Assembly (NCBI GenBank): GCA_018969485.1
Contig: JAGWYG010000027.1
Span: forward strand, 1-36,206
Direction of reading: 5' to 3'
DNA from: Chloroflexota bacterium
GTDB taxonomy: Bacteria > Chloroflexota > Chloroflexia > Chloroflexales > Roseiflexaceae
DNA length: 36,206 nt
A program made the translations under genes and the position numbers. Below are positions 1 to 36,206 of this stretch, piece after piece (position 1 is the stretch's first letter; each line of letters begins with the position of its first letter). A model generated the notes under the pieces. The model saw nothing but the letters and a program-made list of their open reading frames with translations, ran no database searches and was not told the DNA's origin.

Positions 1-84
1 CCTTCTCGCTCCTCCCTTCTCGCTCCTCCCTTCTCGCTCCTCCCTTCTCGCTCCTCCCTTCTCGCTCCTCCCTTCTCGCCCCTC
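1..84. repeat. 14-bp tandem repeat, six copies
   Basis: The 14-base unit ccttctcgctcctc is repeated head to tail. Five copies are exact and the sixth has one T-to-C change. The array begins at the window edge, so its true length is unknown. Its last two bases overlap the stop codon of the minus-strand chaperonin-like gene, so the array lies immediately 3' of that gene. The unit length is not a multiple of three. It contains no inverted repeat, so it does not look like a terminator. Confidence 0.95.
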
Positions 85-1690
85 ACGGCGTACGCGAATA
101 GACCGGGCGGCGCTTCAGGACCACGGCGCCGGCGGTGAGCGCCATCGCCGCGACGCTCACGGCGCTCTCGAGGGCGATCCGCGCCACCTTGGCCGCATCG
201 AGCACATTGGCCGACCACATGTCGACGCAGGTCTCGTGCATCACGTCAATGCCCCAGCCGGGGCCATTGCGCCGCACCTCGGCCAGCGCCACGGGTGCCG
301 ACATGCCGGCATTCTGCACCAGCCAGCCCATCGGCGCCTCGAGCGCGCTGCGCACCAGCCCGACGCCGGCGGCGACTTCGTCACCGGCGGCAGAGGCGGC
401 GTCGAGCGCTGCCTGGCAGGCCAGGTAGGCAGCACCACCGCCCGGCACCACGCCCTCCTCGGCGGCGCTGGGCACGAAGCGGATGAAGCGCTCGGCCAAC
501 TCCTTGCGTACCTGCCGCTCGCTATCGCTGGCCGCACCCAGTTTGAGCACGCCGACGCCGCCAGCCAGCCGACCGAGCCGCTCGATCTCGCGCCGCCGCG
601 ACTCCTCGTCGGCCGCAGCGCCAAGCTGGTGGCGTACCATCTGGCGCCGCAGCTCGATCTGCGCCGGAACGCCGGCCCCGCCGACGATCGTCAGCCGCTC
701 GGCATCGACCTCGGCCAGGCGCGCGTGGCCGAGCTCGCTCAGGTCGGCGGTGTCGAGCACATCGGCGCGGTCCTTCGCGAAGAAATAGGCATTGGTCAGC
801 AGGGCGACATCCTCGTAGGTGCCGCGGCGCTCGGCGCCGACCCAGCCGGGGCGCGCCGCCACCACCTGGATGATGCCGCGGTCGCGGTTGGCCAGCAGCA
901 GCGCGCGCGCCGGGCCGGTGACATCTTCGGCCAGGATCAGCAGTGGCCCGGCACGCCGGGCGACGACCTGTTCGAGCAGCCGGATGAGCTGCGTGGGCCG
1001 ATCGATCACCTGATCGGTCACGAGGACCCGGGCGTCGCGGAACCGCGTCGCACGGCGCGCCTGGTCGGTGATGAACAGCGGCGAGGCCATGCTGGCGCTC
1101 CATGCGGTGCCCTCGAGCACGGTGAAGGCGATATAGCTGGCGGCGTACTCCTCGATGCGGATGACCGCCTCGGGGCCCAGGCGGCCGAAGATCTCGCCCA
1201 ACACGCGGCTGAGCGCCGGATCGCCGGTGGCGGCATGCGCCAGGCCACCGAGGCGTTCGGGCGTATCGAGCGGCCGCGCCTGGGCCTGGAGCGCCGCACA
1301 GGCCAACTCCAGGCCCTGCTGCATGCCGCGGCGCAGCAGCATCGGATTGGCCCCGGCGGCGACCTGCCGTGCACCGGCGCGTAGCAGCGCATGGGTCAGT
1401 GCGGCGGTGGTGGCACCGCCGTCGCCCAGGCGCTCGTGGGTACGCCAGATCGCATGCCGCAGCAGCATGGCGCCGGCGGTCGCGCCGCGGCCAGGGATGG
1501 CCAGCATGCGGCGGGCGATGGTGGCGCTCGACGTGAGCAGCTCGGCGCTCTTGCGTCGATCATCGCGCTCGAAGGCCAGCGCGCCAGTGCGCGGGCCGAG
1601 CGAGAGGCTCACCAGGCGCGCCAGGAGGTCGATCCCGTCGCGCAGTCGCGCGCTGGCCTCGGCACCGAGCAGAACATGTGGCGTCGGCAT
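83..1690 (-). CDS. Divergent GroEL/Cpn60-like chaperonin paralogue (535 aa)
   Basis: Full-length homologue of the group I chaperonin family (GroEL is about 548 aa). Equatorial-domain landmarks are visible: SLGPRTG near residues 30-36, LGDGGATTAAL near 88-98 (GroEL GDGTTTATVL), AEEGVVPGGG at 410-419, and NVLDAAKV near the C-terminus. Key ATPase positions differ. GDGTTT reads GDGGAT, the position of GroEL Asp398 (ten residues before EEGVV) is Arg401, and the Asp52 region reads FERDD. The C-terminal Gly-Met tail is absent and no groES lies nearby. It starts 15 bp after the DUF5107-TPR stop, with a GAGAGGA ribosome site, so it is the last gene of the GH2 operon. It is probably a specialised paralogue with altered or lost ATP hydrolysis rather than the housekeeping chaperonin; its client is unknown. 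Confidence 0.88.
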   Translation of the reverse strand: MPTPHVLLGAEASARLRDGIDLLARLVSLSLGPRTGALAFERDDRRKSAELLTSSATIARRMLAIPGRGATAGAMLLRHAIWRTHERLGDGGATTAALTHALLRAGARQVAAGANPMLLRRGMQQGLELACAALQAQARPLDTPERLGGLAHAATGDPALSRVLGEIFGRLGPEAVIRIEEYAASYIAFTVLEGTAWSASMASPLFITDQARRATRFRDARVLVTDQVIDRPTQLIRLLEQVVARRAGPLLILAEDVTGPARALLLANRDRGIIQVVAARPGWVGAERRGTYEDVALLTNAYFFAKDRADVLDTADLSELGHARLAEVDAERLTIVGGAGVPAQIELRRQMVRHQLGAAADEESRRREIERLGRLAGGVGVLKLGAASDSERQVRKELAERFIRFVPSAAEEGVVPGGGAAYLACQAALDAASAAGDEVAAGVGLVRSALEAPMGWLVQNAGMSAPVALAEVRRNGPGWGIDVMHETCVDMWSANVLDAAKVARIALESAVSVAAMALTAGAVVLKRRPVYSRTP

Positions 1691-1705
1691 GGTCCTCTCT
1701 CTCCG

Positions 1706-4700
1706 TCAGCACAGGCGCTGGTGGGTCGCGGCGCCGAGATGGCCCGGATCATCGCGCAGCACCTGCGCGAACCAGTGCTCGGCGGCGGCACGCCGCTCCA
1801 GCCCCAGCGACCCCAGCGCGAGCATGTAGGCGCAGTGGATGCGATGACGTCGGCGCGGGTCGTCATCGAACACCAGAAAGTCGGGCAGCGACACGGCGAA
1901 ATAGTCGATCGTCACGTCGTCGTCCATGTGCGTCTGCCCATAGGCGATCAGCCGCCCGAAGATCTGCACCGCCTGCTCATGCCGGCCGAGGCGCTGCGCC
2001 GCCAGCCCCTGGTAGAACAGCATGTCCGGCGGCTGATCATTATAGTACATCGCCGACGTCGGCTCGCTGAGGCCGATCGCGGCGCGCTCGAAGGCGGTGC
2101 GCGCGGCCTCTGCCTGCCCGGATGCCTGGTATGCCCGGCCGAGCTCATACCAGATGTGGTTCTCCTGGGCGCCGTGGAGCTTGCCCTCGCCGAGCTGGGG
2201 CGGGTACACCTGGGCCCGCCCGAGCGCATCGATGGCGCCTGCGGCGTCGCCCTGCGCCAGCCGGTGGCGGGCCAGCTGCACCAGGCTGGCGACATACTGG
2301 CCGGTCACCTTGCCTTCGCCGCCTTCCCACGGGTGGAAGGTGCGGCTCATGAGCAGGGTGTAGGCCTCGGCGGGACGGTCGAAGCGATTGAGCAGGCTGA
2401 CCTGTTCGATGACGAGGTCGTCGCGGCGCGCGACCAGCGCGGGATGCGCCTGCAGCCGGGCGAGGCGCTGTGCAGGATCGCGCCCGAGGCGTTTCTCCAG
2501 CTGGTCGAATTCATAGAACACGCGCGCGTCGTCGGGATCACAGGCCAGCGCCTGCAGCCACGCGGCGTGCGCCCGCGCGTGATCGCCGAGCTGGTTGAAG
2601 TATGCCAGCCCGAGGTTGCGGTGCACGGTGGCGAAGCCCGGTGCGAGCGCGCGGGCGGCTTCCCAGCAGGCGATCGCGGCCGGGTAGTTCCGCCGCGCGT
2701 ACCAGAAGATGCCCAGGTAGTACGGCGCGCGCGGGTCGTCGGGGCAGCGCTGCCGGGCGGCCTCGAGCGCCAGGGCGCTCTCGGGCAGATTGGGGAAGCA
2801 GTGTGCCGGCGGCAGCGCGGCGGCGGCCTGCCAGCAGGCGCGGGCGGCGTCTGGCGCCCCAGCCAGCTCATGGCACCAGCCGAGCAGATAGCCGGCCAGC
2901 GGGTCGGCGTGCGCCACCGTGCCGAGCAGATCGAGCGCCTCGGCGAACAGGCCGGCATGGGCGTAGTCGAGCGCGACCGCCATCGCGCTGCCGGCATCGC
3001 CGCGCCGCTGGCGCCCGGGGGCGGCCGCGCCGAGGCACTGCAGCTCGTAGAGCGCCGCAGGATCGAGGGCGTCGAACGCCAGCGCCTGCCGGGCCTCGGC
3101 CACCGCCGCAGCGTGGCGCCCGAGGCGCCGCAGCAGGGCGATCCGCAGATGCCGGGCGCGCTGCTGGCGCACGGCCCCCTCGAGCGCGCGCTCTGTCAGC
3201 GCGAGCGCCTCGTCGAGCCGGCCGGCGCGCGCCGCCAGCCGCGCCAGCTCGAAGCAGGCCGGCGCCTGCCAGGCGGCGTTCCAGCTCGCCTTGTACAGCG
3301 CATCGCCGGCCTCGCGGTCGCGGCGCAGCAGCGCGAGCGCCAGCCCCAGGTAGTAGAACGGCTCGCCGTCGGCGGGGTTGGGATTGCGCAGCGTCAGGCG
3401 CTCGACCGCGCGGCGGAAGAACGGCACGGCCTCGGCGAACCGGCTGCGGCGCAGCAGCAGCAGGCCCAGCGCGGTGTTGCAGCGGCTGTCGCCCGGGTCG
3501 CGGCGCAGGCCCTCCTCGTAGTAGGGTTCGGGCGCCCGCGTCGCGTGACGGTATTGCTCCAGGTGTAGCCCGTTGAGGAACAGCTCCTCGATGCTGTCGA
3601 TGTCGGCGGGCGCGCGGGCCGGCATGGCCGGCGCCGGGATCGCGCCGTCGCCGGGCACGGGCGGCGTGCTGCTGATCACCTCGGCGTCGCCGGCGTACAC
3701 CCGCAGCGTCACATCGTGCGGCTGCGCGTCGGCCGGCAGCGCCACCGTCTCGCACAGCGCGCCGGCCGGATCGAGCGACACCTCGCGCGACCAGTGCCGC
3801 GCTGCGCCATGCCAGACCTCGACGCGCAGCGTGCGCGCGGCGCTCGAGTACACCCCGATCTCGGCCTCGCCGGCATGCACCGCCAGCCTGACGACGGCAT
3901 CGCGGTTGGCGTTGGTCGCCGGGCCGATCAGCTTGTATGGCATGAAGATCTGGCTGAAGTGCTTCACCTCACCCGGATGCAGCCAGGCGAAGTCGGGCTG
4001 GTTGTCGGTGTAGGCGCCACACATCAGCTCGATGTACGGCCCGTCGTCATCGGTCAGCTGTCGCTGCCAGGCCACGCCGAAATCGCTGGTGCCCCAGGTC
4101 CACTGCTTCTTGCCCGGCACCACGTGGTGATTGGCGACATGCATCATGCCGGCCCGCAGGCCATGGTCGTAGCAGCCGACGAAGTCGTAGTCCGAGTGAT
4201 AGGCCATGTAGGACGTCGGCACCGGAATGTTGCGGTAGCGCGAGATGTCGGTGCCGGGTGCGTAGTCCACCTTGTAGTAGGTGCCGGTGGCGATGGGGAA
4301 TGCCGACACATCGCGCTTGCCATGATCCATCACCGCGTGGACGTCGGGCGGGAAGACCGACTGGTACTCATCGCTGACGTGCACCGCCGGATTGGCCCAC
4401 CACAGGAAGGTCTGGGGCACGCTGGTGCGGTTGCTCAGGCGGACATCGACCTCGAGGCAGGCGCGGTCCGGCCGCAGCCGGATGCCGTGCACGCCGCGCG
4501 TGTACAGCATCGGCTCGATCTCGCCGCACCACACCACACAGGCGCCATCGGCTTCCTGCTCGATCCACCAGTCCAGCGGCATGAAGGTCGTCGGGCGGTG
4601 GTGCTGCGGCCAGTTGAACTCGATGCCGCCCGAAATCCATGGCCCGTTCAGGCCGACCAGCGCTGGTTTGATCACCCGGTTGTAGTAGACGAAGTGGTAG

Positions 4701-4966
4701 CCATTGGTCTTGTCGAGCGCCATCTGGATGCGCCCGCCGAGCTCTGGCAGAACCATGACCTTCAGCCAGGCGTTTTCGAGGAACACGGCGGTGTAGGCGA
4801 CGTCGCGCGGCGCGTCGTCGACGCGCTCGATCACCGGCAGCGGGTACACCGCCCCGCTGCTCCCCTGATAGACGCGCTTGTCGAGAAACATCGGATTCGG
4901 GTCGGGCTGGCCGACACCGTAGGTCGGAATGATGATGGTCTCGGACCATGCGCTGACGTCGCTCAT
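1706..4966 (-). CDS. DUF5107 domain protein with tetratricopeptide repeats (1086 aa)
   Basis: The N-terminal ~370 residues match the DUF5107 type, a beta-sandwich-rich, aldose-epimerase/lyase-like domain common beside glycoside hydrolases. Typical features are the LPELGGRI segment near residue 75 and the GGIEFNWPQHH segment near 110. A short linker follows, then from about residue 455 to the end a long run of TPR-like helical pairs (for example DSRCNTALGLLLLRRSRFAEA and the FYEFDQLEKRLG region). There is no signal peptide, so it should be cytoplasmic. The start is supported by GGGAG eight bases upstream. It lies 42 bp after the GH2 gene and 15 bp before the GroEL-like gene. Inference: it recognises or modifies a sugar or oligosaccharide, with the TPR array as scaffold. 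The reaction of DUF5107 proteins is not established. Confidence 0.88.
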   Translation of the reverse strand: MSDVSAWSETIIIPTYGVGQPDPNPMFLDKRVYQGSSGAVYPLPVIERVDDAPRDVAYTAVFLENAWLKVMVLPELGGRIQMALDKTNGYHFVYYNRVIKPALVGLNGPWISGGIEFNWPQHHRPTTFMPLDWWIEQEADGACVVWCGEIEPMLYTRGVHGIRLRPDRACLEVDVRLSNRTSVPQTFLWWANPAVHVSDEYQSVFPPDVHAVMDHGKRDVSAFPIATGTYYKVDYAPGTDISRYRNIPVPTSYMAYHSDYDFVGCYDHGLRAGMMHVANHHVVPGKKQWTWGTSDFGVAWQRQLTDDDGPYIELMCGAYTDNQPDFAWLHPGEVKHFSQIFMPYKLIGPATNANRDAVVRLAVHAGEAEIGVYSSAARTLRVEVWHGAARHWSREVSLDPAGALCETVALPADAQPHDVTLRVYAGDAEVISSTPPVPGDGAIPAPAMPARAPADIDSIEELFLNGLHLEQYRHATRAPEPYYEEGLRRDPGDSRCNTALGLLLLRRSRFAEAVPFFRRAVERLTLRNPNPADGEPFYYLGLALALLRRDREAGDALYKASWNAAWQAPACFELARLAARAGRLDEALALTERALEGAVRQQRARHLRIALLRRLGRHAAAVAEARQALAFDALDPAALYELQCLGAAAPGRQRRGDAGSAMAVALDYAHAGLFAEALDLLGTVAHADPLAGYLLGWCHELAGAPDAARACWQAAAALPPAHCFPNLPESALALEAARQRCPDDPRAPYYLGIFWYARRNYPAAIACWEAARALAPGFATVHRNLGLAYFNQLGDHARAHAAWLQALACDPDDARVFYEFDQLEKRLGRDPAQRLARLQAHPALVARRDDLVIEQVSLLNRFDRPAEAYTLLMSRTFHPWEGGEGKVTGQYVASLVQLARHRLAQGDAAGAIDALGRAQVYPPQLGEGKLHGAQENHIWYELGRAYQASGQAEAARTAFERAAIGLSEPTSAMYYNDQPPDMLFYQGLAAQRLGRHEQAVQIFGRLIAYGQTHMDDDVTIDYFAVSLPDFLVFDDDPRRRHRIHCAYMLALGSLGLERRAAAEHWFAQVLRDDPGHLGAATHQRLC

Positions 4967-5008
4967 CGATGCTCTCCCGTTGCCCGTGACTGATGACTGC
5001 CGATGGGT

Positions 5009-7768
5009 TCAGACGAACAGCGCACGCAGCGCGGCCACATCGATCGCCGCCGCCGGCTGGCATGCGTCGCTGGCCAGGTACGCCAGCAGGCTGTGGCGCA
5101 GCTGTCGCGCGACGACCCGCTGGTCGAGCGCGTGCGCGAGATCGGCCGAGCACACGATCAGCCGGCCCGCGCCCACCCGCGCCTCGAAGACCAGGGCCAG
5201 GCGGCGGTTTTCGAACCACGTGTCGATCGGCTGGACGATCGGGCGCAATGCCGGTGGCAGATGGTCGAGCGTCATCGCGGCCGCGCCATGCACGATCTCC
5301 CACCAGTGCCAGTTGCTGTGGCGTTCGGTGGGGAATGCCGCGAGCGCCGGGTGCGCCGGATCGCAGAGCAGTCCCAGCGTGTGTGGCGCCTGACCGGCGC
5401 CGTCGCCGGTGTCGCGCACCGTCCAGGCCGTGTTCCAGAACACGCTGGAGAAGCCGAGCTCGGCGGTGACCCTGACGCGCTGCGGATCGGGCAGCAGCAG
5501 CACGCGGCCGCCCTCGGCGAGCTGCGCCTCGGCCTGCGCCACGTCGTCGGTCACCAGCACGCCGGCGGGCGGTGCCGCATCGACCACGCGCGGGAACAGC
5601 CACAGGTCCCAGTCGTTGGTCGCCGCGCCGACCTCGACGACCAGCGTGACCTTGCAGGCCGTACGACAGGCGAGCGGCGCCACCACCACCGTCCCCAGGC
5701 GGGTCACGGCGCCGCTGGGGATGTCGCACGGGTGCAGCGTGCCCCCGGCAAGCGGCTGCCCGGCCGCGTCGCGCAGCCACCAGCGTGCCGCGGCTGCCGG
5801 GAGCGCCGTCGGGCCGTAGTGCGCGACGTCGATCTCGGCGGCGATCGGCTCGTCGCTGCACCACCAGCGGCGCGCCAGCCGTGCGAGCGGCACCGTGGCA
5901 TCGCAGAAGCGCCGGAACTGGGCCGGCGTGACGTAGCCCTTCTGCCCCCAGAACGCATTCAGCACGCCGACCAGCGCCGTGCCCTGGCCGGGGAAGTCGT
6001 GCAGGTCGAGCAGCTGGAAGCCGGCGAAGCCGGGCGTGCGCAGCGCCGACTCGATGTCTTCCTTGTAGCACAGCGTCTGGAGCGCCCCCGAGGCGAGCAG
6101 GAAGTCGTGGGCCTGGTCGCCCATGTGATTGGCTGCCAGGGTGTCGCGGACGATCTCCATGTTACGCGCCCGCAGCACACCGGTGTACTGCCCGATTTCG
6201 TCCAGATCGGGGAAGACGCACCACTGGCCGATCTCGTGGCTGATGATCGGCTTGGCGAGGCGCGTCACGTACTCGCGGTAGTCGCTGAGGGTTTCGGGTG
6301 GCAGGGCATTGATGCGTGAGCGCAGCTCCTCGCCCCAGCGCTGCACACGCGGCTCGGGGATGTTGTGGTAGTCGTTCTCGGGGATGGCGGGCCAGCCGGC
6401 GCCGGAGGTGTGCAGCCGCCGTGGCTCGTGGTGCTTCCAGTAGCGCACCCAGGCGACGAGATACTCGCGGTGGTGTGCGCCCGCCGGCTCGTTGCCATAG
6501 GTCATCAGGATGAACGAGGGGTGGTTGCCATATGCCGCGATGATGCGGTGCCCCTCGTCGTAGAGCCAGGCATCCAGCGGCCGGCCATCGCCGACGGTCG
6601 CTCCCTGGTTGGCCCAGGCGGCGCATTCGACCTGCAGGTAGACGCCAAGCTGGTCGGCGGCGGTGAACGCGGCGTCGGGCGGGCACCAGGAGTGGAAGCG
6701 CACATGATTCAGCCCGTGCGCCTGGACGATGCCGAACAGCCGGCGCCACTCGGCCACGTCGGTGGGCGGGTAGCCGGTGTGCGGGAAGATGGCGCACTCC
6801 AGCGTGCCACGCAGGAAGATCGGCCGGTCGTTGATGGTGATCTGGCTGTGGCGGGCGCGTACGTCGCGCAGGCCAAAGGTGGTGGTGCACACATCGTGGG
6901 CATCGCCGGCGGCCAGCCGAATCTCGAGCGTGTGGAGCACCGGACTGAACTCATCCCACAATGGCGCGGCGGCCCCGAGCCCGTAGCGCACACGCGTGCG
7001 CGTGGTGCCGGCGGGCAGGTCGATGTGCAGCGGCGCCGGCGCCGGCGCCCCCGGGGCGCGGGCCTGCAGCATCAGCGTGATCGGATGCGCGCTGGCCGCG
7101 CCGCCGAGGCAGAGCTCGACGTCGACCGCACGCGCCGCGCTGTCGGGGAAGCACTGCACGTCGTCGAGCCAGAGCCACGCCCCGGCGCGCAACTCGATCC
7201 CGCCGACCACGCCGTTCCAGTTGGTCTGGGTGTGATCCGAGACGCTGTGGGCGTTCGGGCCGACGTCGACCAGCAGGCGGTTGTCGATGCGCAGCGTCAG
7301 CGTGACGTCGCCCGTGGTGCCGGCATCGAGCTCGTAGACATGCGGCACCGACAGGCTGGCATTGGTGCCGCGCCATGCCGTCAGCTCGCGGCCGTCGATC
7401 CAGGCGCGGCTGCTCCAGTGGACCCGCTCGAGCCACAGGGTCACCCGTCGGCCGTGCCACTCGGGTGGAATGCTGATGGTGCGCTGGTACCACGCCGCAC
7501 CGCAGTAGTGTCGGACGGGCTGCAGCCAGAACGGCAGCTTCACCTGGCCGGGGGTGCGATAGCGGGCGTACTCGGGCGCCGTGAACCAACGACGGTCCTG
7601 GATGCTGCCGGTCCACGCGGTATCGACCGAGATGTCATCGCCGTATCCCTGCTCCTGCAGCGAGCCGGGCAGGGCGATCTGGTCGCGCAGCGGGCCGGCG
7701 AACCAGCGTGCGTCCACGCCGACATCGGCTGGATCGAGGGCGAACGACCATGCTCCGGCAAGATTCAT
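5009..7768 (-). CDS. Glycoside hydrolase family 2 protein (919 aa)
   Basis: GH2 architecture: a jelly-roll sugar-binding domain (about 1-200), an immunoglobulin-like domain (about 200-300), a TIM barrel (about 300-600), and a C-terminal extension of about 300 residues. The candidate acid/base is Glu427 in YGNEPAG and the nucleophile is Glu512 in ISHEIGQW; the 85-residue spacing is normal for the family. No signal peptide, so it probably cleaves imported oligosaccharides in the cytoplasm. The substrate is not readable from sequence; beta-galactosidase, beta-glucuronidase and related activities all occur in this clan. An in-frame start 25 codons upstream is possible, but 7768 begins at the usual GH2 N-terminus (NLAGAWSF). 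It is first in a three-gene operon divergent from an AraC-type regulator, which is its likely controller. Confidence 0.92.
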   Translation of the reverse strand: MNLAGAWSFALDPADVGVDARWFAGPLRDQIALPGSLQEQGYGDDISVDTAWTGSIQDRRWFTAPEYARYRTPGQVKLPFWLQPVRHYCGAAWYQRTISIPPEWHGRRVTLWLERVHWSSRAWIDGRELTAWRGTNASLSVPHVYELDAGTTGDVTLTLRIDNRLLVDVGPNAHSVSDHTQTNWNGVVGGIELRAGAWLWLDDVQCFPDSAARAVDVELCLGGAASAHPITLMLQARAPGAPAPAPLHIDLPAGTTRTRVRYGLGAAAPLWDEFSPVLHTLEIRLAAGDAHDVCTTTFGLRDVRARHSQITINDRPIFLRGTLECAIFPHTGYPPTDVAEWRRLFGIVQAHGLNHVRFHSWCPPDAAFTAADQLGVYLQVECAAWANQGATVGDGRPLDAWLYDEGHRIIAAYGNHPSFILMTYGNEPAGAHHREYLVAWVRYWKHHEPRRLHTSGAGWPAIPENDYHNIPEPRVQRWGEELRSRINALPPETLSDYREYVTRLAKPIISHEIGQWCVFPDLDEIGQYTGVLRARNMEIVRDTLAANHMGDQAHDFLLASGALQTLCYKEDIESALRTPGFAGFQLLDLHDFPGQGTALVGVLNAFWGQKGYVTPAQFRRFCDATVPLARLARRWWCSDEPIAAEIDVAHYGPTALPAAAARWWLRDAAGQPLAGGTLHPCDIPSGAVTRLGTVVVAPLACRTACKVTLVVEVGAATNDWDLWLFPRVVDAAPPAGVLVTDDVAQAEAQLAEGGRVLLLPDPQRVRVTAELGFSSVFWNTAWTVRDTGDGAGQAPHTLGLLCDPAHPALAAFPTERHSNWHWWEIVHGAAAMTLDHLPPALRPIVQPIDTWFENRRLALVFEARVGAGRLIVCSADLAHALDQRVVARQLRHSLLAYLASDACQPAAAIDVAALRALFV

Positions 7769-8162
7769 CGGTGCGTCACTTTCTGCTCGTCGATCGGGCG
7801 CGGCGCCACGCGGGTGGCCGTGCGCTGCCATCCACGCTATCACATGCAGCCGCGCGATCCATGCGTGTGGTCGCCATGTTCATGCACGATCCTGCTGTCA
7901 GCGTGGCGACGCTGCACTACGCCGACCGGGCGCGCAACGCCACATGCTGCTACAATGCGCGCCTGAACCATGCCGCTGCTGCGCTGATGGGCGCCCGCGA
8001 GCCGGCAGGGCCAGAAGGGCCGGCAGCACACGATGCCGGCATGCCGAACGACCCGTCGTCGCGCAGCGCGTGCCGGCGAACTGTGCGGCAGCCATGCGCG
8101 TGGCGCAGCCCGGCCGGCCGGCGCGCCCGCCTGACAGCCGTTCGGCATGTTCCGGGGGAGCC
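7769..8162. other. Divergent intergenic region between GH2 operon and araC-type gene
   Basis: This 394-bp stretch has no convincing gene. It must hold the control region for both divergent transcripts. An extended -10-like TGCTACAAT lies at 7948-7956 on the plus strand. From 7861 an open stretch resembles the beginning of the adjacent AraC-type gene: ATGCG, then 22 bases later a 14-base identity (tgcacgatcctgct) with the sequence from 8185. The 302-bp offset puts the two in different frames, so the first copy is a relic or a DNA-level repeat. No clear promoter was seen for the minus-strand operon. Confidence 0.6.
7948..7956 (+). promoter_or_regulatory. Candidate extended -10 promoter for the AraC-type gene
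   Basis: TG-C-TACAAT fits the extended -10 form of a housekeeping-sigma promoter. No good -35 box is seen 16-18 bases upstream. It would give a leader of about 200 bases ahead of the start at 8163. This is a motif-only call. Confidence 0.35.
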
Positions 8163-9035
8163 ATGCGCACAGCCACCATCCTGGTGCACGATCCTGCTAT
8201 CACCGAAGCCCCACCACCCGGCACACTGATCGCCGGGCGCTACACGTGCGCCGCCGACTACCAGGTACGCCGGCCGCGCGGCACACACGACTGGCTGATC
8301 ACCGTGACGCATGCCGGCGCCGGGCGCTACCGCCACGCCGCTGCCGCATGCGAGTGCCACGCCGGCGACGTCGTCGTGCTGGCGCCCGGCACGCCGCACG
8401 ACTACGCCACCGCAGACGACCGCTGGGAGTTCTCCTGGGCGCACTTCACGCCACGCCCCGGCTGGTCCTCCTGGCTCAGCCTGCCCGCCACGGCGCCGGG
8501 GCTGCACCACCAGCACAGCAGCGGCAGCGCATGGCAGCGCATCGAAGGCGCCATCACGCGGCTCGTCCACGACAGCCAGCGCGGCGGCGTCCTTCACGAA
8601 GAGCTGGCGCTCAACGCACTCGAGGAGTTGCTCATCCTGCTGAGTCGACGCGCCGCCCAGGCCGACCGCCAGCTCGATCCGCGCGTGGCGGCGACGCTCG
8701 AGCGGCTGGGTGCCAGCCTGGCCGACCCGCTGAGCGTGGCGGCGCTCGCCAGCGCGGTCGCGACATCGCCCTCGCGGCTGGCGCACCTGTTCCGCGCCCA
8801 GGTCGGCGAGCCGATCACGCGCATGCACCTCAAGCTCCGGATGCGCCATGCCGCGCGGCTGCTCGAGCTCACGCCGCGCAGCATCGGCGAGATCGCCGGC
8901 GAGGTCGGGTTCTCCTCGGCGTTCTACTTCGCGCGCCAGTTCCGCGCCTGGTATGGCCAGAGTCCGACGGCCTACCGGCGCAGCGCCCGGGAGCGCGCCG
9001 GCGCCCCGGGCCACCCGCTGGCGTCAGCCGACTGA
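8163..9035 (+). CDS. AraC/XylS-family transcriptional regulator (290 aa)
   Basis: The N-terminal part (about 15-110) is a cupin-like ligand-binding domain; GTHDWLITVTHAGAGRYRH and CHAGDVVVLAPGTPHDY are typical of sugar-responsive AraC proteins. The C-terminal ~100 residues carry two helix-turn-helix units, including LSVAALASAVATSPSRLAHLF and SIGEIAGEVGFSSAFYFARQF. ATG 8163 is chosen because GGGGGAG sits two bases upstream and the conserved N-terminus begins there; the frame stays open upstream but lacks family similarity. It is divergent from the GH2 operon and converges with the histidine-rich membrane protein gene, with a 12-bp tail overlap. It probably activates one or both neighbouring sugar operons; ligand unknown. 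Confidence 0.92.
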   Translation: MRTATILVHDPAITEAPPPGTLIAGRYTCAADYQVRRPRGTHDWLITVTHAGAGRYRHAAAACECHAGDVVVLAPGTPHDYATADDRWEFSWAHFTPRPGWSSWLSLPATAPGLHHQHSSGSAWQRIEGAITRLVHDSQRGGVLHEELALNALEELLILLSRRAAQADRQLDPRVAATLERLGASLADPLSVAALASAVATSPSRLAHLFRAQVGEPITRMHLKLRMRHAARLLELTPRSIGEIAGEVGFSSAFYFARQFRAWYGQSPTAYRRSARERAGAPGHPLASAD

Positions 9036-9857
9036 CGCGCCCGTGCCCTGGCGGGCGCGGCGTGCCCCCCACCATTCCCTGGCGCGCCACCACGACGGCA
9101 CCAGCGTCGGCGGATGGCCGCCGAGGAACCACGTCGCCGCGCCCAGCAGCAGCGTCGTCTCGATGATGTTCCACCAGAAGTGCACATCGAGCCGCATCGC
9201 CGTCGTGATGCCCGGCAGCGTGCAGAGGAACGTCCCCTGCGTCAGCGGGCTGCGCGCCAGCCAGCCGTCGCGGCCGATGATGCCGGGCAGCCCCTGGGCG
9301 GTGACGCGCAGCACCTCCAGTTCGCGCAGCTCTGACAGCACCTGCAGGTAGCGCACGAAGGTGTAGGTGTGTTCGATGGCGTGCGCGCCGGCCACCACCA
9401 GCAGCGCGATCGCCGGCGGGTTGCGCACTCCGCCGCGCAGCAGCACCAGCACCACCAGCAGCACCGACCAGTTCCACACGAAGTGGACCCACTCGGCGTT
9501 GGCCGGCGACAGCAGCCCATTCGCCTGCCGCGCCGGCAGGAGCTGGATGTAGTACTGGGCGAACTGCATCAGGTGCTCGATGGTGTGAACCCCCTGGGTG
9601 ATCAGCAGGATGCTGAGCATCATGATGGTGAAGCCGTGGCGCCGGAGATCGTCGCGCCACTTCAGGATGCCGACCGGCAGCAGCACCAGCAGCACGATCG
9701 CCGTGATCGCCCAGCGCGGCAGCCCGAGGACCAGAAAGCCGCCCCAGCCCAGGATCAGGCCGATCACCAGCGCGATCGCCGCCGGCCAGGCCAGCCGGCC
9801 GGGATGCAGCAGGGCCAGCAGCGGAGCAAGACGGAATGGACGGTCAGCGGTCGTCAT
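9024..9857 (-). CDS. Histidine-rich polytopic membrane protein, family not recognised (277 aa)
   Basis: Roughly six or seven hydrophobic segments are visible, at about 22-45, 48-65, 77-92, 122-142, 148-163 and 225-246. Two halves repeat the same pattern. H91-TIE-H95 is followed by VHFVWN (H125), and H159-AIE-H163 is followed by VHFWWN (H226). The His and Glu residues sit in or beside membrane segments, which suggests metal or haem ligands; this is inference. The start codon overlaps the stop of the CRTAC1 gene (ATGA), so the two are translationally coupled. It is the last gene of the sugar ABC operon. Function unknown; no known enzyme family could be assigned. Confidence 0.8.
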   Translation of the reverse strand: MTTADRPFRLAPLLALLHPGRLAWPAAIALVIGLILGWGGFLVLGLPRWAITAIVLLVLLPVGILKWRDDLRRHGFTIMMLSILLITQGVHTIEHLMQFAQYYIQLLPARQANGLLSPANAEWVHFVWNWSVLLVVLVLLRGGVRNPPAIALLVVAGAHAIEHTYTFVRYLQVLSELRELEVLRVTAQGLPGIIGRDGWLARSPLTQGTFLCTLPGITTAMRLDVHFWWNIIETTLLLGAATWFLGGHPPTLVPSWWRAREWWGARRARQGTGASVG

Positions 9858-11503
9858 CGAAGCACCTCGATCAGGGTGTGCGGGCGCAGGTCGCGCACGT
9901 CCGCGACTGCTCCGTCGGGGTAGCGGATCACCAGCCGCTCGAGCGTGGCGCCGGCCGGTACGCCAAAGTGGACCCGTGGCGCGTCGCCGCTCAGGTAGCC
10001 GCTGCTCACGCGCACGTCGCGGCGCAGGGTTCCGGCGCTCGTCACGAGCTCGAGGCGCGCGCCGATGGCATAGGGGTTCGGCGAGCCGGGCCAGCGCAGA
10101 TCGACCGCCAGCCCCGCGCCGCCGCACAGCCGGTTCTCGAACAGGACTGCCTGACCACGCAGGTTGTTCACCACCACATCAAGATCGCCGTCGCCATCCA
10201 TGTCGGCCGGCAGCATGCCGCGGCCGCTCGCCGTGTCGCCGAGGCCCCACTCCGGCGCGGCGGCGAACGTGCCGTCGCCGCGATTGCGGAATGCCCGGTT
10301 CGCCTCGACCAGTTCGCCACCGGGGAGATAGCCGAACAGATTGCTGGCGATCATGCCATTGACCACGTACAGATCGAGGAAGCCATCGTTGTCCAGATCG
10401 CCGAACCGCCCGCTCCAACTCCAGCCGGTGGCGTCCACGCCGCGGCGCGCGGCCTCGTTCTGCCAGGCGCCGCGCCAGTCGCGCACCTGCAGGGTGTTGG
10501 CCATGATCTGCGGGTCGAACGGGCCGTGCTTCTCCTCGAGCGTGCTGATCACCGGCAGCCACTGCGCCAGCACCTCGACCGAGACATCGCCGGGGTTCAT
10601 GTCGGTGGTGAACAGCGCCATGCGGCCATCGTTCGCCAGATCGCCCCAGTCGATGCTCATGGTGCTGTGCGATGTCTGGGCGAAGGGGTAATCGGGGCGC
10701 CAGGCAGCGCCCTGCCGCACCCAGCACGCATCCGGCACGGCGAAGTCGTTGCCGACCCACACGTCGGGCCGGGCGTCGTCGTCGAGGTCCATCAGGCCGA
10801 TCGCCAGCGCCTCGGCGCGGTCGGCGAGCCGGTGCCCGACGAACGCGCCATCGCGCTGCTCGTAGAGCGTCACGCCGCCCGCCACGCGTAGCTCGTCCGG
10901 CGTCAGGCCGAAGTTCTTCAACTCCGCATCGTAGGCGCCCGTCACCAGATCCAGCGCCCCATCGCCCTGCAGATCGGCCCAGGCGAGCGCATAGGCGTAG
11001 CTGTCGACGCCGGGCAGCGGCGCCGCGGCAAACCGGCGCGCGCCGAGGTTGCGCCATAGCGATGGCGCAGCACGGCCGCGGTGGCTGAAGGTGATGTCGA
11101 GCGCCCCATCGCCATCGACATCGACTACCGTCACCGCGCGGGTGAACCGCGCCTCGAGCGGCTGCGGCACAACGCGCAGCCCGCCATCGTTCCACAGGAT
11201 GGTCGCCTCGCGATCGATGCTCGCGAGCACCAGATCCAGCCGGCCATCACCATCGAGATCGCCCGCCGCCAACCCGGCGCCGTTGCTGGCATACGTGGCG
11301 ATCTCGCGCATGCGCGCGCCGGTGGTCACGCCCAGGGGGTGGGCGACGAAGCGCCCCTCGCAGGCCGAAGGCGGCGCCAGATCGCGGGCGGTATGCGTTA
11401 CCGCCAGCGGGGCGGCGGGCGGCGGGGCGGCGGCCGGCGCAGCAGCGCACGCCGCCAGCACCAGCAGCCCCACGAGGGTAGTGCCGAGGGCCATCGATCG
11501 CAA
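9854..11503 (-). CDS. CRTAC1-family lipoprotein with FG-GAP repeats and ASPIC/UnbV domain (549 aa)
   Basis: The N-terminal signal has a lipobox LVLAAC (Cys19), so it is an exported lipoprotein. The body is a beta-propeller of FG-GAP/VCBS repeats. Many carry calcium-loop sequences such as DLDGDGRLD, DVDGDGALD, DLDNDGFLD and DMDGDGDLD. The last ~70 residues (RVSSGYLSGDAPRVHFG and onward) match the ASPIC/UnbV domain. I prefer a TTG start at 11503, which has GGGGAGG seven bases upstream; ATG 11494 would be 546 aa but lies 16 bases from that site. It lies 65 bp after the second sugar permease and overlaps the next gene by four bases. Proposed role: extracytoplasmic binding of carbohydrate or another ligand; unproven. 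Confidence 0.9.
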   Translation of the reverse strand: MRSMALGTTLVGLLVLAACAAAPAAAPPPAAPLAVTHTARDLAPPSACEGRFVAHPLGVTTGARMREIATYASNGAGLAAGDLDGDGRLDLVLASIDREATILWNDGGLRVVPQPLEARFTRAVTVVDVDGDGALDITFSHRGRAAPSLWRNLGARRFAAAPLPGVDSYAYALAWADLQGDGALDLVTGAYDAELKNFGLTPDELRVAGGVTLYEQRDGAFVGHRLADRAEALAIGLMDLDDDARPDVWVGNDFAVPDACWVRQGAAWRPDYPFAQTSHSTMSIDWGDLANDGRMALFTTDMNPGDVSVEVLAQWLPVISTLEEKHGPFDPQIMANTLQVRDWRGAWQNEAARRGVDATGWSWSGRFGDLDNDGFLDLYVVNGMIASNLFGYLPGGELVEANRAFRNRGDGTFAAAPEWGLGDTASGRGMLPADMDGDGDLDVVVNNLRGQAVLFENRLCGGAGLAVDLRWPGSPNPYAIGARLELVTSAGTLRRDVRVSSGYLSGDAPRVHFGVPAGATLERLVIRYPDGAVADVRDLRPHTLIEVLR

Positions 11504-11568
11504 CCGTCCACCTCCCCCGTCGTGCCGTCGGCCCACGCTCGCGCCGGGGCCGCGGCGCCACCCCGCCA

Positions 11569-12468
11569 TCAGCCCTTGATTCCGGTCACCGAGATGCCCT
11601 CGATGAACGTGCGCTGCGCCATGAAGAACAGCAGCAGGATCGGCGAGACCACGATCGTACTCACCGCCATCAGATACGGATACGCCAGCGCGTTCGTCCC
11701 CGTCGCGCTGATGTTCGCCCGCAGCCGGTTGATGCCGAGCGCCAGCGGGTACAGGTCCTGCTCGTTGATGTAGATCAGCGGCCCGAGGAAATCGTTCCAG
11801 GCCCACAGGAAGCGGAACAGCGCCACGACTGCCAGCGCCGGGACGGTGAGCGGCAGGATCACCCGCACGAAGATGCCGAACTCGCCGGCGCCGTCGATGC
11901 GCGCCGCATCGGCCAGTTCCTCGGGGATCGTCATGAAGAATTGCCGCATCATGAAGATGAAGAACGCACTGCCGAAGGCATTCGGCACCACCAGCGGCAG
12001 ATACGAGTTCAGCCAACCCAGGCTCTTGAACGTGATGAACAGCGGCACCATCGTCACCTGCCACGGCAGCATGATGGTGATCAGGCAGATATAGAACATG
12101 ATATCGCGGCCTGGCCAGCGCACCCGGGCGAAGCCGTAGGCCACCAGCGCCGACGAGATCACCGTCAATGCCGTCGCGGGCAACGCATAGAGGAACACCG
12201 AATTGACGGCGAACAGGTTGAAGTTGTTTTTGCCCCAGGCATCCGCGAAGTTATTCCAGTACGCCGGATTCGGGATCAGCACCGGCGGAATGGTATACAC
12301 CTGCGGATCGTCCTTGATCGCCGAGGTGAACATCCAGTAGAACGGAAACAACCAGGTGACGGTCAGCACCAGCAGTACCGTGTACTTCAGCACCTCGACG
12401 AGCAGTTCGCGCGGCGTGAGCGCCGCCCGGCGCCGGGGTGTGGCTGGCGGGGTCGCGATGGCGCTCAC
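11569..12468 (-). CDS. CUT1 sugar ABC transporter permease, MalG type (299 aa)
   Basis: Six predicted membrane segments and the permease EAA loop (ADAARIDGAGEFGIFVRVIL, then PLTVPAL) in the second half, which contacts the ATPase. WLFPFYWMFTSAIK near the start is the usual MalG/UgpE N-terminal membrane segment. The start is GTG 12468, overlapping the stop of the upstream permease by four bases (GTGA), with GGTGAG just upstream. It works with the preceding permease and the binding protein to import a mono- or oligosaccharide. No ATP-binding subunit is in the operon, as is common for CUT1 systems that share one MsmX/UgpC-like ATPase. Confidence 0.95.
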   Translation of the reverse strand: MSAIATPPATPRRRAALTPRELLVEVLKYTVLLVLTVTWLFPFYWMFTSAIKDDPQVYTIPPVLIPNPAYWNNFADAWGKNNFNLFAVNSVFLYALPATALTVISSALVAYGFARVRWPGRDIMFYICLITIMLPWQVTMVPLFITFKSLGWLNSYLPLVVPNAFGSAFFIFMMRQFFMTIPEELADAARIDGAGEFGIFVRVILPLTVPALAVVALFRFLWAWNDFLGPLIYINEQDLYPLALGINRLRANISATGTNALAYPYLMAVSTIVVSPILLLFFMAQRTFIEGISVTGIKG

Positions 12469-13397
12469 TTCTCACCCCCGTAATACACCCAGCGTGCCGA
12501 CGAGCGGAACAGCATCATCGTGCCGATCACCACGACGATGAACAGCAGCCAGGCGAGCGCCGAGGCCTTGCCCATGCGCAGATACTGGAACGCGTTCTGG
12601 TACAGGAATGGCGAGTACAGCAGCGCCGAATTGAGCGGGCCGCCGTTCACGCCGAAGATCAGGTACGCCGAAGTGAACTCCTGGAATGCGCCGATGAAGC
12701 CGATCACCAGGTTATAGAGGATCACCGGCGTGCTCATCGGGATGGTGATGTTGCGAAACTGCTGCCAGCCGTTCGCACCATCGACCGTCGCCGCCTCGTA
12801 GAGCGAGCGCGGCACGTCCTGCAGGCCGGCCAGGAAGACGACCACCGCATTGCCGGTCGCCCATACCGCCACCATGATCAGGCTCGGTTTCGCCAGGTCA
12901 GGATTCGACAGGAACGGCACCGACGGCAGGCCAAATGATTGCAGCAGGCCATTGATCGCGCCATACTGGATGTTCAGCAGGAACAGCCAGACCATCGCGG
13001 TGCAGATGCCCGGGACAATCGCCGGAATGTACATCACTGCCCGGAAGAACGAGCGGCCGACGATGCGGGCATTGAGCAGGTTGGCCACCAGGAACGAAAA
13101 GCCGAGCGACAGCGGCACGCTGAAGATCACATAGAAGATGGTGTTGTAGACCACCTTCCAGAACTGGGCGTCCTTCGTGAACAACTCGACGTAGTTCGCC
13201 ATCCCGATGAAGACCGGCGGGCGCAACAGGTCATAGCGTGTCAGGCTGACATAGAACGAGTAGATCAGCGGATAGATCGTCAGCGCCAGGAAGCCGATCA
13301 GCCACGGCGAGATGAACAGCAGCCCGGTGATCAGGCCACGTCGATCGCGGCTGGACAGCCTGGCCCACGGGAGCGCCGATGCTCGGGATGATTGCAT
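12465..13397 (-). CDS. CUT1 sugar ABC transporter permease, MalF type (310 aa)
   Basis: Membrane permease with LLFISPWLIGFLALTIYPL as the first membrane segment and an EAA loop (SLYEAATVDGANGWQQFRNI, then TIPM). ATG 13397 is chosen because AGGAGG lies three to four bases upstream; an upstream TTG in frame has no such support. It is the first permease after the binding protein, separated by 109 bp that contains two hairpins. It forms the translocation pore with the MalG-type permease. Substrate unknown, though the neighbouring GH2 genes point to plant or microbial oligosaccharides. Confidence 0.95.
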   Translation of the reverse strand: MQSSRASALPWARLSSRDRRGLITGLLFISPWLIGFLALTIYPLIYSFYVSLTRYDLLRPPVFIGMANYVELFTKDAQFWKVVYNTIFYVIFSVPLSLGFSFLVANLLNARIVGRSFFRAVMYIPAIVPGICTAMVWLFLLNIQYGAINGLLQSFGLPSVPFLSNPDLAKPSLIMVAVWATGNAVVVFLAGLQDVPRSLYEAATVDGANGWQQFRNITIPMSTPVILYNLVIGFIGAFQEFTSAYLIFGVNGGPLNSALLYSPFLYQNAFQYLRMGKASALAWLLFIVVVIGTMMLFRSSARWVYYGGEK

Positions 13398-13442
13398 GAT
13401 CCTCCTCGATTCGCTCGGGTGCGGCGTGGCCAATGCGGCGCC

Positions 13443-13496
13443 GGGGGAGCGGCCGGCTGGCGCTCCCCCAGCGTCGGGCCGGGGAGATTCCCCGGC
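13443..13496 (-). other. Two strong hairpins between binding-protein and permease genes
   Basis: A perfect 9-bp stem (GGGGGAGCG at 13443-13451, CGCTCCCCC at 13461-13469) has a nine-base loop. A second perfect 8-bp stem follows at 13478-13485 / 13489-13496 with a three-base loop. There is no T-run. In many sugar ABC operons such structures after the binding-protein gene stabilise its mRNA or attenuate the permeases, giving excess binding protein. That role is inferred here. Confidence 0.7.
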
Positions 13497-13506
13497 GGGT
13501 TGCGGG

Positions 13507-14943
13507 CTAGCTCAGGCCCTGGGCCGCCCACTCGGCCTCGGCGCGGCTCTGCAGCTCGGCCGCGGCGTCGGCGCCCGTCATGTTGCCACGATACACCTGC
13601 TCGGCCAGTTCGGCCTTCTGGGTGTTGATGAACCAGTGGATCGGGCAGCGGCGGCCGACGATCCACTCGTCCACCTGCGACGGTGCATCGATATAGAACT
13701 TCAGGCCGGGGTACGCGTTCGGATCGACCGTCTTCAGCCACGAGAGCTTGCCGGTGATCCAGCCGACTTCCTTGAACAGGATGTCGAGCGCAGTGTTGGT
13801 GTGCAGATACTCGGCCACCTTGAACATCTCGGGCGTGTTCTTGGCGTCCTTGAACAGCTGCACGAAGTGCGCACCGGTCGCCATGATCTTCTTGCCCGCC
13901 CGGCTCGCCGGCACCGGCGCCCACGTCGAGCGATTGTACTGCGCGATGTCCGGCTGCTGGATCTGCGTCTCGCCCGGATGCCAGTAGCCTTCCATGATCA
14001 TCGTCTGGATGCCGGCATTGAACGAGGTGCCCCAGCCACCGCCGATCGTCTGGTCCTGACGCAGGCCCGAGAGCTTGTCGGGGCCGATCAGCTTGATGAA
14101 CTCGCCACAGGTCTCGAGCCACTGCGCCGTCGTCTCGGTGTTGAGATTGATCTGGCGCGCCGACTCGTCCCACCAGTTGAAGCCACCAAACGACTGGATG
14201 CCGAAGTCGGCTTCGCCGGCCATGGCATCGTACGGATCGAGGCCGAACTGCTTGAGGTTGCCGGCATCGTCGAACTGGGTCAGCGCCTGATGCCAGACCA
14301 GCGCGTCCTCCCAGGTCAGCGGCGGGCTGTCCGGGTCCAGCCCGGCGTCCTCGACGGCCTTGGCGTTGTAGTTGAGGCCCCACCAGATGAAGCTCTCGAT
14401 GCCGGGGACGCCGATCATCTTGCCATCGTAGAACGAGCTCTGCCAGAGCGCCTCGATCATGTCATCCTGCTTGATCAGCGAACTGACGGCGACCTGGTCG
14501 TCGACCGGGATGACCGCGCCACGCGCCCACAGGTTGGGGTAGTCGAAGTTCGAGCCGCCGTCGGGGGGCGTGCCGCCGGCGAGCGCCGTCAGGATGGCCT
14601 CGCCGTTGACCGACGCCTTGTACTCGAGGACGTTGTCGCCCATCATCTCCTTGAAGTCGGGCTGCTCGACCATCTTGTCGACGGCGGCGCCGAGGTTGCC
14701 CCAGGCGAACCACCACTGCACTGTCTTGCCGGTGGCGGCAGGCTCGGGGGCAGCGGTTGGCGCCTCGGCAGGTGCGGCGGTTGGTGCTTCGGCAGGTGCT
14801 TCGGCCGGCGCTTCGGCCGGCGCCTCGGCGGCTGGTGCCTCGGCGGGCGCAGCCGGCGTACCACCGCAGGCGGCCAGCGCGGCGCCGACGGAGGTGAAGG
14901 CCATCATCCGCAGGAAGTCACGGCGGCTGAGTTGGTTGGCCAT
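13507..14943 (-). CDS. Sugar ABC transporter substrate-binding lipoprotein (478 aa)
   Basis: Extracellular solute-binding protein family 1. The N-terminus combines a Tat-type motif (SRRDFLRMM, residues 6-14) with a lipobox ALAAC (Cys26), so it is probably exported folded and lipid-anchored. Residues about 30-62 are a low-complexity Ala-Pro-Glu linker before the folded domain (VQWWFAWGNLG). ATG 14943 is chosen because AAGGAG lies nine bases upstream and the signal peptide begins there; an in-frame ATG at 15060 would add 39 Arg-rich residues ahead of the signal. First gene of a five-gene operon (binding protein, two permeases, CRTAC1, membrane protein). Ligand unknown. Confidence 0.95.
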   Translation of the reverse strand: MANQLSRRDFLRMMAFTSVGAALAACGGTPAAPAEAPAAEAPAEAPAEAPAEAPTAAPAEAPTAAPEPAATGKTVQWWFAWGNLGAAVDKMVEQPDFKEMMGDNVLEYKASVNGEAILTALAGGTPPDGGSNFDYPNLWARGAVIPVDDQVAVSSLIKQDDMIEALWQSSFYDGKMIGVPGIESFIWWGLNYNAKAVEDAGLDPDSPPLTWEDALVWHQALTQFDDAGNLKQFGLDPYDAMAGEADFGIQSFGGFNWWDESARQINLNTETTAQWLETCGEFIKLIGPDKLSGLRQDQTIGGGWGTSFNAGIQTMIMEGYWHPGETQIQQPDIAQYNRSTWAPVPASRAGKKIMATGAHFVQLFKDAKNTPEMFKVAEYLHTNTALDILFKEVGWITGKLSWLKTVDPNAYPGLKFYIDAPSQVDEWIVGRRCPIHWFINTQKAELAEQVYRGNMTGADAAAELQSRAEAEWAAQGLS

Positions 14944-15364
14944 GGGTTCATCGCTCCTTCGTGATGTGATCACATGGGCATCTGTCGCAGATCTACCGGC
15001 ACGGCGTCGGTTTCGTCTGTTGCGCCCACCCGCGCCGGGCCGGGTGGGTATCTGGCTCATACCTCCTCATCACTCGTGCGGTGCCGACCGCTGTGATGCT
15101 GCTGATCATCGTCACACCAGGTGACGGATGGTCGCCGAATCGATGTAAGCTGACGACCGGTGCTGCACTGTCTTGTGCATGTCAACGACTGTGCCCTGGT
15201 CCCATCATGGATCGATGTCGCCCACTGCCCTGCTGATGCACATCGTGGCCATGCTCCTGGCAGGCGTGACCGCTGCCAGCACAGCCGCTGCCGGCGCCTT
15301 ATCGGTGATGAGACCCATCATGGCTCATAATTGTTCGATCCAGTGAAAGCAGGCATGCTCCGCA
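14944..15364 (-). other. Long 5' leader of the sugar ABC operon
   Basis: About 410 bases separate the promoter at 15365-15393 from the binding-protein start. No gene with a good ribosome site is seen. Visible elements are two copies of the palindrome ccatcatgg (15202-15210 and 15315-15323) and an inverted repeat tgcac-N6-gtgca at 15164-15179. These could be operators. No known riboswitch fold was recognised by eye. Confidence 0.5.
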
Positions 15365-15393
15365 ACTATAGCAGCGCGATCATACGGTGTCAA
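15365..15393 (-). promoter_or_regulatory. Consensus sigma-70-type promoter for the sugar ABC operon
   Basis: On the minus strand TTGACA (15393-15388), a 17-base spacer and TATAGT (15370-15365) match the housekeeping promoter at 11 of 12 positions. It points toward the binding-protein gene, whose start is about 420 bases downstream. No other gene lies between. Confidence 0.75.
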
Positions 15394-15445
15394 GCCTCTG
15401 CCGGGAAGAGCCCAAGGCTGACCGACCACCGGCCGGCATGAACGT

Positions 15446-15469
15446 CCTGGGCTGCTGTGGCAGCCCTGG
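15446..15469 (-). terminator. Candidate hairpin terminator after the selenoprotein-like gene
   Basis: CCTGGGCTGC and GCAGCCCTGG form a 10-bp stem with one mismatch around a four-base loop. It lies about 140 bases after the stop at 15607 and just upstream of the next operon's promoter. No T-run follows on either strand, so termination is uncertain. Confidence 0.4.
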
Positions 15470-15606
15470 CTGGCGGAACGGCGCGCTTCCCGAAGGATCG
15501 GGCGATCAGCCAGCCGCATGATCGTGGCGCAGCGCGCCGCCGCAGACCGGCACGTCGGAGGCACACGGGGCGACGCGCCGGAGCACGGCAGCCCCGGCGC
15601 ATGGCC

Positions 15607-16311
15607 TCACTCGGGAAACTCGGCGCGGAACTCGTCGACGGCCTTCGGGCCACTGCGCTCAAGCCCCTGGTAGAAGGCGACGCGATCCTGGTTGCGGTAG
15701 TCGAGGCGCTCGACGCGGAATGGCGCCAGCCGCTCGCGGTTGCGCCGCCGCTCGCTCACGTCGAGGAAGTAGTCGATCGCATTCGCCACGCTGTGCGCGT
15801 CAGTCCAGTCCGATTTGTAGATCGGGATGCCGCTGCGCGCGAAGATCCAGGTCATGTTGGGCATGGAGCCGTATGCCCGGTGGCACGCGCCGTCGAGCGC
15901 ATCGAGCAGGATCGGCCGGGTCACGCCGAGCCGGTCGCGCAGATCGGCGGCATGACGATACTTCTGCTCCATCGAGGTGAGGTGGGGATAGTGCTCGCCC
16001 GGATGCGCCTCGTAGGTGTATACGAACACCGACGCCACATCGCGTGCGGCGACCCGCTCGGCCAACTGGTTCATGGATGGCGCCGCCATCCCGCAGTACG
16101 GTCAGGTGAAGCTGCCAAACTCGACGATGGTGTAGGTGTGCGCCGACCAGACGGCGCTCAGCGTCGTCGTGCCGCCGGCCAGCGGCCACAGCGGGAAGTC
16201 GGGCGCCGCGGCGCCGAGCGGCGGGCTGGCGTCGAATTGCATCCACGGCTGCCAGTTGGCTTTCACGAACGCATCGTAGTTGTACCGGCGAAGCAGTTCG
16301 TCATCGGTCAT
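15607..16311 (-). CDS. Iodothyronine-deiodinase-like protein, probable selenoprotein (in-frame TGA = Sec70)
   Basis: Reading through the TGA at 16104-16102 gives 234 residues of one thioredoxin-like domain. The flanks read VEFGSFT-U-PYCGM. This matches the catalytic FGSxTUPPF motif of animal deiodinases (T4_deiodinase family) and creates a Sec-x-x-Cys pair. Further on, YTYEAHPGEHYP matches the family EAHP segment carrying a catalytic His. Conservation continues without a break on both sides of the TGA (to YGSMPNMTWIF and beyond), which argues against decay. ATG 16311 has GGGGGAGG six bases upstream. There is no signal peptide or membrane anchor, unlike animal deiodinases, so it is probably a cytoplasmic redox enzyme rather than a thyroid-hormone enzyme. 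A SECIS-like hairpin follows the TGA. Alternatives are a nonsense-mutated gene or use of ATG 16089 for a truncated protein. Confidence 0.85.
16075..16091 (-). promoter_or_regulatory. Candidate bacterial SECIS hairpin within the coding sequence
   Basis: On the mRNA, GGATGG-CGGCG-CCATCC forms a perfect 6-bp stem with a five-base loop containing G. An alternative 7-bp stem has a GGC loop. The apical loop starts 16 bases after the UGA. Known bacterial SECIS elements lie immediately 3' of UGA with a small G-containing loop at about this distance and are bound by SelB. Confidence 0.65.
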
Positions 16312-16328
16312 CGCATTCCTCCCCCTGA

Positions 16329-16352
16329 CTGCATGCGTCACTGCATGCGTCA
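16329..16352. repeat. 12-bp tandem repeat at the transcription start of the selenoprotein-like gene
   Basis: ctgcatgcgtca occurs twice in direct tandem. It overlaps the last base of the -10 box and the predicted start site of the minus-strand promoter. Each copy contains a gcatgc palindrome. The placement suits a repressor operator, but no regulator is known. Confidence 0.6.
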
Positions 16353-16380
16353 CCATACGCGCCGGCGTTGGCGCTGTCAA
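16352..16380 (-). promoter_or_regulatory. Sigma-70-type promoter for the deiodinase-like gene
   Basis: Minus-strand TTGACA (16380-16375), a 17-base spacer and TATGGT (16357-16352). Transcription would start about 34 bases before ATG 16311, leaving room for the GGGGGAGG ribosome site. A functional promoter supports expression rather than a pseudogene. Confidence 0.7.
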
Positions 16381-16480
16381 GCAAGGGCGCGAGACCGGGA
16401 GCGGGTACGTCCGAGGCCAATCATCAACGCCATCGCGGAATTGCCACGAGCACATGACCCTATTCGTGCACGCCACCCGC

Positions 16481-16486
16481 TATACT
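16481..16486 (+). promoter_or_regulatory. -10 element (TATACT) upstream of the VIT/VWA gene
   Basis: TATACT lies 54 bases before ATG 16541, giving a leader of about 48 bases that includes aaggagagg. No recognisable -35 box is present at normal spacing. Confidence 0.45.
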
Positions 16487-16540
16487 ATGAGGGTAGCAGC
16501 GGCGTGTCGTTGCATCAGCGCACAAACCAAGGAGAGGCAG

Positions 16541-18844
16541 ATGACCGAGAGCGCCACGGGGCTCATCGCACAGACGGCAGCCGGCCAGGCCGTCACGGTC
16601 GCATTGCAGGGTGTGGCAGTCCAGGCGCGCATCGATGGCGTCTGCGCCACCGTGACGGTCGCGCAGCAGTACACCAATGCCGAGTCGGTACCGATCGAGG
16701 CGGTGTATGTCTTTCCACTCGACGACCAGGCGGCCGTGTGTGGCTTTCGTGCGCGGATCGGCGACCGGCTGATCGTCGCACAGGTGCGCCCGCGCGAGGA
16801 GGCCTTTGCCGAATACGACGAGGCGATGCAGCGCGGTGCCGGGGCGATGCTGCTCGAGCAGGAGCGCGCCAACATCTTCACGGCCTCGATCGGCAACCTC
16901 AATCCCGGCCAGACGATCGCGATCGAGCTCGAGTATGTCGCGCCGCTGAGCCGCGAGGGCCAGGCGCTGCGCTTCGCGCTGCCCACCACCATCTCGCCGC
17001 GCTACCACCCGGCCGGCACCGATGCGGCACAGCTCGCCGACCAGCAGCGGGTCAGCCCGCCGGTCGCGCTGCACGTGCCCTACGGCCTGACGCTGGCGAT
17101 CGACGTCGCCCTCGGCACGCCGATCCGCCGCATCGAATCGCCCGGCCACGCGCTGTCGATCACGCTCGACGGTGCGACGGCGCGGATCACGCTGAGCAGC
17201 GCGCAGGTCGCGCTGGATCGCGACGTGGTGATCCTGATCGAGCCGGCGGCACAGCAGCAACCGATGGCGCTGGTATCGCGCGACACATCCGGCACGCCGG
17301 TGGTGCAGGTGACGTTCCTGCCCGACGGGCTCGACGCGGCTGCACGCAGCGCACGCGAGGTGATCTTCATCGTCGACTGCTCCGGCTCGATGGGAGGCAG
17401 CTCGATCGCCGAGGCGCGTCGTGCGATGGATCTGTGCATCCGGCAGATGCGCGAGGGCGATACGCTCAACATCGTGCGCTTCGGCTCGAGCTACACCAGC
17501 CTGTGGCCGGCGCCCCGCAGCTACACCGCGGCCAGCTTTGCCGAGGCGCTGGCGTACGCCGCCGCGACCGATGCCGAACTGGGCGGCACCGAGGTGCTGG
17601 CGCCGCTGCGGCACGTGTTCGCGGCGACGCCGGGGGCACCGGTGCGCGATATCCTGCTGCTGACTGACGGCCAGGTGTCGAACGAGTCCGCGGTGATCGC
17701 GCTGTGCCGCGCCAATCAGGCGCGCAACCGCGTGTTCAGCTTCGGCATCGGCGCCGGCTCCAGCGCCAGCCTGGTGCGCGGCGTGGCCGATGCCACCCGT
17801 GGCGCGGCCGAGTTCATCACGCCGGGCGAGCGCATCGAGCCCAAGGTGCTGCGCATGTTCAACCGCATCGGCAGCGTGCTGTTCGATCGCGTACGCATCG
17901 ACTGGGGCGGTCTCGACGTCGAACAGGCGCCGCATGCAGTTCCGCCGCTCTTCGCCGGCGATGCGCTCGTCGTCCGCGGGCGGGTGCGCGGCGGCAGCGC
18001 CGGCCAGCTGACGCTGCACGCCGACGAGCGGCAGTGGTCGGTGCCGCTCGATCTGGCGGCGGCGGCCAGCGCCGGGCCCATTCCGCTGATGTGGGCGCGC
18101 GAGATGATCCGCGACCTCGACGAAGAGCGGGTGCCGGAGCCGCGCCGCGGCAGCAACCAGCGCGCCAGGCCGGCGGACGCCCGGCGCGAGGGCATTCGCG
18201 CGCTGGCGATGCGCTATGGGCTGCTCAGCGCCGAGACCAGTTTCGTGGCCATCGAGGAGCGCACGGGCAGCGATCGCACCACGCAGCAGGCCGAATTGCG
18301 CCGCATCCCGATCGCCCTGACCAGCGGCTGGGGCGACCAGGACGCCGGAGGTCGGTATCACCGCGGCGTCGGCGCGATGATGGTGGCGAGCGCGCCCGTG
18401 CGGTCATCCGCCCGGATGGCGCCACCAACCGGCGCGTTGCCCGATCTGCGGCAGGCCTTCGTGATGTACAGCCCGCCGGATTCGGATGCGGCGTATGCGC
18501 CGCCGCCGCCCGCGAGTCCGGCGGCGCCACGGCCGCGCCCGGGCGCCCAGGCGGCGAAGCCGTCGGCCGATGACGTGCTGCAGTTGCTGGCAACCCAGGA
18601 GTTCGATGGTTCGTTCATGCTGAGCCGGCTGCTGCTGGCGCACACGAAGCACGCATCGACCACCCGTGCGGCGGCGCGCAGGTACGGCGAGGCGGTGGTA
18701 GCGACGGCACTGGCGCTGGCGGTGCTGCAGCGCAGCTATGCGGCGCGCCACGCCGAGTGGCAGGGCGCGGCAGACAAGGCCCGCGCGTGGCTGGCGCAAC
18801 AGCCGAACGGCTCGGACTTCGATGCGGCGGCGCTGCTCCGCTGA
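16541..18844 (+). CDS. VIT and von Willebrand factor A domain protein (767 aa)
   Basis: The N-terminal VIT domain (about 15-140) shows the typical VYVFPLDDQAAVCGFRARIG and FTASIGNLNPGQ segments. A VWA domain (about 270-440) follows with an intact metal-ion-dependent adhesion site DCSGS (Asp279 onward) and later TDGQVSN. The rest is a beta-rich segment, a Pro/Ala-rich linker near 645-670, and a helical C-terminal region. There is no clear signal peptide or membrane anchor. A strong AAGGAGAGG site fixes the start. The family resembles inter-alpha-trypsin-inhibitor heavy chains; bacterial members have no agreed function. Monocistronic, divergent from the deiodinase-like gene and convergent with the MFS gene. 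Confidence 0.92.
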   Translation: MTESATGLIAQTAAGQAVTVALQGVAVQARIDGVCATVTVAQQYTNAESVPIEAVYVFPLDDQAAVCGFRARIGDRLIVAQVRPREEAFAEYDEAMQRGAGAMLLEQERANIFTASIGNLNPGQTIAIELEYVAPLSREGQALRFALPTTISPRYHPAGTDAAQLADQQRVSPPVALHVPYGLTLAIDVALGTPIRRIESPGHALSITLDGATARITLSSAQVALDRDVVILIEPAAQQQPMALVSRDTSGTPVVQVTFLPDGLDAAARSAREVIFIVDCSGSMGGSSIAEARRAMDLCIRQMREGDTLNIVRFGSSYTSLWPAPRSYTAASFAEALAYAAATDAELGGTEVLAPLRHVFAATPGAPVRDILLLTDGQVSNESAVIALCRANQARNRVFSFGIGAGSSASLVRGVADATRGAAEFITPGERIEPKVLRMFNRIGSVLFDRVRIDWGGLDVEQAPHAVPPLFAGDALVVRGRVRGGSAGQLTLHADERQWSVPLDLAAAASAGPIPLMWAREMIRDLDEERVPEPRRGSNQRARPADARREGIRALAMRYGLLSAETSFVAIEERTGSDRTTQQAELRRIPIALTSGWGDQDAGGRYHRGVGAMMVASAPVRSSARMAPPTGALPDLRQAFVMYSPPDSDAAYAPPPPASPAAPRPRPGAQAAKPSADDVLQLLATQEFDGSFMLSRLLLAHTKHASTTRAAARRYGEAVVATALALAVLQRSYAARHAEWQGAADKARAWLAQQPNGSDFDAAALLR

Positions 18845-19022
18845 CGCGGCGCCTGCCCGCCGCCGGCCACATCGACGCTTCCGGCGTCGCCAGACGCCGG
18901 ACGTCGGCACGCGAGGGCGCGCGGCCACGCCCTCACCGCCGGCCCCGCTCCCGTGCGCACGGGAGCGGGGTCCGTCGCGGCGCAGTGCCGCCCGCGGGCG
19001 TCAGGCGGGGCGTGTAGGCCCG
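18845..19022. other. Convergent intergenic region with REP-like sequence
   Basis: Downstream of the VIT/VWA stop. It contains a perfect 28-bp palindrome within a ctcaccgccggccccgctcc context, a type of GC-rich dispersed intergenic repeat seen in many GC-rich bacteria. No gene is evident. Confidence 0.6.
18943..18970. terminator. Perfect 28-bp palindrome, candidate bidirectional terminator or REP element
   Basis: CCCCGCTCCCGTGC is followed directly by its reverse complement GCACGGGAGCGGGG. It can form a 12-bp stem with a four-base loop on either strand. It lies between convergent genes. There is no T-run, so a dispersed REP-like repeat is equally likely. Confidence 0.55.
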
Positions 19023-19235
19023 CCCCTTCGTGTCTTCGTGTCTTCGTGTGAGCCCGTCTCCCGTCCCCCCGTGCCTTCGCCCCTTCGTGTCTTCGTGTCT
19101 TCGTGTGAGCCCGTCTCCCGGCCCTACGTGCCTTCGCCCCCACCCCTTCGTGTCTTCGTGTCTTCGTGTGAGCCCGTCTCCCGCCCCCCGCCCCCGGCCC
19201 TGCGTGCCTTCGTGTCTTCGTGTGAGCCCGCTCCC
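19023..19235. repeat. Direct-repeat array (HEDTKTRR type), four units
   Basis: Three 41-bp cores at 19023-19063, 19080-19120 and 19143-19183 are identical, and a shortened fourth copy lies at 19207-19235. Each full core holds three tandem cttcgtgt octamers followed by gagcccgtctcccg. Spacers of 16-23 bp are C-rich and themselves related (gtgccttcg). The minus strand reads as repeated HEDTKTRR. The nested octamers and non-unique spacers exclude a CRISPR. Similar sequences are widespread intergenic repeats. Here the array runs into the 3' end of the MFS gene. Confidence 0.95.
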
Positions 19236-20389
19236 ACCTGCGTGCCGCCGTGTGTACCGGCGCGCGGGCGGCGCAGGGCGATACACAGCGCCAGCAGCGC
19301 CACCAGTGCGCCACCGGTGAACGGCGCGCTCGGGCCGGCGCGATCCAGCAGCGCGCCGGCGCCGAGCGGCCCGACGACCAGCGCAGCATTCAGCACCCAC
19401 TGCAGCGTGCCCATCGTCTGGCCGTGATGCTGCGCGCCACCCGCCGCCGCGATGCGGCTGGTCAGGCCGACGATCGCGAGGTTGACGCCGAGCGCCGTCA
19501 GTGCCGCGGCGACAGAGCCGGCCAGCAGACCGGGCGCGAGCCCCATGGCCGCCAGGCCGAGGGCTGCGATCGCGCATCCGGCGCGCGTCAGCCAGTCATC
19601 GTCGCGCCAGCGGCCCAGCAACGGCACCAGCAGCACCTGGGTCAGCAGCGCGACGACGGCGACGAAGCCGTAGAACCGGCCATTTTCGACGATGCCCCAG
19701 CCGAAGCGCTGCTGGCTCACCAGCGGAACGATCGCCTGGAGGCCATTGAAGGCGATGTTCACCAGAAAGATCACCAGCAGCAGTCGGGCGATCCCGCGCG
19801 GCGGCGCGCCAGCCGCCAGCGCCGGCGGGCGCGCGCCGTGGACCGGCTCGGGGAGCAGCACCGCGACCAGCACCAGGTTGAGCATCGCCAGGCCGGCGGC
19901 CAGCAGCAGCGGCGCAGCAGCCCCCCATACGCCCGCCAGGCTGGTGAGCCATGGCCCGCAGACCAGCCCGATGCCATAGGCGGCTGTGGCCAGGCCGAAG
20001 CGCCGGGCGCGCCGTTCGGCCGGCGTGGTGTCGGCCAGATACGCCTGGGCGACGCTGAAATTGGCGCCAGTGACCGCGTCGAGCAGCAGCGCCAGCCCGA
20101 TCAGCGCCAGGCTGTCGGCGAACGCCAGCGTCAGATAGCCGGCGGCGCTCCCCGCCAGACACAGCAGCAGCGCCGGCCGCCGGCCAGCCCGATCCGACCA
20201 GCGGGCGATCAGCGGGCCGCACACCGCCTGCAGCGCGGCATAGCCCGCCAGCAACCCGCCGACGTGCAACGGCGTCGCACCGGCCGCCTGCGCCTGCAGC
20301 GGCAGCAATGGCGTGACGATGCCATAGCCGAGCATATCGCCGAACACGGTGGCGAGCACCAGCGGATGCGCGCCGGCCGGCCGCCTCAC
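19124..20389 (-). CDS. MFS transporter, TetA-like, with repeat-derived C-terminal tail (421 aa)
   Basis: Twelve hydrophobic segments. GDMLGYGIVTPLLP is in the first helix, and ARWSDRAGRRPALL is the motif A loop after the second. It is a typical drug:H+ antiporter-like efflux protein; substrate unknown. The proper protein ends near ALCIALRRPRAG, but no stop follows. The frame continues through about 44 residues encoded by the repeat array (GSHEDTKARR, GSHEDTKTRR) and stops at a TAG inside a spacer. GTG 20389 is chosen from the position of the first helix; its ribosome site is weak, and upstream in-frame codons overlap the peptidase gene. It follows the M24 peptidase by 55 bp, probably as an operon. 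Confidence 0.88.
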   Translation of the reverse strand: MRRPAGAHPLVLATVFGDMLGYGIVTPLLPLQAQAAGATPLHVGGLLAGYAALQAVCGPLIARWSDRAGRRPALLLCLAGSAAGYLTLAFADSLALIGLALLLDAVTGANFSVAQAYLADTTPAERRARRFGLATAAYGIGLVCGPWLTSLAGVWGAAAPLLLAAGLAMLNLVLVAVLLPEPVHGARPPALAAGAPPRGIARLLLVIFLVNIAFNGLQAIVPLVSQQRFGWGIVENGRFYGFVAVVALLTQVLLVPLLGRWRDDDWLTRAGCAIAALGLAAMGLAPGLLAGSVAAALTALGVNLAIVGLTSRIAAAGGAQHHGQTMGTLQWVLNAALVVGPLGAGALLDRAGPSAPFTGGALVALLALCIALRRPRAGTHGGTQVGAGSHEDTKARRAGGGGRETGSHEDTKTRRGGGEGT

Positions 20390-20444
20390 AGGCCACCGCG
20401 GCGCAGGGCATGGCGCAGGTGCAGTGCCGCGCGCCGCGCACGCA

Positions 20445-21626
20445 TCACACCAGCCCGAGCGTACGCTGCTGCGTCGACAGGAACACGCAGCCATCCTCGG
20501 TGACCAGCACGTCCTCCTCGAGGCCCAGGTACCCGGCGCTCGTCACCACGCCGAGCTCGAGCGTGTAGACATGGCCGACCTCGACCTGCATGTCCGGAGT
20601 GTTGCCGTAGCGTTCCCAGCGCGGCCCCAGCAGCGGGCCACCGTCGTGGCACGCGCGGCCCAGCCCATGGCCGAAGGCGTGGCGATACTCCTCGAAGCCA
20701 CCCTCGACGATTACCTCGCGCGCGACCGCATCGACCTCGAAGCCCCGCACGCCGGGGCGCAGGGCCGCTGCCCCCGCATCGATCGCCTGCAGCACCACCG
20801 CAAACGCCCGCTCGATCTCGGCCGGCGGCTGCTGCTCGCCGGGGCGGCGCACATACCACATGCGCTGGATGTCCGAGCAGTACCCCTCGCGGCGCACCCC
20901 CAGATCCACATGCACCAGATGCCCCGGCGCGACCAGGATGTCGTCGCGCGGTGCCGCATGGCCGGGATCGGACTCCGGGCCGCTATTGACGATCGGGCAG
21001 CCTTGCCACGACCACGCCGACGGCAGGCCGCGGCGATGAAACTCCGCGTGGACGAACGCCCCCAGCGCGGCCTCGCTCACGCCCGGCACGATCTGCGCCG
21101 CCAGCATCGCGACGATCTCCTCGGTCTCGGTGATGGCGCCGCGGATGCGCGCCACCTCGGCGGGCGTCTTGCGCGCCCGCAGCCGGCCGAGCAGCCGTTC
21201 GGCGCTGGTGAAGCGCGCCGGGTACGGCGTGCCGTCGAGCAATTCCTGCAGCAACCGCCACATCCCGTGCGTCAGGCCGTCGGCCGTCTTGTCGTGGACG
21301 CTGTAGTTCAGACCGATGTGCTGCGGATCGTGCCGCTCGAGCGTGGCCACCAGCGATGCCCGCAGGCCCTCGTCATAGCCGATGACCTCGTCGAAGATTC
21401 CCGAGAGACGCACGTCGGGCACATCATAGCGGCCGACGATGGCGACGCGCCGTCCATCGCGGAAGAACAGGAACGCCGAGTTCCAGGTCACATCGACGCC
21501 GATCGCCATCTCGACGCCGGGATCGGGCGAGACGACCGTCTCGCGGGCGAACGTCAGCCAGCAGTCGAGATCGACCTCGGCGAGCAGCGCGGTCGCCTGG
21601 GCAGCTTTCTCACGGTAGAGCGTCAT
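20445..21626 (-). CDS. M24-family metallopeptidase, Xaa-Pro aminopeptidase-like (393 aa)
   Basis: N-terminal creatinase-like domain (about 1-150) and C-terminal pita-bread domain. The five metal ligands are all visible: Asp in HVDLGV, Asp in YCSDIQR, His in FGHGLG, Glu in TLELGV and Glu in LEEDVLV. It should bind a dinuclear metal centre and cleave N-terminal residues before proline, or act on a related substrate, in the cytoplasm. The start is supported by AAAGGAA about ten bases upstream. Precedes the MFS gene on the same strand. Divergent from the adenylate-kinase-like gene, sharing a 124-bp control region with an ATTATAAT sequence usable in either direction. Confidence 0.92.
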   Translation of the reverse strand: MTLYREKAAQATALLAEVDLDCWLTFARETVVSPDPGVEMAIGVDVTWNSAFLFFRDGRRVAIVGRYDVPDVRLSGIFDEVIGYDEGLRASLVATLERHDPQHIGLNYSVHDKTADGLTHGMWRLLQELLDGTPYPARFTSAERLLGRLRARKTPAEVARIRGAITETEEIVAMLAAQIVPGVSEAALGAFVHAEFHRRGLPSAWSWQGCPIVNSGPESDPGHAAPRDDILVAPGHLVHVDLGVRREGYCSDIQRMWYVRRPGEQQPPAEIERAFAVVLQAIDAGAAALRPGVRGFEVDAVAREVIVEGGFEEYRHAFGHGLGRACHDGGPLLGPRWERYGNTPDMQVEVGHVYTLELGVVTSAGYLGLEEDVLVTEDGCVFLSTQQRTLGLV

Positions 21627-21694
21627 TGGTCACGATTCCTTTCACATCGTCGCCAGCAGCGCCCGCGGCATCGGCGGCCTGCGACTCAGGGTAT

Positions 21695-21700
21695 TATAAT
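21695..21700 (+). promoter_or_regulatory. -10 element TATAAT before the adenylate-kinase-like gene
   Basis: Perfect TATAAT within attataat, 51 bases before ATG 21751. The overlapping complement (21698-21693) also reads TATAAT toward the peptidase gene. No -35 box was recognised on either strand. Confidence 0.45.
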
Positions 21701-21750
21701 GGTGTCCGGCAGCGGCGCCGGGTGCGATGACGGAGGAACGGGGAGCAGAC

Positions 21751-22440
21751 ATGGCCCAGGACATGGCACGACGATCGCTCGAGATCGTCCTGATCGGCCC
21801 GCCCGGCGCCGGCAAGAGCACGATCGCCGAGGCGCTGGTCGCCGCACGGCCACTGGTCCTGATCTCGACCGGGCAGCGGCTGCGCGCCGAGATCAAGGCC
21901 CGCAGCCGGATCGGTCGCGCCGTGGCTGGCGCGTTAGCGCATGGCGATCTGGCGCCCGATTCGCTGATGGACCGGGTGCTGCGTGCCGGCATCGAGGCGC
22001 TTGATCCGGCGCAGGGTGTGCTGCTCGACGGCTATCCGCGCACGATGCGCCAGGCGCTGGGCCTTGATGTGATGCTGGCCGATTTTGGCCGTGATCTCGA
22101 TGCGGTGCTGGCGCTCGAGGTCGACGATGACGAAGTCATCAGGCGTCTGGGCGGCCGGCGCATCTGCGAGGGCGCCGGCGAGCCGTTTCCGGTGCACATC
22201 GATGATCTCGCCAGCATGCTGCGCTGTCAGGAGCGCGGTGGCGTCGCGGTGCATCGCGACGACGACCGCCCCGAGGTGGTGTTGCAGCGGCTGGCCGTGT
22301 ATCGCGCCCAGACGGCGCCCCTGCTGGCCCACTACGGGGCGCGCGGCGTGTTGCGGCGCGTCGATGCCAGCGGCAGCCCGGCCGATGTCGCCCGGCGGGC
22401 CGTCGCGGCACTGGCGCCCAATGCTCCGGTGGCGCGGTGA
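21751..22440 (+). CDS. Adenylate kinase-like nucleoside monophosphate kinase (229 aa)
   Basis: P-loop GPPGAGKST (Lys22), NMP-binding STGQRLRAEI, substrate signature LLDGYPRT, and a LID region starting GGRRIC and ending in DRPEVVLQRLAVYRAQTAPLL. These place it in the adenylate kinase family, which converts NMP plus ATP to NDP plus ADP. Two features are unusual. STGQRLR replaces the usual STGDMLR/STGDLLR, and the LID has two separated Cys rather than a zinc CxxC. The housekeeping adk normally sits among ribosomal genes, so this may be a paralogue with altered nucleotide preference. ATG 21751 has GGGGAG five to six bases upstream; ATG 21727 is an alternative. Confidence 0.85.
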   Translation: MAQDMARRSLEIVLIGPPGAGKSTIAEALVAARPLVLISTGQRLRAEIKARSRIGRAVAGALAHGDLAPDSLMDRVLRAGIEALDPAQGVLLDGYPRTMRQALGLDVMLADFGRDLDAVLALEVDDDEVIRRLGGRRICEGAGEPFPVHIDDLASMLRCQERGGVAVHRDDDRPEVVLQRLAVYRAQTAPLLAHYGARGVLRRVDASGSPADVARRAVAALAPNAPVAR

Positions 22441-22637
22441 GCCCGATCGTGGCGGTAGCCGGAATCAGGTGGGGATGCATTGGCAACGACTACCAGAAAG
22501 TAGGACTCAGCGAAGTGCTGAGCATGTTTGCGGGCTACCTTCCAGGCGAAAGAGCTCAAACGTCGTTCGCCTGCGAAGATCCAGAGTGGGTGAAGTTCTG
22601 CATCGATGTGCTGGCAGACCCAGGGAGTTATCAATGA
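22437..22637 (+). CDS. Small hypothetical protein (66 aa), lower-GC cassette
   Basis: The GTG start overlaps the kinase stop by four bases (GTGA). The stop overlaps the next start (ATGA). The product has segments such as LSEVLSMFAGYLPGERAQTS and an Asp-Pro-Glu-Trp near the C-terminus. No family was recognised. Base composition is visibly more AT-rich than the flanks. The true start could lie downstream, or it could be the 3' remnant of a larger gene. Confidence 0.5.
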   Translation: MSPIVAVAGIRWGCIGNDYQKVGLSEVLSMFAGYLPGERAQTSFACEDPEWVKFCIDVLADPGSYQ

Positions 22638-22942
22638 CTTTGCCACGACTGACTCTGACTTGGGACGACGGTGCGGATGGCGTGCGGATCTACTACGATC
22701 CGAACAGCAACACGTGGAGCTCAGACTACGAAGAGCCAGCAGTCAGTGATGCGTATATTGCGCTGATGCAAATGATGACTGACGGTGCATTTCTGCGCAA
22801 AGCGTATACTCCGTATCCATTGCTTGACAGGATCGAGGCACTGGCAGCAGATCTCAATTTCACACTCGATGGGATAGATGATCTTTACGATGAGCTCGGC
22901 GCACTAGTCGATACATTGATCAAGGACGGCGCCGTCTTCTAG
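22634..22942 (+). CDS. Small acidic hypothetical protein (102 aa), lower-GC cassette
   Basis: Starts on ATG 22634 with CAGGGAG six bases upstream and overlaps the previous small gene by four bases. The product is strongly acidic (LTWDDGADGVRIYYDPN; DDLYDELGALVDTLI near the end), with no signal or membrane segment. Codon use (TAT, GAT, TTG, CAA) is unlike the neighbouring GC-rich genes, suggesting horizontal acquisition. Size, acidity and pairing resemble toxin-immunity or toxin-antitoxin partners, but no family was recognised, so this is speculation. Confidence 0.7.
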   Translation: MTLPRLTLTWDDGADGVRIYYDPNSNTWSSDYEEPAVSDAYIALMQMMTDGAFLRKAYTPYPLLDRIEALAADLNFTLDGIDDLYDELGALVDTLIKDGAVF

Positions 22943-22944
22943 TG

Positions 22945-22950
22945 TATACT
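22945..22950 (+). promoter_or_regulatory. -10 element TATACT before the glgA leader ORF
   Basis: TATACT begins three bases after the stop of the preceding gene and 28 bases before the leader ORF start, leaving a short leader that contains caggaggtg. No -35 box was found at standard spacing. Confidence 0.45.
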
Positions 22951-22972
22951 GTCACGCAGCAGGAGGTGCGGC

Positions 22973-23065
22973 ATGGCATGGGTCATCGGCGCAGACACGG
23001 ATCTGCCACTGAACGAGACGCTGCGCTGGGACGGCCCGGGCGCGGCGCAGCGCGTGTATGAATGA
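22973..23065 (+). CDS. Short leader ORF (30 aa) overlapping the start of glgA
   Basis: ATG 22973 is preceded by a near-ideal CAGGAGGTG ribosome site, better than any for glgA. The 30-codon frame (MAWVIGADTDLPLNE and onward, ending RVYE) stops at 23063-23065, eight bases inside glgA in another frame. No homologue recognised. glgA itself lacks a clear ribosome site, so ribosomes finishing the leader probably reinitiate at 23058. Alternatively it is a stand-alone microprotein. Confidence 0.6.
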   Translation: MAWVIGADTDLPLNETLRWDGPGAAQRVYE

Positions 23066-24551
23066 TCGCCTCGCGGTGCTCGTCGTCGCTGCCGAGATGG
23101 TGCCGTTCGCCAAGACCGGCGGGCTGGCCGACGTGGTTGGCGCGCTGCCCAAGGCGCTGCGCGGCCTCGGCCACGATGTGCGGGTCGCCATCCCGCACTA
23201 CTCGCGCATCGCCAGCGAGCGCTTCCAGCTTGAACCGCTGCTCGGCCCGTTTCCGGTGCCGCTCGATGACCAACTGATCGATGCGGCGCTGGTGACGACC
23301 CAGATCGCCGCCGGTGATGACGTCATCCCGGTGTATATGGTCGAGAATGAATACTTCTATCAGCGCGACGGCATCTACATGTATGAAGACGATGCGGACC
23401 GCTTCATCTTCTTCTGCCGCGCGATTCTCGAGGGCATCCGGCAGCTCGGCTGGCGACCGGACGTGATTCATTGCCACGACTGGCAGACGGCGATCATTCC
23501 GAACTGGCTCAAGACGATCTACCGCGATGATCCGTTCTTCCGCGACGTCGCATGTGTCTATACCATCCACAATCTGGCGTATCAGGGCGTGTTCGGCCAT
23601 CGGGTGCTCGAGATCGCCGGCGTCGATGAGTACGGGTTTCTGGCGCATCCCGACACGCCCCATCTCAACGATGTGGTCGATCTGATGGCGCGCGGCATCC
23701 ACTTCGCCGATGTCATCAACACCGTCAGCGAGACGTATGCCAGCGAGATCCTGCAGCCCGAATTCGGCGAGGGTCTCGATCCGATGCTGCGCGATCGACG
23801 CGACCGGCTGTATGGTGTGCTCAACGGCATCGACACCGAACTGTACGATCCGGCGACCGACGGTGCGATCGCGATGCGCTACGACCGGAACCGGCTCGAG
23901 GGCCGGCTGGCCTGCAAGGCGGAGCTGCAGCGGACAGCGCGGCTGCCCGAGCGCCGCGCGACGCCGGTGATCGGCTGCATTGCGCGGCTGTCCGACCAGA
24001 AGGGCTTCGATCTGATCTGTCAGGTGCTCGATCCGCTGCTGCGCAACCATGATGTGCAACTGGTGATCTCGGGCACCGGCGAACAGCGCTATCACGAGCG
24101 GCTGATCGAGCTGCGCGCGCGATTTCCGCGTCAGCTGGCGGTGTTCTTCACGTTCAACGCGCCGCTGTCGCGGGCGGTCTACGCCGGCTCCGACATGTTC
24201 CTCATGCCGTCGCGCCGCGAGCCGTGTGGCCTCAGCCAGATGATCGCCCTACGCTATGGCGCCATCCCGATCGTGCGCGCCACCGGCGGCCTGGCCGATA
24301 CGGTGCGCGATTTCGATCCGGGCACCGGCGACGGCAATGGCTTTGCGTTCACGGCGTACGATGCGATGGCACTGTATGCCGCCGTCGTGCGGGCCATCGA
24401 GGCATTCCGCTACCGCAGCGTCTGGCAGCAACTGATGGTGCGCGCCATGGCGCTGGACCACTCGTGGGCGGCGAGCGCCCGGCGCTATGTGGATCTGTAC
24501 CAGCGGGCGCGGGCGGTACGCAGCGAGGCGCCCGCGCCGCCGCGCCCCTGA
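23058..24551 (+). CDS. glgA: Glycogen synthase, ADP-glucose type, GT5 (497 aa)
   Basis: The N-terminal KTGGLADVVGALPKAL (Lys19 onward) is the ADP-glucose-binding motif of bacterial glycogen/starch synthases. The Rossmann halves show HCHDWQTA in the first domain, and ARLSDQKGFDL and PSRREPCGLSQMIALRYGAI in the second. Length is normal (about 480-500). It elongates alpha-1,4-glucan from ADP-glucose in the cytoplasm. Translation probably depends on the overlapping leader ORF. Other glycogen genes (glgB, glgC) are not in the window. Confidence 0.96.
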   Translation: MNDRLAVLVVAAEMVPFAKTGGLADVVGALPKALRGLGHDVRVAIPHYSRIASERFQLEPLLGPFPVPLDDQLIDAALVTTQIAAGDDVIPVYMVENEYFYQRDGIYMYEDDADRFIFFCRAILEGIRQLGWRPDVIHCHDWQTAIIPNWLKTIYRDDPFFRDVACVYTIHNLAYQGVFGHRVLEIAGVDEYGFLAHPDTPHLNDVVDLMARGIHFADVINTVSETYASEILQPEFGEGLDPMLRDRRDRLYGVLNGIDTELYDPATDGAIAMRYDRNRLEGRLACKAELQRTARLPERRATPVIGCIARLSDQKGFDLICQVLDPLLRNHDVQLVISGTGEQRYHERLIELRARFPRQLAVFFTFNAPLSRAVYAGSDMFLMPSRREPCGLSQMIALRYGAIPIVRATGGLADTVRDFDPGTGDGNGFAFTAYDAMALYAAVVRAIEAFRYRSVWQQLMVRAMALDHSWAASARRYVDLYQRARAVRSEAPAPPRP

Positions 24552-24609
24552 TCCGCGCCATCAGGCCTGCCGTGGCGCCGGTCACCCGTGGGTGGCCCGT
24601 GCCCGGCGC

Positions 24610-27069
24610 TCAGCCCCGCTGCACATCGTAGAGCGAGCGCACCTGCGGCACGCGGTCGCCCAGCCCGGCGACCGGCACCAGCCAGGGATCGTCGGGGAAG
24701 ACGTCGAGGTACTGCTCGCCCCAGCGCACATCATCGCCGGCAGCGAGCCACACCCCCCTGGCCGGGCAGGCCGCCCACACGCGGACGGTCGCGGCATCGC
24801 AGCGCTCGAGCGTGAGCACCGGATCGTGCAGGTGCAGGTACTTGAACGGTTCGGGCCACGCCGCCGCGCGCGCCACCACCTGCCCGGCGACCAGCAGGCG
24901 CAGCGCCACGACATCATCGTCGGCGCACGCGACGCCGCCGAGCTCGCAGGCCTGGTTCGGGCCGAGCGTCACCGCGACGCGCAGGCTGCCACGCAGCGCG
25001 CCCGCCAGGCTCCAGCGCCGCAGTTCCAGCACGCCAGACACCGGCGCCGGCGTGCCGTTGACCGCCCAGTAGCGCGCGGCCGACGCGCCCTCGTGCACTA
25101 CGCCGAGGGCGACCGGCGCCAGCGCCCGCGCCACCGCGGCGCACGCCAGTTTGGGCCGCAGCCAGTAGTCCGTGATCGCCCAGCTCGTGACCGGCCAGCA
25201 ATCGTTGAGCTGCCAGACCAGCGCCCCCGCGGTGCTGCGCCGGCCGGGCGCACCCCAGCGGCGGCGCCAGCCGCCATACGCCGCCGCCAGCGCCTCGGCC
25301 TGGATGACCTGCGTCGCGTAGATCATGCCGTCGAGATCGGCGGGCACCCGGAGGTTGTCGACGAGATACGCCATCAGGCGCATCGGGCCGCCCGCAGCCT
25401 TGTTGTGGTGATCGAGGGTGCGGCTCTGCGGGAAGCGTTCGTCCGGCACGGTGAACGCCTCGATCGTCGCGCGCGCCGGCAGCGCCTGCATGCCAAACTC
25501 GCTGACAAACCGGCCGGCATAGTGGGGATACGCCTGATAGGGCGCCATCACGCCGTGCCATACGTCCCATACGTGCCGATCGCCCACCGTGCCATCGGCG
25601 GTGGTGTGCCCGGCGTACGGGCTGCCCGGCCAGTACGGCCGGGCCGGATCGAGCTGTGCCACTATCGCCGGCAGATCCTGCTCGTAGAGCACCCGTGCCG
25701 GGAAGCGCCCCGCCGCATCGGGCGGCTGTGCCGCATCATAGGCACCGATCGACTCGGCGATCTGATAATCCTCGTTGTTGCCACACCACAGCGCCAGGCA
25801 CGGCCGATCGCGCAGCCGACGCACCTGGGCCTCCGCCTCGGCCCGCACCAGCATGCGAAAGGCGTCGTCTGCCGGGTAGATACCGCAGCCGAACATGAAA
25901 TCCTGCCACACCAGCACGCCGAGGTCATCACAGGCCTCGTAGAACGCGTCGTGTTCGTAGATGCCGCCGCCCCACACGCGCAGCATCACCATGTTGAGCG
26001 TCACCGCATGCTCGACCCACGCCCGATAGCGCGCCGGCGTGATGCGCGGCAGCAGCGAGTCGGCCGGAATCCAGTTCGCCCCGCCACAGAAGATCTCGAC
26101 GCCGTTGACGCAGAACACGAAGCTGCTGCCCGGCTCGGCGGCGAGCGGCGCCTGGATCAGCCGCAGCGCACGGATGCCGATGCGTCGCTCCAGCCGCTCC
26201 AGCACACTGCCATCAGCGGCGCACGCCGTCAGCACCACCGTGTAGCGGGCCTGCGCGCCATACCCCGCCGGCCACCACAGCGCCGGCCGCGCCAGCTCCA
26301 GCCGCGCCGTCGCCAACCCCTGGTCCGGCCGCAGTTCGGCCGCCGTCACCAGCGCGCCGGCCGGATCATGGATCGCCAGCCGCACCACGGCCACCGCGCC
26401 CGTGACGCGCAGCGCCGGCGCCACCGTCGCCGTCGCGTGATCGTCTGCCAGCGTCACCGGCAGGTGCACCTCGGCGATCCGGCCGCGCGCGCGCTCGATG
26501 CGCACCGGCAGCCATGGGCCGCTCGTCAGCAGCACCGGGCCCCAGTCCCAGCCGTAGTGGTACTGCGCCTTGCGCACATGTACCCGGCTGGCGTCGCCGT
26601 TCCACACCGGATGGGTGCCATGCTGCGCCTCGCGCGCCCTGCCATGCTGCCACGCCGATGCGAAGCGGATCACCAGCAGGTTCTCGCCCGGCCGCGCCAC
26701 GTCCGTGACATCACACCGCCACGGCACGAACATGTTCTCGCTGCGGCCCAGCCACGTGTCGTTCAGCCAGATGTCGGCGATGGTATCCAGCCCGTCGCAG
26801 CACAGCACGGTGCGCTCACCCGCCGCCGGCGGCGCCAGCATCACGCGGCAGCGGTAGATCCAGTCGGCCTCACCGACCCACTGCACGGCTGTCTCATTCA
26901 GGCCGAAGAACGGATCGGGGATCAGGCCGTGGCGCAGCAGATCCTGGTGCACCACGCCCGGCACCGTCGCCGGCAGCCAGCCGGCATCGCTGCCCCAGAT
27001 CGCCGGCAGCGCGTCGAGCGCATCGGCGCGGCGCACCTCCCAGCCGGCATCGATCACGACCTGGTTCAT
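24610..27069 (-). CDS. Beta-mannosidase-type glycoside hydrolase family 2 (819 aa)
   Basis: N-terminal sugar-binding domain with WLPATVPGVVHQDLL and the ADIWLNDTWLGRSENMF segment, an Ig-like domain, then a TIM barrel. The acid/base is Glu433 in WCGNNED and the nucleophile Glu524 in VSEFGMQA, both typical of GH2 beta-mannosidases. YHYGWDWGP is another subgroup hallmark. No signal peptide, so it acts in the cytoplasm on beta-mannosides. AAAGGA lies about eight bases before the ATG. It converges with glgA across 58 bp holding only a weak hairpin (about 24579-24597). Likely monocistronic. Confidence 0.94.
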   Translation of the reverse strand: MNQVVIDAGWEVRRADALDALPAIWGSDAGWLPATVPGVVHQDLLRHGLIPDPFFGLNETAVQWVGEADWIYRCRVMLAPPAAGERTVLCCDGLDTIADIWLNDTWLGRSENMFVPWRCDVTDVARPGENLLVIRFASAWQHGRAREAQHGTHPVWNGDASRVHVRKAQYHYGWDWGPVLLTSGPWLPVRIERARGRIAEVHLPVTLADDHATATVAPALRVTGAVAVVRLAIHDPAGALVTAAELRPDQGLATARLELARPALWWPAGYGAQARYTVVLTACAADGSVLERLERRIGIRALRLIQAPLAAEPGSSFVFCVNGVEIFCGGANWIPADSLLPRITPARYRAWVEHAVTLNMVMLRVWGGGIYEHDAFYEACDDLGVLVWQDFMFGCGIYPADDAFRMLVRAEAEAQVRRLRDRPCLALWCGNNEDYQIAESIGAYDAAQPPDAAGRFPARVLYEQDLPAIVAQLDPARPYWPGSPYAGHTTADGTVGDRHVWDVWHGVMAPYQAYPHYAGRFVSEFGMQALPARATIEAFTVPDERFPQSRTLDHHNKAAGGPMRLMAYLVDNLRVPADLDGMIYATQVIQAEALAAAYGGWRRRWGAPGRRSTAGALVWQLNDCWPVTSWAITDYWLRPKLACAAVARALAPVALGVVHEGASAARYWAVNGTPAPVSGVLELRRWSLAGALRGSLRVAVTLGPNQACELGGVACADDDVVALRLLVAGQVVARAAAWPEPFKYLHLHDPVLTLERCDAATVRVWAACPARGVWLAAGDDVRWGEQYLDVFPDDPWLVPVAGLGDRVPQVRSLYDVQRG

Positions 27070-27192
27070 CGTGTAGTCCTTTCGCGCATCATGCCCGCAT
27101 GATCATCCTGCCGGATGCGTGGTGGAACAGGCGCACATGCCACAGCAGCGCGCCGCCAGCGCCAACTGCGCCACAACCCGCGCGTGCCACGC

Positions 27193-27223
27193 TTGCCGTT
27201 CGGTCGCCATTATGCCATAATGG
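27193..27223 (+). promoter_or_regulatory. Promoter of a probably leaderless gene, with overlapping palindromic operator
   Basis: TTGCCG (27193-27198), a 17-base spacer and CATAAT (27216-27221) are followed by six bases and then ATG 27228. Transcription should therefore begin at or next to the start codon, and no ribosome site is present. A perfect palindrome CCATTATG-C-CATAATGG (27207-27223) covers the -10 box and could be a repressor site. Confidence 0.65.
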
Positions 27224-27227
27224 ATCC

Positions 27228-27740
27228 ATGAGCGGAGCGCGCGCCTACCTCGACATCGAGATGACGTTCGAATGGTCGATCACCGTCGTCGGCATCTATC
27301 GTCACGACTGCGGCACGCTGCAGTTCTGCGGCCCGGCCGTCACCGACGTCGCCATCTATGACGCGCTCGCCGGTGTCGGGACGGTCGTGACGTTCAACGG
27401 TGCGGGGTTTGATCTGCTGTGGCTGCGGCGGCGGCTGGCGATCGACCTGACCACCGACTTCGCCCACGACGACCTGATGGTGCGTTGCCGTCGGCGCGGG
27501 GTGCGCGGTGGCCTGAAGCAGATCGAGCAGCAATTCGGCATCACGCGCCGCAGCACAGGCCTGACCGGGCGCGATGCTCCGCGATTGTGGCATGAGTACG
27601 ATACCAACGGCGACGAGCAGGCGCTGGCGGCCTTGCTGGAATACAACCGCGAGGACGTCGTCAATCTGGCGCTGCTCGAACACCGGCTCGACGACGCGCC
27701 GGCGCCCGACATCCATCCGGCGGTGCAGGTGTGGCGCTGA
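27228..27740 (+). CDS. RNase H-like (YprB/DnaQ-type) exonuclease domain protein (170 aa)
   Basis: A single ribonuclease-H-fold exonuclease domain of the YprB type. Acidic motifs are in the right order: YLDIEM near residue 6 (DxE), TFNGAGFDLLWL near 52, AHDDLM near 80, and YNREDVVNLALLE near 140. It is likely a metal-dependent 3'-5' nuclease on DNA or RNA. It starts directly after a -10 box with no ribosome site and so is probably leaderless. The kinase gene follows 66 bp downstream on the same strand. Confidence 0.85.
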   Translation: MSGARAYLDIEMTFEWSITVVGIYRHDCGTLQFCGPAVTDVAIYDALAGVGTVVTFNGAGFDLLWLRRRLAIDLTTDFAHDDLMVRCRRRGVRGGLKQIEQQFGITRRSTGLTGRDAPRLWHEYDTNGDEQALAALLEYNREDVVNLALLEHRLDDAPAPDIHPAVQVWR

Positions 27741-27806
27741 GGCTCCATGCCGCAGCGCGACGCGGCACATGTCTCGGCGGATCACCAGCACGCAGGCGGG
27801 AACTCC

Positions 27807-29579
27807 ATGCAGGGTCGAGTCCTCAATCAACGCTACCGCATCGATCAGCCACTCGGCGATGGCGGCATGGCGCGCGTCTTCCTGGGCCAGGACCTGCGCC
27901 TCGGTCGGCGCGTTGCGATCAAGATGTTGCATGCCCAGTACGCCACCGACGGCAGCTTTCTCCGGCGCTTCCACCACGAGGCGCAGGCTGCGGCGCGCCT
28001 GCATCATCCCGCGATCGTCGATGTCTATGACGTCGGCCAGGATGGTGACGTCCACTACATCGTCATGGAGTACATCGACGGCGATGATCTCAAGACCGTC
28101 ATCACCCGCGGCGGTCGGCTGTCGCTCGACCAGGCACTCGATATCACGGCGGCGGCGGCAGATGCCCTCGAGGCGGCGCATCGGAGCGATATGGTCCATC
28201 GCGATGTCAAGCCGCAGAACATCATGCTGGCGCGCGACGGCACGGTCAAACTGGCCGACTTCGGCATCGCCAAGAGCCTGACGTCGAACTCGAACACCGA
28301 CACAATCTTCGGCACGGCCGATTACATCTCGCCGGAGCAGGCGCGCGGCTTGCCAGTCGCGCCACAGACCGACCTGTACTCGCTGGGGGTGACGCTGTTC
28401 GAACTGCTCACGGGGCAACTGCCGTTCCATGGCGATACGGCGGTCGCGGTCGCGATGCAGCATGTCAGCGCGGCACCGCCACCGCTGCGCAGCGTCGACG
28501 AGCGTATCCCGCCGGCGATCGAGGCGCTGGTGCTGATGGCGATGGCCAAGGATCCCGAGGATCGGCCGGCGTCGGCGCGTGAATTTGCCCGCGCGCTGCG
28601 CTCGCTGCGCGGCGGCGACCGTGATGGCAGCGCCGTCCGTGCGATGACGCCCATCCGCACTCCGGCCGCGAGCCGGCCGACGGTGCGCATTCCACCGACG
28701 CCCCGCACGCCGCTGCCGGCACCGCGCAGCGCGGCGGCGGCGGCTCCGCTGCCGGCGGGTGGCGCGGTGCGCGATTTCGGCCTGCTGGCGCTGGGCCTGA
28801 TCGTGCTCGGCGTCGTGCTGGCGCTGGTGTACCTGTTCGTCAGCGGCGTCTTCGACGGCCTGTTCGCGTTCAGCGGCGCACCACGCCCGGCCGTGCCGAC
28901 GATGGTCCTGCCGACGGCGACGCCGGACAGCACGCCCACCAGCGCGCCCACGGTGACGCTGCAACGCATGCCGTCGCTGATCGGCCGCGATGAACGCGAC
29001 GCGCTGACGGTGCTCGATGCCAGCGGCATCCGGGCGCTGGCGGATCCGCCACGCTACGATGAGGCCGTGGCCGAGGGCGTCGTCATCGACCAGTTTCCGC
29101 CGCCGGGGGGGGTGATCGATGCGACGCTGCCGGTGACCTATGTGGTGAGCCTGGGGCCGGAACAGCTCACGCTGCCGTCGGTGGTGACAATGCGCGTGCA
29201 GGATGCCGATTTCCAGCTGCGCGGCATGGACCTGAACGTCCAGGTGATCGAGGCCAGCGACGCGATGAGCGAAGGGTTCGTCTTTCGCACGGCGCCCGAA
29301 GCCGGGGCGACGCTGCGCCGCGGCGATGTGGTGACGCTGTACGTCAGCCTGGGCGACAAGGTGCGCATGCCCGAGGTGACCGGCCTGCCCGAGGCAGACG
29401 CGCGTGCGCTCATCGAACAGCTCGGGCTGTTCGTGTCGTACAGCGACTACCAGGGCTGCGACAAGCTCGGCGCGCTGTGCGAGCGCTATGGCCCGGGCGT
29501 GGTGGTCAGTTCGGTGCCGCGCACCGGCGAGCTGATCGCGCGCGGCGATGGCGTGACGCTCGGCGTGCGCGCGCCCTGA
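27807..29579 (+). CDS. PknB-type serine/threonine protein kinase with PASTA repeats (590 aa)
   Basis: N-terminal Hanks-type kinase domain (about 5-265): glycine loop GDGGMARV, ATP lysine VAIKML (Lys39), catalytic HRDVKPQN (Asp133), DFG in KLADFGIAKS, and GTADYISPEQ in the activation segment. A Pro/Arg-rich linker follows, then one membrane helix (about 322-347) and three extracellular PASTA-like repeats from about 385 (MPSLIGRDERDALTVLD; VRMPEVTGLPEADARALIE). Such kinases sense cell-wall fragments and regulate envelope growth. ATG 27807 begins the conserved region, with GGCGGGAA upstream. The usual partners (PP2C phosphatase, FtsW/PBP) are absent here. It converges with the GT-C gene, whose stop is only four bases away. 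Confidence 0.93.
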   Translation: MQGRVLNQRYRIDQPLGDGGMARVFLGQDLRLGRRVAIKMLHAQYATDGSFLRRFHHEAQAAARLHHPAIVDVYDVGQDGDVHYIVMEYIDGDDLKTVITRGGRLSLDQALDITAAAADALEAAHRSDMVHRDVKPQNIMLARDGTVKLADFGIAKSLTSNSNTDTIFGTADYISPEQARGLPVAPQTDLYSLGVTLFELLTGQLPFHGDTAVAVAMQHVSAAPPPLRSVDERIPPAIEALVLMAMAKDPEDRPASAREFARALRSLRGGDRDGSAVRAMTPIRTPAASRPTVRIPPTPRTPLPAPRSAAAAAPLPAGGAVRDFGLLALGLIVLGVVLALVYLFVSGVFDGLFAFSGAPRPAVPTMVLPTATPDSTPTSAPTVTLQRMPSLIGRDERDALTVLDASGIRALADPPRYDEAVAEGVVIDQFPPPGGVIDATLPVTYVVSLGPEQLTLPSVVTMRVQDADFQLRGMDLNVQVIEASDAMSEGFVFRTAPEAGATLRRGDVVTLYVSLGDKVRMPEVTGLPEADARALIEQLGLFVSYSDYQGCDKLGALCERYGPGVVVSSVPRTGELIARGDGVTLGVRAP

Positions 29580-29583
29580 GCCG

Positions 29584-31803
29584 TCAGGGTGCGGCGTCGC
29601 GCCGCAGGTACAATACCAGCGCGTGGCCCTCGGGGCCGCGGACGACGACCCGCTCGTAGGCGGCGTCGAAGGGCGCCCAGCCGATCAGCCCGCCGGCCGA
29701 GTTGAACGGGATGATCGCCGGCCGCCGCGCCAGGACGTACTCCCGATCCGACTTCTCGGAGCCGGCGACGCCCTGGCCCATGGTGTCGACGTCCAGGTGG
29801 GCGATGTGCAGGTCGTTCAGACCGAGCATGTCGAGCACTGGCCGCTCGGCGTAGTAGGCCAGCGCGCCGGCGATCCCGGTGGCGACGAGCGTGCCCGGCG
29901 CGGTGTTGGCGCGGATCCACAGGCCGATCTCGCGGTTCTTGTCGACGACGCTCTGCTCGCTCCAGATGCCGTTGCCGCCGGCGAGCGAGCGCGCGCCGAC
30001 CTGCTGGGGCAGCGCGGCGAGCAGCAGCAGCGCGATACCGAGGCTGGCGAGCACCCGGCCGGCGCGCAGCGCGGCGATCTGCTGCAGCGCGGCGCCGGCG
30101 AGCAGCGCCAGCAGCGGCGTGAGCGGCGCGAAGAAGCGATAGCGCGGGAAGTGGTCGCCGCCGACGGCGATGATGTACCCGCTGTAGGCCACCACGATCA
30201 CCAGGCTGAGCCGGGTGAGCGGGGCCGGCGTGGCGCGCCCGCGCCACCACCAGCAGGCCGCGCCCGCCGCCACAATCAGCCACCACGGCCCGAGCAGCGC
30301 CGCGAACGCGGCGGCATATTCCAGCCCACGCCATACCTGCGCGCCGGTCGCGCCCACCTTGGCGTAGAAGGTATTGGGCAGCGGATAGCCGTAGTAGGCG
30401 AAGCGCGCCAGGTAGTACGGCCCGAAGATCGCCAGCGCCGCCAGCGCCAGCGGTGCCGCCGCGCCGAGTGCGCCGCGCCAGTCGCGCCGCCGCAGGTGTG
30501 GCGCCAGCAGCACCAGCCCGGTCAGGCCGGCCACCAGCACGCCCTCGGGGCGGGTCAGCGCGGCCAGCGCCAGCACGGCCCCCGCCGACGCCGGCCGCGC
30601 TGCGCCCGCCAGCACCACGCCCGCCAGCACCAGCATGGTGAACAGCGCCGTCTCCATGCCGCTGCCCCGGGCCGTCCACACGACGAACGCCACGCTCGAC
30701 ACCAGCGCGGCCGCGGCGCCGGCCGCCGCCAGCGGCCCCCACGTGTGCGCCGCGGCGCGGTACGTCAGCGCCAGCGTCACCAGTGACGCCAGCGCCGTCA
30801 GCACCAGGCCGGCGCCCGTCGGCGGCAGCCCGGCCGCCAGCACCGGAATGAACAGCACAACCCACAGGAAGTTGGTGTAGCCCTCGACGCGCTCGCCCGG
30901 ATTATAGACCAGGCCATGGCCGGCGAGGGCGTTGGCGGCGTAGCGGAATGAAATATACGCGTCGTCGATGGTCCACACGCCGAGCCATTCGATGGCGGCG
31001 ACCAGGCTGGCGCCGGCGAGCAGCGGCACGAGCATGCGCCAGCGCCCTGGCTCGACGAGCGCGGCGAGCCAGCAGGCCACGACCAGCAGCGCAATGCGCG
31101 CCTCGAGCGTCAGGCGGTGTGGTGCGCCCAGCAGCAGCAGCGCGATCACGCCGGCGCAGGCTGCCAGCGCGAAGCCGGCCGCGCGCTGCGGCTGGCCGCG
31201 CCCGAGCAGCCAGGCGCACCCCGCGAGCACCGCCAGCGTCGCCAGCCATGCGCCCGCCGGCGAGCGCGCGGGTGCCATACCGGTGAGCCACAGCCCGCCG
31301 TAGGCGATGCCGAGCACGCGCGGACTGGCCAGATCGGGCGTCTGCCCGCTGGCGAGCCACACCAGCAGATCCGGCGCATGCGGCGTGTCGCGCGGCGGCA
31401 CCAGCACCTCGAGGCGCCGCCACTGCGCCGGCGCCGCCAGCGTCACACGCAGCGCCCGGTCGATCTCCAGCGTGGTGACGACCGGCGTGCCGTCGGGGCG
31501 GCAGCCGCACAGGCGCAGCGTCAGGCGCACTGGCGCGCCGAAGCGCTGGCCGGCGCGCACCAGCAGGCTGGCGACGCCATCGGTCCAGCGGAATGTCGTG
31601 CCGGCGGCCGATTCGGCCTCGTAGAAGCCGAACATGTTGCGCACCGCAGCAGTCTCGCCCTGGGCGATGAACGGCGCCTCGGCGCCGGCCGGCAGCGCCA
31701 GTCCGTGCGCCGGGCGCGGCGCCAGCCAGATCAGTGCCGCCGTGCCGATGGCGACCAGCAGCGCCAGCCAGGTGGCACGCGGTGTCGTGAATGCTCTCCC
31801 CAT
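29584..31803 (-). CDS. GT-C fold membrane glycosyltransferase-like protein (739 aa)
   Basis: Large polytopic membrane protein with a dozen or so hydrophobic helices. The motif [20 protein letters not shown], followed by [15 protein letters not shown], carries the DD pair typical of GT-C transferases that use polyprenyl-linked sugars (AftB/ArnT-like relatives). An N-terminal soluble segment after the first helix and a C-terminal region (about 620-739) face outside. It probably glycosylates an envelope polymer or protein; acceptor unknown. ATG 31803 lies six bases after a perfect TATAAT, suggesting a leaderless transcript; ATG 31821 would place that -10 inside the coding sequence. Confidence 0.85.
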
Positions 31804-31809
31804 GCCGCT

Positions 31810-31815
31810 ATTATA
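31810..31815 (-). promoter_or_regulatory. -10 element TATAAT directly upstream of the GT-C gene
   Basis: On the minus strand TATAAT ends six bases before ATG 31803, leaving no leader. The -35 region is poor (TGATCA at an 18-base spacing is the closest). Together with the gene at 27228 this suggests leaderless starts in this organism. Confidence 0.45.
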
Positions 31816-31910
31816 GGGCATGCGCGGCGTCGGTGATCATTGCAGGATCATGGGCCGCAGCCGGCGCGATTCCCATCCGCTTCCAACCAACATCGGCGAG
31901 CATGTGGGCG

Positions 31911-31930
31911 GCACCGGGAATGCCCGGTGC
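31911..31930 (+). promoter_or_regulatory. Hairpin in the leader of the haem-binding protein gene
   Basis: GCACCGGG-AATG-CCCGGTGC is a perfect 8-bp stem just upstream of the GAGAGGAG ribosome site. It could stabilise the mRNA or modulate initiation. No known regulatory family is recognised. Confidence 0.45.
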
Positions 31931-31953
31931 GCAACCCGGAGAGGAGCACCCTG

Positions 31954-32448
31954 ATGTCCCTGATTCGTGCGGCATTGCACCACAATCGAGTACGCCTCGC
32001 GCTCGGCGCGGCGTTGGTGCTGGTGGCCATCCAACTCATGCCATATGGCCGGGCGCAGGCCAACCCGCCCGTGCTCGCCGAGCCCGCGTGGGATTCGCCC
32101 GGCACCCGTGCGCTGTTCATGCGGGCCTGCGCCGACTGCCACAGCAACGAGACGCGCTGGCCGTGGTATACGGCGGTGGCGCCGGCGTCGTGGCTGATCG
32201 CCCGCGATGTGGCCGAGGGCCGCGAGAAGCTCAACGTGTCGGAATGGGGCCGCGGCGCACAGGACGCCGACGAGGCGGCCGACACGGTGCGCGAGGGCGA
32301 GATGCCGCCGTGGTTCTATCTGCCGCTGCATGCCGAGGCGGCGCTCAGCCCCGCCGAGCGTCAGGCGCTGATCGCCGGCCTGGTGGCGACCTTCGGCGAC
32401 GAGGGTGGCGGGCGGCCGCGACGTACCGCCGAGGGCGATGACGACTGA
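31954..32448 (+). CDS. Haem-binding domain (Haem_bd) c-type cytochrome-like protein (164 aa)
   Basis: An N-terminal membrane anchor or uncleaved signal (about 14-29) is followed by one c-type haem motif CADCH (Cys59, Cys62, His63). The sequences [20 protein letters not shown] and [19 protein letters not shown] are hallmarks of the Haem_bd family; the Met in MPPW may be the distal ligand. It should be exported and carry covalent haem outside the membrane, with a role in electron transfer or redox sensing. GGAG lies eight bases before the ATG. The acidic C-terminal tail is Arg/Gly/Asp-rich. No cytochrome maturation genes nearby. Confidence 0.92.
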
Positions 32449-32483
32449 GCAGCCGATCGCCGGCCGCACGCACGCGGGGGCAC

Positions 32484-32913
32484 GATCCGCGCCGCATCGG
32501 CATGCGCGGTCGTGCCTCTGCCACGGCGCCGGGGCATCAGCCGGGCGCTGCCGCCAGCACCAGCACCGGTGCGCCACCGCGTCACGCCAGCGCCCACGAG
32601 CGGCCGGCATCGCGCGTCTGCAGCAGCACGCCGTCGGTGCTGCCAGCCCATGCTGTGGACGGATCATCGCCCGACGGCGCCAGGCACGTGATCGCATCGA
32701 TCCGCGCCGCATCGGCATGCGCGGTCGTGCCTCTGCCACGGCGCCGGGGCATCAGCCGGGTGCTGCCGCCAGCACCAGCACCGGTGCGCCACCGCGCCAC
32801 GCCAGCGCCCACGAGCGGCCGGCATCGCGCGTCTGCAGCAGCATGCCGTCGGCGGTACCAGCCCACGCCGCAGCCGGATCATCGCCCGACGGCGCCAGGC
32901 ACGTGACGGCGCC
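32484..32913. repeat. 215-bp tandem duplication covering the 3' end of the BNR gene
   Basis: Copies at 32484-32698 and 32699-32913 align without gaps and are bounded by GATCCG at 32484, 32699 and 32914. Roughly the first 60 bases are identical; overall there are about a dozen or slightly more differences, mostly transitions. The proximal copy (32699-32913) encodes the C-terminus of the BNR protein. The distal copy is in another frame (215 is not divisible by three) and has TGA in place of the TGG in SWALAW, so it is a dead fragment. This accounts for the apparently empty 300 bases after the haem-protein gene. Confidence 0.9.
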
Positions 32914-33315
32914 GATCCGTTCGGCCGGCATGCGCGCCGCCTGCCAGTGGATGCCGCCATCCTCGCTGCGGAACAGCTGCGCGCCCGCCGCACCAGCGCC
33001 GAGCAACGCCGGCACACGCCCCTCCAGCGCCGCATAGGCCGTCGCGCCGGACAGCCGCGGCAGCGCGACGGCGCGCAGGCCCTGGCGCTGCACGACGCGC
33101 ACGCCGGGCGGCTGTGGCACCCGCGGCGCCACCTGCCAGCTTGCGCCACCATCAAAGCTCATCCAGCCACCGTCTGCACCACACCCCACCACCAGCGTCG
33201 CCGCGTCGAGCGCCTCCAGCGCCTCGACGCGCCGATCCGCCAGGATCATGCGCGGCAGCGCCGGCGACAGCCCGTCCCAGACCAGCAGCCCGGCCTCCGT
33301 CCCGATGAAGAGCAT
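32752..33315 (-). CDS. BNR/Asp-box repeat beta-propeller protein (187 aa)
   Basis: Asp-box motifs SFDGGASW, SEDGGIHW and TRDAGRSW occur at regular spacing, as in BNR/sialidase-like or YCF48-like propellers. At 187 residues it is shorter than a full propeller (usually over 300), so it may be truncated or form a partial blade set. The C-terminal ~55 residues come from the proximal copy of a 215-bp tandem duplication. No signal peptide is obvious. AGGAGG lies four bases before the second of two adjacent ATGs (33315), which I take as the start; 33318 is also possible. Divergent from the glutamine synthetase gene. Function unknown. Confidence 0.78.
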   Translation of the reverse strand: MLFIGTEAGLLVWDGLSPALPRMILADRRVEALEALDAATLVVGCGADGGWMSFDGGASWQVAPRVPQPPGVRVVQRQGLRAVALPRLSGATAYAALEGRVPALLGAGAAGAQLFRSEDGGIHWQAARMPAERIGAVTCLAPSGDDPAAAWAGTADGMLLQTRDAGRSWALAWRGGAPVLVLAAAPG

Positions 33316-33406
33316 CATCCCTCCTGACCCGACGGTTTGTACAGAATCGACAGACACGACGCAGTGCGGTTCGGATAGATTGCGGCTGCCCGTCGCACTG
33401 CCCGCA

Positions 33407-33415
33407 TGATACACT
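33407..33415 (+). promoter_or_regulatory. Candidate extended -10 promoter of the glutamine synthetase gene
   Basis: TG-A-TACACT lies 55 bases before ATG 33471. It fits an extended -10 element, and no convincing -35 box is seen. Confidence 0.45.
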
Positions 33416-33470
33416 GTGAGCGCGACGCGGTGCCCAGGGCGGCACACAGCAGAGAAGGATGCACATCACG

Positions 33471-34898
33471 ATGACTGCGACATTGCGCGATTTCCTCGAG
33501 ATTCCGTACGACCAGCTCGAGGAGTTCAACCTCGCCGCCAAGGCCCAGCGCCTGGCACGAGTGCCGGCCGACCAGATCCAGGAAGAGCGCATGCGCTACC
33601 TGAACGACGAGAAGCGCATCAAGGCCGTCACCGTGTGCTTCACCGACCTCGAGGGCCGGCTGCACATGCTCGACTACGACAAGAAGTTCCTGCTGGGCTC
33701 GGCCGACAACCTGACGTTCGACGGCTCGTCGATCCGTGGCTTCTCGGCGATCGCCGAGTCGGATCTGCGGCTCGCGATCGACTGGGCGGCATTCTACTGG
33801 CTGCCCGCCGACGTGTTCGGCCCGGGCAAGGTGCTGGTGTTCGGCGATGTGCTCGAGCGCGACGGCAGCCCGTACGGCGGCGACATGCGCGCCCAGCTCA
33901 AGGCATACACCCGGCGGCTGTATGAGCAGCACGGCTACACCGTAAACCTGGCGAACGAGATCGAAGGGTTCCTGTTCAAGGGGCGCTACGCCGAGCAGGC
34001 CTACCGCGACACCGGCGCCTTCGAGTTCGTCAGCACCACCGGCTACTACCACTCGCTGCCCAGCGATCCGCTGCGGCACTTCATCGACACCGCCGCCGAG
34101 GTACAGCGGGCGATGGGCTTCGCCAACGAAAAGGATCACCCCGAGGTCGCGCCGTCGCAGTTCGAGATGAACTACAGCTACTGCGAGGCCAACGTCGCCG
34201 CCGACCAGATCCTGCTGTACAAGCTGATCTGCCGCCAGGTCGCGAGCCGGCTCGACATGACCGCCAGCTTCCTGCCCAAGCCGGTCACCGGCGTGAACGG
34301 CAACGGCATGCACACCAACATGTCGATCTCGCAGGGTGATACCAACCTGTTCCACGATGCCGCCGGCCAGGACGGCCTGTCGGACTTCGCCTGGTCGTTC
34401 GTCGATCGCATCCTCAACAGCGGGCTGGACCTGTGTCTGCTGCTGAATGCGAGCGTCAACGCGTATCGCCGGCTCGATCCGCACTACGAGGCGCCGAACC
34501 AGATCAAGGCGTCGCCGATCGACCGTAGCTCGATGATCCGCATCCCGTACGCCAACCGGCGCACCGCGCGCATCGAGGTGCGCTCGATCGCCCCTGATGC
34601 CCACCCGCACATGGCGGTGTACGGCCTGGTGCGCACCGGCCTCGAGGGCCCGCTGCCGACGACCGATGTGCGTCAGAGCGAGACGACGCTGCCCGACAAC
34701 ATCTACGATGCGATCGCGACGTTCCGCGGCAGCGCGCTGGTCGGCGAGCTGTTCGGCGACGACATCAGGGGCAAGTTGGCCGACCTGAAGGAGACGGTGG
34801 CGGATCGCTGCCCGCGCAGGCTGGGGACGCTGATCAAGCGTGCCGAGATCCAGTTCCACCACGAAGTGACCAACCAGTACCTCTGGAGCCGCTTCTGA
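33471..34898 (+). CDS. Glutamine synthetase, type I-like (475 aa)
   Basis: Glutamine synthetase landmarks are all present: FDGSSIRGF, the metal Glu pair in LANEIEGFLF, HPEVAPSQFEMNY, NGNGMHTNMSI (ammonium/metal His), LNASVNAYRRL, DRSSMIRIPYANRR, and RIEVRSIAPDAHPHMAVYG (Glu and Arg of the active site). It makes glutamine from glutamate, ammonia and ATP in the cytoplasm. The C-terminal NLYDL adenylylation site of beta-type enzymes is absent, so it is probably not controlled by GlnE. A second-class paralogue acting on another amine is possible. AGAAGG lies 12 bases before ATG 33471; ATG 33459 touches that site directly and is unlikely. Confidence 0.93.
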   Translation: MTATLRDFLEIPYDQLEEFNLAAKAQRLARVPADQIQEERMRYLNDEKRIKAVTVCFTDLEGRLHMLDYDKKFLLGSADNLTFDGSSIRGFSAIAESDLRLAIDWAAFYWLPADVFGPGKVLVFGDVLERDGSPYGGDMRAQLKAYTRRLYEQHGYTVNLANEIEGFLFKGRYAEQAYRDTGAFEFVSTTGYYHSLPSDPLRHFIDTAAEVQRAMGFANEKDHPEVAPSQFEMNYSYCEANVAADQILLYKLICRQVASRLDMTASFLPKPVTGVNGNGMHTNMSISQGDTNLFHDAAGQDGLSDFAWSFVDRILNSGLDLCLLLNASVNAYRRLDPHYEAPNQIKASPIDRSSMIRIPYANRRTARIEVRSIAPDAHPHMAVYGLVRTGLEGPLPTTDVRQSETTLPDNIYDAIATFRGSALVGELFGDDIRGKLADLKETVADRCPRRLGTLIKRAEIQFHHEVTNQYLWSRF

Positions 34899-34913
34899 TC
34901 CAGCGGGTCGATG

Positions 34914-34944
34914 TGGCGATGCGGTCGGCCCGGCCGCATCGCCA
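34914..34944. terminator. Bidirectional hairpin between glutamine synthetase and rhodanese genes
   Basis: TGGCGATGCGG and CCGCATCGCCA form a perfect 11-bp stem with a nine-base loop, 15 bases after the glutamine synthetase stop and 18 before the convergent rhodanese stop. There is no T-run, but the position between convergent genes favours a terminator. Confidence 0.65.
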
Positions 34945-34962
34945 TGCCCGCCGGGTGGCGGT

Positions 34963-35352
34963 TCATTCCACCGGATACCCCGCGCCGCGCCAGGCGCCAA
35001 TGCCACCCGCGACGTTCACCAGGTCGGCGAAGCCAGCCTGCGCCAGCTGATTGCAGGCCGTCTGGCTGCGGTTGCCGGAGCGGCAGAAGCAGGCGATCGG
35101 CGTGTCACGCGGCAGTTCGTGCATGCGCTGCGCGAGCTCCTGCAACGGAATGAGCGTCGATCCGGCGATATGTCCGTCCCGGGCATATTCCTCGGGCGTG
35201 CGCACATCGAGCACCAGCAGCGCGTCGCCCCGGTCGAGCCGCTGCTTCAGGTCGGCCACGCTGATCGTGGCAAACCTGTCGGCCGTCGGCGCGCCACACG
35301 CCGCCAGCCCGGCGGCCAGCGCCACCACCAACACCAGAATCGTCCGCCGCAT
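34963..35352 (-). CDS. Rhodanese-like domain lipoprotein (129 aa)
   Basis: Signal peptide with lipobox AGLAAC (Cys19), then one rhodanese domain. Motifs are LLVLDVRTPEEYARDGHIAGS and the active-site loop CFCRSGNRS with catalytic Cys90. An extra Cys at 88 gives CxC. It probably handles persulfide or thiosulfate sulfur outside the membrane. GGGGAGG lies six bases before ATG 35352. Monocistronic. The closeness of other redox or sulfur/selenium-type genes is suggestive only. Confidence 0.93.
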   Translation of the reverse strand: MRRTILVLVVALAAGLAACGAPTADRFATISVADLKQRLDRGDALLVLDVRTPEEYARDGHIAGSTLIPLQELAQRMHELPRDTPIACFCRSGNRSQTACNQLAQAGFADLVNVAGGIGAWRGAGYPVE

Positions 35353-35588
35353 GTGAGCCTCCCCGATCATCTTCGGTGCCAATCAACGCAGCCTGGCGGC
35401 CCATGCCGCGAGCCGCTGCATCGATGAGATGCCGCTGGCCGACGGTCGGTTACCACAGCGTGCGTGCGCCAGCGCCCACCGCACACCGGCGTGCGCGCAG
35501 AGTGCCTGCAGGCCGCGCAGTAACCCCGACGCGTCGGCCAGCATCAGACGTGTGCAGGTCATCCATCGAGCGCAGGAGGATGTGCGCA

Positions 35589-35780
35589 ATGCCACTCTAC
35601 GAGTACGTCTGTCAGCAGTGCGGCGAACGCTTCGAGAAACTGGTTCGCACCAGCGAAGCGCCCGCCGTCGTCTGCCCGCGCTGCCAGAGCGCCAGCGTGA
35701 ACCGGGCCTTCTCGACGTTTGCCACCGGCAACACCACCGGGCGCGGCAGCACCTCGCCGAATTGCGGGCCGGTTGGCTGA
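35589..35780 (+). CDS. FmdB-type zinc ribbon protein (63 aa)
   Basis: MPLYEYVCQQCGERFEKL is the classic start of FmdB/CxxC-zinc-ribbon regulatory proteins, followed by the second pair CPRC. The four Cys should bind one zinc. The C-terminal tail is Ser/Thr/Gly-rich. AGGAGG lies nine bases before ATG 35589; the ATG at 35580 abuts it and is unlikely. Exact role is unknown for the family. Confidence 0.9.
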   Translation: MPLYEYVCQQCGERFEKLVRTSEAPAVVCPRCQSASVNRAFSTFATGNTTGRGSTSPNCGPVG

Positions 35781-35843
35781 GGGATTCCGCGCCGGCCGTG
35801 AGCCGGCCCCCAGCCATGAGATGCCCACCAGAGAAGACACCCC

Positions 35844-36206
35844 ATGACTGCAATCCATCGCCATGCCTATGGCTACCAGCGGCACACATCGCTTGATCTG
35901 ACCGCAGCGACCGAAGCGGTCACCGAGCGGTTGCACGAGCAAGGGTTCGGCATTCTGGTCACCATCGATGTCCAGGCGACGCTGCGCGCGAAGCTCGGCA
36001 TCGAGCGCGCGCCCTACGCCATCCTGGGCGCCTGCAACCCGCCGCTGGCACACCAGGCGCTGGCAGCCGAGCCGGAGCTCGGCCTGCTGCTGCCCTGCAA
36101 CGTCGTCGTGTACGCCGACGGGCAGGGGCGCGCCGCCGTCTCGGCGATCGACCCGATCGCACTGTTTGCGGTGGTCGGGCGCGCCGAGTTGGCACCGGTG
36201 GCCGAG
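35844..36206 (+). CDS. DUF302 domain protein, 3' end beyond the window (first 121 codons)
   Basis: Open from ATG 35844 to the window edge. TEAVTERLHEQGFGILVTID, APYAILGACNPPLAHQALA and LLLPCNVVVYAD are typical of DUF302 proteins, small alpha/beta proteins often linked to redox or metal/sulfur metabolism. No signal peptide. The ribosome site is weak (gagaag). It follows the FmdB-type gene by 63 bp in the same direction, so they may be cotranscribed. Reaction unknown. Confidence 0.85.
   Translation, partial: MTAIHRHAYGYQRHTSLDLTAATEAVTERLHEQGFGILVTIDVQATLRAKLGIERAPYAILGACNPPLAHQALAAEPELGLLLPCNVVVYADGQGRAAVSAIDPIALFAVVGRAELAPVAE

Follow-up and report, generated by a model that had tools for sequence, protein, structure and literature searches.

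A deiodinase-like selenoprotein gene with an in-frame TGA codon in a Chloroflexota genome

Introduction

A gene of an uncultured Roseiflexaceae bacterium (Chloroflexota) that resembles the iodothyronine deiodinases is divided by an in-frame TGA—does this codon encode selenocysteine (Sec), and what kind of enzyme would the resulting protein be? The locus lies within a window of 36,206 nucleotides, i.e., the whole stretch of contig JAGWYG010000027.1 that was analyzed. We addressed both aspects through the reading frame and its conservation, the RNA structure behind the TGA codon, the family to which the protein belongs, its active-site residues and the genomic context of its relatives.

Results and discussion

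A single in-frame TGA codon divides the gene

The elements of the gene and its upstream region are as follows.

15607..16311, (-) strand: deiodinase-like selenoprotein gene of 234 residues/codons; its single in-frame TGA encodes Sec, and a terminal TGA (15609-15607) is the stop
16102..16104, (-) strand: Sec codon TGA, residue U70 of FGSFT-U-PYC, read from the sequence; TGA in 78/78 site-covering relatives
16093..16095, (-) strand: Cys73 of UxxC, the putative resolving residue; present in all 84 aligned UPYC sequences
16000..16011, (-) strand: EAHP segment (E101, H103), equivalent to Glu200 and His202 of mouse DIO3; invariant (84/84) and aligned to the DIO3 EAHP in the profile search
16318..16325, (-) strand: ribosome-binding site GGGGGAGG, read from the sequence, ending 6 nt before the ATG
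16352..16380, (-) strand: sigma-70-like promoter TTGACA-17-TATGGT, a consensus match only (10/12 positions, 0.1 expected)

The gene boundaries and the reading of codon 70 as TGA (16104-16102) agree with the original prediction, which had also been right that this is the only such codon in a frame otherwise free of stops, and that FGSFT-U-PYC and EAHP are both present—the latter as EAHPGE, downstream of the former. Its ribosome site was recovered at 16325-16318, and the promoter it named is borne out as a match to the consensus (16380-16352). The prediction had further anticipated that annotation would split the gene, and a standard ORF call without read-through indeed returns two pieces, 16102-16476 and 15607-16089, the second starting at an ATG (16089) located just 3' of the codon-70 TGA. 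Additionally, a simple ORF caller wrongly picks antisense ORFs in GC-rich loci, the window being one example.

The TGA codon is conserved in a frame under purifying selection

The ortholog in the only same-genus genome found (L010) is 94% identical and carries the same TGA; comparison of the two genes gave a dN/dS of 0.14 upstream of the codon and of 0.03 downstream. Further copies with exactly one TGA emerged from a search of 400 Chloroflexota genomes, and a scan of the genomes of 84,980 species yielded 327 relatives—mostly Chloroflexota, with others assigned by record label to Planctomycetota, Gemmatimonadota, Acidobacteriota and Neomarinimicrobiota. Among the best 80 of these 327, TGA occupies the codon in all 78 that cover the site, the matches of the other two (L158 and L160) stopping short of it. 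A deiodinase-like gene with an in-frame TGA is therefore confirmed as a real observation, placed far beyond chance by the shared codon of the same-genus copy and its recurrence in 78/78 relatives.

These data bear directly on whether the TGA marks a genuine stop or arose as a sequencing error, the locus then being a pseudogene or two separate pieces. The split returned by standard ORF calling, with an ATG right past the TGA, fits such an explanation, as do the genome G048, which keeps a C-terminal part only, and the G131 copy, which has an internal deletion. However, the codon is TGA, never a different stop, in all 78 relatives, which come from separate assemblies, the segment behind it is the more constrained of the two, and a conserved hairpin follows directly. 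Pseudogene, two-piece gene and sequencing error were rejected on the strength of the codon conservation and the two dN/dS values, and we regard them as exceedingly improbable.

The original prediction had also proposed to ask whether homologues carry Sec or Cys at residue 70; relatives keep the TGA, and Cys appears in distant homologues only (L053 and L066). In the 22-sequence alignment, distant homologues with Sec display FGS[IV]T-U-PPF (L045, L049) or U-PIT-like forms, and the same column holds Ser in L046 and L048, Gly in L047 and Asp in L050. Since Cys, Ser, Gly and Asp all occur at this position, Sec is the norm in our sample and not universal in the wider family. The Ser, Gly and Asp homologues are possibly non-redox relatives, and their sequences suggest that the fold may be able to serve without Sec redox chemistry. 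These four proteins otherwise keep EAHPGE-type motifs, and the genomes that encode homologues of this type mostly possess Sec machinery too.

Two degraded or rearranged copies were observed as well. In G048 (Herpetosiphonaceae), the 73% identical copy L011/L160 comprises residues from ~83 on only, without the Sec site, and comes after an apparent DUF547 gene; SelA was not found in this genome (75% complete), in which tRNA-Sec, SelB and SelD were found. In L068 (G429), the first 31 residues of the family run into cupin-like sequence, the remainder apparently lost to a deletion or fusion.

A conserved hairpin and the Sec machinery

The region immediately behind the TGA codon contains one further element.

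16075..16091, (-) strand: bSECIS hairpin, stem 16091-16085 paired with 16081-16075, loop GGC at 16084-16082; from folding and a shuffle test

The 7-bp stem of this hairpin (GGATGGC-ggc-GCCATCC) starts 10 nt after UGA70, and the GGC loop lies 17 nt after it. According to a recent review, bacterial SECIS elements combine a stem of 4-16 bp with a loop that is 3-9 nt long and has a G within its first two positions (often G[G/U]), at a distance of 16-37 nt from the UGA and a minimum free energy of at most -7.5 kcal/mol (PMC13188914). The hairpin in the window conforms to all of these rules, with its 3-nt loop, 7 bp, G in first position, 17-nt distance and a 40-nt fold energy of -15.3 kcal/mol. An Rfam search identified no SECIS family near the TGA codon. 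Folding the single sequence proved uninformative—the 40-nt energy had a z of -1.5 against dinucleotide shuffles, 18/200 of which were as good—so a multi-gene test with synonymous shuffles decided the question. Across 84 UPYC genes, 6.62 of the 7 stem pairs were formed. When synonymous codons were shuffled within each gene, 200 shuffles gave 4.27 pairs (sd 0.10), peaked at 4.61 and never reached the observed value; the corresponding z of about 23 is not to be taken as a probability, because the sequences are related.

Compensatory changes were detected at pairs 14-30 (GC/CG), 15-29 (GC/TA) and 16-28 (AT/CG/TG), numbered from the T of TGA, and the loop has G as its second base in 51/84 genes and U in 33/84. 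The encoded protein covaries with the stem: Met (ATG) on the 5' side tends to occur with Ser on the 3' side and Leu (CTG) with Ala, such that the variants GMAAPSM and GLAAPAM keep the stem pair. Four relatives (L151, L152, L153 and L156) are without this stem register, and alternative hairpins are possible within the same 42 nt. Across the 84 genes, the hairpin is kept far beyond what protein coding demands.

The genome also harbors the components for Sec insertion that the original prediction had suggested looking for: a tRNA-Sec (67.7 bits vs. a gathering score of 47, with anticodon tca according to ARAGORN), SelA, SelB and a SelD that has one in-frame TGA of its own and contains Sec. Because selA is present in 322/400 Chloroflexota genomes, this machinery alone is weak evidence, necessary rather than telling. 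Any sense reading of the TGA would likewise keep the frame open, and a code change or suppressor could deliver an amino acid other than Sec. Against such decoding stand the Cys at this column in distant homologues, the use of TGA as the stop of the same gene, the Sec machinery with its TGA-containing selD and the agreement of the hairpin with the bSECIS rules; on these grounds, sense reassignment other than Sec was rejected, and we give it next to no credence. On comparative sequence grounds, the TGA at codon 70 is a selenocysteine codon, because it is invariant in 78/78 relatives, is flanked by purifying selection on both sides and is followed by a conserved, compensated hairpin that obeys the bSECIS rules, in a genome with the full machinery.

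Placement among deiodinases and thioredoxin-fold proteins

A profile built from the 22-sequence alignment and searched against solved structures retrieved mouse DIO3 (4tr3) first, at E=1.2e-21, followed by DIO2 (9h48) at 1e-16 and ResA-type thioredoxins at 1e-12. All 22 aligned members matched PF00837 (T4_deiodinase; best 7e-21), whereas the window protein alone reached 22.6 bits, under the cut-off of 27. The AlphaFold model of the protein (pLDDT 93.3, pTM 0.91) had 4tr3 as its best Foldseek match by a slight margin; fold alone is undecisive, since ResA and peroxiredoxins score close behind. In a maximum-likelihood tree, the deiodinases grouped with this family, apart from Chloroflexota thioredoxin-like proteins, in 1000/1000 bootstrap trees, and the UPYC clade received a bootstrap of 99%; the deiodinase sequences were fragments from the profile alignment, and no claim is therefore made on the precise branching order within it.

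The single-sequence scores for Redoxin (33.5 bits) and AhpC-TSA (31.3 bits), both over their cut-offs, together with the peroxiredoxins among the structural matches, raise the alternative of a peroxiredoxin-like protein that reduces peroxides with Sec. However, the peroxidatic TxxC motif is absent—U70 directly follows T69, and the T+3 position is Tyr72—and deiodinases outrank the best peroxiredoxin by ~15 orders of magnitude in the profile search. We consider a peroxidase rather unlikely.

The active site resembles that of animal deiodinases with a different cysteine

In the profile search, the nearest solved structures belong to the animal DIO1-3 (4tr3, 9h48), which share FGSxT-U-P and the active-site Tyr, Glu and His with the family. 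The DIO3 residues Ser167, Thr169, Sec170, Tyr197, Glu200 and His202 correspond to Ser67, Thr69, Sec70, Tyr98, Glu101 and His103; across the 84 UPYC sequences, only Thr69 (81/84) varies. Several of DIO3 Sec170, Thr169, Tyr197, Glu200 and His202 are needed for deiodinase activity (PMC7506546). In DIO1, the resolving cysteine (Cys124) lies two residues before Sec (PMC9141512). This CxU cysteine, as found in DIO1 and DIO3, is absent from the bacterial proteins, in which position 68 holds Phe (74/84) or, in the remaining sequences, Leu, Tyr, Val or Ile, and Cys in none; instead, the invariant Cys73 (84/84) makes a UxxC motif. Cys143 is common (72/84), not invariant. The deiodinase AHxxDGW and its long omega loop are likewise absent, replaced by EAHPGEHYP with a loop ~9 residues shorter, and with them Trp207 (DGW) is missing. 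In DIO3, the Arg275 clamp holds the amino-acid end of the hormone (PMC7506546); here, the position of this Arg/Lys clamp is taken by the following residue.

15805..15807, (-) strand: Trp169 at the DIO3 Arg275 (hormone clamp) position, Trp in 83/84; position from ungapped extension of the profile alignment

A hormone deiodinase was rejected, as the protein has neither the CxU cysteine nor the DGW loop nor the Arg275 clamp. The earlier proposal of a deiodinase-like protein that is a redox enzyme and not a hormone deiodinase is supported by the profile search and these missing clamp residues.

Genomic neighborhoods and physiological role

The gene in the window is flanked by a VIT/VWA gene on one side and a sugar ABC transporter operon on the other and appears to be solitary; since neighbors also vary among relatives, no partner could be identified in the window. 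In relatives, the gene directly follows that of glucose-6-phosphate dehydrogenase (G6PD; L109, L134, L143, L144 and L148), lies near a glutaredoxin-thioredoxin reductase fusion (L114 by Pfam; L106, L118 and L158 by similarity cluster) or is found beside genes for a VTT-domain protein and an FAD disulfide reductase (L130 and L133). These neighbors suit an NADPH-linked redox role and name no substrate, the neighborhood failing as a substrate guide because it differs between relatives. A thioredoxin-fold selenol/thiol reductase, and not a hormone deiodinase, is the likely role, given the invariant Cys73 and the G6PD, fusion and disulfide reductase neighbors of relatives.

A related question is whether the enzyme could be a deiodinase in the chemical sense, with reductive dehalogenation of an iodinated compound or a halogenated aromatic as its activity. 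The match of Sec, Thr69, Tyr98, Glu101 and His103 to DIO3 residues, several of them needed for activity (PMC7506546), speaks for this possibility. On the other side, the protein has neither Trp207 nor the long omega loop nor the Arg275 clamp, no halogen-related neighbors were seen in the relatives' neighborhoods examined, and one would not expect thyroid hormones in these bacteria. We judge this activity decidedly unlikely. Very doubtful, too, is the broader scenario of a selenium-obligate bacterial clade of deiodinase relatives that dehalogenates an environmental substrate reductively by a UxxC cycle—if true, hormone deiodinases would be a specialized offshoot of a bacterial dehalogenating selenoenzyme family.

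In eight relatives (L092, L102, L110, L122, L125, L131, L145 and L147), a DUF3179 lipoprotein gene lies directly upstream on the same strand and carries its own in-frame TGA in TW-U-P[ILV]CY; for L102, the reading of the TGA comes from a second copy that lies one gene farther upstream. DUF3179 (UxxC/T) is among the listed selenoprotein families, and the two genes form an apparent two-selenoprotein operon in these relatives. DUF3179 was absent from G000 and G001.

Several other features of the window were recorded. A divergent Cpn60/TCP-1 chaperonin (83-1690, (-) strand) and a BNR-like repeat protein (32752-33447, (-) strand) are encoded ~14 to 16 kb from the deiodinase-like gene; in Litorilinea-type relatives (L096), similar-looking chaperonin and BNR-like genes occur immediately upstream of it. 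Two 215-bp tandem copies with 94% identity (32483-32906) overlap the end of the BNR-like gene, and ~3.8 copies of a 57-bp repeat, internally holding repeats of CTTCGTGT, span 19021-19235.

Proposed mechanism

Taken together, the gene probably encodes a soluble, thioredoxin-fold deiodinase-like selenoprotein with SelB-directed Sec70 and a selenol/thiol cycle resolved by Cys73. Judging from the comparative evidence, SelB and Sec-tRNA would recognize the hairpin 10 nt past UGA70 and insert Sec. With help from Thr69, Glu101 and His103, as in the deiodinases of animals, the Sec70 selenolate may then attack a substrate that is oxidized or electrophilic, and Cys73 would resolve the selenium intermediate into a Sec70-Cys73 selenenyl-sulfide. 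A thioredoxin- or glutaredoxin-type donor could reduce this bond with NADPH-derived electrons, both cycle and donor being put forward as a proposal. The deiodinase kinship combined with a different resolving cysteine makes the protein a soluble bacterial model in which deiodinase-fold chemistry can be tested. Moreover, standard ORF calling splits genes of this type, and several hundred relatives are thus easily missed or mis-annotated as fragments.

Comparison with known systems

Bacterial deiodinase-like selenoproteins, in Sec and Cys forms and with bacterial SECIS elements, were described by Zhang et al. in 2005 from 4 marine metagenome sequences, with a proposed redox, not hormonal, role (PMC1088965). 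Reviews list the family as PF00837, UxxC, the functions of such bacterial selenoproteins remaining largely unknown (PMC9312934, PMC13188914). The novelty is modest for this reason, and the original prediction overstated it. The literature searched contained no description of a Sec-obligate Chloroflexota clade, of stem-driven protein covariation or of the DUF3179 pairing, an absence that is not proof of novelty; the covariation of protein residues with the stem and the two-selenoprotein operon of relatives are the most interesting aspects of the system.

Among established models, NCBIfam NF038285 (deiodinase_rel) matches the protein significantly (E=1e-12) but at 48.2 bits vs. a 250-bit cut-off, and its 347 positions include an extra N-terminal part. 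ResA/TlpA-type thioredoxins share the thioredoxin fold and a CxxC-like active site with the protein; they are without EAHPGE, and the Chloroflexota thioredoxin-like proteins were separated in 100% of bootstrap trees. The family of 2005 shares PF00837 homology, a UxxC Sec, a SECIS element right after the UGA and the proposed redox role; compared by description with the marine examples, the present proteins form a Chloroflexota-centered clade with Sec in 78/78 and the signature FGSFT-U-PYC. The gene in the window is a well-supported new member of this known bacterial deiodinase-like family.
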